Positions 1 through 64,000 of a stretch of DNA of 64,000 bases are shown piece by piece. Source of the stretch: Atribacterota bacterium (lineage in GTDB: Bacteria; Atribacterota; Atribacteria; Atribacterales; Caldatribacteriaceae); NCBI GenBank assembly GCA_039638595.1, contig JBDIWM010000002.1, forward strand, positions 1 to 64,000. The letters are read 5' to 3'. The notes below the pieces were generated by a model that was given only the letters and a program-made list of their open reading frames with translations, was not told the origin of the DNA and made no database searches. The position numbers and the translations under genes are program-made. How positions within the stretch are numbered: the first letter of the stretch is position 1; every line of letters starts with the position of its first letter.

Positions 1-626
1 TAGGAGAGCACTGGAAATGGACATTGCGTTACAAGACTGAGGATATTGCCATCACTGTTCTGGATGGAGAATCGCCTGATGGGGGCGGAAAAAGCAATTC
101 GATTACTCCCACGATTATCTATGATACCCGAGATGACATTTTCAATCCTCATAGTGGTTGGTGGTGTAGTTTGCAAGCAGAGTTTGCAGGGAGATTTTTA
201 GGGGGTGATTATAACTACAGTAAGTATGTATTAGATGTTCGCAACTATATCGATACGGGTGAGAATGCCACCCTGGCGCTCCGTTTTGTAGGAGGTATTG
301 CCGATGTGGAATTACCCAGATTTGAACAGTTCTCGGTTGGTGGGGTCAATACCTTAAGGGGGTACGACCTCTACGAGTTTCAGGGTGAGAAAATGCTGGT
401 CTTCAATCTGGAGTACCGTTTCGATATTGCTAAGAACACCCAGTTGGTTGTGTTTGGGGATGCGGGATATGCATGGCCTTTAGGTGAAACAATCCGCTTT
501 GCAGACTTGAAAACTGGTTATGGCATAGGGCTGCGTTTCGATACCCCTATTGGTCCGATACGGCTTGATTACGGGATCGGAGAAGAAGGCGGACAGACCT
601 ACGTCAGCATTGGGCAAACTTTTTAA
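1..626 (+). CDS. bamA: BamA outer-membrane assembly factor, C-terminal part (5' truncated by window edge)
   Basis: C-terminal end of an Omp85/BamA beta-barrel, the outer-membrane insertase of the Bam complex. The reading frame is open from the first full codon at position 3, so the gene begins outside the window. Visible family marks are the barrel strand pair around TPTIIYDTRDD, the conserved loop-6 motif TLRGYD (family V/LRGY), and a C-terminal beta-signal ending in phenylalanine (YVSIGQTF). It is the first visible gene of a same-strand outer-membrane run; a skp-like chaperone starts 26 bp downstream. A TamA-type Omp85 protein is possible, but the neighbouring skp and lpxD genes follow the usual bamA order. 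Confidence 0.9.
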   Translation, partial: GEHWKWTLRYKTEDIAITVLDGESPDGGGKSNSITPTIIYDTRDDIFNPHSGWWCSLQAEFAGRFLGGDYNYSKYVLDVRNYIDTGENATLALRFVGGIADVELPRFEQFSVGGVNTLRGYDLYEFQGEKMLVFNLEYRFDIAKNTQLVVFGDAGYAWPLGETIRFADLKTGYGIGLRFDTPIGPIRLDYGIGEEGGQTYVSIGQTF

Positions 627-652
627 GATTTGGTGGAAAGGAGAAAAAGCAC

Positions 653-1231
653 ATGAAGAAGATGTATCACCGGTTGGTCATTGTTTCAGTGGTGACGATA
701 TTCCTCCTGGTTTCGGGACTGGCTTTTGCTCAGAGCAAAAAGGCCACTCCTTCTCCAAAGCCGGCTCCGACGGGTAATCCAGAGACCAACGTATCTTCTA
801 TTGGGTTGCTGGACATTAACAAGATTTTTGAGGCTCACCCGAATACCGCGAAGATCGTGGAGCTGGAAAAGAAAATCAATGAGGAATTCCAGAAAAGGCA
901 GCAGGAATTAACCGAGAAAGGAAAAGGGAAAACCAAAGAAGAGGTGCAGAAGTTAGAAGAAGAGATGAATGCCGAATGGATGCCGATTCGGGATGAGATG
1001 TTAAAAAATCGGCAGGCGCTCCTCGATGAGCGGTATGGTGATATCATTGCTGCGGTGAAGAACGTTTCCGAAAACATGAAACTTACCCTGGTTATTCGGA
1101 GTGAACTCCGCATTCCGGTAAGCCAAAAAGAACTCTTAGAAATGCCCCTTATTTTTTATGGTGGTGTCGATATTACGGACAAGGTGATTGAGGAACTCAA
1201 AAACCTGGTTGCGAGTAAGACCAATCAATGA
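653..1231 (+). CDS. OmpH/Skp-family periplasmic chaperone
   Basis: 192-residue secreted protein of the OmpH/Skp family, which holds unfolded outer-membrane proteins in the periplasm before BamA inserts them. Residues 1-26 form a typical signal peptide (MKKMYHR, hydrophobic core, LAFAQ cleavage region). A lysine/proline-rich linker follows, then the family start around SIGLLDINKIFEAHP and a long charged coiled-coil region from about residue 65 to 125. A GGAGAA ribosome site lies just upstream. The stop overlaps the lpxD start (ATGA), which indicates translational coupling. The linker after the signal peptide is longer than in E. coli Skp. Confidence 0.85.
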   Translation: MKKMYHRLVIVSVVTIFLLVSGLAFAQSKKATPSPKPAPTGNPETNVSSIGLLDINKIFEAHPNTAKIVELEKKINEEFQKRQQELTEKGKGKTKEEVQKLEEEMNAEWMPIRDEMLKNRQALLDERYGDIIAAVKNVSENMKLTLVIRSELRIPVSQKELLEMPLIFYGGVDITDKVIEELKNLVASKTNQ

Positions 1232-2253
1232 AACTTCGGGAGGTATGTCAAATCATTGGGGGTCTCCTTGATGGAGACCCCGATTTCGAGGTGGAGGGGA
1301 TTAAGGAGCCTCAGGAAGCGACGGTTAATGACCTTGTTTTTCTGTATCACCCTCGTTTTATTACCAGTGTCCAGAATTCGCCGGCGCTGGCGGTGGTGGC
1401 GCAAAAGGATTTTCAAGGAAAATTACCAGGAAAACATTGCATTCTCGTCGATAATCCCCGGTACACCTTTACCCAGCTTGTTCCTTATTTTTTTGGGTTT
1501 CCGTCATTTCCAGTGGGGGTTCATCCTCAGGCGATGGTTCATTCTAAGGCGATTCTCAAGGAGGGTGTCTCAGTTGGAGCTTTTTCGGTTGTTGAAGAGG
1601 GAGCGCTGATTGGCGAGCGTACGGTAGTCTATCCTCAAGTGTATATCGGAAAAGATGTGGTCATTGGGCGGGAATGCCTCATCTACCCTCAAGTGGTGAT
1701 TCGAGAACGATGTGTACTTGGTGATCGGGTTATTCTTCACAGTGGGGTGGTAATCGGAGCCGATGGCTTTGGATATGAATGGTATCAGGGAAGATATGTG
1801 AAAATTCCTCACGTGGGTCGAGTGGTCATTGAAGACGACGTAGAAATCGGAGCCAATGCCACAATTGACCGAGCAACCCTGGGAACGACCCGGATTGGAC
1901 AGGGCTCGAAAATCGACAATCTGGTTACCGTAGCTCACAATGTGAGCGTGGGAAAGCATGTGGTAATTGCTGCACAATCCGGTATTGCTGGAAGTAGTCA
2001 GGTCGGAGACCGGGTGGTTATGGGGGGCCAATCTGGGGTTGTGGATCATTGTGATGTGCCTGAGGGAGTGCAGGTTGCCGGGCGAGCTGTGATTACGTCA
2101 CGAGTGGAAAAAGGTTCTATGGTGTCCGGTTTCCCTGCCCAGGACCATCATAAGGAGCTTAGAGAGAGGGCTCTGGTGCGGAAATTACCTGAGATATGGC
2201 AGAGGTTGAAGAGTATCGAGGAGAAACTGACCAGGATCTTCCAGCATGGATGA
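1228..2253 (+). CDS. lpxD: UDP-3-O-acylglucosamine N-acyltransferase LpxD
   Basis: 341 residues, normal LpxD length. It adds the N-linked hydroxyacyl chain to UDP-3-O-acyl-glucosamine in lipid A synthesis, in the cytoplasm. The N-terminal ~100 residues are the uridine-binding domain (VNDLVFLYHPRF). From residue ~100 to 310 there are hexapeptide repeats of a left-handed beta helix (VVIGRE, VEIGANATIDRATLG). The catalytic histidine region is LVTVAHNVSVG, matching NLVQIAHNV in the family. A helical C-terminus (LPEIWQRLKSIEEK) completes the trimeric fold. It starts 4 bp inside the skp-like gene and overlaps lpxC by 8 bp. Confidence 0.95.
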   Translation: MKLREVCQIIGGLLDGDPDFEVEGIKEPQEATVNDLVFLYHPRFITSVQNSPALAVVAQKDFQGKLPGKHCILVDNPRYTFTQLVPYFFGFPSFPVGVHPQAMVHSKAILKEGVSVGAFSVVEEGALIGERTVVYPQVYIGKDVVIGRECLIYPQVVIRERCVLGDRVILHSGVVIGADGFGYEWYQGRYVKIPHVGRVVIEDDVEIGANATIDRATLGTTRIGQGSKIDNLVTVAHNVSVGKHVVIAAQSGIAGSSQVGDRVVMGGQSGVVDHCDVPEGVQVAGRAVITSRVEKGSMVSGFPAQDHHKELRERALVRKLPEIWQRLKSIEEKLTRIFQHG

Positions 2254-3088
2254 GGGAGTACGGCAAAAGACTGTAGCAACTCCAGTTACTTTAGAAGGGA
2301 AGGGGTTACATACCGGAGAAGAGGTCTCGATGACGCTTTTTCCCTCCAAGGAGGACACCGGTATCGTCTTTCGGGTGATACAGAATTCTCGGGAAATTTG
2401 GATTCCGGCCCGGATTGAATATGCAACGTTCGGTTCCCGTTCGACTGCGTTGGCTAATGAAGGTGTTGTGCTCCGAACCGTAGAGCATTTTCTTGCTGCT
2501 TGCTGGGGGTGGGGGATAACCAATTTGGAGGTATGGGTCGAAGGAGGAGAACTTCCTGGAGGTGATAGCAGTGCGCTCATTTTCTTTGAAGCGCTTGCTC
2601 GCGCCGGGATGGTCATCCAGAATAAACTCTGTCCTGTACTTTCGCTGCAGCATGTGCTTAGAGTGGGTGACACAGAAAAAGGCCTGTTTGCGTTTCCGGC
2701 TCAGGACACCCAGGTTTTTTACCTTCTCGATGTGACGCAAAAAGGAATGTTCTTGCAGAGTGTACAGTTTCGAGAAGGGGATGATTTTGCTTGTCTTGCC
2801 CAAGCTCGAACCTTTGCTTTCGAATGGGAGATTGCTCATATTCTGGAACATGGGCTTGGATTAGGAATACGCAGCGAAGCCCTGGTTTTGGATCCCTGGG
2901 GGCGGAGTAACCACCCTTTACGCCATCCTCAAGAAGCGGCCTACCATAAAATCCTGGATTTTCTGGGAGATTTGATGCTTTTGGGGGTAAGAGTTCAGGG
3001 GGGATTCTTGGGTATTCGCTCTGGGCACCAACTTAATCAGCGGATGGTGGAGCTTTTGCGAAAGGAGGTCAAAAATGGTTACCATTGA
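2246..3088 (+). CDS. lpxC: UDP-3-O-acyl-GlcNAc deacetylase LpxC
   Basis: 280 residues, slightly shorter than the usual ~300. This zinc amidase performs the committed step of lipid A synthesis. The first zinc histidine is in TVEHFLAACWG; the second ligand region is HPLRHPQEAAYHKILDFLGD with its His and Asp; GHQLN near the C-terminus matches the GHxxN motif. The family DGSA active-site sequence reads DSSA here (ELPGGDSSA). The ATG lies inside the end of lpxD. Unlike many genomes, fabZ is not fused to or placed next to this gene; a separate fabZ sits near 22.8 kb. Confidence 0.93.
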   Translation: MDEGVRQKTVATPVTLEGKGLHTGEEVSMTLFPSKEDTGIVFRVIQNSREIWIPARIEYATFGSRSTALANEGVVLRTVEHFLAACWGWGITNLEVWVEGGELPGGDSSALIFFEALARAGMVIQNKLCPVLSLQHVLRVGDTEKGLFAFPAQDTQVFYLLDVTQKGMFLQSVQFREGDDFACLAQARTFAFEWEIAHILEHGLGLGIRSEALVLDPWGRSNHPLRHPQEAAYHKILDFLGDLMLLGVRVQGGFLGIRSGHQLNQRMVELLRKEVKNGYH

Positions 3089-3896
3089 TCCCACCGCCAG
3101 AGTATCGAAACATGCCATACTGGAAGAAGGGGTTGAGGTAGGACCGTATGCTATCATTGGAGAAGGAACAAAGATTGGAGCACATGCGAGCATTGGTCCT
3201 TTTGCGGTTCTCGAAGGACGGGTGGAGATTGGTGCGCATTGTGTCATCGGTCCCCATACCATCATTGGCGCTCCGCCACAAGACCTCTCATACCGGGGTG
3301 AAGAAACTGCAGTAGTCATTGGAGAGGGAACCACCATCCGAGAGTTTGTGACCATTCACAGAGCGACTGGGGAAGGAAAAACCACCCAAATTGGCCGGGC
3401 TTGTTTCATCATGGCCTACTGTCATATTGCGCATAATTGTTCTATTGGTGATGGTGTGGTGATGGCCAATGGCGCCATGCTCTGTGGGCACGTAATCATT
3501 GAAGACTGGGCTACCCTAAGCGGGCTTTTGGGAATTCATCAGTTTGTTCATCTTGGGCGGTTGTGTATGGTGGGGGGGCTGGCCAAAGTAACTATGGATA
3601 TTCCTCCCTATACCCTGGCTGACGGTCATCCGGCGCGAATTTATGGCCTCAATCGAGTGGGTCTAAAAAGGCGGGGATTTTCCCCGGAAAAACGTGAAGC
3701 GATCAAGAAAATTTACACTTTTCTTTATCGGAGTGGTTTACCGCTTCGTAAAGCTCTGGAAGAGCTTCCCAAAACGGGGTACGATATGGCTTTGGTTGAA
3801 GAGATTATTGCCTTTTTTGCTCGAAGTAAAAGAGGTGTAACCCGTTGGACCAAGGGCATGGAAGATGTCCGAGAAGATGCTTCTTTTGACGGGTGA
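3075..3896 (+). CDS. lpxA: Acyl-ACP:UDP-GlcNAc O-acyltransferase LpxA
   Basis: 273 residues, the first enzyme of lipid A synthesis. It is built of hexapeptide repeats (VEIGAHCVIGPHTIIG), followed by a helical C-terminal domain (FSPEKREAIKKIYTFLYRSGL). The catalytic histidine is His120 in CHIAHNC, equivalent to His125 of the E. coli enzyme (AHIAHDC). The QDLSYRGEE segment corresponds to the substrate loop PQDLKY. It overlaps lpxC by 14 bp, with AAGGAGG inside lpxC as its ribosome site, and overlaps lpxI by 32 bp. Confidence 0.95.
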   Translation: MVTIDPTARVSKHAILEEGVEVGPYAIIGEGTKIGAHASIGPFAVLEGRVEIGAHCVIGPHTIIGAPPQDLSYRGEETAVVIGEGTTIREFVTIHRATGEGKTTQIGRACFIMAYCHIAHNCSIGDGVVMANGAMLCGHVIIEDWATLSGLLGIHQFVHLGRLCMVGGLAKVTMDIPPYTLADGHPARIYGLNRVGLKRRGFSPEKREAIKKIYTFLYRSGLPLRKALEELPKTGYDMALVEEIIAFFARSKRGVTRWTKGMEDVREDASFDG

Positions 3897-4650
3897 AGGT
3901 AAGATTCCTCTTCTTGTCTATCAGAGAGCCAGCCTTACCAGTGAAGTGCTGGTACTCAGTTCTTCTTTTTTATGCCCTGAGGAGGGACTCCCGGTTCACT
4001 TCTTTTGTTCTTCGTTCTCGGTGAACGATGTGATTCGTTTGGTAAAGGACCATGGGATTCGCAGGGTATGTCTGGCTGGGAAGGTTCCCAAGAGGGTGCT
4101 TTTTCAGGGGGGTTTTCTATCGCAGGAGATCGAAGCGACTTCTCCCTCTTTTGCTGATCAGGTGATTATCAAAAAAGTTATGATGGATTTGATGCGTGAA
4201 GGGCTAGAAGTGGTTTCACCGCTTACCTTTCTCGCTGATTCTTTGACTCCGCCAGGGGTACTCACCGAGAGAATTCCTGATGTCCAGGAATGGTCTGATA
4301 TTGCCTTAGGCTTTCGAGTGGCACGATTTCTGGCTGATGAAGAAATTGGTCAGACGGTGGTGGTGAAAAGGGGGACGGTCCTTTCTCTTGAGGGGGCAGA
4401 AGGAACTGATACCGCGATTCAAAGGGGTCTTGAACTTGGACGTGGGGGTGTAGTGGTCAAAGTGGCGCGCAGCAGCCAGGATTTCTTTATCGACATTCCC
4501 ACTATTGGGTTACAGACGATAGAACTGTTAGTGCGCTTCGGGGGTCAAGTTCTGGCCGTGGAGAGCGGGAAAACCCTCTTTTTAGACCGAGACGAAGCAC
4601 TGGACCGAGCCGAAAAGCATTCACTGAGCATTGTGGGAATTGAGCGATAA
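3865..4650 (+). CDS. lpxI: UDP-2,3-diacylglucosamine pyrophosphatase LpxI
   Basis: 261 residues, DUF1009/LpxI family. It hydrolyses UDP-2,3-diacylglucosamine to lipid X, replacing LpxH. The N-terminal domain begins LLLTGEGKIPLLVYQRA. The C-terminal catalytic domain contains EGTDTAIQRG, VVVKVARSSQD, FIDIPTIGLQT and VESGKTLFLDRDE, all typical LpxI blocks. LpxI is the alternative found in alphaproteobacteria and many deep-branching diderms. It overlaps lpxA by 32 bp, and lpxB begins directly after its stop. Confidence 0.92.
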   Translation: MSEKMLLLTGEGKIPLLVYQRASLTSEVLVLSSSFLCPEEGLPVHFFCSSFSVNDVIRLVKDHGIRRVCLAGKVPKRVLFQGGFLSQEIEATSPSFADQVIIKKVMMDLMREGLEVVSPLTFLADSLTPPGVLTERIPDVQEWSDIALGFRVARFLADEEIGQTVVVKRGTVLSLEGAEGTDTAIQRGLELGRGGVVVKVARSSQDFFIDIPTIGLQTIELLVRFGGQVLAVESGKTLFLDRDEALDRAEKHSLSIVGIER

Positions 4651-4651
4651 A

Positions 4652-5764
4652 GTGGGTAAGGCGATTCTTTTTTCCTGTGGTGACATTTCGGGAGATCGGT
4701 ATGTGGGTGCAATGGTGCGTCTTCTCCGGAGGCGATTTCCGGACGTGGATGTGTTTGCTCTGGGAGGGGAAGAAAGCGCCAGCTCTGGAGCACAGCTTCT
4801 TTATTCTACCGCTTCGCTCTCGACCTTCGGGCTTCTGGAGGCGATTGGTTCCTTGCGCCAGTGGTGGAAGGCGTGGAATCTTGCCCGTCTCTTTATCAGA
4901 ACGTATCGCCCCCAAGCGGTGGTGCTTGTTGATAATCCTGGTTTTAACTTTCGTCTGGCGCATTTCTGTCGAAAACAGAGAATTCCGGTGGTGTACTTTG
5001 CTCCACCTCAAGTGTGGGCCTGGGGTAAAAAAAGAGGCTGGGAGTTAGCAAGACTTGCTGACTGGATTTTCCCCCTTTTCCCCTGGGAAGTTCCCTACTT
5101 TTCTTCTGGTCGGGCCTGTGTTAGGTGGGCTGGGCATCCCCTTTTGGAATTGTTGCGGCAGGGTTTACCGGATATCTGGGAAGTTTTCTCTGAGATTCCC
5201 TGGGTAGTTCTTCTTCCGGGCAGTCGCAGAGCAGAGGTATTGCGATATCTTGAAGTTGTTCAAGAGTACCTCCAAAGGAATCCTTCTCTCGGAGATTCAT
5301 ATCGTCTGGTGGCCGTGGCAGCATCCCCGGAGCTACGGACCCTCTTAACTGAAAAACTGTGTCAATTTTCGGTAACAGTGGTGATGAAAAAGGAACTTCC
5401 TCGTGTTTTGCGTAACGCCAGCCTTGCCATTGCCTGTGCCGGGACGGTCACTCTGGAAGTGGCTCTGGCGGGAGTTCCTCAGATTATCGTCTATCGCCTC
5501 TCTCCATTCACTTTCTGGGTGGCGAAGATGGTATTTCAGGAATCTTTTATTGGATTGCCAAATATTGTTCTGGGGGAACGTATTTACCCTGAGCTTATCC
5601 AGGATGATTTTTCCTGGCGAAACCTGCAGCGAGAGGTGGAGAATATGTTGCAGGATGCACAGATTCGTGAAAAAGCGCTTTTCTGGGCGAGACAGATTCG
5701 GGAACGCCTTGACCGGGGGGATCCGTTCGCACAGGTGGTGGAAGTTCTTGGTACCTACCTCTAA
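4652..5764 (+). CDS. lpxB: Lipid-A-disaccharide synthase LpxB
   Basis: About 370 residues. A GT19 glycosyltransferase condensing lipid X with UDP-2,3-diacylglucosamine. Family signatures are FSCGDISGD at the N-terminus (usual SAGEPSGD), DNPGFNFRLA, YFAPPQVWAWG, LLPGSRRAEV, a GTVTLEVAL donor-site motif and LPNIVLGERIYPELIQ near the C-terminus. The start is uncertain: TTG 4631 and TTG 4640 are in frame upstream, but GTG 4652 gives the N-terminus closest to the family. No strong ribosome site is seen, so coupling to lpxI, whose stop ends at 4650, is likely. Confidence 0.93.
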   Translation: MGKAILFSCGDISGDRYVGAMVRLLRRRFPDVDVFALGGEESASSGAQLLYSTASLSTFGLLEAIGSLRQWWKAWNLARLFIRTYRPQAVVLVDNPGFNFRLAHFCRKQRIPVVYFAPPQVWAWGKKRGWELARLADWIFPLFPWEVPYFSSGRACVRWAGHPLLELLRQGLPDIWEVFSEIPWVVLLPGSRRAEVLRYLEVVQEYLQRNPSLGDSYRLVAVAASPELRTLLTEKLCQFSVTVVMKKELPRVLRNASLAIACAGTVTLEVALAGVPQIIVYRLSPFTFWVAKMVFQESFIGLPNIVLGERIYPELIQDDFSWRNLQREVENMLQDAQIREKALFWARQIRERLDRGDPFAQVVEVLGTYL

Positions 5765-6872
5765 CCAAGGGGGACATCTTCTCATCACGGTCAATAGCCC
5801 TGGAGAGGTGTATTACTGGCTATGGCCTCTTTTAGAGGAATTGAAGTGTTGCTCGTGTGTTCCCCGGATATGGGTTTTTGTATCCCCCTGTCAGTTTGCC
5901 ACCGGTCGAGAAGTTGAGATCGTCCGGAGTTTTCCCTTAGTTGAAAGGGTTTTTTCTCCCCGGGAAACCATCTGGTTTACCTTAGGTCTGTCACGATTTA
6001 CACCCGCTTCTTGGGGTCTTACACTCTTTTTGGGGGGTGATCTTCTCTATGCGGTGCTCTTAAAAAGGAGAACTGGCTACCCCCTGTGGGCGTACGGTGT
6101 ATCCCCCCGGTGGGTTTCTCAGGTGGATCGGTACCTGGTGCGTTTTCCAAATGATATGGTTCGCTTTCCTCAAAAGCAGCGTGTTTACGTGGGGGATTTA
6201 CTGGCCTCGGCGGTGGCAAAATTGAAAACCGAACCCCTTTTCCCTTCAGGTACTCCTCGCTTTCTCTTTTTACCCGGGAGCCGAAGGTTTGCTTACCCGG
6301 CTCTTTTCCCTCTTTTCCAAACCTGGGTAAAGGCGCTGAGAGGACGATATCCGGAGGCTTCCTTTGTCATGGGTTTACCTTTTCATTATCAGCGTGCAGT
6401 GGTACCGGAAATATCGGAGATGGTGGTTTTCTTTGGGAAAACTTCGAGTCTTATCCAGGAGGCGGATCTCGTTATCACGGTACCGGGTTCCAACAATTTG
6501 GAAATTGTGTATCGGGAAAAAAGAGGAATCGTTGTTTTCCCCGCTTCCAGGAAAATTGAAATGCTCCCGGTTATGGGACCGCTGGCTATTTTGGAAAAAA
6601 TTCCCTATTGGGGTAAAATATTGAAAAGAAGAATCCTTTATCGGAGGTTGGAGGAAGCCGGATGGATTTCCCTTCCCAACCTGCTCTGGCAAAAAGAGAT
6701 CTTGCCAGAGCTCAAAGGGAACATTCCTGTGGAGCAATTCCTCGAAGTGGTAGAGAAAACTTTACGGGACCAGACCAAAAAGCTTTTACCGGAAGAACTT
6801 CCATCCCCCGATGCGTCGCTCCGTCTTGTAAACCTCATCATGGAGGCGTGGCATGGTGAAAAGGTCCGGTAG
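5748..6872 (+). CDS. LpxB-like glycosyltransferase (second, divergent paralogue)
   Basis: About 374 residues, related to lipid-A-disaccharide synthase and to so-called LpxB-related proteins. It keeps a degenerate N-terminal glycine motif (VNSPGEVYYW versus SAGEPSGD), FLFLPGSRRFAYP, ITVPGSNNLEIVY in the donor-site position, and LPNLLWQKEILPEL, which parallels the LpxB C-terminal block. There is no ATG near the start. The best candidate is TTG 5748, preceded by GGTGGTGGAAG and overlapping lpxB by 17 bp. CTC or ATC codons at 5781/5784 after AAGGGGGAC are the alternative. Its position between lpxB and msbA implies a lipid or envelope saccharide role; the substrate is unknown. Confidence 0.75.
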   Translation: MVPTSNQGGHLLITVNSPGEVYYWLWPLLEELKCCSCVPRIWVFVSPCQFATGREVEIVRSFPLVERVFSPRETIWFTLGLSRFTPASWGLTLFLGGDLLYAVLLKRRTGYPLWAYGVSPRWVSQVDRYLVRFPNDMVRFPQKQRVYVGDLLASAVAKLKTEPLFPSGTPRFLFLPGSRRFAYPALFPLFQTWVKALRGRYPEASFVMGLPFHYQRAVVPEISEMVVFFGKTSSLIQEADLVITVPGSNNLEIVYREKRGIVVFPASRKIEMLPVMGPLAILEKIPYWGKILKRRILYRRLEEAGWISLPNLLWQKEILPELKGNIPVEQFLEVVEKTLRDQTKKLLPEELPSPDASLRLVNLIMEAWHGEKVR

Positions 6873-8607
6873 TCTTTGGCGGCTTTTGCGTTATCTCCGT
6901 CCCTATGGGTGGTATATCATGGGGGCTTTGTTGATGGCTCTTTTTGGCGCCGGCCTTAACCTCCTTCTGCCTTGGCTTTTGCGGGATACCATCGATCGGG
7001 TTCTCATTCAAAAGGATTTAAGACTTCTGATGTTTATTTCTCTGGGTGTCATTGTGATCTTTTTTGTAAAAGGGATTACCTCATATGCCCAGAATTTCTG
7101 GATTTCTCTGGCTGGTTTTCGGGCCATTACCAAACTCCGTTCAGACCTGTATCAGCATCTCCATTCTCTTTCGGCGTCCTTTTTTCAAGAAACACACCCT
7201 GGAGAAGTGATTTCTCGCATGACCAACGACATCACCATTCTGCAGAACCTATTTTCCAGTGTTTTTGTGAACATCATCATGGATTTTCTCATCTTTGCCG
7301 GTTCGGTAGTTTTCCTGTTTTTCATCCATTGGAAGCTGGCAGCGCTGTCGCTTCTCGTTTTTCCCTTGGTGGGGACGAGCGTCGATTACCTGGGCAAAAA
7401 AATCAAAAGTTTTTCGCATCTTTTGCAAAATAGAGCTGCGCTCCTCACTTCGCTCGTTGAGCGAGCTGTGACGGGAATGAAGATTATTCAATCGTATGTG
7501 AGCGGACACTATGAAGTGGAACGTTTTGAGCGGGAAAACGAAGTAAACTTTTACCTGGCCATGCAACAGGCCAAAGCCAAGGCCATTTTTACTCCCCTTG
7601 TAGAACTGGTTACTTCCTGCGGTATTATGGTGGTCATATGGTATGGGGGACGAGAAGTAGTTTACGGGAACCTCACCCCTGGAGGACTGATTGCTTTTCT
7701 GGGATATCTGGTCATTGCCTCTTCCCCGCTTTCACGTTTTTCGGCCGGCATTCAAACTCTACAGCAGAGTTTGGCTTCGGCGGAACGAATTTTCGAATTC
7801 CTAGACGTCCCTTCTCCCATTCAGGAGGATAAAGAAGCGACGGAGATTACTTCTGTTCGAGAAGGCATTGTTTTTCGAAATGTTTCCTTTGCCTATCGAG
7901 GAGAAGCAATTTTACGCCATTTCAATCTGAAAATCCGGTTGGGGGAAAAAGTGGGGATTGTTGGGCCAAGTGGAGCGGGAAAGACGACTCTCATTAACCT
8001 TTTGCTTCGTTTCTATGACCCAGATGAGGGAAGCATCGAAATTGACGGAGTGGACATCCGGCGATTTAGACTTTCAGCACTCCGTAATCTCATCGGAGTA
8101 GTGCTCCAAGATGCCCTAGTGCTGGGAGGCACTGTCCGGGAAAACATCCTCTATGGGGACTTGAAGGCGTCTTCCGAAGAGGTGTATACTGCTTCCTGCC
8201 GGGCGCATGCCCATGAGTTTATCGTGCATCTGGAAAATGGATATGATACCGATGTCGGTGAGGGAGGAAGTCGTCTCTCGGGAGGACAAAAACAACGAAT
8301 TGCCATTGCTCGGGCCCTGTTGAAAGACCCCCCTATCATGGTTTTTGATGAAGCCACTTCCAACCTGGATCCTGAGTCGGAACGATGCATTCTCAATACC
8401 ATCGCTCAGATTGAGGGGGATAAAATTGTGATTATCATTGCCCACTCCCTGAGAATGGTGCGCAACCTGGACCGGGTTGTCCTTGTGCAGGATGGAGAAG
8501 TCAAAGGGGAAGGAACGCATGAGGAACTGATGCGCTCCAACCCCTGGTATCGAGAGCTGTTTCAGGAAGAAGATTTGAGGGCCAGTTCTTTGAGAGATCT
8601 GCGGTAG
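6853..8607 (+). CDS. msbA: MsbA-type lipid A / lipid flippase ABC exporter
   Basis: 584 residues, a half-transporter with six transmembrane helices (about residues 15-300) fused to one ATPase domain. Walker A is GPSGAGKTT near residue 371, the Q-loop VVLQDALV, the signature RLSGGQKQR near 475, Walker B IMVFDEATSNLDP, and the H-loop IIAHSL. It would flip core lipid A across the inner membrane. It is the last gene of the lipid A run, starts 20 bp inside the upstream LpxB-like gene, and ends tail-to-tail over the DUF4416 gene by 46 bp. A general multidrug exporter cannot be excluded by sequence, but the context favours MsbA. Confidence 0.88.
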   Translation: MVKRSGSLWRLLRYLRPYGWYIMGALLMALFGAGLNLLLPWLLRDTIDRVLIQKDLRLLMFISLGVIVIFFVKGITSYAQNFWISLAGFRAITKLRSDLYQHLHSLSASFFQETHPGEVISRMTNDITILQNLFSSVFVNIIMDFLIFAGSVVFLFFIHWKLAALSLLVFPLVGTSVDYLGKKIKSFSHLLQNRAALLTSLVERAVTGMKIIQSYVSGHYEVERFERENEVNFYLAMQQAKAKAIFTPLVELVTSCGIMVVIWYGGREVVYGNLTPGGLIAFLGYLVIASSPLSRFSAGIQTLQQSLASAERIFEFLDVPSPIQEDKEATEITSVREGIVFRNVSFAYRGEAILRHFNLKIRLGEKVGIVGPSGAGKTTLINLLLRFYDPDEGSIEIDGVDIRRFRLSALRNLIGVVLQDALVLGGTVRENILYGDLKASSEEVYTASCRAHAHEFIVHLENGYDTDVGEGGSRLSGGQKQRIAIARALLKDPPIMVFDEATSNLDPESERCILNTIAQIEGDKIVIIIAHSLRMVRNLDRVVLVQDGEVKGEGTHEELMRSNPWYRELFQEEDLRASSLRDLR

Positions 8608-9107
8608 AGTTCTCGAATCTGGAATAAAATAGGACGGTATTCAGGACTCGCGTAATCTGGGTAGGTATAGGGGAAGGGACGGAAATCTCCTCGTTCCCAC
8701 TTAATGGTTGCTTCGGCAAAAATACCCTTTCCGATATAGACTCGGTGGGCAAAGTTTTTGGTGGTAGCCAGGACGATTTTCCCTCCGTCAAAGTATCCTG
8801 GGTCTAAATTGATTTTACGCTCTTTATGCTCATCTTTAGTCTTTTTCTCGATTTCATTGGTGGTCCATTTTATTTCGGAAAGCTGTCCAGGGTCAATGAG
8901 GGGTTTAAAAACCAGGAAAACCCGCACGAGGTTCGTTCCGATATCTCGATAATAATCGGTATACGTGAAGGGAACGGAAGGACTTTGCCATTCTATTTGG
9001 CCAAAGTGTTCCTGAAGCGGTTCGAGGACTCTTTGTAGCACCTTTTCTTCCTCATATAGAGTGGCAATGAAAAGCTTTACTGGTGGCGGTGGTTTGATCT
9101 CTCCCAT
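8562..9107 (-). CDS. DUF4416 family protein
   Basis: 181 residues, recognised as DUF4416, a conserved bacterial family without assigned function. Characteristic stretches are VKLFIATLYEEE, PFTYTDYYRDIG, KINLDPGYFDGGKIVLAT and RPFPYTYPDYA. There is no signal peptide and no membrane helix, so it is probably cytoplasmic. ATG 9107 is chosen because AGAGGTG lies six bases upstream; a GTG at 9116 is in frame but sits on that ribosome site. Its 3' end overlaps msbA on the other strand by 46 bp. Confidence 0.85.
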   Translation of the reverse strand: MGEIKPPPPVKLFIATLYEEEKVLQRVLEPLQEHFGQIEWQSPSVPFTYTDYYRDIGTNLVRVFLVFKPLIDPGQLSEIKWTTNEIEKKTKDEHKERKINLDPGYFDGGKIVLATTKNFAHRVYIGKGIFAEATIKWERGDFRPFPYTYPDYASPEYRPILFQIRELYRRSLKELALKSSS

Positions 9108-9210
9108 TTTTTTCACCTCTTTTCTATTCTACGTCAGAATAGCTTTCCTGATAAGATGGTTAAAAAGTGTTAAAATAAAAATGGAAACGGAGAAAGGTAG
9201 GGATAGGCGA

Positions 9211-9675
9211 ATGGTGTTACGTTTTGCTCCTGCAGAAATACTGGGTATGGCGGTGGAACTGGAAAGAAGAGGAATCGATTTTTATAGAAGACTTCAGGAA
9301 TCGGCTCATCAGGAAGCCAAAAAGGTATTTGCTTTCCTTGCCGAAGAGGAGGAAAAACACCTGGCTTTTTTCCGTGGTCTTTTGAACACTCTGGAAGTTG
9401 AAGAAACCCTCCAAGACAGCGAAGAGGAAACCCAATATCTGGGGTCTATCGTGGAAAACGGAATTCTGGGAAAAGTCCTAGCTGGTCAGGTTTTACCTTC
9501 TTCTCTTGCCGATGCTCTGGAAACCGGTGTCGCGGTGGAAAAAGAGAGCGTACTCTTCTACCAGGGTTTTATTCCTCTGGTCAATCCGACAAAGAGAGGG
9601 TGGCTGGAAGAGGTGATTGCAGAAGAAAAAAAGCATTTTCTGAAACTCGTTGCCCTGAGGAAGGAGATGGGATGA
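9211..9675 (+). CDS. Rubrerythrin / ferritin-like diiron protein
   Basis: 154 residues of the ferritin-like diiron family, usually peroxide-reducing in anaerobes. A four-helix bundle is suggested by paired E-x-x-H motifs: ELERRGIDFY with EEEEKHLAFF in the first half and EKESVLFYQGF with EEKKHFLKL in the second. No rubredoxin CxxC domain is present, so it is a short, rubrerythrin-like form. ATG 9211 is chosen for the AAAGGTAGGG ribosome site; ATG 9181 is in frame upstream. It is followed 1 bp later by the DJ-1/peroxiredoxin fusion gene, so it belongs to a redox operon. Confidence 0.8.
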   Translation: MVLRFAPAEILGMAVELERRGIDFYRRLQESAHQEAKKVFAFLAEEEEKHLAFFRGLLNTLEVEETLQDSEEETQYLGSIVENGILGKVLAGQVLPSSLADALETGVAVEKESVLFYQGFIPLVNPTKRGWLEEVIAEEKKHFLKLVALRKEMG

Positions 9676-9676
9676 T

Positions 9677-10645
9677 GTGGCCCGAAGAAGAGTGATGATT
9701 CTGGTAGAAAATCAGTACCAGGAACTGGAGTTGTGGTATCCTCTATTGCGCCTCCGGGAAGAGGGAATTGAGGCCCGGCTGGTAGGGACGAGTACTGAAG
9801 AAACCTTTTTGGGACGGCATGGTTTTCCAGCCAGGGCTGAAGTGATTACCTCTTCAGTCAGTTCCCGGGACTTTGATGGAATCATCATACCGGGTGGGTT
9901 TGCACCCGATTATCTTCGGCGTTTTCCGGTGGTACTAACCTTGGTACGAGAGTATTATCAGCAGGGAAAACTGATCGGGGCTCTCTCACGTGCACCCTGG
10001 GTGCTTATCTCTGCGGACATTGTGCGGGGAAAACGGATAACGGGGCTCTTCTCAATTAAAGACGATGTAGTCAATGCTGGGGGGGACTTTGTGAATCTGC
10101 CGGTTGTGGCTGATGGGAATATCATCACTGCTCAGGGTCCGGAAGAATTGCCTCTTTTCATGAAAGAAGTACTCCTTTTTTTATGGCAAAACTCCATTCG
10201 GATTGGTGAATCCTGTCCGGATAGCTGGCTTACCGATACGGGTGGAACTCGGGTTTTGCTCTCCCAGGTTATTGCCGGAAAAGGGGCAGTACTCCTTTTT
10301 TTTGATTCCGTGTTGAGTCCAAGCAGCGAGAAATTGTTGCCTGCGTATAACACTTTGAGTGACACCATTACGAAACGAGGTGGTCTTTTTATCGGTATTA
10401 GCTCCGATGCATTTTTTGTGCAGCGGGTATTCATCAACCGCTCTTCAGTTTCTTTCCCCCTATACAGTGATCCTGCTCTCGATACCATTAAGGCGTTTGG
10501 GGTGCTCTCTAGGGAGTACTTGGCAGCGTGGACGGTATTCATTGTCGACCGGAACGGGACCATCCGTTATGGGGAAAGCTGTCCTGGTGGTGATATCGAG
10601 ACGTTGCCCGGTTTCCAGAAAAAACTGGAAGTGATTTTAGGATAG
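9677..10645 (+). CDS. DJ-1/PfpI domain fused to peroxiredoxin-like domain, both without catalytic cysteine
   Basis: 322 residues. Residues 1-170 follow PfpI/DJ-1 closely (ELELWYPLLRL, IIIPGGFAPDYLRRFP, SIKDDVVNAGG, TAQGPEELP). The nucleophile elbow, normally AICHGPW, reads ALSRAPW, so Cys becomes Ser104 and His becomes Arg105. Residues 185-320 look like an AhpC/Bcp peroxiredoxin domain (VLLFFDS, FVQRVF, FPLYSDP, AFGVL, FIVDRNGTIRYGE). The peroxidatic TPxC site reads SPSS (214-217), and the conserved Arg position is Trp285. GTG 9677 is preceded by AAGGAG. Its role may be structural, sensory or binding rather than catalytic; function is not known. Confidence 0.75.
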   Translation: MARRRVMILVENQYQELELWYPLLRLREEGIEARLVGTSTEETFLGRHGFPARAEVITSSVSSRDFDGIIIPGGFAPDYLRRFPVVLTLVREYYQQGKLIGALSRAPWVLISADIVRGKRITGLFSIKDDVVNAGGDFVNLPVVADGNIITAQGPEELPLFMKEVLLFLWQNSIRIGESCPDSWLTDTGGTRVLLSQVIAGKGAVLLFFDSVLSPSSEKLLPAYNTLSDTITKRGGLFIGISSDAFFVQRVFINRSSVSFPLYSDPALDTIKAFGVLSREYLAAWTVFIVDRNGTIRYGESCPGGDIETLPGFQKKLEVILG

Positions 10646-10657
10646 GGAGGGATGTGG

Positions 10658-11302
10658 ATGTTCCTGCAGAACAAAGATCGGCAGGCGTTAGCGGCATTTT
10701 TGCGCGAAAACCTGGTTCAGCCAGTGTATCTCCGTTTTTTCACTCAGGAGCTGGAGTGTGAGACCTGCCAGGATACACGGGCACTCCTCCAAGAGGTAGC
10801 GGAACTTTCTCCCTTACTTCACCTGGAGGTTTTTCATTTTCTTGTGGATCAGGAGAAGGCCAAGGCATACGGCATTGACAAAGTTCCTGCGACTGTGGTT
10901 GCAGGAGAAAACGACTATGGGATTCGTTTTTATGGCATTCCTGCAGGCTATGAATTTTCCGGGCTTGTGGAGACCCTGGTCTGGGTATCGCGTCGTTCCA
11001 CAGACCTTGAGGAGGAGACCAAAGCTTTTTTACGTGCGCTCTCACGGCCAGTGACCATTCAGTCTTTTGTCACGGTAACCTGTCCTTACTGCCCGCAGGC
11101 TGTGGTGCTTTCCCACAAGATGGCGATAGAAGGGTCTTTAGTGCGTTCGGAAATGGTGGAGGTGACAGAGTTTCCTCATCTTGCCTATCGCTATGGTGTG
11201 AGTGCGGTTCCCAAGGTGGTGATCAACGATTCGGTTTCCTTTGAGGGGGCGTTACCGGAAGCACATTTTCTGGCCAAAGTAAAAGAAGCCATTACCGGAT
11301 AA
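10658..11302 (+). CDS. Protein disulfide oxidoreductase, two thioredoxin folds
   Basis: About 214 residues, of the thermophile PDO/glutaredoxin-like type: two tandem thioredoxin folds. The first half carries CETC (about 34-37) and the cis-proline region KVPATVV; the second carries CPYC (about 142-145) and AVPKVVI. Such proteins make or reduce disulfides in the cytoplasm of thermophiles and can take electrons from thioredoxin reductase. ATG 10658 is chosen because GGGAGG is seven bases upstream; ATG 10652 is only one base from it. It lies 12 bp after the cysteine-less DJ-1/peroxiredoxin gene, so a partnership is plausible. Confidence 0.82.
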   Translation: MFLQNKDRQALAAFLRENLVQPVYLRFFTQELECETCQDTRALLQEVAELSPLLHLEVFHFLVDQEKAKAYGIDKVPATVVAGENDYGIRFYGIPAGYEFSGLVETLVWVSRRSTDLEEETKAFLRALSRPVTIQSFVTVTCPYCPQAVVLSHKMAIEGSLVRSEMVEVTEFPHLAYRYGVSAVPKVVINDSVSFEGALPEAHFLAKVKEAITG

Positions 11303-11332
11303 TGTTTATGATTTGCGAAAGGGAGGTTTCGT

Positions 11333-12391
11333 ATGAGTGGAAGAATGAAGGCTGCGGTGATGAAGGGAATCGGGAAAATCGAAATTGAAGAGCTTCCCAT
11401 ACCAATTCCCGGAGATGAGGAGGTATTAATTCGTATCAAAAGCGTGGGAGTATGTGGTTCGGATGTGCATTACTTCGTGGAAGGAAAAATTGGTGATTAT
11501 GTGGTGCAGCCTCCTTTTATTCTGGGTCACGAATGTTCTGGAGAAGTGGTGGAAGTCGGCAGTCGGGTAAAAAACCTTCGCCCTGGAGACCGGGTAACCA
11601 TGGAGCCAGGTATTCCCTGTGGAAAATGTGAATTCTGTCGCTCGGGTCGGTATAACCTCTGTCCAGATGTGGTGTTCTGGGCTACCCCACCCATCGATGG
11701 AACGTTCTGTGAATATGTTACCCATCCGGCCTATTTTACCTATCCGATTGGGTCTTCAGTGAGCTTTGAAGAAGCGGCACTGGTGGAACCACTTTCGGTT
11801 GGTTTCTATGCCGTGCGCAGGGCTCAGGCGGAACCAGGACAGGTGGCGCTCATTCTGGGCAGTGGTCCTATTGGCTTGGTGACGCTGGAAATGCTTTTAG
11901 CACGGGGAATAACCGAGGTTATCGCAGTTGATATTTCTCCTCTTCGGCTGGAAAAGGCCAGGGAACTCGGCGCTCAGTATGTGGTCAATGCCAAAGCGGA
12001 TGATTTGAAAAAAACAGTAATGGAAATCACCCGGGGTCGGGGTGTGGATGTGGTGTTTGAAACGGCTGGAAGTGTGATCACCACCCAGATGACGGTAGAG
12101 CTAGTGCGTAAAGGGGGTAAAGTGGTTCTCATTGGCCTTCCTTCGGTGGCCCGGGTGGATTTTGACGTGATTAAGGTCATCGATAAAGAACTGGATGTGC
12201 TGGGAATTTTCCGCTATGCCAATACCTATAAGGGTTGTGTGGATCTCCTCAACGCAGGGAAAGTGAACCTGGCCACGCTTATCACCCATCGTTTTTCGCT
12301 GGACAGGGCTCAAGAAGCCCTGCAGTTTGCTCACCAGCATAAAATGGACGCCATCAAAGTGGTGGTAAACGTGGGAGATGTGATTACTTGA
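11333..12391 (+). CDS. Zinc-dependent sorbitol/xylitol-type dehydrogenase
   Basis: 352-residue medium-chain dehydrogenase, closest to sorbitol, xylitol and L-iditol 2-dehydrogenases. Catalytic zinc ligands are in VCGSDVHYF and LGHECSGEVVE; the structural zinc has four cysteines in CGKCEFCRSGRYNLC. GDRVTMEPG precedes it. The NAD site is LGSGPIGLVTLEML, with an acidic residue at the end of the second strand (VIAVDIS), favouring NAD over NADP. The ribosome site is AAAGGGAGG. It follows the redox genes by 30 bp and precedes the thiamine promoter; substrate cannot be fixed from sequence. Confidence 0.85.
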   Translation: MSGRMKAAVMKGIGKIEIEELPIPIPGDEEVLIRIKSVGVCGSDVHYFVEGKIGDYVVQPPFILGHECSGEVVEVGSRVKNLRPGDRVTMEPGIPCGKCEFCRSGRYNLCPDVVFWATPPIDGTFCEYVTHPAYFTYPIGSSVSFEEAALVEPLSVGFYAVRRAQAEPGQVALILGSGPIGLVTLEMLLARGITEVIAVDISPLRLEKARELGAQYVVNAKADDLKKTVMEITRGRGVDVVFETAGSVITTQMTVELVRKGGKVVLIGLPSVARVDFDVIKVIDKELDVLGIFRYANTYKGCVDLLNAGKVNLATLITHRFSLDRAQEALQFAHQHKMDAIKVVVNVGDVIT

Positions 12392-12392
12392 T

Positions 12393-12421
12393 TTTGGAGT
12401 TTTGAGATAATGTGGTATAAT
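12393..12421 (+). promoter_or_regulatory. Promoter of the thiamine salvage operon
   Basis: A perfect -10 hexamer TATAAT lies at 12416-12421. TTTGGA at 12393-12398 is a moderate -35 at 17-bp spacing. Transcription would start near 12428, just ahead of the TPP aptamer. Confidence 0.65.
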
Positions 12422-12439
12422 AATAAAAATTGAATAGTA

Positions 12440-12535
12440 CCAGGGGAGCTCCTTGAAGGCGGAGCTGAGAGGAGGGTGTCAAACCCTCGACCCATTGAAC
12501 CTGATCTGGGTAATACCAGCGTAGGGAGTTGGTTC
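12440..12535 (+). promoter_or_regulatory. TPP riboswitch (THI element) aptamer
   Basis: All the conserved blocks of the THI box are visible: GGGGAGCTCC, then GCTGAGAGG (CUGAGA core), ACCCTCGACCC, TTGAACCTGATC, and CTGGGTAATACCAGCG with TAGGGAG. It sits between a TATAAT promoter and thiW. Together with the terminator that follows, it should stop transcription when thiamine pyrophosphate is plentiful. Confidence 0.97.
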
Positions 12536-12540
12536 TGAGA

Positions 12541-12572
12541 AAAAACCATCTACCGCTGGTAGATGGTTTTTT
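12541..12572 (+). terminator. TPP-riboswitch expression platform: terminator and antiterminator
   Basis: Stem CCATCTACC (12546-12554) pairs with GGTAGATGG (12558-12566), extended by an A-run and T-run, giving a Rho-independent terminator. CGCTGGTA (12554-12561) inside it is the exact complement of TACCAGCG (12513-12520) in the aptamer. An 8-bp antiterminator can therefore form only when the aptamer is not folded. Confidence 0.88.
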
Positions 12573-12589
12573 ATTTGGAGGTGAAAAGG

Positions 12590-13102
12590 ATGGATAAACA
12601 CGTGCGTCTTCTGGCGTATACCGGGCTTTTTGTAGCTCTGGGTGTGGTTGCTTCTGGGGTACATATTCCGGTTGGACCGACCAAAGTGTTCCCTTTTCAA
12701 CATGCCTTGAACGTGCTGGCAGGCATTAGCGTTGGGCCCTGGTATGGAGCGTTGGCGGCTTTTATTACCGGAGTTTTACGCATCATGCTGGGTACTGGTA
12801 CCATTTTTTCTCTCCCTGGAGGCATTCCAGGAGTGGTGGTGGTGGGATATTTCTATCACTATGTGAAGCGGAGCGACTGGATGGGGTTGCTGGAACCCTT
12901 AGGTACAGGACCAGTCGGGGCGACTCTGAGTACCTATGTGGTGGCACCACTTGTGGGGCGAAGTGCAACGCTCTTCTTTTTCCAGAGCGCGTTCCTTTTG
13001 AGTAGCATCCCGGGAAGCATTGTGGGGTTGCTCCTCGTCAAGATACTGCGCAGAATGGTTGATTTAGAAACATGGAGGAGAGAACCATGTCGATTGAAGT
13101 AA
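12590..13102 (+). CDS. thiW: ThiW, substrate-binding (S) component of an ECF thiazole transporter
   Basis: 170 residues, hydrophobic, with five or six membrane helices. The ThiW hallmark is the conserved first loop HIPVGPTKVFPFQHALNV and FSLPGGIPG. It binds the hydroxyethylthiazole moiety of thiamine and needs the shared ECF ATPases and EcfT, which are not in this window. ATG 12590 follows TTGGAGGTGAAAAGG. It is the first gene after the riboswitch, and its end overlaps cytX by 16 bp. Confidence 0.9.
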   Translation: MDKHVRLLAYTGLFVALGVVASGVHIPVGPTKVFPFQHALNVLAGISVGPWYGALAAFITGVLRIMLGTGTIFSLPGGIPGVVVVGYFYHYVKRSDWMGLLEPLGTGPVGATLSTYVVAPLVGRSATLFFFQSAFLLSSIPGSIVGLLLVKILRRMVDLETWRREPCRLK

Positions 13103-14331
13103 TTCCAAAAGAACGCCGTACTCTTGGAAGTGGGGATTTCTTCCTTCTCTGGATGGGTGCAGCCATCGCCATTTCTGAAGTCTGGGCGGGGGGGATACTC
13201 GCACCCTTAGGATTTATCTGGGGAATGGGGGTGATTCTTGTGGGGCATCTTATCGGAAATGTTCCATTTGCCCTGGGTGGTGTTTTGGGAAGTGATTGGG
13301 GTATTCCATCGATGGTATCAACTCGGTTGGCTTTTGGTGCCAAAGGGTCGTATCTGGCCTCGATTCTCAATGTCGTTCAGCTTCTTGGCTGGACAGCAGT
13401 CATGGTCATTATCTGTGCTCGTTCTACGGATCTCATTATGCAATCTCTTTTTCACTTCAGTAATTTCCGATTGTGGATTCTTCTTGCTGGCCTGGTGAGT
13501 ACTTTCTGGGCACTGATTGAAACCGAATGGTGGAAGTGGATGCAGAGAATTGCAGTCGGAGCACTAGCGGTTCTCTCGGGTCTCATGACCTATGTGGCCC
13601 TCCGCAGTGTTTCCTGGTCCACGTTGATTGCGTTTCCAAGAGAGAGTACGCTTCCTTTGGGTATGGGCCTTGATCTTGTCATTGCCATGCCCATCTCCTG
13701 GCTACCGCTTGTGGCTGACTATGCCCGTTTTGCCAGAAACACAAAAGGGGCGTTTTGGGGAACGTTTCTGGGATATTTTATCGCCAGTTCCTGGATGTAC
13801 ACTGTGGGTCTCATAAGCGCCCTGGCGACCAAGAATCCGGATCCGTTGCCGGGTATGGTTTCCATGGGCCTTGGTGTGGCAGCGCTTTTTGTCGTCCTTT
13901 TTTCCACATTTACCACCACCTTTCTTGATATCTATTCGGCTGGAGTCTCGTTTCTCAACCTTTTTCCTCGTTTGCGAGGGCGGTGGGTGACGATTCTTTT
14001 TGGTTTAGGGGGGACGATTCTGGCGCTTATCTTCCCCATGGAGGAGTACGAAAAATTTTTACTCTTCATCGGGGCGATCTTTGTCCCCCTCTTTGCGGTG
14101 GTTCTTTTTGATTATTTTCTCGTACGCCGTCGGAACATTGATCTCGGCGAGGCTCTTGAGGGAAGAAAAACTGTTGATTTTGGGGCTATGGTGTCCTGGA
14201 TAGGGGGTGTGATAATATATCTCCTTTTTACTTTTTTCTTATCCGGTCTCGGCGCTTCTTTGCCTAGCTTTTTTGTGGCTGGGATCTTTTATCTTTTGTT
14301 AAAGAGAGGATGGCGATGGAGAGAAATTTGA
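13087..14331 (+). CDS. cytX: CytX, NCS1-family putative hydroxymethylpyrimidine permease
   Basis: 414 residues with about 12 membrane helices, NCS1 (cytosine/allantoin permease) family. Motifs include LGSGDFFLLWMGAAIAI, the IPSMVSTRLAFGAKGS segment and MPISWLPLVADYARFAR, which matches the second signature of cytosine permeases. CytX members under TPP riboswitches are predicted HMP importers. ATG 13087 is chosen for the GGAGGAG seven bases upstream. It sits between thiW and thiM, so the operon imports both halves of thiamine. Confidence 0.88.
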   Translation: MSIEVIPKERRTLGSGDFFLLWMGAAIAISEVWAGGILAPLGFIWGMGVILVGHLIGNVPFALGGVLGSDWGIPSMVSTRLAFGAKGSYLASILNVVQLLGWTAVMVIICARSTDLIMQSLFHFSNFRLWILLAGLVSTFWALIETEWWKWMQRIAVGALAVLSGLMTYVALRSVSWSTLIAFPRESTLPLGMGLDLVIAMPISWLPLVADYARFARNTKGAFWGTFLGYFIASSWMYTVGLISALATKNPDPLPGMVSMGLGVAALFVVLFSTFTTTFLDIYSAGVSFLNLFPRLRGRWVTILFGLGGTILALIFPMEEYEKFLLFIGAIFVPLFAVVLFDYFLVRRRNIDLGEALEGRKTVDFGAMVSWIGGVIIYLLFTFFLSGLGASLPSFFVAGIFYLLLKRGWRWREI

Positions 14332-15125
14332 AGGAAAAAGGTGTGGAAGTATTCCGGCGTATCCGGGAGTCAAAACCCTTGGTGCACCATATCACGAATC
14401 TTGTGGTGACCAATGACAATGCCAATACCATGCTGGCTGTGGGGGCTTTACCGGTCATGGCCTACGCCGAGGAAGAAGTGGAAGAAATGGTGACTCATGC
14501 CCAGGCTCTGGTGCTCAACATTGGGACTCTGACTCAGGAAGTGGTGCGGAGCGCAATTTTGGCCGGGAAAAAGGCCAATGCCCTGGGGATACCTGTAGTT
14601 TTTGATCCAGTGGGAGTGGGAGCGACCTCCTTTCGTACTGCGAGTGCCCAAGCGATTTTACGAGAGGTGAAAGTGGCTGTAGTAAGGGGCAATGCGGCAG
14701 AGATTGCTGCTCTTTTGGGAAGAGAAGCCCGCATTCGAGGCGTGGAATCGTCAGATGTTCTTTTGGATCCATTTCGTCTTACTCAGGAGGCGGGAAAAAT
14801 CCTGGGTACCACTGTAGCGGTAACTGGTAAAATTGATTTTGTGAGTGACGGAGAGAGAACGGCAATTATTCAGAATGGAGACTTCCTCCTGACCCGAGTT
14901 ACCGGAACTGGCTGTATGGCTACTTCCCTGTGCGGAGCCTGTGTGGCAGTGGAAAGGGATATGTTTCTTGCTGCTTCTTTCGCGCTGGGATTTCTGGGAG
15001 TTTGTGCGGAAATCGCTGCGACCTTATCCCGAGGTCCGGGGAGTTTCCATTACACACTGTTTGATGTCATGTATGCATTAACCGAAGAGGAATTTGTTCA
15101 GCGTTTGCAGATGGAGGTCGTATAG
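14310..15125 (+). CDS. thiM: Hydroxyethylthiazole kinase ThiM
   Basis: 271 residues, ribokinase-like fold. Phosphorylates 4-methyl-5-(2-hydroxyethyl)thiazole. Signatures are LVHHITNLVVTNDNANTML, the VFDPVGVGAT substrate-site motif, RGNAAEIAAL, and the anion-hole/catalytic region LTRVTGTGCMAT, in which Cys replaces Asp as in the whole ThiM family. Starts at 14310 or at ATG 14316 after AAAGAGAGG. It overlaps cytX by 22 bp and thiE follows one base after its stop. Confidence 0.94.
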   Translation: MAMERNLKEKGVEVFRRIRESKPLVHHITNLVVTNDNANTMLAVGALPVMAYAEEEVEEMVTHAQALVLNIGTLTQEVVRSAILAGKKANALGIPVVFDPVGVGATSFRTASAQAILREVKVAVVRGNAAEIAALLGREARIRGVESSDVLLDPFRLTQEAGKILGTTVAVTGKIDFVSDGERTAIIQNGDFLLTRVTGTGCMATSLCGACVAVERDMFLAASFALGFLGVCAEIAATLSRGPGSFHYTLFDVMYALTEEEFVQRLQMEVV

Positions 15126-15126
15126 C

Positions 15127-15759
15127 ATGGATCTTTCGCTGTATGTCATTACAGATCGAACGATTGAGGCCCCTCGAAGTAACGTCGAAGTTGCGAGAGA
15201 AGCCGCTAGAGGAGGGGCATCGGTTATCCAGTTACGGGAAAAAAGGGCGTCTACTAAAGTTTTTCTGGAGGAAGCTCTGGAACTGCGAAAGCTCACCAGA
15301 GATGAGGGGGTGCTTTTGATTATCAATGACCGGTTGGACGTTGCCCTGGCCGTTGAGGCTGATGGTGTTCATTTAGGAGAAGAGGACATGCCCATTTCTT
15401 ATGCGCGTCGTCTTGCTCCTTCGCTTCTTATTGGTGTGTCCTGTGACACCGAAAAAAAAGCTCGGGAACTGGAGGCACTGGGTGCTGATTATCTGGGGGT
15501 AGGAACGGTTTTCCCCACATCGACCAAAAAGGATGCTGGTGAGCCCATTGGACTTTTGCGTCTGCGCCAGATTAAGGAAGCGGTGAAGATACCGGTGGTG
15601 GCCATTGGAGGTATTACGCTCGATAATGTCGAAGAAGTGCTGGCTACCGGAGTTGATGGTGTGGCGGTTGTTTCGGCTGTGGTGGGGGCTTCTTCGCCTT
15701 TTGAGGCAGCTCGGGCATTTCGCCAGAAAATCGATACCTTTTGGAGCAAAAAGCGATGA
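15127..15759 (+). CDS. thiE: Thiamine-phosphate synthase ThiE
   Basis: 210 residues, TIM barrel joining HMP-PP and thiazole phosphate to thiamine phosphate. Motifs are YVITDR, VIQLREKRAS, LLIINDRLDVAL, ADGVHLGEEDMP, LGVGTVFPTSTKKDAG (phosphate loop) and PVVAIGGITLDN. GGAGG lies upstream of ATG 15127. Its stop codon overlaps the start of thiL (ATGA). Confidence 0.95.
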   Translation: MDLSLYVITDRTIEAPRSNVEVAREAARGGASVIQLREKRASTKVFLEEALELRKLTRDEGVLLIINDRLDVALAVEADGVHLGEEDMPISYARRLAPSLLIGVSCDTEKKARELEALGADYLGVGTVFPTSTKKDAGEPIGLLRLRQIKEAVKIPVVAIGGITLDNVEEVLATGVDGVAVVSAVVGASSPFEAARAFRQKIDTFWSKKR

Positions 15760-16763
15760 AGACCATTCAAGATCTGGGAGAGTTTGGCATTATTGGGAGA
15801 CTTAAAACGGTTTTTCAGCCCTCTCAGGAACTGGTGGTTGCTGGTATTGGTGATGACTGTGCGGTGATTGAAGGACCAGATGGTTTTTTTTATCTTCTGA
15901 CCTGTGATACTCAAGTGGAAGGGGTCCACTTCCTTCCGGATACCGACCCATATCTTCTGGGGAAACGGGTTCTGGCGGTAAACCTCAGCGACATTGCTGC
16001 CATGGGGGGAATACCGGTATTGGGGCTTTTGTCATTTATATTACGGTCTTCTCTGTCGATCGAATTCTGGGAAAAATTTATGGCTGGATTGAGAGAAGAG
16101 GCTCAAGCTTACCAGGTGGACATCGTGGGGGGGAACCTGGCTCGAAGCAACGGCCCCCTGACCTTTGATGTCACGCTCCTGGGAAAAGTAGAAAAGACTC
16201 GCCCTCTTCTTTTGCGTTCCAATGCCCGGGTTGGAGACGCAGTGCTCATAACTGGTTATCTTGGGGAATCGAGGGCAGGTCTTGCCGTGGCAAGCGGAAA
16301 CAACCCTATAGAAAAAGACCGGTATCAACCCCTTTTAGAACGATTTCTGGCACCAACTCCCCGGATTGAGGTGGGAAGGCTTCTGGGGAAGATGGGAGAA
16401 CGAATGGCGCTCATCGATGTTTCTGATGGCCTGATTCAGGATTTATCGCACGTCACGGAAAAAAGTGGTGTGGGAGCGGTACTCGAGGCATCCGCTATTC
16501 CAGTATCTTCCCTTTTGCGGGCATGGTGTAACGAGAAGGGAGAGAATCCCTTGCAGTTTGCCCTCCAGGGTGGAGAAGATTTTGAGCTCCTTTTCACGGT
16601 CCAGGCGAAGTGTGCTCCGGATGTGGTACGGGAGATTGAGCAGTCCTGTGGGGTCAAAGCCTGGATTATTGGTGAAATAGTCCGAGAAAAGGGAATATAC
16701 CTCCGGAAAAATGGAGAGACTGTGCCAGTTGAATTGGTAGGATGGAATCATTTTCAAAGATAA
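15756..16763 (+). CDS. thiL: Thiamine-monophosphate kinase ThiL
   Basis: 335 residues. Makes TPP from thiamine phosphate. Seen are the N-terminal FGIIGRL, GIGDDCAVIEG, the metal-site LLTCDTQVEGVHF, AVNLSDIAAMGG, DIVGGNLARSNGP, MALIDVSDGLIQDL and LQGGEDFELLFTV, all AIR-synthase/ThiL blocks. ATG 15756 overlaps the thiE stop; an upstream TTG (15741) is in frame but would lie deep in thiE. It completes the salvage route to the active cofactor. Confidence 0.95.
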   Translation: MKTIQDLGEFGIIGRLKTVFQPSQELVVAGIGDDCAVIEGPDGFFYLLTCDTQVEGVHFLPDTDPYLLGKRVLAVNLSDIAAMGGIPVLGLLSFILRSSLSIEFWEKFMAGLREEAQAYQVDIVGGNLARSNGPLTFDVTLLGKVEKTRPLLLRSNARVGDAVLITGYLGESRAGLAVASGNNPIEKDRYQPLLERFLAPTPRIEVGRLLGKMGERMALIDVSDGLIQDLSHVTEKSGVGAVLEASAIPVSSLLRAWCNEKGENPLQFALQGGEDFELLFTVQAKCAPDVVREIEQSCGVKAWIIGEIVREKGIYLRKNGETVPVELVGWNHFQR

Positions 16764-16776
16764 GGAGATGAATCGT

Positions 16777-17604
16777 ATGAAAAGAGCGTTGACCATTGCC
16801 GGATCCGATTCAGGTGGTGGGGCGGGGATTCAGGCTGATCTTAAGACATTTTGTGCCTTTGGAGTCTACGGAATGTCAGCCATCACGGCCATCACGGCGC
16901 AGAATACGAAAGAAGTACAGACTGTCTTTCCTCTTCCGGAAGACCTTGTGGTACAACAGATTGAGGCTGTGGTAAGTGATATCGGTGTGGATGCCGTGAA
17001 AACTGGGATGCTCCATAATGTGTCCATCATTCGGGCCATTTCCAGGGTGATGAGGGAATTTGGTATTGTGAATCTCGTGGTTGACCCGGTCATGGTGGCG
17101 AAAAGCGGGGCGGTGCTTCTTGAAAAAGAAGCCGTTGAAACGCTGATTAGAGAGCTTTTTCCGCTGGCATTGGTGGTAACACCGAACATTGAAGAAGCGT
17201 CGATTCTGGCTGGGTTTTCGGTGAGGGACCAAGAAGACATGGAAAAGGCAGCACGGTGTATCTGGGAACGGGGTCCCCGCTACGTGGTGGTGAAGGGAGG
17301 ACACCTGAAGGGAGAAGAGTTGGTAGATATCCTGTTCGATGGAAAGACAATGCGACCCTATCCGGGGAAAAGAATTTTGACCAAAAACACGCACGGTACT
17401 GGTTGTACCTACTCAGCGGCACTGTGCGCGCTTCTTGCTCTCGGTAAAACCGTAGAAGAGGCACTTCCGGTGGTGAAAGAGTACATGGAACTCGTCATTC
17501 AGCATGCGCTACCTCTGGGAAGTGGTTTTGGTCCAACCAACCATCTGGCGCCTCTCTTTTTAAAGATGGGTCTTTTGCCCTCTGAAGGGGGAAAAGGATG
17601 GTAA
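16777..17604 (+). CDS. thiD: Hydroxymethylpyrimidine/phosphomethylpyrimidine kinase ThiD
   Basis: 275 residues, ribokinase-like. Phosphorylates HMP twice to HMP-PP. It has the family start ALTIAGSDSGGGAGIQADLKTF, DAVKTGMLHN, VVDPVMVAKSG, TPNIEEASIL, YVVVKGGH and the catalytic THGTGCTYSAAL. ATG 16777 is chosen because AAGGAG lies nine bases upstream; ATG 16768 abuts that site. It is the fourth thiamine enzyme of the operon. No thiC, thiG or thiS is present, so the locus is salvage only. Confidence 0.95.
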   Translation: MKRALTIAGSDSGGGAGIQADLKTFCAFGVYGMSAITAITAQNTKEVQTVFPLPEDLVVQQIEAVVSDIGVDAVKTGMLHNVSIIRAISRVMREFGIVNLVVDPVMVAKSGAVLLEKEAVETLIRELFPLALVVTPNIEEASILAGFSVRDQEDMEKAARCIWERGPRYVVVKGGHLKGEELVDILFDGKTMRPYPGKRILTKNTHGTGCTYSAALCALLALGKTVEEALPVVKEYMELVIQHALPLGSGFGPTNHLAPLFLKMGLLPSEGGKGW

Positions 17605-18326
17605 AACGGTGCTGGATAGGAACTTCTGGTTGGGTTTACCCCCACTGGAAGGAGGTTTTTTATCCGGCGGCTGTGGCGCAGAGGAACTGGTTATCCTTCT
17701 ATGCACGGTTTTTCGATACGGTGGAAATCAACGCTTCCTTTTATCGCCTTCCGCCTTTATCGACTTTTGAACACTGGAGGATGCAAGTACACCCCTCGTT
17801 TCTCTTTGCCGTAAAGGTGAGCCGTTACATCACTCATGTGAAAAAGCTCAAAGGGGTTGAAGAACCCCTGGCACGTTTCTATGATGTTCTTCAAGGTTTG
17901 GGCCAAAATTGTGGTCCCCTTCTTTTTCAACTTTCACCCCGGACTGGATTTGATCGGGAACGATTGGTTTCTTTTGTCCGGCTTCTCGATTCTCGTTTCC
18001 GCTACGTCTTTGAATTTCGTCATCCGAGTTTTTTCTGTGACGACGTTTATGAAATTCTGTCCCAAAGGAACATCGCGCTTTGCTTTTCTGATACCCCATC
18101 TTTCCCGTACCAAGAGGTCTTGACCGCTCCGTTTGTGTATTTGCGTCTTCATGGAAGCACCTCTCTCTATACCCACCTTTACAGTGAGCGGGAAATTATG
18201 AGCTGGGCAGAAAAGATTGACCGTTTCCGGCAAGAGCGCGATGTTTTTTGCTATTTTGATAACGATTACCAGGGATTTGCCATCCGTAACGCACTTCGCC
18301 TGAAAGAACTCCTGGGTTTGGGTTAG
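17598..18326 (+). CDS. DUF72 (YecE-like) family protein
   Basis: 242 residues of the DUF72/YecE family, a TIM-barrel fold of unproven function. Typical stretches are WIGTSGWVYPHWKEVFYP, FDTVEINASFYRLP, FAVKVSRYITH, GPLLFQLSP, FEFRHPSFF and YLRLHGS, ending with CYFDNDYQGFAIRNA. It overlaps thiD by 7 bp and so shares the thiamine transcript. A direct thiamine role is not known. Its 3' end overlaps the OsmC gene on the other strand by 4 bp. Confidence 0.88.
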   Translation: MVKRCWIGTSGWVYPHWKEVFYPAAVAQRNWLSFYARFFDTVEINASFYRLPPLSTFEHWRMQVHPSFLFAVKVSRYITHVKKLKGVEEPLARFYDVLQGLGQNCGPLLFQLSPRTGFDRERLVSFVRLLDSRFRYVFEFRHPSFFCDDVYEILSQRNIALCFSDTPSFPYQEVLTAPFVYLRLHGSTSLYTHLYSEREIMSWAEKIDRFRQERDVFCYFDNDYQGFAIRNALRLKELLGLG

Positions 18327-18715
18327 CTCCGCAAGGTATTGGTGATTTCCTCAACTCCTCCTCGTAGGGTATTCATGATGGTGCAGGCCCTTTCCGCAAC
18401 CTTGAGGAGCCGTTCTTTTTCTTCGTAGGTTAGATTTCCCTGCAATTCAGTTTCAAGATGAATTTTCTGAATGCGAGAAGGGGTCTCACCCAGTTCTCCC
18501 CGGATGCGGATGATGACTTTATCCAGGGGCAGGTTTTTGGTCTTGGCGTAGGCGAAGACCGTTCCGGAGAAACAACTTCCCAGTGCAGCGAGGACATACT
18601 CTGTGGGCCAGTGACCCTGGTCACTTTCGGCACCACTGCTTTTGAATGCTACCATATCGTTACCGATTTTTGCTTCCATCTTTCCTTTCTGGGCAATGAA
18701 TTCGACATAAGCCAT
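18323..18715 (-). CDS. OsmC/Ohr-family protein
   Basis: 130 residues of the OsmC-like superfamily, thiol peroxidases for organic hydroperoxides in studied members. The two family cysteines are present in LAALGSCFSGTVFAYAKTK and AERACTIMNTLR; the LPLDKVIIRIRGEL segment is typical. The start at 18715 has AGGAGG about ten bases upstream, and the N-terminus then begins MAYVEFIAQKGKMEA. It is transcribed toward the thiamine operon and away from the lipoprotein gene, with about 80 bp for both promoters. Confidence 0.82.
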   Translation of the reverse strand: MAYVEFIAQKGKMEAKIGNDMVAFKSSGAESDQGHWPTEYVLAALGSCFSGTVFAYAKTKNLPLDKVIIRIRGELGETPSRIQKIHLETELQGNLTYEEKERLLKVAERACTIMNTLRGGVEEITNTLRS

Positions 18716-18796
18716 ACGCTGATACCTCCTAAAGTCTCGTTCTTTATGGTAAAATGAACCCGGTTGGAAAAAAGATATTCCGGGAGGCACCGGTCG

Positions 18797-19396
18797 ATGA
18801 AAACACAGTACGTGGTTTTGGGGTTGCTTGTATCGATTCTCCTTCTTGTGGGTGGGTGCGCTCAGGTAGAACTCGCTATTAGAGTGAATAATGATGCCAC
18901 CATCCCTAAGGCTCGGATTGCAGTGCTGGTCAATGATTACACCGTTTTTGGTCAGTTGAAAAACGTGGCGATCAGCGAATATCGAAAACTTCCTCCCGAA
19001 GAGCGGAAATTTGTGGAGGTGCAAACCAAACAGGATGCACCACCCTACATCGTGGCCTGGGTATGGAGTTTCGAAGACCAGGAAAAGGCTCGGGCTTTTA
19101 CGCAGCAGTTTCTGGGGAGTTCGGCGGAACTCACCAAAGATCAGGATCTCGTGGTGCTCCGGGCAAGCCTTCGAGGAGAAGAGCTGGAAACGGCGCTCAA
19201 CAAAATGGGTGCATCGAAAGCCAAACCTTTCCTTAACTCAATCACCCTTGCTCTTAAGGCTTATATGCCTGGAGAAATCTTGAGTTATGTGGAAGGCAAG
19301 GTCGATGGCAAAGTCTGGACTCAGGATTTCAATTTGGGTAGGATTTATAAGGAGAAACCCACGGTTGAAATTGAGGTCATTTCCAAGGACCAGTAA
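18797..19396 (+). CDS. Putative lipoprotein, unknown function
   Basis: 199 residues. It begins with a lipoprotein signal peptide: short basic start, hydrophobic core and lipobox LVGGC, with the lipidated cysteine at residue 21. The mature part has no domain I can name. It alternates beta and helix (AQVELAIRVNND, VQTKQDAPPYIVAWVW, TVEIEVIS), suggesting a compact envelope domain. ATG 18797 is preceded by GGGAGG. TAAAAT near 18751 could be its -10. The UroD-like gene begins 12 bp after it, so the two may be cotranscribed. Confidence 0.7.
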   Translation: MKTQYVVLGLLVSILLLVGGCAQVELAIRVNNDATIPKARIAVLVNDYTVFGQLKNVAISEYRKLPPEERKFVEVQTKQDAPPYIVAWVWSFEDQEKARAFTQQFLGSSAELTKDQDLVVLRASLRGEELETALNKMGASKAKPFLNSITLALKAYMPGEILSYVEGKVDGKVWTQDFNLGRIYKEKPTVEIEVISKDQ

Positions 19397-19408
19397 AGGA
19401 GAGTTACC

Positions 19409-20413
19409 TTGGAAGAGCGCGAGAGAATTTTAAAAACCCTTGATTTTCGGGAAACAGATTTTGTCCCGTATCATGTTGATTTCACTATTCCTGCTCGCCT
19501 CAAAATGGCTGAGTATTTGGGAGACCTGGAGTTTGAAAAAAAACTGGGAAACCACCTGGCTTTTGTGAAAGCCATTGCGCCGGGAACGTTTCAGGAGGTG
19601 GCTCCAGGTTTCGTTCGGGATGAGTGGGGAGTGGTTTGGAATCGAAGCATTGACCCGGACATTGGGAATCCGGAACCGGTCCTGCCCCGTCCTTCGCTTG
19701 CAGGGTACCGTTTTCCTGATCCAGATGACCCCCAAAGGTTTCTCCCCATTCAGCCGTTTGTTGAAAAACACCAGCCTCAGTTTAAGCTCCTTCGTCAGAC
19801 CTATACCCTTTTTGAGCGTGCCTGGAGTTTGCGTGGCATGGAAGCACTTTTGAGTGATTTTATTATGAATCCCGATTTTGTGGAAGATCTTCTGGATCAC
19901 ATTACCACTTTCAATCTGAGAGTCATTGATAGAGCGTTAGAAATGGGTCTTGATGGTGTTCACTTTGGAGACGACTGGGGATGGCAAAAGGGTCTTATCA
20001 TGGGAGCTAAGTGGTGGCGGAAATTCATTAAACCCCGCATGGCTGAAATGATTGCTCTGGTAAAAAGGAAAGGTAAGAAGGCTTTTTTACATTGCTGTGG
20101 AAAAGTGGAGGAAATTTTCCCGGACCTCGTGGAAATTGGGCTTGACGTGTTTAATCCATTTCAGCCAGAGGTCATGGATATCTTTGCGCTCAAAAAAGCT
20201 TATCACGGAAAACTCTCTTTCTGGGGTGGCATCAGTATTCAACGCCTTCTACCATTTGGAACTAAAGAAGAGGTGCGACAGGAAGTGAAAAAAATCCTCC
20301 GGGAACTTGGCGAAGGTGGGGGCTACATTGCTGCTCCGTCACATGCCCTTCCTAAGGATATTCCTTGTGAGAATATTCTGGTTATGCTTGAAGTCATCCG
20401 GAATCAGAATTGA
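19409..20413 (+). CDS. Uroporphyrinogen decarboxylase-like (MtaA/CmuA-type) protein
   Basis: 334 residues, URO-D superfamily TIM barrel. The segments DGVHFGDDWGWQKGLIMG, FLHCCGKVEEIFPDLVEIG, DVFNPFQPEV and LSFWGGISIQRLLPFGT match the branch that contains corrinoid-dependent methyltransferases rather than heme HemE. In that branch the HCCG-type His/Cys pair binds zinc and activates a thiol. Start is TTG 19409 after AAGGAGAG. No corrinoid protein or coenzyme M gene is nearby, so the methyl donor is unknown. Its end overlaps the VanW gene, on the other strand, by 10 bp. Confidence 0.8.
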   Translation: MEERERILKTLDFRETDFVPYHVDFTIPARLKMAEYLGDLEFEKKLGNHLAFVKAIAPGTFQEVAPGFVRDEWGVVWNRSIDPDIGNPEPVLPRPSLAGYRFPDPDDPQRFLPIQPFVEKHQPQFKLLRQTYTLFERAWSLRGMEALLSDFIMNPDFVEDLLDHITTFNLRVIDRALEMGLDGVHFGDDWGWQKGLIMGAKWWRKFIKPRMAEMIALVKRKGKKAFLHCCGKVEEIFPDLVEIGLDVFNPFQPEVMDIFALKKAYHGKLSFWGGISIQRLLPFGTKEEVRQEVKKILRELGEGGGYIAAPSHALPKDIPCENILVMLEVIRNQN

Positions 20414-21612
20414 GTTTCATCGAGGCTTTTTCCAAAATCCCAAGGGGTGAGATAGGTATTCTGGAAACGGTATACCGTTTTTCCATTTCGGGTAACCGTG
20501 GTTTTTACGGTAAGCAGGCCATCGTTGTCTTTTGTTTTGTCCAGTGACACAATGTGAACCTGGATTTCAGTTTGGCTTGTGTTCTCTTTTTCACCCCAGA
20601 TTTCGCAGATTAATTGGTCGGAAATGGTGTAGGCGAAAATGACCACCGTTTGATTGGGGAAGTTGAAGCGCAAATCTTTGGCCCCATAGCTTACGGCTGC
20701 GTCTCTTCCGGGCGGGACATAAGAGGTGGTTGGTGAGTATCCAGAGTGAGGGTGCCGTTCTAGAATTTCTGCTTCGGTATGGAGGAGTGCATTGTAAAGT
20801 GTGGTAGAGACCTGGCAGACTCCTCCACCGTATCCAGGAACCAGTTTTCCGTTGACCACAATCTGGGTTTTGCGATACCCATCTTCCTGGTCTGCTTTTC
20901 CGACTACCTGGTTAAAAGAAAACACCGTGCCCTTTTTCACTATGATTCCATCGATCGCTTGAGCTGCCTTTTTGATGTTGAAGATCACGTCTTCGTCTCG
21001 GTCCTGGAGTGATGTTTCGTAACGGGCAAGAAGGTATGGAAATCCCTTGGCAGTAAGGAGCGAAACGGTATCGTGCTGAGGCGGGATGGGATCGAAATGG
21101 GTGAGTTCGACCTCATCCATTCCCTTTTCCAGCTTCTCTTTGAGCTCTATAAGGCTTTTCTCCACGTTGAGGATACTCCCCTCCTGAGAACGGATAAATC
21201 GTTGATTTTTGAAGGAAGCATTTTGCGGTAACAGGGCAAACTTTTGAACGATTTCCTGCAAAAATTTTTGGATTTGTTCTTCGTTGAACGAGAGAGCAAG
21301 TGATACTTCTCGTTGACCACTAAGAATAGCGTTTCGAATAGTGGTGTGATTCCAGGTAATTCCTAGCTTTCTTTTGTCAATGAGTAGAGCTTGTTCCCCA
21401 ATCTGAAGGGTAAAAGGCTTTTTTTGCCACTTTTTTTCCATGATCTCAAGGAGTGGCAGGAGGTCTCTTCGGCTGAGGTTGGAAAACTGTTCACCCAAAA
21501 GAGAGAAGGAATATGTGCGGGTAAAAGAAAAAGCGAAGAGGAAACCACTCCCACCGATGACGAGGATAAGCGCGCAAAATAAGCCTAAAAACCTCTTCAT
21601 CGTTTTCTTCAA
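20404..21612 (-). CDS. VanW family protein
   Basis: About 400 residues. An N-terminal membrane anchor or signal (residues 5-30) is followed by a variable region with a peptidoglycan-binding-4-like segment. The VanW domain is at about 215-340: TVFSFNQVVGKADQEDGY, the highly conserved YGGGVCQVSTTLYNALL, and HPHSGYSPTTSYVPPGRDAAVSYG. A small beta domain ends the protein. Function of VanW is not established; an envelope role is likely. Start is TTG 21612 or ATG 21600; neither has a strong ribosome site. The peptidyl-prolyl isomerase gene lies just upstream on the same strand. Confidence 0.88.
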   Translation of the reverse strand: MKKTMKRFLGLFCALILVIGGSGFLFAFSFTRTYSFSLLGEQFSNLSRRDLLPLLEIMEKKWQKKPFTLQIGEQALLIDKRKLGITWNHTTIRNAILSGQREVSLALSFNEEQIQKFLQEIVQKFALLPQNASFKNQRFIRSQEGSILNVEKSLIELKEKLEKGMDEVELTHFDPIPPQHDTVSLLTAKGFPYLLARYETSLQDRDEDVIFNIKKAAQAIDGIIVKKGTVFSFNQVVGKADQEDGYRKTQIVVNGKLVPGYGGGVCQVSTTLYNALLHTEAEILERHPHSGYSPTTSYVPPGRDAAVSYGAKDLRFNFPNQTVVIFAYTISDQLICEIWGEKENTSQTEIQVHIVSLDKTKDNDGLLTVKTTVTRNGKTVYRFQNTYLTPWDFGKSLDETQF

Positions 21613-21627
21613 CCTAGTTTACGTTTC

Positions 21628-22674
21628 TCATTCCTGACCCTGTGGTGCCGCAGGAACAGAGCTTCCTTCTGGAGAGGGCGAAGCACTGGGTTCCGGTTGG
21701 AGGAGTTCGGAAATGCTGATGGTGCTCTTTTCTCTGAGCTCAGCCAGAAGGTGATTGGTTCTTACATTTTTTTGTTCAGCAAGGAGCAACTTTTTGATTT
21801 CCTCTCTGACTTCTTCATAAGCTTTTTCTTCCTGAGGTTTCCATTCCAGAACTTTATAAATGTAAAACAAATTGTTTCTGGATACAACCGAGGTCACTGC
21901 TTTGGGGTTATCCCGAATTGCTTGAATGGCTTCTTTGGATTCTTTGGGAAGCTGGGTTTCTGGAATCCATCCCATATCCCCACTCTGTTTTGCTGATGCA
22001 GAATCAAGAGAAATCTCCTTCGCGACGGTGGCAAAATCTTCCCCCAAGTACAGACGCTTCAGGGCTTTTTCGGCTTCTTCCTGGCTGGGAAGTACAATCT
22101 GAGCAAGATGGTACTGTGCGGGGGAGGAGAAAAGATTGCGGTGTTCGTCGTAGTATTTCCTGATTTCTTCTTCGGGGATTTCAACTCCCTCGGTGAGGTT
22201 ATCAGTCAATTTTTGAATCATTAGGGTTCGTCGTAGCGATTCCTGAAGGTCACGAAGCGTGATTCGTTCGTATTCCAGAAAACTGCGAAACTCCTTTTCC
22301 GAAGGGAAGGTTGATTTCAGGCGGTCCAGTTCATTTTTCACTTCCTGATTGGAGACCCTGATGCGTCTTGATTTTGCTTCCTGGTAAAGCAGTTCATTGT
22401 TAATAAGGTTTTCCAAGGTGAGACGACGTAAAAAGTCGAACATTTTTTCGTCAAACTGGCTCAGCGTTTTGGAATCGTAACGGGAAAGGAGAGTGCGGAA
22501 AGCCTGGTCTAAATCATAGAAGGTGATAGAGGTGTTGTTTACGGTAGCTGCTACAGCTTGTTGAGAACGACCGGAACGGCGGTACGAACCGTATCCGTAA
22601 TAAATGGTAACAGCAAAAGCAACTACAACAATGATTAAAATGATATCCAGGTTTTTACGCAGAGCTCTCATCAT
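21628..22674 (-). CDS. SurA/PrsA-like parvulin foldase
   Basis: About 348 residues. One N-terminal transmembrane helix (IILIIVVVAFAVTIYYGYG) anchors it in the inner membrane facing the periplasm. A SurA_N/trigger-like helical domain follows (VNNTSITFYDLDQAFRTLL, LINNELLYQEAKSRRI). A parvulin rotamase core is at about 195-290 (YHLAQIVLP, EDFATVAKEISLDSASAKQ, GDMGWIPETQLPKE), ending with a Pro/Ser-rich tail. It likely assists folding of exported or outer-membrane proteins. ATG 22674 follows GAGGTGGGAAAGGAT. Confidence 0.85.
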   Translation of the reverse strand: MMRALRKNLDIILIIVVVAFAVTIYYGYGSYRRSGRSQQAVAATVNNTSITFYDLDQAFRTLLSRYDSKTLSQFDEKMFDFLRRLTLENLINNELLYQEAKSRRIRVSNQEVKNELDRLKSTFPSEKEFRSFLEYERITLRDLQESLRRTLMIQKLTDNLTEGVEIPEEEIRKYYDEHRNLFSSPAQYHLAQIVLPSQEEAEKALKRLYLGEDFATVAKEISLDSASAKQSGDMGWIPETQLPKESKEAIQAIRDNPKAVTSVVSRNNLFYIYKVLEWKPQEEKAYEEVREEIKKLLLAEQKNVRTNHLLAELREKSTISISELLQPEPSASPSPEGSSVPAAPQGQE

Positions 22675-22814
22675 ATCCTTTCCCACCTCGAGTGTGCTAT
22701 TTTTATCATTGTTTCCTATTCTGCTAAAATACTACCTTAGGACTTTGTTCTTGTCAATTTTAGAAAGTTTCGGTAGAGTATTGGAAATGTTTTGCACTGA
22801 AGGGGGTCCATGAG

Positions 22815-23264
22815 ATGGAATTAAATGTTCAGGAAATTCAGAATATATTGCCCCACCGTTTCCCCTTTCTTCTGGTAGACAGGGTATACATGACCCAGGA
22901 AGGAATGGTAACGGGAATCAAAAATGTCACCATCAATGAGTGGTTTTTCCAGGGACATTATCCGGGTAGACCCATCATGCCCGGGGTGCTGATCTTAGAG
23001 AGCATGGCTCAGGTGGGGGCGACTATGATGATGAATATGGAAAAATTTCGGGACTGTGTTCCCTATTTTGCTTCGGTTAACAAGGTACGTTTCCGCAAGC
23101 CGGTCCAGCCAGGCGATCAGCTGGTGATGGAAGTAACCTTGCTTAAGATGAAAGGCGGCGTTGGAAAGTTAAAAGGTGTAGCCAAAGTGGATGGTATGGT
23201 GGTTGCAGAAGGCGAGATCGGTTTTTCTTTGGTCCGAAAAGAAGCAAAGGGGGATATCAATTGA
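22815..23264 (+). CDS. fabZ: 3-hydroxyacyl-ACP dehydratase FabZ
   Basis: 149 residues, single hot-dog fold. It has [14 protein letters not shown] with the catalytic His and [20 protein letters not shown] with the catalytic Glu. In many diderms fabZ sits between lpxC/lpxD and lpxA; here it heads a fatty-acid group instead. Its stop overlaps the fabH TTG start. A weak promoter (TTGTCA and TAGAGT at about 18-bp spacing) lies upstream. Confidence 0.95.
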
Positions 23265-24244
23265 GGAATCGATGGATCAAGGTTTTGGGAACTGGCTCAA
23301 GTGTTCCAGATACAGTTCTGACCAATGGCGATTTGGAGAAAATGGTGGATACAAGTGACGAGTGGATTACCACCCGAACTGGGATCAAGGAAAGGAGAAT
23401 TGCTGGACCTCAGGAAACTACGGGGACTTTTGCGTTGCGGGCTTCGCAACTTGCGCTCCAGGAAGCAGGTATTGCTCCGGAAGAACTCGATCTCATCGTG
23501 GTGGCGACCGTCACGCCGGATATGCTTTTTCCAGCCACGGCGTGTCTAGTGCAAAAAGAATTGGGAGCAAAAAAAGCCTGCGGATTTGACCTTGAAGCAG
23601 GATGTACCGGTTTTGTCTATGCACTGGCTATAGTGGAGAAATATCTCCTGGCTGGGGGGGGAAAGAAAGCGCTGGTTATCGGTGCAGAAACTCTTTCCAA
23701 AATTGTAGACTGGCAGGACCGAGCAACCTGTGTGCTATTTGGTGACGGGGCTGGAGCAGTGGTTCTGGGAGTGACTGATGAACCGGGGATCCTCGCTACC
23801 TATCTTGGTTGTGACGGCAATGGTGGATCGCTTCTTGAGCTTCCTGCTGGATGTTCTCGTTTTCCAGCTTCTTTTGATACAGTCAAGAACCGCCTCCACT
23901 ATATTAAAATGAATGGAAATGAAGTTTTTAAGTTTGCCGTGCGGGTAATGGAAGAAGCTTCCTTGGAAGTGGCACGAAGAGCTGGCGTTTCGACGCAGGA
24001 CGTTGATTTATTTATTCCCCACCAGGCGAATATCCGGATTATCAACTCTGCAGCCAAACGATTAGAAATTCCGGAAGAGAGGATTTTTGTCAACGTCCAC
24101 AAGTATGGGAATACGTCTTCGGCCTCGATTCCGCTGGCCCTGGATGAAGCGTATCGAGAGGGGCGCATTCAGGAGGGAAACTTGCTCCTTCTCGTTGGTT
24201 TTGGAGCTGGCTTGACCTGGGGTTCAGCACTCATTCGATGGTAA
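23261..24244 (+). CDS. fabH: Beta-ketoacyl-ACP synthase III FabH
   Basis: 327 residues. Initiates fatty-acid synthesis from an acyl-CoA and malonyl-ACP. The catalytic triad is visible: Cys in [13 protein letters not shown], His in [11 protein letters not shown] and Asn in [32 protein letters not shown] is the typical N-terminal signature. The TTG start at 23261 overlaps the fabZ stop, implying coupled translation. Confidence 0.95.
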
Positions 24245-24263
24245 AAAGGAGGTTTTGACGTTG

Positions 24264-25502
24264 ATGCGTAAAGTTGTGGTAACCGGTATCGGGGTTATAA
24301 GCCCCGTTGGTATCGGGAAGGAAGAGTTCTGGAAATCATTGATAGAGGGCAAATCGGGGATTGATTCCATTCGGAGTTTCGATACCGAAGGCTTGGATAG
24401 TAAAATTGCTGGAGAGGTACGAAATTTTGACCCGGAACAATTTTTGCCCCGGAAAGAGGTCCGACGCATGGACCGTTTTTCGCAACTGGCGGTATGCGCT
24501 TCACTCATGGCGATTAACGATGCTGGATGGGATGCGGAGGGTATTCCTCGAGAACGGGCGGGTGTCATTCTGGGATCTGGTATCGGGGGAATTCAGACTT
24601 TTGAGGAACAGCACCAGGTTCTTTTGAGTAAAGGTCCGCAAAAAATCAGTGCCCTTTTTATTCCCATGATGATTGTCAATATGGGAGCAGCGAATGTAGC
24701 CATTCGCCTGGGACTAAAGGGCCCCAGTAGCTGTGTTTCAACGGCTTGTGAAGCATCGACCCACGCCCTGGGGGAAGCGTTGCGCATGATTCAGCGGGGT
24801 GATGCCGATTTTATGATCGCGGTCGGGGCCGAGGCTTCCATCACCCCCCTGGCCCTGGCTGGATTCTGTGCCATGAAAGCCCTCTCAACGCGAAATGAAG
24901 AGCCGTCCAGAGCTTCCCGCCCTTTTGATAAAAACCGGGATGGATTTGTGATGGCCGAGGGCGCCTGTGCTCTGGTATTAGAGGAGGAAAAGATGGCCCT
25001 TGAACGAGGAGCCCGGATTTATGCCGAACTCAAAGGCTACGGTTCCACCTGTGATGCCTACCATATTACAGCACCCGACCCGGAAGGGGAAGGTGCGGCT
25101 CGTTCCATGTATCTTGCCATTCGTGATGCTGGATTGACCATTGGAGATATCGACTATATCAACGCTCATGGTACATCCACGCCCTTAAATGACAGAGTGG
25201 AAACTCTGGCGATTAAAAAGGTTTTTGGTGAGCGAGCTTATCAGATAAAAATCAGTTCCACCAAATCCATGACTGGACATCTTCTGGGTGCTGCCGGGGC
25301 TCTGGAGGGTGCTGCAACTGTGCTCTCCCTTTATCATGGGATGATTCATCCCACCATCAATCTTGATGAACCAGATCCAGAGTGCGATCTTGATTACACA
25401 CCCCATAGATCGTGTTCATTTCCCCTCCGAAATGCTCTTTCGAATTCTTTTGGCTTTGGGGGACACAATGGGACGCTGGTATTTGGACGATACGAGGAGT
25501 GA
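24264..25502 (+). CDS. fabF: Beta-ketoacyl-ACP synthase II FabF
   Basis: 412 residues. Elongating condensing enzyme of type II fatty-acid synthesis. Catalytic Cys lies in VSTACEASTHALGEA, and the two His in NAHGTSTPLND and KSMTGHLLGAAGA; the C-terminal SNSFGFGGHNG is also typical. ATG 24264 (or the adjacent TTG 24261) follows AAAAGGAGG. No acpP, fabD or fabG lies between fabH and fabF, so the rest of the pathway is elsewhere. Confidence 0.95.
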   Translation: MRKVVVTGIGVISPVGIGKEEFWKSLIEGKSGIDSIRSFDTEGLDSKIAGEVRNFDPEQFLPRKEVRRMDRFSQLAVCASLMAINDAGWDAEGIPRERAGVILGSGIGGIQTFEEQHQVLLSKGPQKISALFIPMMIVNMGAANVAIRLGLKGPSSCVSTACEASTHALGEALRMIQRGDADFMIAVGAEASITPLALAGFCAMKALSTRNEEPSRASRPFDKNRDGFVMAEGACALVLEEEKMALERGARIYAELKGYGSTCDAYHITAPDPEGEGAARSMYLAIRDAGLTIGDIDYINAHGTSTPLNDRVETLAIKKVFGERAYQIKISSTKSMTGHLLGAAGALEGAATVLSLYHGMIHPTINLDEPDPECDLDYTPHRSCSFPLRNALSNSFGFGGHNGTLVFGRYEE

Positions 25503-25508
25503 TGATGG

Positions 25509-26141
25509 GTGAATTATTGGGTATTGCCACTCAATTATTTTTTGGGTTCCCTTCCTTGCGGGCTTCTGGTTGCGTTCCTGGCAAAGGGCGTGGATATTCG
25601 AAAGTATGGAAGCGGTAATGTGGGAGCGACCAATGTTTCCCGAGTGGCGGGTTTTTTACCAGCCCTAATCGCCGGTATTGGTGACGCCCTCAAGGGGTTT
25701 GTGGGAGCGTATTTAGCCGTCCATTTTCTTGTGCACCCTCTTCTTTCTTTCGTTGGAATTTTCCTCGTGGTAGCCGGTCATGACTGGTCCTTGTTTTTAC
25801 GTTTTCGTGGTGGGAAGGGCGTGGCAACCACTCTGGGGATTCTCTTTTACCTTTCCTGGCAGGCAGCATTTTTATGTTTCCTGGTCTGGGTTCTGGTAGT
25901 GCTCTTCACCCGTTACTCTTCTCTGGGTTCTCTTTCCGGGGCACTGGCGATGCCAGTTTTACTTTTCTTATTTCGAAGGCCATGGTGGTTTGTAGGCTGG
26001 GGAATATTCGCCGCGGGTATCGTGTTCTGGAAGCACAAAGAAAACATATCGAGGCTCCTTAACGGAAAAGAGCTCAAGATTGGTCAGAAAGGACGTGAAG
26101 AACATGGCAAACGTGATGGAAATCGATGGAAGGAACTTTGA
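25509..26141 (+). CDS. plsY: Acyl-phosphate glycerol-3-phosphate acyltransferase PlsY
   Basis: 210 residues with about five membrane helices. First acylation of glycerol-3-phosphate using acyl-phosphate. The three PlsY motifs are present: YGSGNVGATNVSR, HDWSLFLRFRGGKGVAT and HKENISRLLNGKE. GTG 25509 is the start. The C-terminus is charged and longer than usual, running 38 bp into trxA. It continues the fabZ-fabH-fabF run toward phospholipid synthesis. Confidence 0.93.
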   Translation: MNYWVLPLNYFLGSLPCGLLVAFLAKGVDIRKYGSGNVGATNVSRVAGFLPALIAGIGDALKGFVGAYLAVHFLVHPLLSFVGIFLVVAGHDWSLFLRFRGGKGVATTLGILFYLSWQAAFLCFLVWVLVVLFTRYSSLGSLSGALAMPVLLFLFRRPWWFVGWGIFAAGIVFWKHKENISRLLNGKELKIGQKGREEHGKRDGNRWKEL

Positions 26142-26430
26142 CGACGAGGTGCTCAAGTCGGAAGTACCGGTTCTAGTGGATTTCTGGGCTTCCTGGTGCA
26201 TGCCCTGTAAAATGATGGCTCCCATTGTGGAAGAAATCGCCCAGAGCTTCACCGAAACGGTTAAGGTGGTCAAAATTAACACGGATCATGTTCCGGAAGT
26301 AGCCAGCCGCTATGGTATTCATGCCATTCCCACCCTTATTATCTTTCATCAGGGAAAAGAGGTTGGCCGGATCGTCGGGTATGTGCCTAAAAAAACCATC
26401 GAAGATAAGCTTCGACCACTCATTCAGTAG
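26104..26430 (+). CDS. trxA: Thioredoxin
   Basis: 108 residues, one thioredoxin fold. Active site WASWCMPCKMMAP (WCMPC rather than the usual WCGPC), buried Asp in VLVDFWA, and cis-proline HAIPTLIIF. ATG 26104 is chosen; the longer frame to 26080 lacks a ribosome site. It lies inside the 3' end of plsY, and the NodB deacetylase frame overlaps its 3' end. Confidence 0.92.
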   Translation: MANVMEIDGRNFDDEVLKSEVPVLVDFWASWCMPCKMMAPIVEEIAQSFTETVKVVKINTDHVPEVASRYGIHAIPTLIIFHQGKEVGRIVGYVPKKTIEDKLRPLIQ

Positions 26431-27109
26431 ATTCATTGTTTCTTTTTTCGTCGTCGCGCTTCTCCTTTTTCCTGGGTATGGTGAAACAATCGAAATTGAA
26501 GAAGCCGTTTTTGGGTTGAATCAGGTTCGTTATTTGGGTGGGAATCAGGAAGCGAGAGATAAGGTCGCTCTGACCTTCGACGATGCACCAAACGGTGCGA
26601 CAAAAGAAATACTCGGTATTTTGAAGGAACAGAAGGTCAGAGCAACGTTCTTCCTGATCGGCTCCCAGGTAAAAAAATACCCTGATATTGCTCAGGCCAT
26701 TGTCAGAGGCGGGCATGAAATTGGGAACCATTCTTATTCGCATCGGCTTGATGAGAGTTTTACTCTGGAAGATATTCTTGACGATCTCAAGCGGGCTGAG
26801 GATATTATCAGGGACGTTACAGGGTCTCTTCCTGCCTATTTCCGTCCCCCTCGTGGTTTTACCAATGGGGAAATTAAAGAGGCCTGTGGAAGAATGGGAT
26901 ATACCATCGTCATGTGGTGGGTTGATTCCCGGGACTGGCAACTTGGAGGCCAGGAAATTCTTGACAGAGTTTATTCCCACCTTCGACCGGGAGGAATTGT
27001 TCTCTTACACAGCGTTCCTCAAACGGTACGGATTTTGCCCCAGATGATTCAGGGACTTAAGGAAAGGGGGTATACGCTGGTGACCGTTTCGGAGCTGCTG
27101 GAGGGATGA
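26381..27109 (+). CDS. Polysaccharide deacetylase (NodB domain), exported
   Basis: About 242 residues. A membrane-entry segment (FIVSFFVVALLLFPGYGE) precedes a NodB carbohydrate-esterase-4 domain. The metal/catalytic motifs are TFDDAPNG, HEIGNHSYSH and RPPRGFTN, followed by MWWVDSRDW and IVLLHS. It probably removes acetyl groups from peptidoglycan or another envelope glycan. The start is unclear: no ATG, GTG or TTG lies just before the signal segment. ATG 26381, which overlaps trxA by 50 bp, is the nearest in-frame choice and leaves a basic N-region (CLKKPSK). Confidence 0.8.
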   Translation: MCLKKPSKISFDHSFSRFIVSFFVVALLLFPGYGETIEIEEAVFGLNQVRYLGGNQEARDKVALTFDDAPNGATKEILGILKEQKVRATFFLIGSQVKKYPDIAQAIVRGGHEIGNHSYSHRLDESFTLEDILDDLKRAEDIIRDVTGSLPAYFRPPRGFTNGEIKEACGRMGYTIVMWWVDSRDWQLGGQEILDRVYSHLRPGGIVLLHSVPQTVRILPQMIQGLKERGYTLVTVSELLEG

Positions 27110-28132
27110 ATGAGGGATCTTTCCTGGCCTGATGAATGGAAATTTCTTGCTACCGGATTTTCCAGTTTTCGGGGTACCATCATGGTCCTTGCTCCTCTGG
27201 ATCGGGGGAAGAGCACCTTGATTCGTCTGCTCTACGTGTTTTTTCTTCGTGAAGGGCGGAGGGTAGGGTGGGTTGACTCGGATCTGGGCCAATCGACGGT
27301 TGGTCCGCCAACCACGATTGGTTTAGTAATCAGTCGAGGAAAAGAGGCGACGCCTGAGGAGCGCCTATTTACTCCATACTTTCGTTTCATCGGTGATACC
27401 ACTCCGGAACATGAAATTGTGGCTACGGCCTGTTATGCAGCTGAGCTGGCTCGTTTGGCTTCAGCCCGGTGTGATGTGGTCCTTTTTGATACCTGTGGTC
27501 TTTTTTCCTATCCTTCTGGGTACTTCCTCAAGATGTTGAAAATCCGGCTCACTGAACCGGAAGTGGTACTTGCCGTTGGAGAAAAAGAGGAATTCCTGTT
27601 GTGGCAACGTTTTTTGCGCGAGCGGTTACTGGTTCTCCCTTTACCGAAAGAGGTAGCTGCAAAACAATATGAGTTTCGCCGGGGATATCGCCAGCAGCTT
27701 TTTAACCGCTATTTTACTCAAAAAAGGATGCTCACCCTGCCCCTTGAAGCGTTGCGGTTTTCTCTGCCCTATTATCCATATTTCTTTGAGTCGATACTTC
27801 GGCAAGAAAAAAATGAGGTATTCTTTCTGACCCGAGGAGAAAAGCTGGTCTTCTCAGAAGACGGGAACTTCCTTGTTATGGAAAAAAGGGGTCAACGGAT
27901 TCCCGTTCTGGGAATGCTGTGTGGAATCTTTTCAAAAGAGGGGAAAGAGCTGGGTCTGGGTATAATTCACAGTGTTAATCTTGAGAAGGAGACGGTCACG
28001 GTATGGGGGGTGTGCATTAATCCCGGAAAACCAGGTGCACTGGTTCCTGGTTGTTTGAGACTCAATGAACATGGGGAGGAGAAAGGGCGATATCTTCTTT
28101 TTTCCTCCCCACTACGGTTAGAGCGATGGTAA
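27110..28132 (+). CDS. Clp1/Grc3-like P-loop protein, putative polynucleotide 5'-kinase
   Basis: 340 residues. Residues about 20-190 form a Clp1_P-type P-loop NTPase: a P-loop APLDRGKSTLIR, the WVDSDLGQSTVGPPTTIGL motif that parallels the DxGQ..PG motif of Clp1/Grc3 kinases, and VVLFDTCGL as Walker B. A beta-rich C-terminal domain follows (VFSEDGNFLVME, ALVPGCLRL). Clp1/Grc3 proteins phosphorylate RNA or DNA 5'-OH ends in eukaryotes and archaea; bacterial members are less studied. It starts directly after the NodB gene stop and ends one base before the convergent small gene. Confidence 0.72.
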   Translation: MRDLSWPDEWKFLATGFSSFRGTIMVLAPLDRGKSTLIRLLYVFFLREGRRVGWVDSDLGQSTVGPPTTIGLVISRGKEATPEERLFTPYFRFIGDTTPEHEIVATACYAAELARLASARCDVVLFDTCGLFSYPSGYFLKMLKIRLTEPEVVLAVGEKEEFLLWQRFLRERLLVLPLPKEVAAKQYEFRRGYRQQLFNRYFTQKRMLTLPLEALRFSLPYYPYFFESILRQEKNEVFFLTRGEKLVFSEDGNFLVMEKRGQRIPVLGMLCGIFSKEGKELGLGIIHSVNLEKETVTVWGVCINPGKPGALVPGCLRLNEHGEEKGRYLLFSSPLRLERW

Positions 28133-28133
28133 A

Positions 28134-28379
28134 TTATATTTCGATGTACCGAACGGTAACCCCTTCCAGTTTTTCCAGGTCTTGCTGGAGTTTTTCGACT
28201 TCCTCTTGTTTTCCGCTGAGTTCTAAGATGACCAGTCCATCTTCGGCACAATAATCAGGGGAAACTTCATGGAGCCCCAAACGAGTTTTGATGGTACAGC
28301 CATGTTTGGTCAACACTTCCTGGACTTTCAAAGCCTTGCTGGAGCGAGTTTCAATTTTGATAACCAGAATTTGATACAT
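28134..28379 (-). CDS. Small ACT-like (ferredoxin-fold) protein
   Basis: 81 residues. The pattern YQILVIKIETR, a helix with VQEVLTKHGCTIKTRLGLHE, LVILELSGK, a helix and GVTVRYIEI gives the beta-alpha-beta-beta-alpha-beta order of ACT domains and of the C-terminal part of NikR. It resembles the TM1266-type small regulators. No DNA-binding domain is attached. A GGGGGTGGG ribosome site precedes ATG 28379. Ligand and partner are unknown. Confidence 0.65.
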   Translation of the reverse strand: MYQILVIKIETRSSKALKVQEVLTKHGCTIKTRLGLHEVSPDYCAEDGLVILELSGKQEEVEKLQQDLEKLEGVTVRYIEI

Positions 28380-28489
28380 CGTCCCACCCCCGAATTTGAG
28401 ATTATTCTCATTGTACTGGATAAAGTTACTTTCGAATAGGGATACTTAGAGAAGAGACTGGAGTTTCATCCTCGCTTTACATGGAAAAA

Positions 28490-29340
28490 CCTGATATTTG
28501 AGAAAAATGGCTTGGAAGAGCTGTAGGTCAATTTCGTGTCCTTGTGTTTCTGTTAAGCTTGCTGATTTTCGTTCCTGGAGATGGGCGAAATCCTATTTTC
28601 ATGCTGCCATCGAACTGACTTTTGCCCTTCAGAGAGATGGCGACGTGACTGGTGTTAAAGAGCATTCTTTGCTTTTGCGGGATAGGTTTCCTCGACTCAT
28701 CTTTTGCTTTTACGCAGAGGGGTTGACGATATTATCTTTGAAGATTTTTGCGATGAGGACATTCGAGGACCTTACCCCTTTGAAGTGGGCTGCGGTCCTC
28801 AAGAAGTGAGTTTGTGTTTTTTCTATCAGGCACAAGACGAAGTACGGATTTTTTGGATTCAGCATCTTCTGGTGGAAATAGTCAAGCGTTTTCAAGGTAT
28901 GGCGGAAATGTATTGGGAATTCATCGAAGCTCAACCAGCATGCTTGTCCTCTCCAGCCTGGTGCTTCCCTGGTTTCTGGATCAAAGGGTAGCGTTCGAGT
29001 ACCACCGTTAGTGAGCTTTCGTATTTCCGGAGTGATTTCCCCTTTTGCAAGGAGCGCCTGTATGGATACTCCTTCTGGGACCATTACCTGGTGTATGCCA
29101 TGATCCTGGGGGTGGCTGAAAGGCTTTTGCAAAAATTTAAACGATGTGTACCAGAAACTCAGGTTGCGTTCCAGGGACTATCCTGGTATTATCCAGTTTA
29201 TGGAAAGATGGCGGGTTTGGCCATTTTGATGCTCTTTCCCAGAGCAGCGAAAACGTGGTCAACCTGGGAAGGGTGTTGAGCACCGCAACCAGAAGTGTGG
29301 AAGATACTCCAGTGGTGGTGATTTATCAAGTGCAGACTAA
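28490..29340 (+). pseudogene. DUF2207 membrane protein remnant with internal deletion and frameshifts
   Basis: No intact gene covers this stretch, but pieces of a DUF2207 membrane protein are legible on the plus strand. Around 28830-28935 the frame reads DEVRIFWIQHLLVEIVKRF and AEMYWEFIEAQ, the N-terminal DUF2207 pattern. Around 29060-29200 it reads WDHYLVYAMILGVAERLLQ and WYYPVY, the C-terminal cytosolic region. GGFGHFDALSQSSEN in another frame (about 29213-29260) is the Gly/Ser-rich end. The middle of the protein is missing and several frame changes are needed. DUF2207 genes normally neighbour lemA, which follows directly. Assignment rests on recalled family patterns. Confidence 0.6.
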
Positions 29341-29355
29341 AAGGAGGTGAATGAA

Positions 29356-29904
29356 ATGGGTTGGCTCATTCTGGTTATTGTAATCATCGTGGGTTTGTAT
29401 TTGATTTCACTGTATAATCGTCTGGTGACGTTTCGGAATCGGGTTGATAATGCCTGGGCTCAAGTGGACGTCCAGTTACGGCGGCGCTATGATCTCATTC
29501 CCAATCTCGTGGAAACGGTGAAGGGTTATGCAGCTCATGAAAAGGAGGTATTCGAAACCGTAGCCCGGGCGCGTCAGATGGCTATCAGTGCTCAGGGACC
29601 GCAGGAAAAAGGAGCGGCCGAAAACCAGCTTACTCAGGCATTGCGACAGCTTTTTGCGGTAGCCGAGGCCTATCCAATGCTGCGTGCCAGCGAAAACTTC
29701 CAGAGTCTCCAGGGGGAACTTTCCGAAACCGAAAACAAAATTGCCTACGCTCGACAATTCTATAATGACACGGTTTACCGGTACAATACTACCATTGAAA
29801 AGTTCCCGGCAAATCTTTTTGCTTCCTCTTTTGGCTTTACCAAAAGGGAATACTTTACTGTGGAAGGCGAAGGACGGGAGCCAGTGCGGGTACAATTCTC
29901 GTAA
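29356..29904 (+). CDS. lemA: LemA family protein
   Basis: 182 residues. One N-terminal membrane helix (LILVIVIIVGLYLISLYN) then the LemA helical domain: NRVDNAWAQVDVQLRRRYD, LIPNLVETVKGYA, SENFQSLQGELSETENKIAYARQFYN and a C-terminal FPANLFASSFGF. ATG 29356 follows AAGGAGG eight bases upstream. LemA is widespread and poorly understood. It is intact although both flanks are decayed, so it may still be under selection. Confidence 0.92.
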   Translation: MGWLILVIVIIVGLYLISLYNRLVTFRNRVDNAWAQVDVQLRRRYDLIPNLVETVKGYAAHEKEVFETVARARQMAISAQGPQEKGAAENQLTQALRQLFAVAEAYPMLRASENFQSLQGELSETENKIAYARQFYNDTVYRYNTTIEKFPANLFASSFGFTKREYFTVEGEGREPVRVQFS

Positions 29905-31165
29905 AACCTCAAAATTAACCAGGCCAAATCTGGCTCTGGCGGGTAGGAAAGAAAACTCTCGCTTCTTACTTCCTCAATCGTTTTTCTCTCCAGGGGTAGG
30001 TGAAATTCCTCTTCTACCCCTTTTACTTATCGCCAATTACCTCGGTACTCTCGACTCCTCTTTCATCAGTGTGCTTTTGCCCTATCCTGTAGTCTAGGCG
30101 GCGAATCGACTTAACTTCCGGTACTTCGTTTTAGCTCGCTTATTCGGGCTATGAATACTATTCCCAAGAGAAAAGCGCTCCCTGACTATGGCCCTTTCTG
30201 AGCGTCATCCGGGTTATGTCTCCTAGAATGGAAGAAGTCAGAGAGTTGTTCCTGAACGGATTAAACTTCTGGTGGAGGTTTGGGTTCCGGTGGTTTTTGC
30301 CCGTATTCGGGGAGCTTGGTTGCACAAACCCCTCTATTTAGACCATTCTCGTCTTGGCTTGGTTTTCATCCTTTTTACGGTTCTTTTTGGTGGTCCACTC
30401 GCTTCTTTTCGGCATTCTGAATGGGGATGGCAACGGGGAAACCTGGGTTCCACTTTGATTGCGTAACTCTTTTATGGTGTATTATCACGGGAAGCCGAAA
30501 ACGCTCTGGAACTCTGATTACGGTGGTACCTCCCACCACCTAATCCACAGAGTTTCAGGGGGTATACTCCTTGAGGGTGAGAACGAGTGGCTTCAGCTTG
30601 TGGTTAGGAAAATCATGAAAAAGTCGTACTGTACTACCTTATGGAAGGTTGGGTTCATATGGATGGTTACGTTTTGTTCCTCGAGTACTGGGATAAGCCT
30701 ACTGTCTTTGGATACAATGGTATTTTCACCAATAGCCAACTAACTTGGTAAAAAACCTTACCAGCATAGCTCAATTCCAAAATTGGCTGGTCTCTTTTAT
30801 CAGGTTTAGTGATAGGATTCTTGATCGTCATTTCGATTGCGTTATCCCAATCGGAGTGTTCACCCGCTTCCTTCGCAAAGGTATTAAAAGGCTGAGTACT
30901 CGAAAGGATTATTGGGGACTGGGGTTGGTGGCTTTCCGCTATGGTGACTGAAAGTTTTCCAAAATTCGGAAATTATAATTTTTTCATAAGATTCTTTGGT
31001 CCTCTTCCTGATGCAATGCTCAATTCTCTAAGGGTGTTTTTCCTCCTTTTCATGACCGGTTACTTCATTTTTCCATACCGATAATGCGTCCCTTTGACAG
31101 CCTTTTTCCCTATTTTAAAGTGTTGGGAACGAGATTCTGACCTATCGACACCATTTTGATTCATT
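29905..31165 (+). pseudogene. Gene-free stretch with decayed membrane-protein sequence
   Basis: No open frame here looks like a real gene. Scattered plus-strand fragments look like broken membrane-protein coding sequence: RIRGAWLHKPLYLDHSRLG (about 30300-30360), VLYYLMEGWVHMDGYVLFLE (about 30628-30690) and the hydrophobic IGWSLLSGLVIGFLIVISIA (about 30782-30840), in differing frames. The first two faintly recall DUF2207, so this may be a second ruin of the partner protein. No tRNA, repeat or transposase was recognised. Confidence 0.4.
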
Positions 31166-31170
31166 ATCTC

Positions 31171-31199
31171 TTGACAAACACCATAGTTTTACCTATATT
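31171..31199 (+). promoter_or_regulatory. Promoter of the sugar-acid uptake cluster
   Basis: Consensus -35 TTGACA (31171-31176) and -10 TATATT (31194-31199) with exactly 17 bp between. The binding-protein ATG is at 31241, after the AGGAGGGA ribosome site. Confidence 0.85.
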
Positions 31200-31216
31200 A
31201 AACATCAGATGTTTAA
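31198..31216 (+). promoter_or_regulatory. Palindromic operator overlapping the -10 box
   Basis: TTAAACATCAGATGTTTAA is a perfect 8-bp inverted repeat around a CAG centre. It overlaps the -10 and the likely start site, the classic place for a repressor. The GntR/FadR-type regulator at 36149 in the same cluster is the natural candidate; that link is inference. Confidence 0.7.
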
Positions 31217-31240
31217 TATCTAATCTATAGGAGGGATAGT

Positions 31241-32677
31241 ATGTTGAAACGCCTTGTTACTTTCGCTTTAGTTCTTTTTTTGGGTGTTGTGATTACCAGC
31301 GTTGTGGAAGCTCGTTCGGCAGCAGAAATCGCCATCGAAGAAGCCAAGAAATATATCGGTCAAACTTTAACTGTCACCTGGGAATCAGGATTGCAAGCTC
31401 AGGGAATTCGAGCCATTTTGCCAGAATGGGAAGAAAAGACTGGGGTCAAAATTAACTTAGTGGAGTTATCCTTCTGGGACCTCCACGACAAAGTGATTAT
31501 GGAACACCTTGCCGGAACTGGTGCGTATGATGCTCTGGCGATTTCTTATGCTTTTATGGGTGATTTTGTGAGTGGAGGAGTGGTAGAGCCAATTGATAAG
31601 TGGGTTACGCAATACATGCCACCTGAAGCCCTTGAGGATATCAATCCCGATTTCAAGCGCGCTTTTCAATACTATGGCGATACCATGTATGCGTTAACTG
31701 CAGATGGTGATGTTCTCATCCTCTACTATCGTAAAGACCTCTTTGAGGATGAAAACAACAAACTTGAATTCCAGGCAAAATACGGATATGAGTTGTCCCC
31801 ACCAAAAACTTGGCAAGAGTTTTACGATATAGCCAAGTTCTTCACTGAAAAGTATGCTCCAGAAATATATGGTGCAGCCGTTCAAAGAGGCATGCAATCG
31901 TATAGCTGGTTCACCGGTCAATTCGTTGCTCAGGGGGGTCAGTTCTTCGATCCAGAAACGATGGAACCGCGCATTAACGGAGAGATCGGGGTAAAAGTCT
32001 TACGAGATATGCTCCAACAAAATACAGTCATGCCTCCAGGGATTATTAAGTGGGGGTTCATGGAAGTTCTGGCTGCGTGGTTAGATGGAAAGGTTGCCAT
32101 GATCATCACCTGGCCTCCCATTGGTCGTTGGTCGGAAGGGTATGGCACAAGGACAAAACAGCTGGACTGGGTACCACCGAGCAAAGTGGTGGGAAAGGTC
32201 GGGTACGCGCCAATGCCCAACAATCGTTCCACGTTGGCTGCTGGTTTCTCGGTGGGCGTGGCTTCACAGAGCAAAAAGAAAGACCTTGCCTACTTTTTTG
32301 CCCAGTGGCTTACCAGCCCTGAAGTGAGTCTGCAGGTCACCATGCTCCCCTTTACCCTGGTTGATCCGTTCCGTCTTAGCCATTATCGTTCACCGATGTA
32401 CCGCAATGCGTGGGACAACGCTGGGGCATACCTCGATACGCTGTACGAAGCAGCGAAAGGAGGGGTTCTCGAATTGAACATCCCCGGAGCGCGAGAGTAC
32501 TTTGCGGTTCTGGAACAAGCGATTACGGCCTGTTTTGCCACTGAGGACCCCCAGGAACCCCTCAATAAGGCTGCTCAGGAATGGGAGCGCATTACAGACC
32601 GTATCGGGAGAGAGAATCAGAAGAAGGCTTACCAGGCGTACTTAGCGTTGCAACAGAGCGTATGGGAAGGGCGATGA
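31241..32677 (+). CDS. Sugar ABC transporter substrate-binding protein
   Basis: 478 residues, extracellular solute-binding protein family 1. A Sec signal peptide (residues 1-24, cleavage near VVEARS) has no lipobox, consistent with a periplasmic protein of a diderm. Family features are TVTWESGLQAQGIRAILPEWEEKTGVKINL, YDALAISYAFMGDFVSGG, YALTADGDVLILYYRKDLFE and KVAMIITWPPIGRWSEG. It heads the cluster with two permeases (34417, 35311). A strong hairpin lies just after its stop. Ligand is unknown from the protein alone; the neighbouring genes suggest a branched sugar acid such as D-apionate. Confidence 0.88.
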   Translation: MLKRLVTFALVLFLGVVITSVVEARSAAEIAIEEAKKYIGQTLTVTWESGLQAQGIRAILPEWEEKTGVKINLVELSFWDLHDKVIMEHLAGTGAYDALAISYAFMGDFVSGGVVEPIDKWVTQYMPPEALEDINPDFKRAFQYYGDTMYALTADGDVLILYYRKDLFEDENNKLEFQAKYGYELSPPKTWQEFYDIAKFFTEKYAPEIYGAAVQRGMQSYSWFTGQFVAQGGQFFDPETMEPRINGEIGVKVLRDMLQQNTVMPPGIIKWGFMEVLAAWLDGKVAMIITWPPIGRWSEGYGTRTKQLDWVPPSKVVGKVGYAPMPNNRSTLAAGFSVGVASQSKKKDLAYFFAQWLTSPEVSLQVTMLPFTLVDPFRLSHYRSPMYRNAWDNAGAYLDTLYEAAKGGVLELNIPGAREYFAVLEQAITACFATEDPQEPLNKAAQEWERITDRIGRENQKKAYQAYLALQQSVWEGR

Positions 32678-32684
32678 ATTCCTG

Positions 32685-32713
32685 GAAGGCGGCAAGCGGC
32701 GCTTGCCGCCTTC
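32685..32713 (+). promoter_or_regulatory. Intercistronic hairpin after the binding-protein gene
   Basis: GAAGGCGGCAAGC (32685-32697) and GCTTGCCGCCTTC (32701-32713) form a perfect 13-bp stem with a 3-base loop. No T-run follows, so it is more likely an mRNA-stabilising or processing element than a terminator. Such hairpins often keep binding-protein mRNA above that of the permeases. Confidence 0.75.
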
Positions 32714-32730
32714 TAAAAGGGGATATCCGT

Positions 32731-33549
32731 ATGTGGGGGCTTAGTACTTTTACTTATCCCTGGGCTTTTGGGATCAGTGGGTATTTTCCGCCAAAGCCTT
32801 TACTTCCTGAAGAACTTTTTAAGCGGGCTCACAATTTTGGTGCTCAGGTGGTACAGATAGGTCACAACGTTCCCCTCCATACCCTTACCGAAGAAAAGCT
32901 CCAGGAAATAAAGGGTCTGGCCCAGAGGTATAACGTAGTCCTCGAAATTGGCACCCTAAGCATCCGGGAACCGCATCTTCTTACCTGTCTTCGCATCGCT
33001 GAACAACTCGAAGCTCGTTTCGTGCGAACGCTTCTTGACGCACCGGATGACTCTCCATCGCTTGGGGAAGCAGAACGGGAAATACGCTCGGTCCTGCCAC
33101 ATTTTGCAGCGAAAAACATTTACCTTGTGCTGGAAAACTACGAGCGACGAAGAAGCGAAGAACTCCTTTTCCTTTTTCGGACAGTCAATCATCCTTACCT
33201 TCGATTTTGTTTTGACACCGCCAACTCTTTGGGGGCTTTCGAAAATCCGCGAGATGTCCTTCGTGCCATGGTATCCTACACCATGAACGTCCACCTCAAA
33301 GAAGTGGTTTCGTTCCGACCTCCCTACCAGCTTGGTTTTATTGTTGAAGGAAGACCTTTGGGTAAAGGTGCGCTGGGCATAGAATGGGTTTTCGAGATGC
33401 TGGAGGGCCGGCACGATGTGAGTTATATTATCGAATTGCTGACTCCTTGGCAAAATTCCATAGAGAGTACGATTGCCAGAGAAGCAGAGTGGGCAGAGGA
33501 AAGTGCTCGATTCCTGAAAGAATTTTTAGGAAGGAAAGGAATATCCTAA
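32731..33549 (+). CDS. Xylose-isomerase-like TIM-barrel protein (sugar phosphate isomerase/epimerase family)
   Basis: 272 residues, AP endonuclease 2/xylose-isomerase-like fold. The start MWGLSTFTYPWAFGISGY and the metal-site regions VLEIGT, YLVLENYERR, FCFDTANSLGAF and MNVHLKE, then SYIIELLTPW, are typical. ATG 32731 follows AAGGGGATATCC; longer frames overlap the binding-protein gene and the hairpin. In D-apionate pathways a protein of this broad fold, OiaC, is reported to decarboxylate 3-oxo-isoapionate; that fit is inference from neighbours. An isomerase or epimerase role is equally allowed by sequence. Confidence 0.75.
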   Translation: MWGLSTFTYPWAFGISGYFPPKPLLPEELFKRAHNFGAQVVQIGHNVPLHTLTEEKLQEIKGLAQRYNVVLEIGTLSIREPHLLTCLRIAEQLEARFVRTLLDAPDDSPSLGEAEREIRSVLPHFAAKNIYLVLENYERRRSEELLFLFRTVNHPYLRFCFDTANSLGAFENPRDVLRAMVSYTMNVHLKEVVSFRPPYQLGFIVEGRPLGKGALGIEWVFEMLEGRHDVSYIIELLTPWQNSIESTIAREAEWAEESARFLKEFLGRKGIS

Positions 33550-33564
33550 AGGAGGCGTTTTGTC

Positions 33565-34404
33565 ATGGAAAAGGTGCAAAGTATCACCATCCTCGGTGCA
33601 GCTGGAAAGATGGGCAAAAGAATTGTGGAAAAACTTCAACCCCAGGGATACACACTCTTCTACTGTGAGAAGGGTGAACGGGGTCTGGCTGCTCTTCGCG
33701 AACAGGGTTTAAAACCTTCTTCTCCAGAAGAGGCCATTCCAGAAAGTGACCTGGTAATCATGGCGGTTCCGGACCGAGTTTTGGAAGCAGTTTCCCAGGA
33801 AATTGTCCCCTTGATGAGGCGAGATAGCATTATGGTTTGTCTTGATGCTACAGTTCCCTATTTTGGGAAAATTGCAAGGCGCGAGGATTGCACTTTTGTT
33901 GCTACCCATCCCTGCCATCCCCCACTGTTTGCAGAAGAAGAAACCGAAGCTGCACGGAGAGACTTTTTTGGAGGAATCGCAAAGCAGGACATTGTCATTG
34001 CCCTAATCAGTGGTACAGAGGAAAATCTCCAGGCAGCACAAAAAGTGTGCGAAGAAATGTTTACCCCAGTGCGCAAGACCTACCGGATTACCTTGGAACA
34101 AATGGCACTGCTTGAGCCAGGAATAGCGGAAGTCGTTGCCGTACCTGCGGTGGTCCTAGTGAAGGAAGCCCTGGAAGAGGTGGTGAAAAGAGGTCTACCC
34201 TATGAAGCAGCCCTCGCTTTTATGCTTGGGCACCTGCGGATTGACTTGGCGGTGGTTTTCGGTGGGGCGAATATTGAATTCTCAGATGCGTGTAAGGTGG
34301 CGCTTAAGCATGGGTATGAAGCCCTCATTCGACCAGACTGGCGGAAGGTTTTGGATAAAGAAAACTTGCAGGCGATTGCTCGGGAAATGATTGAAAAAAG
34401 TTAA
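33565..34404 (+). CDS. NAD(P)-binding dehydrogenase with phosphogluconate-dehydrogenase C-terminal type domain (ApnO-like)
   Basis: 279 residues. The N-terminal Rossmann domain begins ITILGAAGKMGKRIVEKL (GxxGxMG), with VIMAVPD after the fourth strand. The C-terminal half, EQMALLEPGIAEVVAVPAVV and AALAFMLGHLRIDLAVVFG, matches the family annotated as phosphogluconate dehydrogenase C-terminal domain proteins. As I recall, that family includes D-apionate oxidoisomerase ApnO. A lactonase of the same pathway at 36881 supports that reading. The ribosome site AAAGGAGG precedes ATG 33565, and a permease gene follows after 12 bp. Confidence 0.65.
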   Translation: MEKVQSITILGAAGKMGKRIVEKLQPQGYTLFYCEKGERGLAALREQGLKPSSPEEAIPESDLVIMAVPDRVLEAVSQEIVPLMRRDSIMVCLDATVPYFGKIARREDCTFVATHPCHPPLFAEEETEAARRDFFGGIAKQDIVIALISGTEENLQAAQKVCEEMFTPVRKTYRITLEQMALLEPGIAEVVAVPAVVLVKEALEEVVKRGLPYEAALAFMLGHLRIDLAVVFGGANIEFSDACKVALKHGYEALIRPDWRKVLDKENLQAIAREMIEKS

Positions 34405-34416
34405 AAGGAGGCAAGC

Positions 34417-35286
34417 ATGTATTCCCGGCAATACCGGTCTTTCGCCCTGGTCCTTATTGCTCCTTCTTTCCTGGTCATTTTAGCTGTGGTCATATTTCCT
34501 CTTATCTACTCCCTGTCTTTAAGTTTCCTGCACTGGGACGCACTTTTCCCCGGACGGCAATTTATAGGGGTTAGGAACTTCATCCAGGCCTTCCAGGATA
34601 GACGTTTCCTTTTTTCTTTCTTACACACTGGTGTTCTTCTTATTACGATTGTGAGCCTCGAGTTCTTTATAGGTTTTATCATTGCTTTAGCCTTGCTCCA
34701 GGAATTTTATCTCCATAAGGTTGTTGCAGCGTTGTTCATTCTCCCTGTCACCGTGATTCCCACAGTGGCAGGATTCATGTGGAAACTCATTTTTGATGCT
34801 CAATACGGACCGCTGAATCATGTTCTGAGTATTCTCCTGCGGAGGGACATCCAGTACACCTGGCTTGCTCAAACTTTCACCGCTTACCTGAGCATCATCA
34901 TTACCGATGTATGGCAGTGGACGCCCTTCATGATTTTGGTGCTTTTGGCTGGCCTGGTGTCTCTACAGAGCGAAGCGCTTGAAGCAGCGGAAATAGACGG
35001 TGTTTCCGGATGGCAAAAGATACGTTTTATCATTATCCCCATGCTGCAACGGGTAGCCACCGTGGCGGTACTGCTTCGCAGTTTGGATGCACTGAAACTC
35101 TTTGATGTTGTCTTTGCCATGACTCAGGGAGGTCCTGGCACTTCTACAGAAACGTTAAGTTACTACATCTACCGTAATGGTTTTGAGTACTTTCGTATGG
35201 GGTACACCGCTTCGCTTTCCTATATCGTCCTTGCGGTTGTCTCAATCGTGGTTATGTTACTTTTTGGGCGCTTGGAGGAACAATAA
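34417..35286 (+). CDS. Sugar ABC transporter permease (MalF/UgpA type)
   Basis: 289 residues with six membrane helices. Carries the inner-membrane EAA loop EALEAAEIDGVSGWQKIRFI that docks the ATPase, and the MTQGGPGTSTETLSYYIYRNGF region usual in MalF-like permeases of CUT1 systems. AAGGAGG precedes ATG 34417. It partners with the permease at 35311 and the binding protein at 31241. No ATPase gene is in the cluster. Confidence 0.9.
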   Translation: MYSRQYRSFALVLIAPSFLVILAVVIFPLIYSLSLSFLHWDALFPGRQFIGVRNFIQAFQDRRFLFSFLHTGVLLITIVSLEFFIGFIIALALLQEFYLHKVVAALFILPVTVIPTVAGFMWKLIFDAQYGPLNHVLSILLRRDIQYTWLAQTFTAYLSIIITDVWQWTPFMILVLLAGLVSLQSEALEAAEIDGVSGWQKIRFIIIPMLQRVATVAVLLRSLDALKLFDVVFAMTQGGPGTSTETLSYYIYRNGFEYFRMGYTASLSYIVLAVVSIVVMLLFGRLEEQ

Positions 35287-35310
35287 GCTTAAAAGGAGGA
35301 AAACGGGTTT

Positions 35311-36117
35311 ATGAAAGGATGGATTCGATACCTGGTGCTTGGTGTTGCCTTGATCTTTTTCCTTTTTCCGGTGGTTTGGATTGTGCTCACCTCGTTTAAA
35401 ACTCCGGGAGAATTCCTGGCTCATCCTCCAAAATGGATTCCGCACCAACCCAATCTCACCCATTACTTTGCCGTAGCTCAATTAGGGGGGTACGCAGCTC
35501 TAAGAAACACCCTTATCGTTTCTTCGCTTACCACTCTTATATCCATAGCCTTTGGTACACCCTGCGCGTACAGTTTGGCCCGTTTTCGAATCGGTGGAAG
35601 GAATTTAGCCTTTTGGTTTCTTTCCCATCGCATGCTTCCTCCCATCACCGTGGCTTTCCCGGTTTTTCTCCTCTTTCGAAGCCTGGGGTGGATCGATACA
35701 TATCAGGCGTTGGTTCTGACCCATCTTACCTTTACCCTTCCTTACGTTATTTGGATGATGCGGAGCTTTTTCATGGATGTACCGATGGAAATCGAAGAGA
35801 GCGCCCAAATTGACGGATGTTCGTACTGGCAAACGTTCACCAGAATCGCGCTTCCGCTCTCTGCTCCCGGACTGGTGGCAACTGCGGTGTTCTGCTTCAT
35901 TTTCAGCTGGTGCGAACTCCTCTTTGGTCTGGTCCTGTCCCGCACGGCGGTTGTTCCTCTTTCCGTGCAACTTCCCCGTTACTTTGGTCAGCAAATGGTT
36001 TTTTGGGGTGAAATCGGAGCGCTTTCTACGCTCTCTATGCTACCCATTTTCGCTCTGACCCTCTTCACCCAGAGGTTTTTGGTGCGTGGATTAACCCTTG
36101 GTGCGGTAAAACAGTAG
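35311..36117 (+). CDS. Sugar ABC transporter permease (MalG/UgpE type)
   Basis: 268 residues with six membrane helices. MalG-type features are VWIVLTSFKTPGEF near the N-terminus, the EAA loop EIEESAQIDGCSYWQTFTRI, LPLSAPGLVATAVF, and a short C-terminus ending GLTLGAVKQ. AAAAGGAGG lies upstream. Its 3' end holds a promoter for the next gene. The CUT1 pair would need a shared MsmK/UgpC-like ATPase encoded elsewhere. Confidence 0.9.
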   Translation: MKGWIRYLVLGVALIFFLFPVVWIVLTSFKTPGEFLAHPPKWIPHQPNLTHYFAVAQLGGYAALRNTLIVSSLTTLISIAFGTPCAYSLARFRIGGRNLAFWFLSHRMLPPITVAFPVFLLFRSLGWIDTYQALVLTHLTFTLPYVIWMMRSFFMDVPMEIEESAQIDGCSYWQTFTRIALPLSAPGLVATAVFCFIFSWCELLFGLVLSRTAVVPLSVQLPRYFGQQMVFWGEIGALSTLSMLPIFALTLFTQRFLVRGLTLGAVKQ

Positions 36118-36126
36118 CGGTATAAT
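36098..36126 (+). promoter_or_regulatory. Internal promoter for the GntR regulator gene
   Basis: TTGGTG (36098-36103) and a perfect TATAAT (36121-36126) are 17 bp apart, straddling the stop of the MalG-type permease. This would let the regulator and the lactonase gene be expressed apart from the repressible transporter promoter. Confidence 0.6.
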
Positions 36127-36148
36127 ATTTTAAAAAGGGAGCGAGTGT

Positions 36149-36877
36149 GTGGTGCACAGTGTGAAAGAAAAACACCTCTTTGCTTTGCCGGACCGGGATA
36201 GTGCTACTGATTTGGTTATAAAGCACATTAAAACCCTCTTTGTAGAGAAGAAGCTCCGCCCCGGGGATCGATTGCCGAGCGAATACGAACTCTCCGAGGC
36301 GATGGGGGTGAGTCGGGGCTCAATCCGTGAAGCGATGAAAATCCTTAAAGCCGTTGGTGTTGTTGAGATCAAGCAGGGTGATGGCACCTACGTGACTCAA
36401 CCTTCCACCAGGGCGTATTTTGACCCCCTGTTTTTCGAGCTCCTCCTCACCGAAGCAAGTGTCCGGGAATTTATGGAGCTTCGAGAAATCATCGAAAGCG
36501 GTGTGCTACGCTTAGTGGTTACGAATGCGAGCGATCAAGAATTGCGGGAACTGACGAGTGTCCATCAGAAAATGGAAAACGCAGTTGCCACATTGCAAAG
36601 CACCTTTCGGGAGCTCACCCAGCTTGATATCGAGTTTCACCTTACCCTGGGTCGGCTTACCCACAACGTGCTTTTGGAGAAGATTTATCGTTTCATCCTG
36701 GATTTCTTTGCTCCGACTATTGAGCGGACCTACCATCGAGAAAAAACGGGAGCAAATGCCCTGCGCCTCCATCGGGACATCCTCAATGCCCTCATTGAGA
36801 GGGATGGAGAAAAGGTGCAGAGCGCGCTTCGCGAGTCAATTCACGAATGGCAACGGCTCTTTCGGGAGGGAACCTGA
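36149..36877 (+). CDS. GntR-family regulator, FadR/FCD type
   Basis: 242 residues. The N-terminal winged helix-turn-helix reads LRPGDRLPSEYELSEAMGVS, RGSIREAMKILKAVGVVEIK and GDGTYVTQPS, standard for GntR. The C-terminal FCD ligand-binding domain begins ELREIIESGVLRL and holds the metal/ligand histidines LDIEFHLTLGR and ALRLHRDILNALIERD. It starts at GTG 36149 after AAAGGGAG. It probably represses the transporter promoter at 31171 through the palindrome at 31198 and is released by a sugar acid; that is inference. Confidence 0.88.
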   Translation: MVHSVKEKHLFALPDRDSATDLVIKHIKTLFVEKKLRPGDRLPSEYELSEAMGVSRGSIREAMKILKAVGVVEIKQGDGTYVTQPSTRAYFDPLFFELLLTEASVREFMELREIIESGVLRLVVTNASDQELRELTSVHQKMENAVATLQSTFRELTQLDIEFHLTLGRLTHNVLLEKIYRFILDFFAPTIERTYHREKTGANALRLHRDILNALIERDGEKVQSALRESIHEWQRLFREGT

Positions 36878-36880
36878 AAT

Positions 36881-38827
36881 ATGGAGAAAGAGCTTCTCTA
36901 TTTTGGGGAAACCAGTCGCTTCCAACCTTTACAAATTCTAAGCTTTGGGGATTTCGAGGTGGCTTTTCGTGACGGGGAACTCTTCTATTTTCGTTACCAG
37001 GAGGAAGAACTCATCCGCCGTATCTATGTCGCCGTTCGAGATCGAAACTGGGGGACTGTTCCAAGCTCCATAAGCGTTTACCATTTCTCTCAAGACCCTC
37101 AGGGTTTCTCCGTTTCGTTTTCTGCCATCAGCAAAAATGACGAAGTTGACTTTCGGTGGCAGGGAACGGTGGTTGGAGAGAGCCGGGATACCCACAAGGG
37201 CTGGCTTCTTTTCAGCATGGAAGGAGAAGCGTGGAACGATTTTGCCAAAAACCGTATTGGCATATGTGTGCTTCTCCCTGCTTCTTTTGCTGGAAAAAGG
37301 GTAACGTGCCACAAACATCCTTGTTGTGGAGGATACATCGAGAAAAAACGGCTTCCTGAGTCCATTGCTCCTCATCAACCACTTCTGGACTTTTCTCGGT
37401 TGGAGGTGGAAATTGCCCCGCTGAGTACACTTCTTTTAGCCTTTGAGGGAGATATTTTTGAAATGGAGGACCAGCGTAACTGGAGTGATGCTTCGTTTAA
37501 AGTCTACTCCACGCCTTTACGCTATCCTTTTCCGGTTTTAGTACGTCGGGGCGAGCGGATCGTGCAGCGGGTTACCGTAACCTTTGAAACCAGAAAAGCT
37601 CCTCTGATCCCTTTGGGGACCAGGGGAAAATCTTCATGCCACATCGTCGTTGGTTCTACACCCACTAGTACCCTTCCCAGTTTTGGGCTGAACCTTAATG
37701 AAGGATTGCATTCCTTTGACGAGGAAGCTCAGCGAATACTCTATACCTTGCAACCAAATCATTTCCGTGTCGATGTGGATACATCGCTTTCCCCCAAGAC
37801 CGAAGAGGAAAAGATTCGTCGAGCAGCTACCATCTCGCAGCACGTGAATGTGCCACTTTGGTTTGCCCTTGCGGTCAGCAATCCCCAAGAGCTCGAAGGG
37901 CTGTTCGATTTACTCCCCTGGGAAGGAGCGCATCGCCTTCTTATTTCTCGCAACCATCCTCCCTGGGATACCCCGAGGGAACTTATTGAGGAAGCCAAAA
38001 GACTGATGGAAAAAAAAGGCCTGCATCTCTCTCTTGGAGGTGGAACCAAAGGATGGTTTGCGGAATTGAACCGTCGATTGCCTTTTCTGGAGGGCATCGA
38101 TTTCGTGTTCTTTGCTGTTTCTCCTCAGATTCACGCTTCAGACAACGAAACCCTGATCGAAAATCTACCAACCCAAGAGATGCTCTGCCGATATGCCCAC
38201 AAAATCACTGGACTTCCGGTTGTACTCAGTCCTATTACTCTCTCTGTGCCCTTTAATCCGAACGCCACCGAGCGAAAGAAGCGCTACCTTCCCCCTGTGT
38301 TTGACCCTCGGCAGTGGAGTCTTTTTGGGATGCTCTGGACCCTGGGAAGCGTAAAATATGCTTCCTCAGCGGAAGCGCTGACATACTATGAAGTGTTTGG
38401 ACCTTGTGGTATCATCCCTTTGCCTGAGGTTCAGGATTACTGGTATAAACATGGGTACAGAACGTTTGGGGTTTCTCCCCTATCTCATATACTCAAGGAT
38501 TTAAACAGTAAAGAGGGGGCTACGATTGTGCCAACCAGAAGTACAAACCCACTCGTTATTGATGCACTTTGCCTTTTGGAAAGGTCTGAGCGTGTTCTCT
38601 ACCTTTGGAATTACACTCCGTGTCCTCAAAGACTGAGTGTCGCGGGATTAACCTTTCGAATCGAACAGGGCTTGACCTTCAGCGAAAAATGTTTCGAAGA
38701 ACTCGTTAGCACACTTGAAGCAAAGCCAAGGCGATGGGAACATTTCACCCAGAGCAAAACCACCCTCGACGTTGCTCTCCAACCATGGAGTGTGGTGAAA
38801 TTGGTTGGTACGCTATCTCCTTCCTAA
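36881..38827 (+). CDS. apnL: Putative D-apionate lactonase (ApnL-like)
   Basis: 648 residues. The N-terminal beta-rich domain carries YVAVRDRNWGTVP and the conserved FEMEDQRNWSDASFKVYSTP block; a central TIM-barrel-like domain holds SPQIHASDNETLIENL; then LPPVFDPRQWSLFGMLWTLG and YEVFGPCGII. These blocks match my memory of the D-apionate lactonase family, a large three-domain protein that opens D-apionolactone. It has no signal peptide. GGGAGGG precedes ATG 36881. Its place with a GntR regulator, an ApnO-like dehydrogenase and a xylose-isomerase-like protein supports an apionate route. No database comparison was possible. Confidence 0.6.
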   Translation: MEKELLYFGETSRFQPLQILSFGDFEVAFRDGELFYFRYQEEELIRRIYVAVRDRNWGTVPSSISVYHFSQDPQGFSVSFSAISKNDEVDFRWQGTVVGESRDTHKGWLLFSMEGEAWNDFAKNRIGICVLLPASFAGKRVTCHKHPCCGGYIEKKRLPESIAPHQPLLDFSRLEVEIAPLSTLLLAFEGDIFEMEDQRNWSDASFKVYSTPLRYPFPVLVRRGERIVQRVTVTFETRKAPLIPLGTRGKSSCHIVVGSTPTSTLPSFGLNLNEGLHSFDEEAQRILYTLQPNHFRVDVDTSLSPKTEEEKIRRAATISQHVNVPLWFALAVSNPQELEGLFDLLPWEGAHRLLISRNHPPWDTPRELIEEAKRLMEKKGLHLSLGGGTKGWFAELNRRLPFLEGIDFVFFAVSPQIHASDNETLIENLPTQEMLCRYAHKITGLPVVLSPITLSVPFNPNATERKKRYLPPVFDPRQWSLFGMLWTLGSVKYASSAEALTYYEVFGPCGIIPLPEVQDYWYKHGYRTFGVSPLSHILKDLNSKEGATIVPTRSTNPLVIDALCLLERSERVLYLWNYTPCPQRLSVAGLTFRIEQGLTFSEKCFEELVSTLEAKPRRWEHFTQSKTTLDVALQPWSVVKLVGTLSPS

Positions 38828-39311
38828 ACTGAGCAAGGGAATTGAGCTTTTGAACAAGCGTTAGTCACGGCACACTTTAGCCAATTTCTGAAAGAAACAA
38901 GCTTTATGCGCTAAAGGTAAGGATTCTCTCACGGAAAAACCAAAAGAGACAGTGTTTAAGAAGAGGTCATCGTCAGCCCTGGTTCTTTACTCTGATTTTC
39001 TCCAACCGTAGTTTTCCCAATGCCTTTGTTTTTTTAGATCTTCTGACGGGTATCCAACCTCGATATTAGGGAGTTCAGGGATTCGCTGTACCCGATTTGA
39101 ACAGTTTCGAAAGAAAAGGAACGGCTGGTACCACTTTCACCGGGTTTTTAAGAAATGGTCGATGAGGGCCTATGGACATGGTGCCTTTTTATTCTGGGGC
39201 CACATTTCGACGATACTTTGGAGATTGTTCGGATACCCCCTATAAACAGTGACGTTCTTTTTGTCGGTTTCTGTTCATAAAAATTTTTGTTTTTGAAAAT
39301 AATTTTTATAC
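38828..39311. other. Intergenic region without recognisable gene
   Basis: About 480 bases after the lactonase gene. All frames are broken by stops. A plus-strand fragment near 39115-39165 (NGWYHFHRVFKKW) faintly recalls an IS5-type transposase, but it is too short to claim. The last ~50 bases are very A+T rich and lead into the SorC promoter. Confidence 0.5.
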
Positions 39312-39340
39312 TTGAAATTTATAACGATATATGTTATGTT
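39312..39340 (+). promoter_or_regulatory. SorC-gene promoter with internal palindrome
   Basis: TTGAAA (39312-39317) and TATGTT (39335-39340) are 17 bp apart. Between them lies ATAACGATATATGTTAT (39321-39337), with ATAAC/GTTAT arms, a likely autoregulatory operator for the SorC protein. Confidence 0.55.
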
Positions 39341-39361
39341 CCTCAATGAAGGAGGTTCGGT

Positions 39362-40315
39362 ATGCGTCCAGTTCCTGGTGATGACCTGATTGTTCGAGTT
39401 GCCTGGCTTCACTATATCGAAGGGTATAACCAGAATGACATTGCTGATATGCTTCGGCTTTCTCGTCCCAAGGTCACACGTCTTCTTGACCGAGCAAGAA
39501 AACAAGGAATTGTAAAATTTTTCATTAAAGCGCCTCAAGTAAACCTTTTTTCTCTGGAAAAGAAGCTGAAGCAAGCTTTCGCTCTTCACGATGCAGTGGT
39601 GGTTCCTTCGGGACGGAATGATGAAGAAACGATCGAAAATATCGGCCGCGGCGGCGCTTTATATTTTTCTCAGAATGTTTGGAAGTGGCGTCTTGTAGGG
39701 TTTAGCTGGGGAAAAACGTTACGAGCGTTTGCCGAGAATCTCTTTGCTATGGATGAAGTCAGAGATATCCGTTTTGTGAGTCTTGCTGGGGGTTTGACCC
39801 TGGGAACCTTTATGAATCCTTTCAATATTGGTGAGCGCTTATCGCTGGTATTCAATGGGCAGTGTTATTACATTCATGCCCCGGAAGTTGCTGAGAGTGT
39901 GGAGGCACGGGAACTCTACCTTTCGGAGCGTGTAAACCGGAAAACGTTCGAGATGGCCAGGCAGACAGAATGCTCACTTCTGGGTATCGGGGTTGCGGAT
40001 GTTGAGCATTCTACGTATATCCAGGCTGGCTTTATCGACCGTCAGGATATGGAAATCATTCGCCAAAAAGGGGGGGTTGGTGACATTCTGGGTCAATTTT
40101 TTGACCTGGAGGGGCAAATCCTGGATCTTGAATTGCACCGTAAGACTATCGCTATTCCCCTGGAAGATTTACGCAAAATGCCCAACGTGATTGGCCTTGC
40201 TGGTGGACCTCATAAGATTGAAGCCATTCTCGGTGCATTACGTGGAGGGTTTGTCAAGATTCTCATCACCGATGAAGAAACGGCACGTAACGTTTTGGAA
40301 AGAAAGGAGTTGTGA
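39362..40315 (+). CDS. SorC/DeoR-type sugar-binding transcriptional regulator
   Basis: 317 residues. An N-terminal helix-turn-helix (LHYIEGYNQNDIADMLRLS, RPKVTRLLDRARKQGIV) is followed by the SorC sugar-phosphate-binding domain: FALHDAVVVPSG, VGFSWGKTLRAFAE, FVSLAGG, LLGIGVADVEHSTYIQAGF and VIGLAGGPHKIEAILGALRGG. AAGGAGG lies upstream of ATG 39362. It heads the polyol cluster; the dehydrogenase gene begins 3 bp after its stop. Its effector is probably a phosphorylated intermediate of the encoded pathway. Confidence 0.92.
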   Translation: MRPVPGDDLIVRVAWLHYIEGYNQNDIADMLRLSRPKVTRLLDRARKQGIVKFFIKAPQVNLFSLEKKLKQAFALHDAVVVPSGRNDEETIENIGRGGALYFSQNVWKWRLVGFSWGKTLRAFAENLFAMDEVRDIRFVSLAGGLTLGTFMNPFNIGERLSLVFNGQCYYIHAPEVAESVEARELYLSERVNRKTFEMARQTECSLLGIGVADVEHSTYIQAGFIDRQDMEIIRQKGGVGDILGQFFDLEGQILDLELHRKTIAIPLEDLRKMPNVIGLAGGPHKIEAILGALRGGFVKILITDEETARNVLERKEL

Positions 40316-40318
40316 GTT

Positions 40319-41362
40319 TTGAAGGCGCTCGTTTTTCTTGGACCGGGCAAAATGGAATTACAAGAAGTGACACGTCCCGAGTGTACTCCGACCACGATGG
40401 TGCTTAAGGTGGAGGCATGTGGTTTTTGTGGTTCTGACCTCCGCACCTACCAGAGTGGTCATCATCGGGTGAATCCTCCCTGGATTATTGGGCATGAGGT
40501 TGCGGGGATTGTCATAGAGGTGGGGAACAAGGTAAAAGGTTTTCAGGAAGGGGATCGCGTTGCCGTGGCTCCTCCAGTCTATTGTGGACAATGTTGGTAT
40601 TGTAGGCGTGGTATTTATTATCTCTGCATCAATCAAAGGGAGTTAGCCCAAGCCTGGCCGGGAGGATTTGCTGAGTACATGGCTATCCCCGAAGAAGCAT
40701 TAGCTTTTGGGAGTATCCATCAAATTCCTGATGGCCTCTCTTTCGAAGAAGCAGCGATTTCGGAACCGGCTTCGTCCTGTGTAAACGCTCAAGAATTGGC
40801 CGGGATATCTCTAGAGGACGTAGTTGTGATTATCGGAGCAGGACCTATCGGGTGTTTTCATGTCGAAATTGCCCGGGCTCGAGGCGCGAGGAAAATTATT
40901 CTTATGGATGTTCTGGAATCAAGGCTGGAACTCGCTCGGAAGTTCTCACCGGATCATCTCATGAAAAATGCCTCCGAAGGGAAAGAGTACATTGATGAAG
41001 TGAGAGAACGCACCGACGGACTGGGGGCTTCGGTCATTATTGTTGCCTGTCCTTCTGGAGAAGCGCAAAAAGATGCTCTGGCTATGGCAGCAAAAGGTGG
41101 TCGGGTCCTTTTCTTTGGTGGGCTGCCTAGGGACCGAAGCCAGGTTCTTTTTGATAGTAATCTGATTCATTACCGGGGACTTCATGTGATTGGAGCCACG
41201 ACCTTTTCTCCCAAACACCATCAGATTGTACTCGATATGTTCGTCTTAAAGAGAATTCGTGCCCGGGAGTATATTACCCATGTTCTTCCCTTGGAACGAT
41301 TTGCAGAGGGTATCGAAGCGTTACTCAAGGGGGAGGCACTAAAGGTGGTTTTGAAGCCTTGA
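40319..41362 (+). CDS. Zinc-dependent alcohol (polyol) dehydrogenase
   Basis: 347-residue medium-chain dehydrogenase. Catalytic zinc region CGFCGSDLRTYQSGHH and IGHEVAGIV, structural zinc cysteines CGQCWYCRRGIYYLC, and NAD site VVIIGAGPIGCFH with Asp at the end of the second strand (ILMDV). The TTG start at 40319 follows AAAGGAG. It is probably the first oxidation step on a sugar alcohol in the SorC cluster. Its stop overlaps the next gene's TTG start. Confidence 0.87.
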   Translation: MKALVFLGPGKMELQEVTRPECTPTTMVLKVEACGFCGSDLRTYQSGHHRVNPPWIIGHEVAGIVIEVGNKVKGFQEGDRVAVAPPVYCGQCWYCRRGIYYLCINQRELAQAWPGGFAEYMAIPEEALAFGSIHQIPDGLSFEEAAISEPASSCVNAQELAGISLEDVVVIIGAGPIGCFHVEIARARGARKIILMDVLESRLELARKFSPDHLMKNASEGKEYIDEVRERTDGLGASVIIVACPSGEAQKDALAMAAKGGRVLFFGGLPRDRSQVLFDSNLIHYRGLHVIGATTFSPKHHQIVLDMFVLKRIRAREYITHVLPLERFAEGIEALLKGEALKVVLKP

Positions 41363-42060
41363 ATGATAAGGTATTGATTTCAGCTTCTTTGGCCTGTGCC
41401 GATTTTGGTTGTTTGGGAAAAACCATCAAAGAGCTGGAGCAGGCTGGTATAGCGATGTTCCATTTTGATGTGGTTGATGGTTCTTTCGCGCCGACATTCA
41501 TTATGGGTCCACCGGTTATAGCTTCGTTGCGAAAATACACTAAACTCCCTTTTGAGGCGCATCTTGCGTGTTGGCATCCTGAACAGTATGTCGGCCAGTT
41601 TATCGCTTCTGGGGTTGACTATCTCGCTTACCATCTGGAAGCGACAGGTGATCCTTTGAGTGTAGCCAAAATGGTCAGGGAAAAGGGTGCCAAACCGGTT
41701 CTGGCATTGCGTCCTGAAACACCTGCGGAGGCGGTATCTGATGCCTTGCTTAAAATGGTTGATATGGTGCTTATTTTGACGGTTAACCCTGGTTTTGCAG
41801 GACAACAATTTATTCCCAAGGTTTTGGAGAAAATCGACCTCCTTTTCCGGCGCATTCAGGCTTATGCATTGCCTTGCTCTATCGAAGCGGATGGTAATAT
41901 TTGCGAGACGACCATTCCCTTGGTGGTGCGGGCTGGCGCACGAGTGCTTATTGGTGGAAGTTCGGGACTCTTTCGCATGGATCGGAGTTTGCATGAGTCG
42001 GTATCAGATATGAAGTGGGCTGCACGGAACGCTCTCCAGAAAGGAAGGGAAAAAGATTGA
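41359..42060 (+). CDS. Ribulose-phosphate 3-epimerase family protein
   Basis: 233 residues, PPE TIM barrel. Metal and catalytic residues are in FHFDVVDGSFAPTFIMGP (usual MHVDVMDGHFVPN), LAYHLEATG, VLILTVNPGFAGQQFIP and SIEADGNICETTIP, with the phosphate site LIGGSSGLF. The divergence from housekeeping Rpe (for example YHLEA in place of HxE) suggests a specialised epimerase such as a D-allulose- or tetrulose-phosphate type. The TTG start at 41359 overlaps the dehydrogenase stop, and the fused ABC/kinase frame starts inside its stop. Confidence 0.85.
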   Translation: MNDKVLISASLACADFGCLGKTIKELEQAGIAMFHFDVVDGSFAPTFIMGPPVIASLRKYTKLPFEAHLACWHPEQYVGQFIASGVDYLAYHLEATGDPLSVAKMVREKGAKPVLALRPETPAEAVSDALLKMVDMVLILTVNPGFAGQQFIPKVLEKIDLLFRRIQAYALPCSIEADGNICETTIPLVVRAGARVLIGGSSGLFRMDRSLHESVSDMKWAARNALQKGREKD

Positions 42061-43562
42061 GCGAATACTTTTTGGAAATGCGGAATATCTCGAAGAGTTT
42101 CCCTGGGGTAAGGGCTTTAAAAAAGGTTTCCCTTTTTGTGAAACGGGGTGAGGTCCATGGACTAGTGGGTGAAAACGGTGCAGGAAAATCGACGCTGATG
42201 AACATTTTGGGAGGTGTGCTCCAGCCGGACGAAGGGGATATTTTCATAAATGGTCAAAAGGTGACCATCTTCAATCCTCATGAAGCTCAAAACCTCGGTA
42301 TTGCTTTCATCCATCAGGAGCCGACCCTCTCCAATTTTCTCAACATTGCCCGGAACATTTTCATTGCTAATCTTCCCAAAAAGAATGGACAAATCGACTT
42401 TGCACTTCTCTATGAAAAGTCACAGGAATTGTTGCGGCGAGTGGGGTTGAAAGAAGACCCCAAAATGCTGGTAAAAGATTTACCCCTTGCTGAAAAACAG
42501 ATGGTGGAGATTGCGAAGGCCCTTTCTTTTGAGAGCAAGATTTTTGTTCTGGATGAACCGACTTCTCCTTTGACTGACAAAGAGGTGCAAAATCTCTTTC
42601 GTATCATTCGGGATCTTAAGGCCCAGGGAGAAGCGGTAATTTTCCTGGATGAGAGAGGAAGCGTGCTTCGTCCTGCCATTCTCGGTATGGACATGCGGGC
42701 TCGAGAGGAAAGTGAAATGTTGAAAGCGCATTTTGGAGAGGAGTGGCTTTTGCGAACTTCTGGAGTTCCAGTACATCCTTTGACCAGCGCTGCTAAGATT
42801 TTCTGGGTTCGTCGCCATGAGCCTGAAATCTTTGATAAAAGCTGGAAAATCCTCTGTTACGAGGATTTTCTCTTTTTCAAACTCGGTGGCGTCCCGGTTA
42901 TTGACTACTCTATGGCTTGCAAAACCATGCTCTTTGATCGCCTCACGAAAAAATGGTCATCTGAAATTCTCGAATACCTTGGCCTCCAGGAGGGGAAGCT
43001 TGCTTCCCCAGTTCCTTCGGGAACGGTGATTGGTGAACTCAGGGAAGAGTATATCCATGTCTTCAGGTTTTCTCGCCAATTGAAATTGGTCACTGGAGGA
43101 CATGACCAGTGTTGTGCAGCCTTAGGAGCTGGCTCAACGCATGAACGGATTGCCTTTGATAATGCGGGTACCGCTGAGGTCCTGGGAATTCCGGTCGAAG
43201 ACGGAGATGTCGTTTTGCGGATTCGGCCTTTGAGTTTTTCTTGCTATGGTCACGTGCTCCCGGAAAAGTTTCTCTTGGCAACCCTGAATCAAACCGCTGG
43301 TCTTTTTCTGCGATGGTATCGGGACACCTTCAAAGATGGTGCGGTTTCGTATCCTGAGCTCTTGCAAAAAGTTGCACCTGAACCGTCTCCGATTCTGGCC
43401 TTACCACATCTTGTGGGGAGTGGGACACCTTGGATTGATGCTTCGTCGAAAGCGGCTTTTGTGGGTATGACGCTTGCGACAAGGGAAAGTGATATTCTTC
43501 GTGCCATTTTGGAGAGCGTCGTTTTTGAGCAGAAGTTGAATGTGGATCTTTTCCTTGAATAG
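42057..43562 (+). pseudogene. In-frame fusion of truncated RbsA-type ABC ATPase and truncated FGGY kinase
   Basis: 501-codon open frame made of two unrelated genes. Residues 1-195 are the start of a RbsA/XylG sugar ABC ATPase: EMRNISKSFPGVRALKKVSL, Walker A GENGAGKST, Q-loop FIHQEP, LAEKQMVEIAKAL and Walker B IFVLDEPTSPL, ending at GEAVIF just before the H-loop. From LDERGSVLRPAILGMDMRA (about 42645) it is an FGGY carbohydrate kinase lacking roughly its first 75 residues, with TGGHDQCCAALGAGS. A deletion removed the rest of the ATPase, perhaps permease genes, and the kinase start. TTG 42057 follows AAGGAAGGG. Neither half should be active; it ends at an amber codon. Confidence 0.85.
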
Positions 43563-43877
43563 GGAGTACATTTTGACGAAATTCGGGTAACGGGAGGGTG
43601 TTCACGATCACCACTGTGGTTGTAGATTCGGGCCGATGTTTTTGGAAAATCGGTGAAAACGCTCCAATGTGAAGATGCAAGCGTTCTTGGTGCAGCTATC
43701 CTCGCTGCCTGTGGGGTTGGTGCCTATCGCTCACCGGAAGAGGCGGCTTCAGTAATGGTCCAGGTGAAGGACGTATTTGAGCCAGACCAATCCTCCTACA
43801 ACGTTTATCAAGAAAAGCTTTTGTTGTATCGTGACCTTTACCCGAGATTGAAGGAACTCAATCATCGTCTTCGATAG
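43563..43877 (+). pseudogene. C-terminal part of the FGGY kinase, separated by amber codons
   Basis: The same reading frame continues past TAG 43560-43562 as GVHFDEIRVTGGCSRSPLWL, meets TAG 43623-43625 where the family has Gln (WLQIRADVFG), and goes on IRADVFGKSVKTLQ, CEDASVLGAAILAACGVGA to a normal end at 43877. Apart from the two stops the frame is unbroken and well conserved, so the stops are recent or read through. Given the upstream fusion, decay is the simpler explanation. Confidence 0.85.
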
Positions 43878-43892
43878 AAGGGAGTGCGTTTC

Positions 43893-45203
43893 GTGTATAC
43901 ACTTTTAAGGGAGCTTGAAAGGCGGGAATTAGTCAGGGATTATTTGAGAGTAGGCTTGGTGGGTTGTGGTCAGATGGGTAGTGGTATGCTGAGTCTCACC
44001 TACAAGATGCCTGGTCTTCGCATTGTGGCCGTTGCTGATCTCGATGTGGAGAGAGGCATAAGGGCTTTTCAGGAAGTGGGGTATGGTCAAGAGGATATCG
44101 TGGTGACTGAAAAGCGTGATGAAGCACAGAGTGCTTTAGAACGTGGAAAATCGGTCGTCACCCCCTCGGCGACACTCCTTGCTCAACTTGACCCCCTTGA
44201 AGCGCTGGTTGAAGCAACCGGTTCGCCAGAGGTGGGGGCTCGAGTTGCCTGGGAAGGCATCCTCCAGGGAAAACATGTGGTGATGCTCAATGTGGAGACG
44301 GATGTCACCGTAGGATGGCTCTTGAAAAGGATGGCTGATCGAGCTGGAGTGGTCTACACCGTTTCCGCTGGTGATGAACCTGGGGCAGTCATTGACCTCT
44401 ACCATTTTGCTAGGATTCTTGGATTTCAGGTGGTCTGTATTGGTAAAGGAAAAAACAATCCAGTGAACTTTTTTGCCACTCCGGATGACTGCCGGGAGGA
44501 AGCCCTAAGCAAAGGCATGAACCCCAAGATGCTCTGTGCGTTTGTCGACGGGACCAAAACCATGGTGGAAATGGCCGAGGTGGCGAACGCGACGGGAGCC
44601 ATACCCGATATTCCTGGTATGCATGGGGCAAAAGTTGATGTTCCAGACCTTTCACGTTTTTACATTCCTAAAAAGGATGGTGGAATTTTCGAACACGGTT
44701 TTGTGGTTGACTACTCCACGGGTAAAGTGGCCCCGGGTGTGTTTGTGGTGGTTACCACGGATTCGGGGCATCTTCGTCAGGACCTGCACTTTTACTCCAT
44801 GGGTGATGGTCCATACTATACCCTCTATCGGCCTTATCACCTGTGTAGTTTTGAAACACCGATTTCTGTGGCCCGGGCCTGTCTCTTCCTAGAGCCGACG
44901 ATTAACTCAGAACACCTCTACGCGGAAGTGGTGGCAGTGGCCAAACGTGACCTTCTTGTGGGGCAGCGAATTGATGGTATTGGTGGATTCGATATCTTTG
45001 GGAAAATCTATACCGCTCAGGAGGCACGGGCCGAAAATGCCGTTCCAGTGGGAATCGTGGCTGGAGCAAAAGTCGTACGGCCGGTACAGAAAGGGGAAGT
45101 CCTCACACATCAAGATGTTGAACTCGATTCCGCTTCTTTTGTGGTGATACTCCGAGCCATGCAGGACCGTTTCATTAAAGAGGAAATGAACTTCTCTGTG
45201 TAA
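43893..45203 (+). CDS. NAD(P)-dependent dehydrogenase with C-terminal SAF domain
   Basis: 436 residues. A Rossmann domain starts LRVGLVGCGQMGSGML (GxGxxG) with VVAVADLD, a homoserine-dehydrogenase-like arrangement (EATGSPEVGARVAWEGILQGKHVVMLNVE). A catalytic-like middle region has SAGDEPGAVIDLYHFA and GKGKNNP. The C-terminal SAF-like part reads VPVGIVAGAKVVRPVQKGEVLTHQDVELD. Proteins of this build occur in polyol and sugar-acid clusters, but the reaction is not settled. GTG 43893 is chosen because AAGGGAG is eight bases upstream; GTG 43884 overlaps that site. It is the last gene of the SorC cluster. Confidence 0.75.
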   Translation: MYTLLRELERRELVRDYLRVGLVGCGQMGSGMLSLTYKMPGLRIVAVADLDVERGIRAFQEVGYGQEDIVVTEKRDEAQSALERGKSVVTPSATLLAQLDPLEALVEATGSPEVGARVAWEGILQGKHVVMLNVETDVTVGWLLKRMADRAGVVYTVSAGDEPGAVIDLYHFARILGFQVVCIGKGKNNPVNFFATPDDCREEALSKGMNPKMLCAFVDGTKTMVEMAEVANATGAIPDIPGMHGAKVDVPDLSRFYIPKKDGGIFEHGFVVDYSTGKVAPGVFVVVTTDSGHLRQDLHFYSMGDGPYYTLYRPYHLCSFETPISVARACLFLEPTINSEHLYAEVVAVAKRDLLVGQRIDGIGGFDIFGKIYTAQEARAENAVPVGIVAGAKVVRPVQKGEVLTHQDVELDSASFVVILRAMQDRFIKEEMNFSV

Positions 45204-45292
45204 AAGGAAGCCCGGTGTCACCGCTTGTTATAAGGGACAGTTTCTCAAGGTTTTGAGTACTGAAAAATTCTGGTCTATTTCCATGGAGGAGT

Positions 45293-45320
45293 TTCTATAT
45301 TCTATTGACAGAATATAGAA
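45293..45320 (+). promoter_or_regulatory. Perfect palindrome on the glnA promoter
   Basis: TTCTATATTC (45293-45302) and GAATATAGAA (45311-45320) are perfect 10-bp arms separated by 8 bases that contain the -35 TTGACA. This should be the site of a dimeric regulator controlling nitrogen assimilation; the protein is not in the window. Confidence 0.8.
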
Positions 45321-45333
45321 GCTGGTGTATACT
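45305..45333 (+). promoter_or_regulatory. glnA promoter
   Basis: -35 TTGACA (45305-45310) and -10 TATACT (45328-45333), 17-bp spacing. Transcription would begin near 45340, giving a leader of about 110 bases before glnA. Confidence 0.85.
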
Positions 45334-45380
45334 ACAGCGCAAAGTGAGAGCCTGATGGTGGGCAATACGTGTAGCCTTTG

Positions 45381-45427
45381 AAGGCGCTTTGTTTCCGAGG
45401 ATGGAAACAAAGCGCCTTTTTATTTTT
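45381..45427 (+). terminator. Terminator/attenuator in the glnA leader
   Basis: AAGGCGCTTTGTTTCC (45381-45396) pairs perfectly with GGAAACAAAGCGCCTT (45403-45418) over 16 bp and is followed by TTTTTATTTTT. It lies between the promoter and the glnA start, so glnA must be expressed by readthrough or conditional antitermination. Confidence 0.85.
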
Positions 45428-45448
45428 GCCATAAGGGGGTTTTATCCG

Positions 45449-46783
45449 ATGACGTGTGCACCGAAAAACAGGGAAGAGGTTTTGGCTTTTTGTCGAGAAA
45501 ATGGCGTGAAATTTATCCGGCTCTGGTTTACCGATGTTTTGGGAAGCTTGAAAAGTTTTGCCATTCCGGTTGAGGAGCTGGAAAATGCCCTTTTTGAGGG
45601 AATGGGGTTTGATGGGTCCTCCATCAAAGGATTTGCCCGGATTGATGAGAGTGACATGATTGCCATGCCGGATCCCTCGACCTTTCAGCTTCTTCCTTGG
45701 CGGGAAGGTGTGGAAAAGGTTGGGCGGATGTTCTGCGATGTGCTCAACCCTGATGGGACACCGTTTGCCGGGGATCCGCGCTATATCCTGAAGAGTAATT
45801 TGAAGAAACTGGCTAAAAAGGGTTTTAAGTACTACGTAGGTCCAGAACTGGAGTTCTTTTACTTCAAAAACGAAAAAGAACCAATTCCACTGGACCAGGG
45901 TGGGTATTTTGACCTCACCACGCTCGACGCAGCCTCGGATTTGCGGCGGGATACCATTCGAACCCTCGAGGAAATGGGAATCCGGGTGGAGTACAGTCAT
46001 CACGAGGTGGCTTCTTCACAGCATGAAATTGACCTTCGGTATGCTGATGCCCTCACTATGGCCGATAATGTGATGACTTACCGGATTGTGGTGAAAGAGA
46101 TTGCTTCCAAGTATGGGGTATATGCCACGTTTATGCCCAAGCCGGTTGTGGGAATCAATGGTTCCGGGATGCATACCCATCAATCGCTCTTTGAGGGGGA
46201 ACGAAATGTGTTTTTTGATTCTGACGATCCATATTACCTTTCGGATATTGCCAAAAAGTACATTGCGGGAATCCTGCGCCATGCGCCGGAATTTGCTCTG
46301 GTGACCAATCAGTGGGTGAATTCGTATAAACGCTTGGTACCAGGCTATGAAGCACCGGTGTATATCTGCTGGGCGCGACGCAATCGTTCCGCGCTGGTGC
46401 GGGTACAGATGTATAAACCAGGTCGGGAGAAGGCTACCCGGATTGAAGTGCGTCACCCAGATCCGGCCTGTAATCCGTATCTGGCGTTGTCGGTTATGCT
46501 CGCTGCAGGACTTGCCGGAATCGAAGGAAATTATGACCTTCCTGAGCCGGTGGAACGGGATGTGTACCACATGAGTGCACGTGAAAGAGAAATGCTGGGT
46601 ATCTTGTCGCTTCCTGGAAACCTTAAAGAAGCCATTGATTTGGCGAAGGAGAGCACACTTCTTCGGGAAACGCTGGGAGAACACGTTTTTACCTATCTAA
46701 TCGAGAGTAAGATGATTGAGTGGGATCAGTACCGCCTGGTGGTCCATCCCTATGAAATTGAGCGGTACCTTCCCATTCTGTAG
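45449..46783 (+). CDS. glnA: Glutamine synthetase type I
   Basis: 444 residues, GSI of the shorter alpha type without the adenylylation-loop insertion. It forms glutamine from glutamate, ammonia and ATP as a cytoplasmic dodecamer. Motifs are FDGSSIKGFARIDESD, the metal site YYVGPELEFF, YSHHEVASSQHEIDLRY, the ATP/glutamate site FMPKPVVGINGSGMHTH, NSYKRLVPGYEAP and RIEVRHPDPACNPYLAL. ATG 45449 follows AAGGGGG by nine bases; upstream in-frame starts fall in the terminator hairpin. It begins the nitrogen assimilation run. Confidence 0.96.
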   Translation: MTCAPKNREEVLAFCRENGVKFIRLWFTDVLGSLKSFAIPVEELENALFEGMGFDGSSIKGFARIDESDMIAMPDPSTFQLLPWREGVEKVGRMFCDVLNPDGTPFAGDPRYILKSNLKKLAKKGFKYYVGPELEFFYFKNEKEPIPLDQGGYFDLTTLDAASDLRRDTIRTLEEMGIRVEYSHHEVASSQHEIDLRYADALTMADNVMTYRIVVKEIASKYGVYATFMPKPVVGINGSGMHTHQSLFEGERNVFFDSDDPYYLSDIAKKYIAGILRHAPEFALVTNQWVNSYKRLVPGYEAPVYICWARRNRSALVRVQMYKPGREKATRIEVRHPDPACNPYLALSVMLAAGLAGIEGNYDLPEPVERDVYHMSAREREMLGILSLPGNLKEAIDLAKESTLLRETLGEHVFTYLIESKMIEWDQYRLVVHPYEIERYLPIL

Positions 46784-46801
46784 AAAGGAGTATGAAGAAC
46801 C

Positions 46802-47899
46802 ATGCGAGAGCGAGAGCGGATTCCATCTGGTTGTGCGGTGGCGGGAATACTTTCGCAAAGTAAAAGCCCGGTTGGTGGTGAGACCATCATTCAAGCCATG
46901 CGGGTGATGCACGAGCGCTCAAATGGTTTGGGGGGTGGTTTTGCCGGTTATGGAATCTATCCCGATTTCGCTTCGCTCTATGTTTTTCATGTCCTCTATG
47001 ATTGTGGAGAACGTGCTGATGATGTTGAAATGACCTTATGCAAAAATTTTGTCGTGGAACAAAAGGAAGCCATACCGACCTGGGAACATTCTCCCCTCAA
47101 GAACCATCCGAAATTCATGCGCTATTTTCTGCGCTCTCGAACACCAGGAGACGAAGAAGAACTGGTGGTGCGGACGGTGATGGAGATCAATGCTCGTATT
47201 GATGGGGCATACGTTGTGTCCAGCGGGAAAAATATGGGAGTTTTTAAAGGGGTCGGATACCCTGAAGAGATTGGTGAATTCTTTCGTCTTGACGAATACC
47301 AGGGATACTGTTGGATTGCTCATGGTCGTTTCCCCACTAATAGCGTCGGTTGGTGGGGAGGAGCTCATCCATTTAATCTGCTCCATTTTTCGGTGGTCCA
47401 CAACGGAGAACTCTCTTCGTACGGGATTAACCGCCGGTATCTGGAGAATTTTGGCTATTTCTGTACACTTCAGACTGATACCGAGGTGATTGCCTATCTT
47501 TTGGATTTACTGTTACGCCGCCATCGGGTCCCACCAGAGGCGCTGGGAGCTATTTTTGCCAGTCCTTTTTGGTCTCAGATTGAGGCAATGGAGGAACCAG
47601 AGCGAAGTTTTTATCAGGCCATTCGTATCACGTATGGTGGTGCACTCCTCAACGGGCCTTTCAGTATCATCGTTGGTTTTGAGGGAGGGATGTTGGGACT
47701 TGTGGATCGGATTAAGCTTCGTCCTATGGTGGCAGCGTGGAACGGAGACATGTTCTATCTTGCCAGTGAGGAAAGTGCTATTCGAGAAATTGCCCCGGAA
47801 CTGGATACGGTCTGTGCCCTCCGGGCTGGTGAGGTGGTAGTGGGAAAAGTGAGACAGGGGGTATATCATGGTCAAGAGCTTACTCCTTCCCAAATTTAA
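46802..47899 (+). CDS. Glutamate synthase, glutamine amidotransferase (class II) subunit
   Basis: 365 residues, the GATase domain that is N-terminal in large GltB proteins but separate here. It releases ammonia from glutamine. The nucleophile is Cys11 in PSGCAVAGIL, which would be exposed by N-terminal processing. Other class II signatures are WIAHGRFPTNS, WWGGAHPFNLLHFSVVHNGE, LQTDTEVIAYLLDLL and YLASEESAIR. AAAGGAG precedes ATG 46802. It overlaps the FMN subunit gene by 32 bp. This split form is known from archaea and deep-branching bacteria. Confidence 0.9.
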   Translation: MRERERIPSGCAVAGILSQSKSPVGGETIIQAMRVMHERSNGLGGGFAGYGIYPDFASLYVFHVLYDCGERADDVEMTLCKNFVVEQKEAIPTWEHSPLKNHPKFMRYFLRSRTPGDEEELVVRTVMEINARIDGAYVVSSGKNMGVFKGVGYPEEIGEFFRLDEYQGYCWIAHGRFPTNSVGWWGGAHPFNLLHFSVVHNGELSSYGINRRYLENFGYFCTLQTDTEVIAYLLDLLLRRHRVPPEALGAIFASPFWSQIEAMEEPERSFYQAIRITYGGALLNGPFSIIVGFEGGMLGLVDRIKLRPMVAAWNGDMFYLASEESAIREIAPELDTVCALRAGEVVVGKVRQGVYHGQELTPSQI

Positions 47900-49382
47900 G
47901 ATTGAGCGAGACGTTACTCGCTGCATTGCCTGCCAAGTGTGTGCCAGACAGTGTGCAAGTGGGGTACACTCCTACGATGAAACAGATGATTCGCTGTGGA
48001 GTGAGGAAGCGCACTGTGTGGGATGTCAGCGTTGTGTCACTTTGTGTCCCACCGGAGCACTCACGGTGCAACGGCGGGAAAGGGGTTTTCGGGAAAACGC
48101 CAACTGGGAAGAACCATTTCTGCAACGTCTTTACAAGCAGGCCGAAACAGGAGGAATTGTGCTTACGGGCATGGGATGTGATCGACCATATCCCATTTAT
48201 TGGGACCATTTGCTTCTCAACGCCAGTCAGGTCACCAATCCGTCCATCGATCCGCTGCGGGAACCCATCGAAATCCGAACCTTTCTGGGACGAAAGGAAC
48301 CCCGGCTGGACGTCGACTGGGAACGTCGTTCCTTAAAGACCACTCTGGCACCGCAACTTGAACTTTCTTTGCCTGTCCTTTTTTCCGCCATGTCTTATGG
48401 ATCGATTAGTTATAACGCCTTTCGTTCCCTTGCGGAAGCTGCGCAGGAAGTGGGAATACTCTGTAACAGTGGTGAAGGAGGTTTACACCCTGACTTCTAT
48501 GCTCTGGGAGGGAACATCATCGTCCAGGTGGCTTCTGGTCGTTTTGGAGTAACCCCTGAGTATCTAAAGGTGGCTCGGGCTATCGAAATTAAAATCGGTC
48601 AGGGGGCTAAACCGGGAATTGGTGGGCATCTTCCCGGAGAAAAAGTGACCACAGAGATTTCCCGTACCCGACGGATTCCGGTGGGGAGTGATGCGATTTC
48701 TCCAGCACCTCACCACGATATTTATTCCATTGAAGATCTGGAACGGTTGATTTTCGCTATTAAAGAAGTCACGAATTATACGAAACCGGTTTCGGTCAAA
48801 ATTGCTGCCGTGCACAATGTGGCGGCGATCGCCTCGGGGGTAGTTCGGGCGGGGGCCGATATCGTTGCCATTGATGGGATTCGAGGTGGAACTGGAGCGG
48901 CACCTCAAGTGATTCGAGACAATGTGGGAATTCCTGTTGAACTGGCACTGGCTCAGGTAGATGAGCGTTTGCGTCGAGAAGGAATTCGTCACCAAGCTTC
49001 CATTGTGATTGCCGGTGGGATTCGTTCCAGTAGTGATGTCATTAAAGCGATCGCTTTGGGGGCGGACGCCGTATATATTGGTACCGCAGCCCTTCTTGCC
49101 TTAGGGTGTCATTTGTGTCAGAAATGCTACACGGGGCGCTGTAATTGGGGAATTGCGACTCAGGATCCGCTTCTCACCAAGCGTCTTAATCCCCGGATTG
49201 GAAAAAGACGTTTGGTGAACTTGATGCGCGCCTGGGCTCTGGAGATGAAAGAGATCCTTGGTGGTATGGGGATTAATGCGATTGAGAGCCTGCGGGGGAA
49301 CCGGGAACAGTTGCGAGCAGTCGGTTTGCGGAAAGAGGAAGCACAACTCTTGGGAGTCAAAATGGCAGGGGAGGGCTGGTAG
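47868..49382 (+). CDS. Glutamate synthase, FMN (central) subunit with N-terminal ferredoxin domain
   Basis: 504 residues. Residues 15-70 form a two-cluster ferredoxin domain (CIACQVCARQC, CVGCQRCVTLCPTGAL). The rest is the FMN-binding alpha/beta barrel of glutamate synthase: MSYGSISYNAFRSLAEAA, NSGEGGLHPDFY, KIGQGAKPGIGGHLPG, SPAPHHDIYSIEDL, GADIVAIDGIRGGTGAAP and IVIAGGIRSSSDVIKA. Cysteines CHLCQKCYTGRCNWG belong to the 3Fe-4S cluster. It converts 2-oxoglutarate and channelled ammonia to glutamate. It lies between the GATase and ferredoxin genes. Confidence 0.93.
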   Translation: MVKSLLLPKFKIERDVTRCIACQVCARQCASGVHSYDETDDSLWSEEAHCVGCQRCVTLCPTGALTVQRRERGFRENANWEEPFLQRLYKQAETGGIVLTGMGCDRPYPIYWDHLLLNASQVTNPSIDPLREPIEIRTFLGRKEPRLDVDWERRSLKTTLAPQLELSLPVLFSAMSYGSISYNAFRSLAEAAQEVGILCNSGEGGLHPDFYALGGNIIVQVASGRFGVTPEYLKVARAIEIKIGQGAKPGIGGHLPGEKVTTEISRTRRIPVGSDAISPAPHHDIYSIEDLERLIFAIKEVTNYTKPVSVKIAAVHNVAAIASGVVRAGADIVAIDGIRGGTGAAPQVIRDNVGIPVELALAQVDERLRREGIRHQASIVIAGGIRSSSDVIKAIALGADAVYIGTAALLALGCHLCQKCYTGRCNWGIATQDPLLTKRLNPRIGKRRLVNLMRAWALEMKEILGGMGINAIESLRGNREQLRAVGLRKEEAQLLGVKMAGEGW

Positions 49383-49384
49383 CG

Positions 49385-49825
49385 ATGAGAAAAATCCGCA
49401 TTCATGAAGAGTACTGCATTGGATGTCATCTCTGCGAAATTACGTGCGTTGTGAAGCATTCCCCCTTAGGGAAACTCATCAAAACCTTTCGGGAAGAAAG
49501 GGAAAATCGCCCTCTTCCCCGAGTACGGGTGGAAGAAGAGGGATATGTTTCCTTTGCCCTGCAGTGTCGTCATTGTGATGATGCACCCTGTGTGGAAAAC
49601 TGCCTGACCGGAGCCATGTACCGGGATGAAAAAACCGGAATGGTGCTCTGTGACGAAGAGCGGTGTGTCGGATGCTGGATGTGTATTATGAGTTGCCCTT
49701 TCGGCGTGACTGAACGGCACAGAAGTCAAACTCGTATCGGTAGTAAATGTGATGGGTGTGTAAAGAAGGGGGGAATACCTCCCTGTGTGGAAAACTGTCC
49801 CAACGAGGCTTTGACCTATGAATGA
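49385..49825 (+). CDS. 4Fe-4S ferredoxin subunit (electron transfer, glutamate synthase cluster)
   Basis: 146 residues with four cysteine groups of the DMSO-reductase-B/HycB type: CIGCHLCEITC, CRHCDDAPCVENC, CVGCWMCIMSCPFG and CDGCVKKGGIPPCVENCP. No signal peptide or membrane helix, so it is cytoplasmic. It starts 2 bp after the FMN subunit stop and overlaps the flavoprotein gene by 8 bp. It likely moves electrons between the flavoprotein and the synthase. Confidence 0.9.
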   Translation: MRKIRIHEEYCIGCHLCEITCVVKHSPLGKLIKTFREERENRPLPRVRVEEEGYVSFALQCRHCDDAPCVENCLTGAMYRDEKTGMVLCDEERCVGCWMCIMSCPFGVTERHRSQTRIGSKCDGCVKKGGIPPCVENCPNEALTYE

Positions 49826-51095
49826 GATCCATGCACCATATCTTATCGTTGGTTTTTCGGTCGCAGGCCGCTGGGGAGCACGAGCCATCCAGGAAAAAAA
49901 TGCTTTTACCCCCATCGTGGCTGTGAGTGAAGAACAGGGTTGGTACTCTCGGCCGTTGATTACCTATGCCTTAGGGGGAAATAATCCGAGTATTGAGCAT
50001 TCCACGTGGTCACTTGATGCGACTTCGCTCAATATTCTTGAGGGAGACCGGGTGGAACATTTTGACTCTGAAAACCGGGTGGCATTTTTACGTTCAGGGA
50101 AACGGGTGTTTTTTGAAAAAGCGTTGCTCGCTCCAGGGGGTGTGCCCATTGTGCCTCCGCTTGAAGGTATCGCGGAATCCGGAGTTTTTACCTTTACTGG
50201 CAGAAGAGACTTAGAAAGAATGCTCCAGTTCTTAGAAACGGTCAAACCCAGACGGATCCTCATTTTGGGGGGAGGTTTTATCGGTCTTAAAACCTGTGAA
50301 GCCTTCATGCGTCGGGGTTTGGAAATTACCCTGGTAGAGCTCTCCTCGCGATTGCTTCCTCTCATGCTCGATGATGATGGATCGAGGTATGTGGAGAACG
50401 CCCTGGTTCAAGCTGGGGTGCAGGTAATACTTGGTGAAACGGTAACAGCGTTTGAAGGGAATGGGGAGAAGCTTGTCCGAGCCACCCTGAGAGAGGGAGG
50501 GTATACTCCGGTTGACTGTGCTGTGGTGGCCGTGGGAGTCAGACCGAACGTGGAGTGGTTGCGGGATTCAGGAATCGAAATTCAGAAGGGGATTCTCGTT
50601 GACGAGTTCCAGGAGACGTCGAAAAGGAGCATTTTCGCGGCGGGGGATGTTGCAGAAACCCGGCACCTTTTGACTGGAGAACGTGGTGTGGTGGCGATAT
50701 GGCCGGAAGCGGTCCGGCAGGGAAAAGTTGCCGGTGCGAACATGGCTGGTGGACGAGTGACGTACCCGGGGAGCCTACCCTTGAATGCGCTTGATCTGGG
50801 AGGCATGGCTCTGGTTTCTGTGGGTTTGGTGAATCCTCCAGGTAATGGGGATTATGAAGCCCTGGTGCGCAAGGAAAAAAACGAGTACATGAAGGTGATT
50901 TTAAAAGACGAGCGGATTGTGGGTCTTGTGATGCTTGGAAAAATTGAGAAGAGCGGTCTCTATATCCGGTTGCTCCGGGAGCGCATACCGGTTACCAGTT
51001 TCAGGGAACGGCTGCTCGACCCCAAATTTAGCTTGGTGAGTTTACCCAGAGAATTTCGCAAAAGTTGGATAGAAGGAGTCGGGTTGGAAGTATGA
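49818..51095 (+). CDS. FAD/NAD(P)-dependent oxidoreductase of the glutamate synthase cluster
   Basis: 425 residues of the pyridine-nucleotide-disulfide oxidoreductase fold, like rubredoxin or nitrite reductase flavoproteins. The first dinucleotide site is degenerate (YLIVGFSVAGRWGARAI), the NAD(P) site is ILILGGGFIGLKTCEAF, and FAD contacts are APGGVPIVPPLEG and SIFAAGDVAET. A C-terminal dimer-type domain follows. It likely feeds NAD(P)H electrons to the ferredoxin and synthase, in the place of GltD. Its end overlaps the GXGXG subunit gene by 4 bp. Confidence 0.85.
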   Translation: MNEIHAPYLIVGFSVAGRWGARAIQEKNAFTPIVAVSEEQGWYSRPLITYALGGNNPSIEHSTWSLDATSLNILEGDRVEHFDSENRVAFLRSGKRVFFEKALLAPGGVPIVPPLEGIAESGVFTFTGRRDLERMLQFLETVKPRRILILGGGFIGLKTCEAFMRRGLEITLVELSSRLLPLMLDDDGSRYVENALVQAGVQVILGETVTAFEGNGEKLVRATLREGGYTPVDCAVVAVGVRPNVEWLRDSGIEIQKGILVDEFQETSKRSIFAAGDVAETRHLLTGERGVVAIWPEAVRQGKVAGANMAGGRVTYPGSLPLNALDLGGMALVSVGLVNPPGNGDYEALVRKEKNEYMKVILKDERIVGLVMLGKIEKSGLYIRLLRERIPVTSFRERLLDPKFSLVSLPREFRKSWIEGVGLEV

Positions 51096-51817
51096 AGGTT
51101 CTTGATTGTCGGGGAAAACATTACCGGGAGATCAACGCAACTTTAGAACAGTTGTGGCGGGAAGGAGTACAAGAAGTTGTGCTTCAGGGTGTCAATGGTC
51201 AACGGTATCTGGGTCGGGGTCTTTGGCGGGGTGAGATCGTTATCGAGGGAATCCCAGGTGATGACCTGGGCATGTTTTTGAACGGAGCCACCATCCGGGT
51301 ACGAGGGAACGCTCAGGATGGGGTGGGAAATACCATGAACATGGGAAAAATTATTGTCGAGGGTGACGCTCGAGATATTGTTGGTTTTTCCATGAGGGGT
51401 GGAAAAATTTTTATTCGGGGTGATGTCGGGTATCGAGTTGGCATTCACATGAAATCGTATCTCGATGAGTATCCGGTTATCGTTTTTGGTGGTCAAAGTG
51501 GGGATTTTTTGGGAGAGTACATGGCTGGTGGTCTCATTGTGGTGCTGAATTTAGCCCATCGAAAGCCGGTTGAAGGAAGTTTTGTCGCTTCCGGGATGCA
51601 CGGGGGAAAAATTCTCATCCGTGGTGAGTTGGATCGGCGTTTCCTGGGAGCAGGAATCAAAATGGAAAAAACGACTGAAGAGGATTGGAACGGCGTTGTT
51701 CACTATCTTCAGGAGTACTGTCAGGATTTGAATCTTCCTTTTACCTTTTCCAGTGAAGAGTTTGTGAGTATTGCTCCGCTCACGACTCGACCGTATGGGA
51801 AAATTTACGTCTACTAG
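51092..51817 (+). CDS. Glutamate synthase GXGXG-domain subunit
   Basis: 241 residues of the right-handed beta-helix GXGXG domain, C-terminal in large GltB and separate here. Repeats are visible: VNGQRYLGRGLWRGEIVIEG, NGATIRVRGNAQDGVGNTMN, GKIIVEGDARDIVGFSMRGG, GKIFIRGDVGYRVGIHMK and MHGGKILIRGELDRRFLG. It is structural, holding the ammonia channel together. ATG 51092 overlaps the flavoprotein stop. It completes the five-polypeptide synthase. Confidence 0.92.
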   Translation: MKVLDCRGKHYREINATLEQLWREGVQEVVLQGVNGQRYLGRGLWRGEIVIEGIPGDDLGMFLNGATIRVRGNAQDGVGNTMNMGKIIVEGDARDIVGFSMRGGKIFIRGDVGYRVGIHMKSYLDEYPVIVFGGQSGDFLGEYMAGGLIVVLNLAHRKPVEGSFVASGMHGGKILIRGELDRRFLGAGIKMEKTTEEDWNGVVHYLQEYCQDLNLPFTFSSEEFVSIAPLTTRPYGKIYVY

Positions 51818-51906
51818 CTGAATGTGTTGAAAGCGCTGTTGCTGTAGCGTCAACACGAAGGAGTATCCCTGATATGTTTGCAGGGATGGTATCCGGGTAA
51901 AGGGAA
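51818..51906 (+). ncRNA. Structured leader ahead of amtB, class not recognised
   Basis: Two hairpins precede a terminator. The first pairs GTGTTGA (51824-51830) with TCAACAC (51850-51856) and, inside it, CGCT with AGCG. The second pairs ATCCCTG with CAGGGAT near 51865-51888, with GGAGT/ATCC flanks. I match it to no known riboswitch class; the glutamine (glnA) motif consensus is absent. The position before amtB suggests nitrogen-responsive control. Confidence 0.5.
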
Positions 51907-51957
51907 GCCCCTGATTCTGGAAGTGCTGTTGCTTCCTAAATCGGGGGTTTTTTCTTT
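51907..51957 (+). terminator. Terminator between the glutamate synthase genes and amtB
   Basis: CCCCTGATT pairs with AATCGGGGG (one G-T pair) around an inner GGAAG/CTTCC stem, followed by TTTTTT. It separates gltB-type genes from amtB-glnK. The loop repeats GCTGTTGCT (51925-51933), which also occurs in the first leader hairpin (51835-51843). Confidence 0.75.
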
Positions 51958-52035
51958 AGAGGGAGGTGAGAAAAAAATCGGTATTCATGATGTGGTTTTC
52001 ATGCTTGAGAAAATTGAGAGAAAGGAGTAACGACG

Positions 52036-53442
52036 ATGGTGCGAACAATGATGGTGAGGGTGTTTCTGATAGGAATCTTCTTGGCCATTGGGGGAGGTTG
52101 GGTGCTGGCTGCAGATCCTGGTGGAGCGACAACGCTGCAGACGATGCCCAGTTTACCCATTGATTACGTGTGGATTCTGGTCTGTGGGTTTCTGGTCTTC
52201 TTCATGCAGGCTGGGTTTGCCATGGTGGAAACAGGGTTTTGCCGAGCCAAGAATGTGACCAATCTTTTGAGCAAGAATCTCATCGATTTTGTGGTGGCTT
52301 CGCTCGTCTTTTTTGCTGTTGGATACGGCTTTTTGAAAGGAAGTGACCTTGGGGGACTGATTGGCATTGGTCGGTGGTTTCTCCGTGGTGAAGCCTACGA
52401 TGTGGGTGCGTATCTTGACTTTTTCTGGCAACTGGTGTTTTGTGGTACTGCAGCGACCATCGTTTCTGGCGCTGTTGCTGAGCGACTCAAGTTTTCAGCG
52501 TATCTCGTGTATACATTCCTGGTGAGCATATTCATTTATCCTGTTTACGCTCACTGGGTTTGGGGTGGAGGGTGGCTGAGCCAACTTCCTTTTGGAGTAG
52601 GACATGCTGATTTTGCCGGTTCTGGCGTGGTTCATGCCATCGGTGGTGTGGTGGGGCTTGCTGGTGCAATGGTCCTTGGGCCTCGTTTTGGAAAGTACGG
52701 GAAAGACCATAAGCCCCTTGCCATACCCGGTCACAATATGTCTCTGGCGGCCCTGGGGACCTTTATCCTCTGGTTTGGATGGTTTGGATTCAATCCAGGA
52801 AGTACCTTTAGCGCTCATCACCTCCGCATTGCTGTGGTGGCTGTGAACACCAATTTGGCGGCGGCAGCAGGGGCTTTCACCACACTCCTTGTTATGTATG
52901 CCAAAACCCGCAAGTGGGACCTGGGTATGGCGCTGAATGGAACTTTGGGGGGACTTGTAGCGGTGACTGCACCCTGTGCTTGGATTGAAGGGTGGGCAGC
53001 GATAGTCATCGGGGCTATCGCTGGTTTGCTGGTTGTGGCTGGGGTGTATTTCTTTGAAAGTCGGGGGATTGATGACCCCGTGGGAGCAGTGAGTGTCCAT
53101 GGAGTAAACGGTCTCTGGGGGCTTTTGAGTGTGGGCCTTTTTGCCGATGGGACCTATGGACTCTATACGCTTGAACCACCCTACGTAACCGGTCTTTTCT
53201 ATGGTGGTGGCGGGGGACAGCTGCTTGCCCAGTTCATTGGGGTGTTGGCTGTGGTGGCCTGGGGGTTTGGTCTGGGGTATCTCATGTTTAAAGTTATGGA
53301 CCTTATTTTTGGCATTCGGGTTTCTCCTGAAGAGGAATTGCAGGGGCTGGACATTTTTGAACATGGAACTCCAGCGTATCCGGAGTTTACTCGTCGTCGC
53401 CTACTTTTTCCAGAGAGGAGGCATGAACGTGTACAAGCTTGA
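52036..53442 (+). CDS. amtB: Ammonium transporter AmtB
   Basis: 468 residues. A cleavable signal (to about LAADP) is followed by eleven membrane helices. Amt signatures are VFFMQAGFAMVETGFCRAKN, GTAATIVSGAVAERLKFSAY, DFAGSGVVHAIGGVVGLAG with a pore His, LGTFILWFGWFGFNPGS and VSVHGVNGLWGLL with the second pore His. AAAGGAG lies upstream of ATG 52036. glnK begins inside its 3' end, the usual amtB-glnK pair in which the PII protein plugs the channel. Confidence 0.95.
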   Translation: MVRTMMVRVFLIGIFLAIGGGWVLAADPGGATTLQTMPSLPIDYVWILVCGFLVFFMQAGFAMVETGFCRAKNVTNLLSKNLIDFVVASLVFFAVGYGFLKGSDLGGLIGIGRWFLRGEAYDVGAYLDFFWQLVFCGTAATIVSGAVAERLKFSAYLVYTFLVSIFIYPVYAHWVWGGGWLSQLPFGVGHADFAGSGVVHAIGGVVGLAGAMVLGPRFGKYGKDHKPLAIPGHNMSLAALGTFILWFGWFGFNPGSTFSAHHLRIAVVAVNTNLAAAAGAFTTLLVMYAKTRKWDLGMALNGTLGGLVAVTAPCAWIEGWAAIVIGAIAGLLVVAGVYFFESRGIDDPVGAVSVHGVNGLWGLLSVGLFADGTYGLYTLEPPYVTGLFYGGGGGQLLAQFIGVLAVVAWGFGLGYLMFKVMDLIFGIRVSPEEELQGLDIFEHGTPAYPEFTRRRLLFPERRHERVQA

Positions 53443-53767
53443 GATTATCGTCCGGGAAGAAAAAGTGCCAGAAGTGCTCGACGTTTTAGAGCGTTTTGGC
53501 TACTGGGGAGTGACCATGTATCCGGTAGAGGGACGGGGACGACAAAAGGGTCTTGTAGAACAGTTCCGGGGGCGGAAATATGAGATTCCCTTTCTTCCCA
53601 AGACCAAAATCGAGGTCCTCGTCCGGGATGAGGACTGTGAGGAGATGATGAATCACGTGGTGGAAGTGGCTCGAACCGATACCGTGGGTGATGGTAAAAT
53701 ATTTGTCTATCCGGTGATTGATGTGGTTCGTATCCGAACCGGTGAAAAAGGAGAGTGTGCCCTTTGA
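53423..53767 (+). CDS. glnK: PII nitrogen regulatory protein GlnK
   Basis: 114 residues, PII family. It binds ATP/ADP and 2-oxoglutarate and gates AmtB. Visible are MNVYKLEIIVREEKVPEVL, the T-loop with VEGRGRQKGLVEQFRGRKYEI including a Tyr at the position that is uridylylated in proteobacteria, and VGDGKIFVYPVIDVVRIRTGEKG, the C-terminal signature. Some T-loop residues differ from enteric GlnK. ATG 53423 follows AGAGGAGG and overlaps amtB by 20 bp. Confidence 0.92.
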   Translation: MNVYKLEIIVREEKVPEVLDVLERFGYWGVTMYPVEGRGRQKGLVEQFRGRKYEIPFLPKTKIEVLVRDEDCEEMMNHVVEVARTDTVGDGKIFVYPVIDVVRIRTGEKGECAL

Positions 53768-53783
53768 GTACGCTTGGAATCCG

Positions 53784-53818
53784 AAGCCCCTTCCTTAGGA
53801 GGAAGGGGCTTTGCTTTT
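53784..53818. terminator. Bidirectional terminator between glnK and hisIE
   Basis: AAGCCCCTTCC (53784-53794) pairs with GGAAGGGGCTT (53801-53811), with T-rich sequence on the plus side (TTTGCTTTTT). It separates the convergent nitrogen and histidine operons; the stem overlaps the last codons of hisIE. Confidence 0.8.
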
Positions 53819-54481
53819 TGAGGAGGAACGCCGCTTCTGGAGTTCTTCAATGACCTCAAGGTAGGGAATTCCTTCATGCTTGAGCAGAACCAGAAGGTGG
53901 TAGAGAAGGTCTGCAACTTCAAGACGCAGGTGGTCTTTGTGTCGCAGGGTGTTCTCGAGGGTAGCCAGAATCACTTCGGTGGTTTCTTCAGCCACCTTAC
54001 GCAGGATTTTTTCTCGTCCTTCCCGAAGAAGCCTTGAAGTGTAGGAATTACTATCTGGATGCTGCGCACGTTCTTCGATCACTTCGAAGAGCTCCTGGAG
54101 AAAAGAAGCCTGGGGGTAGGGTGGATATCCAGCTTCCGGAGCGGAGATGGTTTCCTCCTTTATTTTTCGGTGAAAACAGGAGGGTAGACCAGTATGACAG
54201 GCAACCCCCTCCTGCTCGACCTGTATAAGAAGCGTATCGTTATCGCAGTCAAGATATAAGCTTTGTACACGCTGAACGTGGCTGCTCGTCTCACCTTTGT
54301 GCCATAGTGTTTTGCGGCTGCGACTGTAGAACCAGGTGGTACCGGTTTCCATGGTTTTCCGAAATGCTTCTTCGTTCATATAGGCCATCATGAGTACTCG
54401 CCCAGTCACCACATCCTGGATGATCGCTGGAACCAGGCCGTTTTCGTCGGTTTTGATTTTTTCCCAGAGGGTATCCATCAA
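53795..54481 (-). CDS. hisIE: Bifunctional phosphoribosyl-AMP cyclohydrolase / phosphoribosyl-ATP pyrophosphatase
   Basis: 228 residues. The N-terminal HisI half has [58 protein letters not shown] with the zinc cysteines. The C-terminal HisE half has [20 protein letters not shown] and [16 protein letters not shown]. They are steps 2 and 3 of histidine synthesis. It is the last gene of the minus-strand his run and overlaps hisF by 4 bp. Confidence 0.95.
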
Positions 54482-55257
54482 TCCTCAATCCTCACCGGAA
54501 TACCACGTTTTTTGAGAAATGCTTTGGCTTCAGGCACGGTAAAGTGGCGATAGTGGAAGATGGAAGCAACCAGAGCGGCGTCGGCTTTTCCTTCCTGGAG
54601 TACCGCAGCCAGGTGTTCTAGTTTTCCTGCTCCACCTGAAGCGATAATCGGAATATTCACCTTTTCAGCGATTTTTCTGGTAAGACTGATGTCATATCCT
54701 GACTGAGTTCCATCGGTGTCCATGCTGGTGAGGAGGATTTCGCCTGCTCCTAACTTTTCCACCTGCTGGGCCCAGGCAATAGCTTCTTTACCGGTGGGAG
54801 TGCGACCACCATTGATGAAAACTTCCCAGTAACTGCGATGAGTGATGCGATCCCAGGTTTTCTTAACGTCGATGGCCACCACCACGCACTGGCTTCCGAA
54901 TTTGTCGGCCAGTTCTTTAACCAGTTCCGGGTTAAGGACTGCTTGGGTGTTAATGGAAACCTTATCGGCTCCGGCTTTAAGGAGTTTACTGACGTGTTCT
55001 GAGCTCCCAATTCCTCCCCCCACGGTGAATGGAATGGTGAGCGTTTCAGCCACTTTCTCGGCCACGTGAATCATGATTTCTCGCTGTTCATAGGAAGCAG
55101 TGATATCGAGAAATACCAGTTCATCGGCGCCTTCTTCTTCATAGCGTTTAGCCAGCTCCACCGGATCCCCCACATCCTTAATATCTTCGAAGTGGACACC
55201 TTTTACCACTCTTCCTTCTTTGACATCCAGACACGGAATAATTCGCTTGGCTAACAA
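54478..55257 (-). CDS. hisF: Imidazole glycerol phosphate synthase, cyclase subunit HisF
   Basis: 259 residues, TIM barrel, forming IGP and AICAR with ammonia from HisH. Typical are [52 protein letters not shown], the catalytic Asp in VVAIDVK and in [13 protein letters not shown], and [14 protein letters not shown]. It overlaps hisIE by 4 bp and follows hisA by 3 bp. Confidence 0.97.
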
Positions 55258-55260
55258 TTT

Positions 55261-55986
55261 TTATTCCTCCCGTAAAGTTTTAATCACATCTTTGAGCCTG
55301 AGGGCTGAAGTGTAGAGAGCCTTACCCAGGATAACGCCCTCAACGCCCTCGATGGTTTTTACCTTCCGAATATCGTCAACACTACTTACTCCTCCTGCAA
55401 GGATGATGGAAACACCACTTTCTTGCAAGAACTCTTGGATCACCCGGGGACGAATGCCAGTTAAGGTTCCATCCTGGGCTACATCGGTGAAGATGAAATG
55501 CTGGATGCCTATCTGTTTTAAATTTTGGGCAAAGCATGTGGCACGAATGGAGGTATTTTCAGTCCAGCCCTGGATTTTCAGATTCCCGTTTTCCACATCC
55601 AGACTCACGGCGATTTGGGAAGCAGCAAATGCAACCATTTTTTCGAACTCTTGAGGATCCTTGATGGCAATACTGCCCAGGACCACCCGTTGTGCTCCTT
55701 CTGTGATATAGTGGCGGAGTGTTTCAGTGATGCGCACGCCACCACCTATCTGAACTGGAATGCGCACCGCTTTCAGGATTTGCCGAATAGATTCAAAATT
55801 GACCGGCCAACCCTGGCGTGCTCCATCTAAGTCGACCACATGGAGCATGGGAGCACCTTCTGCCTCCCATTTTCGTGCTACTTCCGACGGAGTATCGCTG
55901 AAGACCGTTACTCGCTGGTAGTCGCCTTTTTCTAATCGAACGACTTTTCCCTCAAGGATATCGATGGCTGGAATGGGAAGAATCAT
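55261..55986 (-). CDS. hisA: ProFAR isomerase HisA
   Basis: 241 residues, TIM barrel isomerising ProFAR to PRFAR. MILPIPAIDILEGKVVRLEKGDY is split in memory as the N-terminal signature PAIDILEGKVVRL; others are LHVVDLDGARQG, VQIGGGVRITETL, IAVSLDVENG with the catalytic Asp region, and FTDVAQDGTLTG. ATG 55986 overlaps the hisH stop (ATGA); longer frames would extend into hisH. Confidence 0.96.
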   Translation of the reverse strand: MILPIPAIDILEGKVVRLEKGDYQRVTVFSDTPSEVARKWEAEGAPMLHVVDLDGARQGWPVNFESIRQILKAVRIPVQIGGGVRITETLRHYITEGAQRVVLGSIAIKDPQEFEKMVAFAASQIAVSLDVENGNLKIQGWTENTSIRATCFAQNLKQIGIQHFIFTDVAQDGTLTGIRPRVIQEFLQESGVSIILAGGVSSVDDIRKVKTIEGVEGVILGKALYTSALRLKDVIKTLREE

Positions 55987-56591
55987 GAGGAGAGACTTTT
56001 CACCCAATTTTCTAAAAATTTCATTCCCCACCGGGCGCTTTTTTCCGGATGAAATTGGACTCCGAAAAGGTGGTCGACATTGACCATAGCGGGGATGACC
56101 ACATTGTAGTTACAGATTCCCACTACACAGGATTCATCTTCAGGTGCCGCATAAAAGGAATTGGCAAAATAGAAAAACCGTCCCTGAGGGATGCCCTCAA
56201 TGACCGTATTCGGCTTTTTAAAGTATACCCTGTTCCAGCCAATATGGGGGATTTTAGATGTAGGTGGAAGTTTGCGGATCTCTCCAGGAATGAAGGCCAA
56301 CCCCTTTTTGCGAGGCGATTCCTGACTTCGTTCAAAGAAGAGCTGTAAGCCAAGACAAATCCCCAGAATCGGCTTTTCTTCCACATGGGCCTCCCGAATC
56401 GCTTCCACGAGACCGTTCTTCTCCATGTTTTCCATGGCTTCTCCGAAGGAACCGACACCAGGTAAAACAATTGCCTCAGCCTTCTGGAGCACTTCCCTGC
56501 TCTGGGTTATTTCGATTTCTTTTCCCAGTCGTTGCAGTGCTTTCGAAACACTGTGCAGGTTCCCAATGCCGTAATCGACAATCGCAATCAT
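55983..56591 (-). CDS. hisH: Imidazole glycerol phosphate synthase, glutamine amidotransferase subunit HisH
   Basis: 202 residues, class I amidotransferase. Signatures are IAIVDYGIGNLHSVSKAL, IVLPGVGSFGEAM, nucleophile elbow PILGICLGLQLFFE, and the His/Glu pair in FGVQFHPEKSARWG. ATG 56591 is chosen for GGAGAGG seven bases upstream. It lies between hisB and hisA. Confidence 0.96.
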   Translation of the reverse strand: MIAIVDYGIGNLHSVSKALQRLGKEIEITQSREVLQKAEAIVLPGVGSFGEAMENMEKNGLVEAIREAHVEEKPILGICLGLQLFFERSQESPRKKGLAFIPGEIRKLPPTSKIPHIGWNRVYFKKPNTVIEGIPQGRFFYFANSFYAAPEDESCVVGICNYNVVIPAMVNVDHLFGVQFHPEKSARWGMKFLENWVKSLSS

Positions 56592-56603
56592 CGTCACCCT
56601 CTC

Positions 56604-57191
56604 CTAAAGAAGTCCTTTGGTTGAAGGGATGGTTTCCCCGAATATGGTGGTCGCCTCACATAAGGCCCGACCGGCTGCCTTGAATAACGATTCCAGGCAG
56701 TGGTGGTTGTTCTTACCCCACCATATTTTAGCATGAAGGGTGATTTTTGCGCTATAGGTAAAGGCTCTGAAGAACTCTTCCACCAATGCCACTTCAAACT
56801 GGCCTACGTGTTCTCCCATTTCTGGAACATCATAAAAGAAGTACGCTCGACCACTGCAATCGACGGAAACCATGCTTAGAGCATCATCCATGGGGATGAA
56901 AGCGGTGGCAAAACGTCGGATTCCTCTTTTGTCCTTCAGGCATTCTGCAAAGGCTTCGCCTAAGACAATCCCCACATCTTCAACGGTGTGGTGTGCATCG
57001 ACGAGTTTGGCATCGCCTGAGGCTCTGATGCCGAGGTCCCATCCAGCGTGGAAGGCCATGCTGGTGAGGAGATGAGGGAAAAAGGGAATGTCCATCTCTA
57101 CGTCTGCTTTCCCCTCTCCATCGAGGTTGAGGAGAACCTCAATCTCAGTTTCTTTGGTTTTCCTCTGTCGGGATGCGGTTCTTTGGCCCAA
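56604..57191 (-). CDS. hisB: Imidazoleglycerol-phosphate dehydratase HisB
   Basis: 195 residues, dehydratase only (no phosphatase domain). Manganese-site motifs DAHHTVEDVG and NNHHCLESLFKA, plus FFPHLLTSMAFHAGWD and VDCSGRAYFFYD. It is the first his gene of the run; hisG, hisD and hisC are not in the window. TTG 57191 is the start, with AGAGGTG seven bases upstream. Confidence 0.95.
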   Translation of the reverse strand: MGQRTASRQRKTKETEIEVLLNLDGEGKADVEMDIPFFPHLLTSMAFHAGWDLGIRASGDAKLVDAHHTVEDVGIVLGEAFAECLKDKRGIRRFATAFIPMDDALSMVSVDCSGRAYFFYDVPEMGEHVGQFEVALVEEFFRAFTYSAKITLHAKIWWGKNNHHCLESLFKAAGRALCEATTIFGETIPSTKGLL

Positions 57192-57216
57192 AGCGAAACA
57201 CCTCTTTAATGAATTT

Positions 57217-58296
57217 TTACTCGGTAGGATACGGAATATCCTCAGAAAGTTCTTCTAAAGCAGTGTTTGAGAGGATGATTCCCTTCCATTCCCAACCGTA
57301 TACTCCTTCATCAAGAACAAGGTACAAAATATTGTAGTTTGGGTCACCCCAGTTCTCAAGACGGAGCACCAGTTCACTATTTTTTTTCTGCGGGGTTTTT
57401 TCTGCTTTGAGTTCTGGTGAAGACTTCAGGTACTGGGCGAGGTATGCTTTGGCTTTCTGGAATTCGTCGATTTCGAATTCGCTAAAGTTTACCCCTGCCC
57501 AGAAATCTCCTTTTTTTGCCAATTTTTCCAGGGTTTTTAGGTCTTTCTGCATGAAGGCACGAACGAGTTTCTGAGATAGCGTTTCGGGGCTTTTCTCTGT
57601 GGTCAGCGGTTTTTCGTTGAGGTACTGGATGCGCAGTTTTGCCCAACGGCGGTAAAATTGGTCTTGGGATTGCTGGACCACCTTCTGGTACTCATTTACC
57701 GCTTCGGTTAATTGGTTCATTTTTTCATGACAGAAGGCAATTTCCATCATGATGCGAGGTTTTTCCTCTTCTTCGATGAAGTTCAGGAGTTTTCGGTAGG
57801 CTTCGATGGCCCCAGGATAGTCTTTGAGATAGTTCTTCAGTGCGTATGCAACGTCCTCTTGAGCCTGAGCCCGGAGGTCATAAGGATCTTCGAAGTGACA
57901 ATCCAGAGGATAGGTGTCAATGAGGCGATGAAGGAGAGACAGAAAACGGTCGATGTGACCCTGTTCTTCTTCAAGTTTAGCCATCCAGTACAGATAGAGG
58001 TAACTGGTGGGATTTCCTGGAAATTGCTGGATGTAGGTTTCCAAAACCCGAAGGGCCTTTGTTTTTTCTCCCTTTTCGTCGTAAATGCGATAAAGGAGTT
58101 CAGTAACGCGAGCCAATTCTTCTTCGTCGTTACTCTGAAGCAATGGTTCCAGGATGGCTATGGCATTTTCAGTGTTTCCCTCTTCCAGGAGCAGTTCTGC
58201 CTGGTCGATGGCTTCCAAAGCAGTAGAAAATGGGGAAAGAAAAAAGTTCCAGAACATGCATATCAAACACATGCTCGTTATCCGGGTTAGGGTCAA
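57217..58296 (-). CDS. Exported TPR-repeat protein
   Basis: About 359 residues. Starting at TTG 58296, with AGGAGG upstream, gives a signal peptide (TRITSMCLICMFWNFFLSP). Residues 30-260 are helical repeats of TPR type: AIDQAELLLEEGNTENAIAI, LLYRIYDEKGEKTKALRVLE, DYPGAIEAYRKLLNF and MNQLTEAVNEYQKVVQQSQD. The C-terminal part (VLRLENWGDPNYNILYLVL) is unassigned. It is probably a periplasmic adaptor. It precedes hisB on the same strand by 25 bp, so it may be cotranscribed with the his genes. Confidence 0.7.
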   Translation of the reverse strand: MTLTRITSMCLICMFWNFFLSPFSTALEAIDQAELLLEEGNTENAIAILEPLLQSNDEEELARVTELLYRIYDEKGEKTKALRVLETYIQQFPGNPTSYLYLYWMAKLEEEQGHIDRFLSLLHRLIDTYPLDCHFEDPYDLRAQAQEDVAYALKNYLKDYPGAIEAYRKLLNFIEEEEKPRIMMEIAFCHEKMNQLTEAVNEYQKVVQQSQDQFYRRWAKLRIQYLNEKPLTTEKSPETLSQKLVRAFMQKDLKTLEKLAKKGDFWAGVNFSEFEIDEFQKAKAYLAQYLKSSPELKAEKTPQKKNSELVLRLENWGDPNYNILYLVLDEGVYGWEWKGIILSNTALEELSEDIPYPTE

Positions 58297-58327
58297 CCGT
58301 ATTTCCTCCTTTATTGACCGCGTCTCT

Positions 58328-59077
58328 TCATTGCCCACATTTAGCATACTTCTTCTGGTTGAATCTATCAAGGTGTGGCAATTCAAAATGAGGGGATTTT
58401 TGGAGATGAAGATACTGAAGAAGGGTTGTAATCTGAAAAGAGAGCTTTGAAAGGTGGAATGGACGGTCAATGTTCATCTCCACGATGTCCATACCAATGA
58501 GGTGGCGTCTTGGTTTCCGGAAGTGACTGCCGATAAGCCGGAAGATTTCCCTCAGCTCTCTGAAAGTAAGGGAAAGCGGCGAGGGAAAGGAAGCGCATCG
58601 CGGTAATCCGAAGTCGAGGTCCCAGGAAAGATAGTAAAGCCCTTCCCCCAAATGGCTTAAGCCCTCACGGAGAGAAGCGACAGGACTGTGGAGTGAAGGT
58701 ACCAGAAGAGCATGGTCTTCGAGTATGCCATTTTTGAGGAGATAGCGGAGGAAATTTCCCCGATGGATGGTTTCGGTGTTTTCTTCCTGGGAAAAAATGT
58801 CCAGATGGGTGTCAAGAACAAGAAGATATCGTTTCTGGTGGGTGAAGCGGGAAACAAGATGCTGATAGATAAAGGCTGTGGATGCATGGTTTTCGGCCAG
58901 AAAAAGGAGGGGAATCTCCTCTTCAATAGTGAGGTCAGGATGGTGGACGATTTGTCGCACTTCCTGGATGTGGAGAGACCGTTGCAGGGTTTTTGCTAGA
59001 AGAATCAGGGCATGGTGGGGTGACAACCAAGAGTCAGTGTATACGAAAAGCGTTTTCCAGTACGGGTACGCTCGCAC
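58328..59077 (-). CDS. Divergent ureohydrolase (arginase/agmatinase-like) protein
   Basis: About 249 residues. Although divergent, the metal-ligand blocks of the arginase superfamily can be placed: AENHAS for GGDHS, LLVLDTHLDIF for DAHxD, HRGNFLRYLL for the conserved HG-F-R segment, YYLSWDLDFGLP for SxDxDxxDP, and GMDIVEMNIDR for the C-terminal D-x-V-E motif. All candidate ligands (His, Asp, His, Asp, Asp, Asp) remain. GTG 59077 preceded by AAGGGG is the likely start. The substrate is unknown; the loops of known arginases and agmatinases are not matched. Confidence 0.6.
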   Translation of the reverse strand: MRAYPYWKTLFVYTDSWLSPHHALILLAKTLQRSLHIQEVRQIVHHPDLTIEEEIPLLFLAENHASTAFIYQHLVSRFTHQKRYLLVLDTHLDIFSQEENTETIHRGNFLRYLLKNGILEDHALLVPSLHSPVASLREGLSHLGEGLYYLSWDLDFGLPRCASFPSPLSLTFRELREIFRLIGSHFRKPRRHLIGMDIVEMNIDRPFHLSKLSFQITTLLQYLHLQKSPHFELPHLDRFNQKKYAKCGQ

Positions 59078-59159
59078 GGTGCGCTCATCCCCTTGCTTCT
59101 TTTGCTTTGGACCATTAATATTAGCGGTAGTTGAAAAAAGAGGCAAGGGGATGATGGTG

Positions 59160-59831
59160 ATGGTGTACTTCGATTTCTGGCGTGAGTTAAAAGAAAGTGC
59201 CTGGTTTTTTTCTCGTAATCCTGAAATTATTCTACCTGCTTTGCCCTCCGCCTTTCTCATGGCTCTGGCAAACAGTCTGGTATGGAGACGCAGTCTTTCC
59301 TGGATTACGGCATTTTTTCAATGGGGTTTGAGCGTTATTTTTGTGATGCTGGGGATTCTGTGTGGGTTTCTTGCTCTGGGTTTTATTGTGATGATGACCT
59401 GGGATGCCGAGCATCGAGAACGGGTTAATTTCGGTCGAGCCTGGAGAATTATTGCTCCTCGCTTTCTGGAGGTTTTTGTTGCTTCCCTCTTGGTGGGATT
59501 TCTGGTGAGCTTTTTTTCGGCATTTTTTGTGTTTCCAGGACTCCTCCTTGGGTTTTTGCTCATGTTCGTTTTGCCGGTGGTGGTCATAGGACGGGAAGAC
59601 CCGTTCTCAGCTATTCGTCACAGTTTCCAGATGTCCTTTGAAAACCTGGGTGAGTGTTTCACCTTTCTGGTCATTGTCCTCTTTTTCGTGGTGGTGGGGT
59701 ATCTCGTTTTCTGGCTTTTTGGGTTCGTTCCTTTTGCAGGGATTGTGGTGAACACGGTTATCGGTGGCGCGATCCTCGCCTATGTTTCAGTTTTCCTCAC
59801 CCGTTTTTACCTTGTTCTCTCCCGGTTTTAG
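59160..59831 (+). CDS. Polytopic membrane protein, unknown family
   Basis: About 223 residues with five or six membrane helices (ITAFFQWGLSVIFVMLGILC, FLEVFVASLLVGFLVSFFSA, LLLGFLLMFVLPVVVIG, CFTFLVIVLFFVVVGYLVF, and IVVNTVIGGAILAYVSVF). The segment REDPFSAIRHSFQMSFENLG between helices resembles DUF4013 and related membrane proteins. The start is uncertain: ATG 59151, 59154 or 59160; the last is best spaced from AAGGGG. It is divergent from the ureohydrolase gene and ends 35 bp over the convergent MBL gene. Confidence 0.65.
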   Translation: MVYFDFWRELKESAWFFSRNPEIILPALPSAFLMALANSLVWRRSLSWITAFFQWGLSVIFVMLGILCGFLALGFIVMMTWDAEHRERVNFGRAWRIIAPRFLEVFVASLLVGFLVSFFSAFFVFPGLLLGFLLMFVLPVVVIGREDPFSAIRHSFQMSFENLGECFTFLVIVLFFVVVGYLVFWLFGFVPFAGIVVNTVIGGAILAYVSVFLTRFYLVLSRF

Positions 59832-60600
59832 GGTCAAGGGGAAGATTCATCCCGTCGCTGGCGGCCAGGACCTTGATGCCGGTTTTCTGAGTTAGCTCTT
59901 CGGCGACTTTCCATGGTTTGGCCTGGAGCATAGTCATCCCGAAATGGGTAAGGATGGCTAATTCCGGACGGATGGTTTCGATGAGGACCTGGGTATCTTC
60001 GGCGCTCAGGTGGAAGAGTTGAGGGCTCTTTTCTTTTTTGAGCCGTACGGTGTGGATGATGAGGATCTGGCTTCCCTGGTAGGCATCAAAAAGTTTCTCT
60101 TCGAAAAGCGTGTCCACGATGAGGGAAACGCGGCCTTCTTCAAAGAGGAAACGGAAACCATAGGTTTCTACAGGATGAACGTGACGGAGGGGCGTTTCGA
60201 AGGTGATACTCCCGACATCGTATCGGCAGCCTTCCTGAAGGAGATGAACCCCATCCAGTGAATCGCGGAGATAGCTAAAAAGGACTGGTTCTCCTTCCAG
60301 GGCATCAGCAGGAAGAAAAACGATCCCCCTTTTCCTGGTTCCTCCCTGAGTCATGGCTTCAACCATGATGTTAAGGTCGTTGGCGTGATCGATGTGGCGG
60401 TGAGAAAGGAGAATGGCCTGAAGGGTTGTTGGATCACAAGGCGGACGGCTCGTCAAGGCCCTCACCAGAGCACCCGGTCCGGGGTCAAGATGAAGTGAAG
60501 TGCCCCGGTAATGAATCCAGAGTCCTCCTGAAGCTCGGAGTTGTTTTGAGACCACAAATCGTGCCCCTGCCGTCCCTAAAAACTTGATGAAATTATCCAT
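59797..60600 (-). CDS. MBL-fold metallo-hydrolase
   Basis: 267 residues, metallo-beta-lactamase fold near the RNase Z/PhnP-like group. The zinc motif is LLSHRHIDHANDLN (HxHxDH); a further His lies in TPLRHVHPVETYGFRF, Asp in LIVDTL and the last His in AILTHFGMTML. The N-terminus IKFLGTAGARFV and LHLDPGPGALVRAL are typical of small-molecule or nucleic-acid phosphodiesterases of this fold. ATG 60600. It is divergent from the NTPase gene with only 40 bp between them. Confidence 0.85.
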   Translation of the reverse strand: MDNFIKFLGTAGARFVVSKQLRASGGLWIHYRGTSLHLDPGPGALVRALTSRPPCDPTTLQAILLSHRHIDHANDLNIMVEAMTQGGTRKRGIVFLPADALEGEPVLFSYLRDSLDGVHLLQEGCRYDVGSITFETPLRHVHPVETYGFRFLFEEGRVSLIVDTLFEEKLFDAYQGSQILIIHTVRLKKEKSPQLFHLSAEDTQVLIETIRPELAILTHFGMTMLQAKPWKVAEELTQKTGIKVLAASDGMNLPLDPKTGREQGKNG

Positions 60601-60640
60601 TTACAGGTACTATATCGTTGAAGGGGTGAATTTGTAAAGG

Positions 60641-61177
60641 GTGCATCGAATAGTGATTTTGGGAAGACCAGGGACAGGGAAAACCACGCTGGCGAAAAAA
60701 GTGGTGGAGCATTTTCCGGGGTGGTTTCGGGGTTTTTATACCGAGGAAATTCGAGAAGGGAAGGAACGAGTTGGTTTTGGCATTCGGACCCTTTCGGGGA
60801 AAGAGGGCATTCTGGCGAAGAAAGGTAATCCTTCGCCCCTTCGAGTGGGCCGATACGGGATTATGCTGTACGACCTTGAAACCATAGGGATTGAGGAGAT
60901 TGAAAACGCCCTTCTTGGGGGTTTTCCTCTTCTCATTGACGAAGTGGGGAAAATGGAGCTTTTTTCATCCCGCTTTCGGGAGGTTTTTTATAAGGCCTGG
61001 TATGCTACCCCATTTCTGCTTGTGACGTCCTGTTTTCCACCTCTTTCCGAACTGGACCACCTCTTCCAGGGTCAGGGGGTCAGGAAGGTGATCCTCGATC
61101 GGAGGAATCGTGACCGGCTTGGAAAAGTGGTTATCGAGTTTGTAGAACGTTTTTATAAAAGCTTTAATCCAGCCTGA
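60641..61177 (+). CDS. Nucleoside-triphosphatase (THEP1/NTPase_1 family)
   Basis: 178 residues, P-loop NTPase of the THEP1 type found in thermophiles and archaea. Walker A ILGRPGTGKTTLAKK, GFYTEEIREG, Walker B-like LLIDEVGKMELFS and a C-terminal VRKVILDRRNRDRL. It hydrolyses NTPs in vitro in studied members; the cell role is unclear. GTG 60641 is the start. It ends 14 bp over the convergent HD-GYP gene. Confidence 0.88.
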   Translation: MHRIVILGRPGTGKTTLAKKVVEHFPGWFRGFYTEEIREGKERVGFGIRTLSGKEGILAKKGNPSPLRVGRYGIMLYDLETIGIEEIENALLGGFPLLIDEVGKMELFSSRFREVFYKAWYATPFLLVTSCFPPLSELDHLFQGQGVRKVILDRRNRDRLGKVVIEFVERFYKSFNPA

Positions 61178-62285
61178 TCTGACTCTGGAGAGCAATCTCT
61201 CTCACAATGGTGAGCACTAAGGACTGGGAAAGGTCGATTTCTTCGGAGAGCGTCACTTTCCCCTCCGGGGATACCGTGCGAATGCGCACAAATGGCCGAA
61301 AAGGGAGAACAGGATTAATGCGGCTGACTACTGCTTCTTCACCGCTTGAGAGTTGAACCCTGTCTCCCACCTGGTAGGGAGAAATATGGCTCACAAACGT
61401 GGAGACTACATTCTCATCCAGCGTATATCCAGCATTGCCCATCAGGTACTCCACTACTTCAGATATGGGAAGTGCTTTGCGGTAGGGACGGTCAGAGGTG
61501 AGGGCTTCGTAGATATCAGCGACAGCGGCGATCTGTGCCAGAGAAGAAATATCTCGTCTGGAAAGGTTTCGAGGATAACCACTACCATCGATTTTTTCGT
61601 GGTGCTGTGAGGCGACATTTTTGGCAATTCCGTTCAAACGAGTCTGTTCGTCGAGAATTTTTCTGGCCATGACCGGGTGCTGCTGGATGACCTTGCGCTC
61701 TTCTGGAATAAGAGGTTGGGGTTTGTTCAGGATTTCAGGGGGAATACGAAGCTTTCCCAGGTCGTGTAAGAGAGCTCCCAAGCCCAAAATCTGGATTACT
61801 TCTTCCCGGAGACCCAGGAATTTTCCGATAAACGTAGCAATGATTGAAACGTTGAGGGAGTGAGTGAAAGTGAGGTCGTCATGCTTTTTGAGTTGGGTAA
61901 TGGGAATCACCAGTTCTTGGTGAGCTTTCACTTCCTGAAGGATTTTTCGTACATCCCGTTCCAATGGCTCCATTGGGACCCTTTTGCCCTGGCTTAAAAG
62001 GGTGAGCGTTTCCTGGAGGTCATTGAGGGTTTGTTCCTTGGTTTCAAAGGAAATATCCTCCATAGGAGTCTCGGCAGTGACTTCTTCTAGGGCCTCGGCG
62101 AAAACGTAATCCTTTCCCCAGGCTATGAGTCTGTCCAGGAAGGCTTGGGTAATACGTTTCCCTTTTCCCAAAAGAATCTGCCCGTTTTCGTCAAGGAGGG
62201 TGCTCGCCAGGACCTGTCCCACTTCGAGTTGCTGAATGGCGATTTTTTCGGTACGGATTCCCCGGAGTTTCTCCACAACGTTCAC
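61164..62285 (-). CDS. HD-GYP domain phosphodiesterase
   Basis: 373 residues. The N-terminal part is a DUF3391-like region (IQQLEVGQVLASTLLDENG). The HD-GYP domain spans about 145-300: FTHSLNVSIIATFIGKFLGL, LLHDLGKLRIP, HPVMARKIL, SQHHEKIDGSGYPRNLSRRD and ADIYEALTSDRPYRKAL. It probably degrades cyclic di-GMP to GMP. A C-terminal PilZ-like or beta region follows (RVQLSSGEEAVVSRINP). It overlaps the zinc dehydrogenase gene by 4 bp. Confidence 0.9.
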   Translation of the reverse strand: MNVVEKLRGIRTEKIAIQQLEVGQVLASTLLDENGQILLGKGKRITQAFLDRLIAWGKDYVFAEALEEVTAETPMEDISFETKEQTLNDLQETLTLLSQGKRVPMEPLERDVRKILQEVKAHQELVIPITQLKKHDDLTFTHSLNVSIIATFIGKFLGLREEVIQILGLGALLHDLGKLRIPPEILNKPQPLIPEERKVIQQHPVMARKILDEQTRLNGIAKNVASQHHEKIDGSGYPRNLSRRDISSLAQIAAVADIYEALTSDRPYRKALPISEVVEYLMGNAGYTLDENVVSTFVSHISPYQVGDRVQLSSGEEAVVSRINPVLPFRPFVRIRTVSPEGKVTLSEEIDLSQSLVLTIVREIALQSQIRLD

Positions 62286-63316
62286 GCCCCCTCTATCCGC
62301 AGGACTTTCGCACCCCGAATTTTTCCCTCTTTGAGTTCAAGAAGAGCACAGTTGGCTTCTTGAAGTCCGAAGACCTCGATTTCTGGACGAATGGGAATCC
62401 GACCGGCCAGTTCCAGAAATTCGACCACATCTTGCCGGGTGACATTGGCTACGGTCTTTACTTCCTTTTCCATCCACAAATGTTCAGGATAGTCGAGCTG
62501 CCACAGGTATTCTTTGTCACCTTCTTCTTTGCGGATGGCGTTGATTATTAGTCTTCCTCCGGGGGTCAGTTTCCCCAGCACGCTGACCACCGGTTTCCAG
62601 ACAGGAGTGGTGTCAATCACACAGTGGAGCTTCTCTGGTGGTTGGTGGTCAAAATGGCCGACCCAGAAGGCCCCCATTTCCCAGGCTAAAGACTGTTCTT
62701 TTTGGCTTCGGCTGAAAACGAAGATTTTGGAATCCGGATAGAGATACCGGGCCACTTTCATCACCAGATGCCCTGAAGCTCCGAATCCTAAAAAACCAAT
62801 GTTTTCTCCGTTTTCGATTTTACCGAGCTTCAGAGCCCTATATCCCACGGCACCAGCACAAAGAAGAGGTGCAGCTTCTTCATCGGAAAACACCGCAGGG
62901 AGAGGATAAGCAAAGTCCTCTCCCACCACGGTGTACTCGGCATACCCGCCATGGGCGTCTCTTCCCGTTCCTTTAAATTCAGGACAAAGATTTTCCCGAC
63001 CATTTTGGCAGTAGTGGCATTTCCCGCAGGAAGAGTGAATCCAGGCGATACCCACCCGATCTCCTTCCTGGAATCGGTGAGCGTTTTTGCCTTTTCCCAC
63101 CACTGTGCCCACGATTTGGTGCCCTACAATGATGGGGAAAAACGCGGGTAGGGTTCTTCCTTCAATTTCGTCAAGGTCTGTCCGGCACACTCCACAGGTC
63201 AAGACCCGGACCAGGATGTCCCGTTCTCCACAGGAGGGAAGCGGCCTCTCCACCAGTTTTAAGGGAGAGCGGTTTACACTAAGGTCCTCGATTTGAGAAA
63301 GAATCATCGCCTTCAT
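62282..63316 (-). CDS. Zinc-dependent alcohol dehydrogenase (AdhA-like)
   Basis: 344-residue medium-chain dehydrogenase. Catalytic zinc cysteine in CGVCRTDLDEIEG, then VGHQIVGTVVG, where Gln replaces the Glu of the common GHE motif, as in several AdhA-like proteins. Structural zinc cysteines are in CGKCHYCQNGRENLC. NAD site IGFLGFGASGHLVMK and FVFSRS suggest NADP may be possible. The third zinc ligand is probably the Cys in APLLCAGAVGYRAL. Substrate unknown. It starts divergently from the T-box gene. Confidence 0.87.
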   Translation of the reverse strand: MKAMILSQIEDLSVNRSPLKLVERPLPSCGERDILVRVLTCGVCRTDLDEIEGRTLPAFFPIIVGHQIVGTVVGKGKNAHRFQEGDRVGIAWIHSSCGKCHYCQNGRENLCPEFKGTGRDAHGGYAEYTVVGEDFAYPLPAVFSDEEAAPLLCAGAVGYRALKLGKIENGENIGFLGFGASGHLVMKVARYLYPDSKIFVFSRSQKEQSLAWEMGAFWVGHFDHQPPEKLHCVIDTTPVWKPVVSVLGKLTPGGRLIINAIRKEEGDKEYLWQLDYPEHLWMEKEVKTVANVTRQDVVEFLELAGRIPIRPEIEVFGLQEANCALLELKEGKIRGAKVLRIEGA

Positions 63317-63428
63317 CGTTTTATCACCCTTTCCATATTATACCGTCCTTTTGCAAGGAGGAAGGATAAACCTGGAGTAAAAATCATCAAGGTCAAGAAG
63401 ACAATCTCTACTAAAAAGATAAATTTTC

Positions 63429-63457
63429 TTGACAAAGGAGAGGTGGTACATTATAAT
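63429..63457 (+). promoter_or_regulatory. Promoter of the T-box-controlled gene
   Basis: Consensus TTGACA (63429-63434) and TATAAT (63452-63457) with 17-bp spacing, immediately ahead of the T-box leader. Confidence 0.9.
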
Positions 63458-63479
63458 CACAGCAGATTGAAAATGTGAC

Positions 63480-63716
63480 GGTGATGAAAGGGATGAGTAA
63501 CCGTCGATGGGGGTAGAGAGAGTCCAGATATGGTGGGAGCTGGATCCCCCAGAACGGTGAACATGGCCCTGGAGCTCTGGCGGTGAACCTGAAGTAGCCG
63601 TCAGCGGATGTTCGCCCGTTATGGAGAATTCCCTTACAAATGAGGCTGGTTTTGGCCAGTGAAAAAGGGTGGTACCACGAGTACAATCCCTCGTCCCTTT
63701 GGCGAGGGATTTTTTT
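63480..63716 (+). ncRNA. T-box leader with ATG (methionine) specifier and terminator
   Basis: The T-box sequence AGGGTGGTACCACG is at 63666-63679, followed by a terminator: AATCCCTCG (63685-63693) with CGAGGGATT (63703-63711) and a T-run. Stem I can be folded by hand: GGG/CCC (63490/63567), ACCGT/ACGGT (63500/63554), GGGGG/CCCCC (63509/63546) and TCCAG/CTGGA (63523/63540). The specifier loop then holds ATGAGTA on one side and GAAC-ATG-G (codon 63563-63565) on the other. An uncharged tRNA-Met should switch transcription on. Confidence 0.9.
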
Positions 63717-63746
63717 ATCATTGGAGAGGACGTGGGAGGTGAAACC

Positions 63747-64000
63747 ATGGAGAGGGTTCTGCGGACCTATGAGGAAATTAACGAAAAGATCCGTACCGGC
63801 AAAGTGGTGGTGGTAACAGCCGAAGAAGTGATTGACCTTGTGGCTGAAAAAGGAGTGGAAAAAGTTGCCCAGGAAGTGGATGTGGTGACGACCGGAACGT
63901 TCGGTACCATGTGTTCTTCAGGGGCGTTCTTGAATATTGGTCACACCAAACCACGGATGAAGATTCACGAAGCCTATTTGAATGGAGTGATGGCCTATGC
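63747..64000 (+). CDS. Homocysteine biosynthesis protein (HcyBio/DUF39), 5' part, truncated by window end
   Basis: First 84 codons of a HcyBio (COG1900) protein. The start [60 protein letters not shown] and the Cys in TMCSSGA are characteristic. This family makes homocysteine from aspartate semialdehyde and a sulfur donor in methanogens and other anaerobes. GGGAGGT precedes ATG 63747. Control by a methionine T-box fits a methionine precursor enzyme. Confidence 0.88.

Follow-up and report, generated by a model that had tools for sequence, protein, structure and literature searches.

What might a protein do that joins two redox domains, neither of which keeps the residues of its chemistry? This question is raised by a gene in the window (the whole stretch of 64,000 nucleotides that was analysed), which encodes a DJ-1/PfpI domain followed by a peroxiredoxin-like domain, and for which a sequence-only reading had noted that both catalytic cysteines are missing.

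Domain architecture of the fusion protein

9677..10645, + strand: DJ-1/PfpI-peroxiredoxin-like fusion gene, 322 aa, GTG start, present in 24 of the 25 genomes of the order
9686..10174, + strand: DJ-1/PfpI domain, residues 4-166 (Pfam PF01965, 142.6 bits; Foldseek 3fse, 1g2i)
10202..10570, + strand: peroxiredoxin-like domain, residues 176-298 (Pfam PF00578, AhpC-TSA, 65.6 bits; nearest solved structures the Bcp-type peroxiredoxins 3hjp, 2ywn and 2cx3)

The open reading frame is uninterrupted and starts one base past the stop codon that ends the gene before it. Both Pfam matches are well above the cut-off, confirming the two-domain assignment that had been made from the letters of the sequence. 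The DJ-1 half also matches TIGR01382 (143.5 bits against a cut-off of 139.05) and has the profile and fold of the DJ-1/PfpI family, with rmsd values of 0.8 A to 3fse and 1.0 A to PH1704 (1g2i) over about 165 columns at 33-36% identity. By both profile and Foldseek, its closest relatives are PfpI-type and not Hsp31-type. The second half has the profile and the thioredoxin-like fold of a peroxiredoxin; its top sequence match is Bcp4 of Sulfolobus solfataricus (3hjp, E 2.6e-12), which is also among the Foldseek matches (TMt 0.80). Structure prediction, proposed earlier as a check, yielded a confident AlphaFold2 single-chain model of the two-domain fusion (pLDDT 94.5, pTM 0.90). Foldseek against viral proteins returned nothing useful.

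Fate of the catalytic residues

9986..9991, + strand: Ser104-Arg105 in place of the usual Cys-His at the DJ-1 nucleophile elbow (alignment to PH1704)
10325..10327, + strand: Ser217, where peroxiredoxins have the peroxidatic Cys (SPSS instead of TPxC; from alignment with Bcp-type peroxiredoxins of solved structure)
10529..10531, + strand: Trp285 at the conserved peroxiredoxin Arg (same alignment)

Alignments to PH1704 and to the Bcp-type peroxiredoxins bear out the three replacements read earlier from the sequence. The Cys-His pair of the DJ-1/PfpI elbow is absent from the window protein, and so are both marks of a peroxiredoxin, the Cys of the (T/S)PxC motif and the active-site Arg. Gln15, at the position of PH1704 Glu12, was considered as a further lost residue and set aside, since many single-domain relatives with an intact Cys-His have Gln there too.

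Residues were counted in 23 readable copies out of 24. The copy left out, in G019 (L130, 4600-5460), has a frameshift and a gap that spans the DJ-1 elbow, perhaps through an assembly error. No Cys occurs at the peroxidatic position, which is occupied by Gly (9 copies), Ala (7), Ser (4), Phe (2) or Ile (1), and position 285 is Trp in 22 of the 23. Because the peroxidatic Cys is absent from every readable copy, the peroxiredoxin-like domain was probably dead at, or shortly after, the fusion event.

The elbow of the DJ-1 domain has a different history. Ser-Arg is found in 11 copies, which are all 11 of the window's family, and Cys-His is retained in eight, all of family f3; the remaining four have Gly-His (G013 and G012) or His-His (G014 and G016). 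All 52 single-domain DJ-1 relatives examined (L079 excluded) have Cys-His. On a tree with the two elbow columns masked, three changes are needed to account for these states, and a tree forced to group the Cys-losers is disfavoured, at a marginal AU p of 0.041. The branching of f2 and f4 differs between two trees. The DJ-1 Cys was thus probably lost more than once within the order, as judged from these sequences; given the marginal p value and the unstable placement of f2 and f4, this is likely but short of proof.

The statement that both domains have lost their cysteine is therefore right for the window protein, but merges two histories, as the loss is order-wide in the peroxiredoxin-like domain and confined to some families in the DJ-1 domain. 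It also overlooked three things: one family retains the DJ-1 Cys, Trp285 is fixed as a trait of the family, and Cys302 in the tail is conserved. Near relatives with Cys at both sites, which would have made this a local loss, were sought among the 23 readable copies and none was found. A fusion without the full pair of cysteines is an order-wide trait.

Distribution

The one genome of the order in which the fusion was not found, G008, is 75% complete, and the close relatives of the window include Candidatus Caldatribacterium, in the phylum Atribacterota. Elsewhere in the phylum, DJ-1 matches are single-domain only, with no fusion. In a comparison of the peroxiredoxin-like half with 291 genomes, matches outside the order lie in open reading frames of 159-234 aa and reach only 25-33% identity. 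When about 85,000 species were scanned with exact short patterns, with 80 of 148 matches kept, both halves appeared together only in the window's relatives, and a distant fusion could escape such patterns. One match across both domains, L079 (Omnitrophota), was rejected as a fusion, since its peroxiredoxin match lies in an ORF of its own, which keeps TPVC intact. This ORF (L079, 6001-7270) is Tpx-like and lies close to the DJ-1 match, apparently joined to a pterin-dehydratase-like tail.

Neighbouring genes

9211..9675, + strand: ferritin-like di-iron protein, rubrerythrin family, 154 aa and lacking a rubredoxin domain (PF02915; nearest structure TM1526, 1vjx)
10652..11302, + strand: protein disulfide oxidoreductase (PDO) with CETC and CPYC (TIGR02187, 270 bits, cut-off 185)
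11333..12391, + strand: zinc-dependent alcohol/polyol dehydrogenase-like gene, the last of the conserved cluster (profile matches)

The ferritin-like gene is directly upstream of the fusion, on the same strand, in all 24 loci. Its product is modelled as helical (pLDDT 88.0), a four-helix bundle with ExxH di-iron ligands; E16, E18, E47xxH50, E110, E112 and E139xxH142 are invariant in nine aligned copies. The listed ORF start at 9061 overlaps a divergent DUF4416 gene (8562-9116), and the ATG at 9211 is the more plausible start, as it better fits the relatives. The earlier account of the flanks, with a rubrerythrin-family gene before the fusion and a PDO carrying CETC and CPYC after it, stands, refined by the more plausible start at 9211 and the missing rubredoxin domain. 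Single-domain rubrerythrins can be functional (PMC5114695).

The PDO has two thioredoxin folds, assigned from the profile match, each with a CxxC (CETC and CPYC/CPFC, both conserved). It lies between the fusion and the dehydrogenase in 13 loci, of families f1 and f4 only. No full-length PDO was found in the order away from the fusion, and families f2 and f3 are without it. The idea that PDO goes with loss of the DJ-1 Cys was discarded, as family f2 and G013 have lost the Cys yet have no PDO. The dehydrogenase follows in the same orientation in 23 of the 24 loci, and in the remaining one the contig ends.

Three further observations concern the surroundings. At L124 (G017) a gap of about 1.4 kb between fusion and dehydrogenase holds an extra 392-aa ORF on the opposite strand, absent there from the other loci and possibly a mobile element. 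In the window, 12563-15759 contains apparent genes of thiamine transport and salvage (an ECF-type membrane protein, a permease and a ThiM-like kinase, as read from translations). An LpxB-like gene before 5403 had been suspected to be broken, but a tblastn match runs through it.

Other redox proteins of the genome

Peroxiredoxins with intact motifs are encoded elsewhere in the window's genome (L131, TPVC; L133, TPGC), so the peroxiredoxin-like domain of the fusion is not needed as a peroxidase. The same genome has no further DJ-1/PfpI protein apart from one partial match, L142, which is read as a PurQ-type amidotransferase. An AhpC-TSA match below the Pfam cut-off (L140, G000:C3:16599-16979), in a frame without TPxC, may represent a further Cys-less redoxin-like protein.

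Selection

Pairwise dN/dS is 0.02-0.07 in the DJ-1 half, the slower-evolving of the two, and 0.05-0.20 in the peroxiredoxin half; several pairs are saturated at synonymous sites, and single values are rough. The family that lacks the DJ-1 Cys shows ratios no higher than the one that keeps it. Both domains are clearly under strong purifying selection. The view, taken from the sequence at the outset, that this is not simple decay is supported by these low ratios, by conservation across the order and by the confident AlphaFold2 model.

Proposed role and its rivals

With both chemistries gone from the window's protein, selection retained and the pairing with the ferritin-like gene fixed, the best-supported role, put forward tentatively, is that of a pseudo-enzyme serving the ferritin-like protein, and PDO where present, as adaptor or stabiliser. 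The scaffold role for the neighbours that had seemed plausible from the sequence gains weight from the invariant pairing in 24 of 24 loci. The DJ-1/PfpI family forms oligomers (dimer or hexamer) with a shared active site, and PH1704 is oligomeric. The fusion would be a selected pseudo-enzyme, in which the peroxiredoxin pocket now holds a fixed Trp and the PfpI-type DJ-1 domain is Cys-less in some families. Its PfpI domain would form an oligomer as PH1704 does, and would bind or stabilise the ferritin-like di-iron product of the adjacent upstream gene. The peroxiredoxin-like domain may offer a docking surface for the ferritin-like protein and, where present, PDO. Such a complex would support the handling of peroxide or iron by the ferritin-like protein, with no thiol peroxidase or deglycase chemistry of its own.

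Physical contact with the ferritin-like protein or PDO is indirectly suggested by gene order, by the 3fse fusion and by the PDO-Bcp4 pathway. Ava_4496 (3fse), which the DJ-1 domain matches best in structure, itself carries a fused ferritin-like domain, and PDO reduces Bcp4 of S. solfataricus (PMC7465337). However, the idea that 3fse is directly homologous to the ferritin-like partner was rejected, with no sequence match at E 1 and no place among the top 50 folds, and since the window's ferritin-like protein does not match it, the argument from a fusion elsewhere is loose. PDO cannot be the sole partner, because two families keep the fusion without it. Against an adaptor, gene order may persist without physical contact, and a conserved Cys302 could mean leftover chemistry.

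10580..10582, + strand: Cys302, part of the tail motif ExCPxGDxxxLPGF and retained in 21 of 23 copies

That cysteine is the basis of a rather unlikely alternative, in which Cys302 is a new redox or metal-binding site, relocated and formed with Trp285, Asp210-Ser211, Arg297 and Glu300, and reduced by PDO where PDO is present. Cys302 is the only cysteine in six of the copies (L007-L011 and L014). Little or no variation is seen at Asp210, Ser211, Pro215, Trp285, Asp291, Arg297, Glu300, Cys302, Gly305 and Leu-Pro-Gly-Phe 310-313, and none at E300, R297, G305 and the Leu-Pro-Gly part of LPGF; the 13 loci with an adjacent PDO would supply a reductant. However, two copies have Trp at position 302, full-length PDO is missing from families f2 and f3, and the residue may be just structural. 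Its nearness to the old pocket is deduced from thioredoxin-fold topology, by which Cys302, directly past the last strand of the peroxiredoxin fold, is expected near the old active-site end. Unlikely too is the broader reading, by which the order has a redox or metal-binding module of its own: a peroxiredoxin fold that lost its active site and was rebuilt around Cys302 and Trp285, sitting on a PfpI platform and working with the ferritin-like di-iron protein.

A chaperone or stabiliser, in which the dead DJ-1 domain protects its partner or clients under heat and oxidative stress, like the C-terminal domain of large-subunit catalases, is unlikely but, like the relocated Cys302 site, still a serious rival. 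The isolated domain of Neurospora crassa CAT-3, which is Cys-free, acts as a chaperone (PMC10135305), and the Hsp31-derived C-terminal domain stabilises catalases (PMC9137513). Two fusion proteins match Pfam Catalase_C weakly (E 7.5e-5), and the relatives are thermophilic. The closest relatives of the domain are, however, PfpI-type, and a general holdase leaves both the fixed ferritin-like pairing and the conserved tail motif unexplained.

Improbable is a ligand sensor or serine hydrolase, whose DJ-1 pocket still binds a metabolite or whose Ser104 is a new nucleophile: the slow evolution of the DJ-1 domain (dN/dS 0.02-0.07) and the fixed Ser-Arg of the window's family would fit, but related copies have Gly or His at position 104, which cannot serve as a serine or cysteine nucleophile, and the His partner is Arg in the window's family. 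That the protein is decaying and functionless, as two domains without catalytic residues might suggest, is scarcely credible, being contradicted by purifying selection (dN/dS far below 1 in both domains over many pairs) and by 23 of 24 copies that are open and syntenic, the sole broken one, with its missing stretch and frameshift, being possibly misassembled.

Relation to known systems

The PfpI-type DJ-1 proteins (PH1704/1g2i of Pyrococcus horikoshii, YhbO of Escherichia coli) and Ava_4496 (3fse) share with the fusion the fold, the glycine-rich loop and the sequence of the surrounding pocket. By contrast, the window protein has its Cys-His replaced and a peroxiredoxin-like domain fused. Ava_4496 also resembles the locus in its association with a ferritin-like domain, although in the window the ferritin-like partner is a separate gene. 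With Bcp/PrxQ-type peroxiredoxins such as Bcp4 (3hjp) the fusion has fold and sequence profile in common, and a PDO gene is nearby in two fusion families. Unlike them, it has no peroxidatic Cys in any copy, Trp in place of Arg, and a C-terminal tail remodelled with Cys302.

In large-subunit catalases, a DJ-1-superfamily (Hsp31/DJ-1-like) C-terminal domain is likewise placed on an antioxidant-type domain, and is Cys-free in N. crassa CAT-3 (PMC10135305, PMC9137513), so that a Cys-free DJ-1-type domain on an antioxidant enzyme is already known. There the Hsp31-derived domain sits on an active heme catalase, whereas the partner domain of the window fusion is itself dead. The window protein is not of this type, its domain being PfpI-type with no catalase domain, and the weak Catalase_C match occurs in two relatives only. 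In AtDJ-1c of Arabidopsis both DJ-1 domains lack the catalytic Cys and are reported without glyoxalase III activity (PMC4702089). This plant protein is a tandem of DJ-1 domains with no peroxiredoxin part, unlike the fusion. Cys-less DJ-1 domains as such are thus already known from AtDJ-1c and the CAT-3 C-terminal domain. A limited literature search found no paper on a DJ-1-peroxiredoxin fusion, and nothing on point for Cys-less peroxiredoxins or Caldatribacterium rubrerythrin.

What sets this fusion apart is that both of its redox domains are stripped of their chemistry yet kept under purifying selection throughout the order, with a ferritin-like gene next to them in every locus. The order also provides a natural series at the DJ-1 elbow (Cys kept, Gly, His, Ser), which raises the question of the job of a DJ-1 domain without its cysteine. 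In this heat-loving Atribacterota bacterium and its order, a fusion conserved despite the loss of reactive cysteines suggests a protein that holds or serves its neighbours, and not one that acts as a peroxidase or deglycase.
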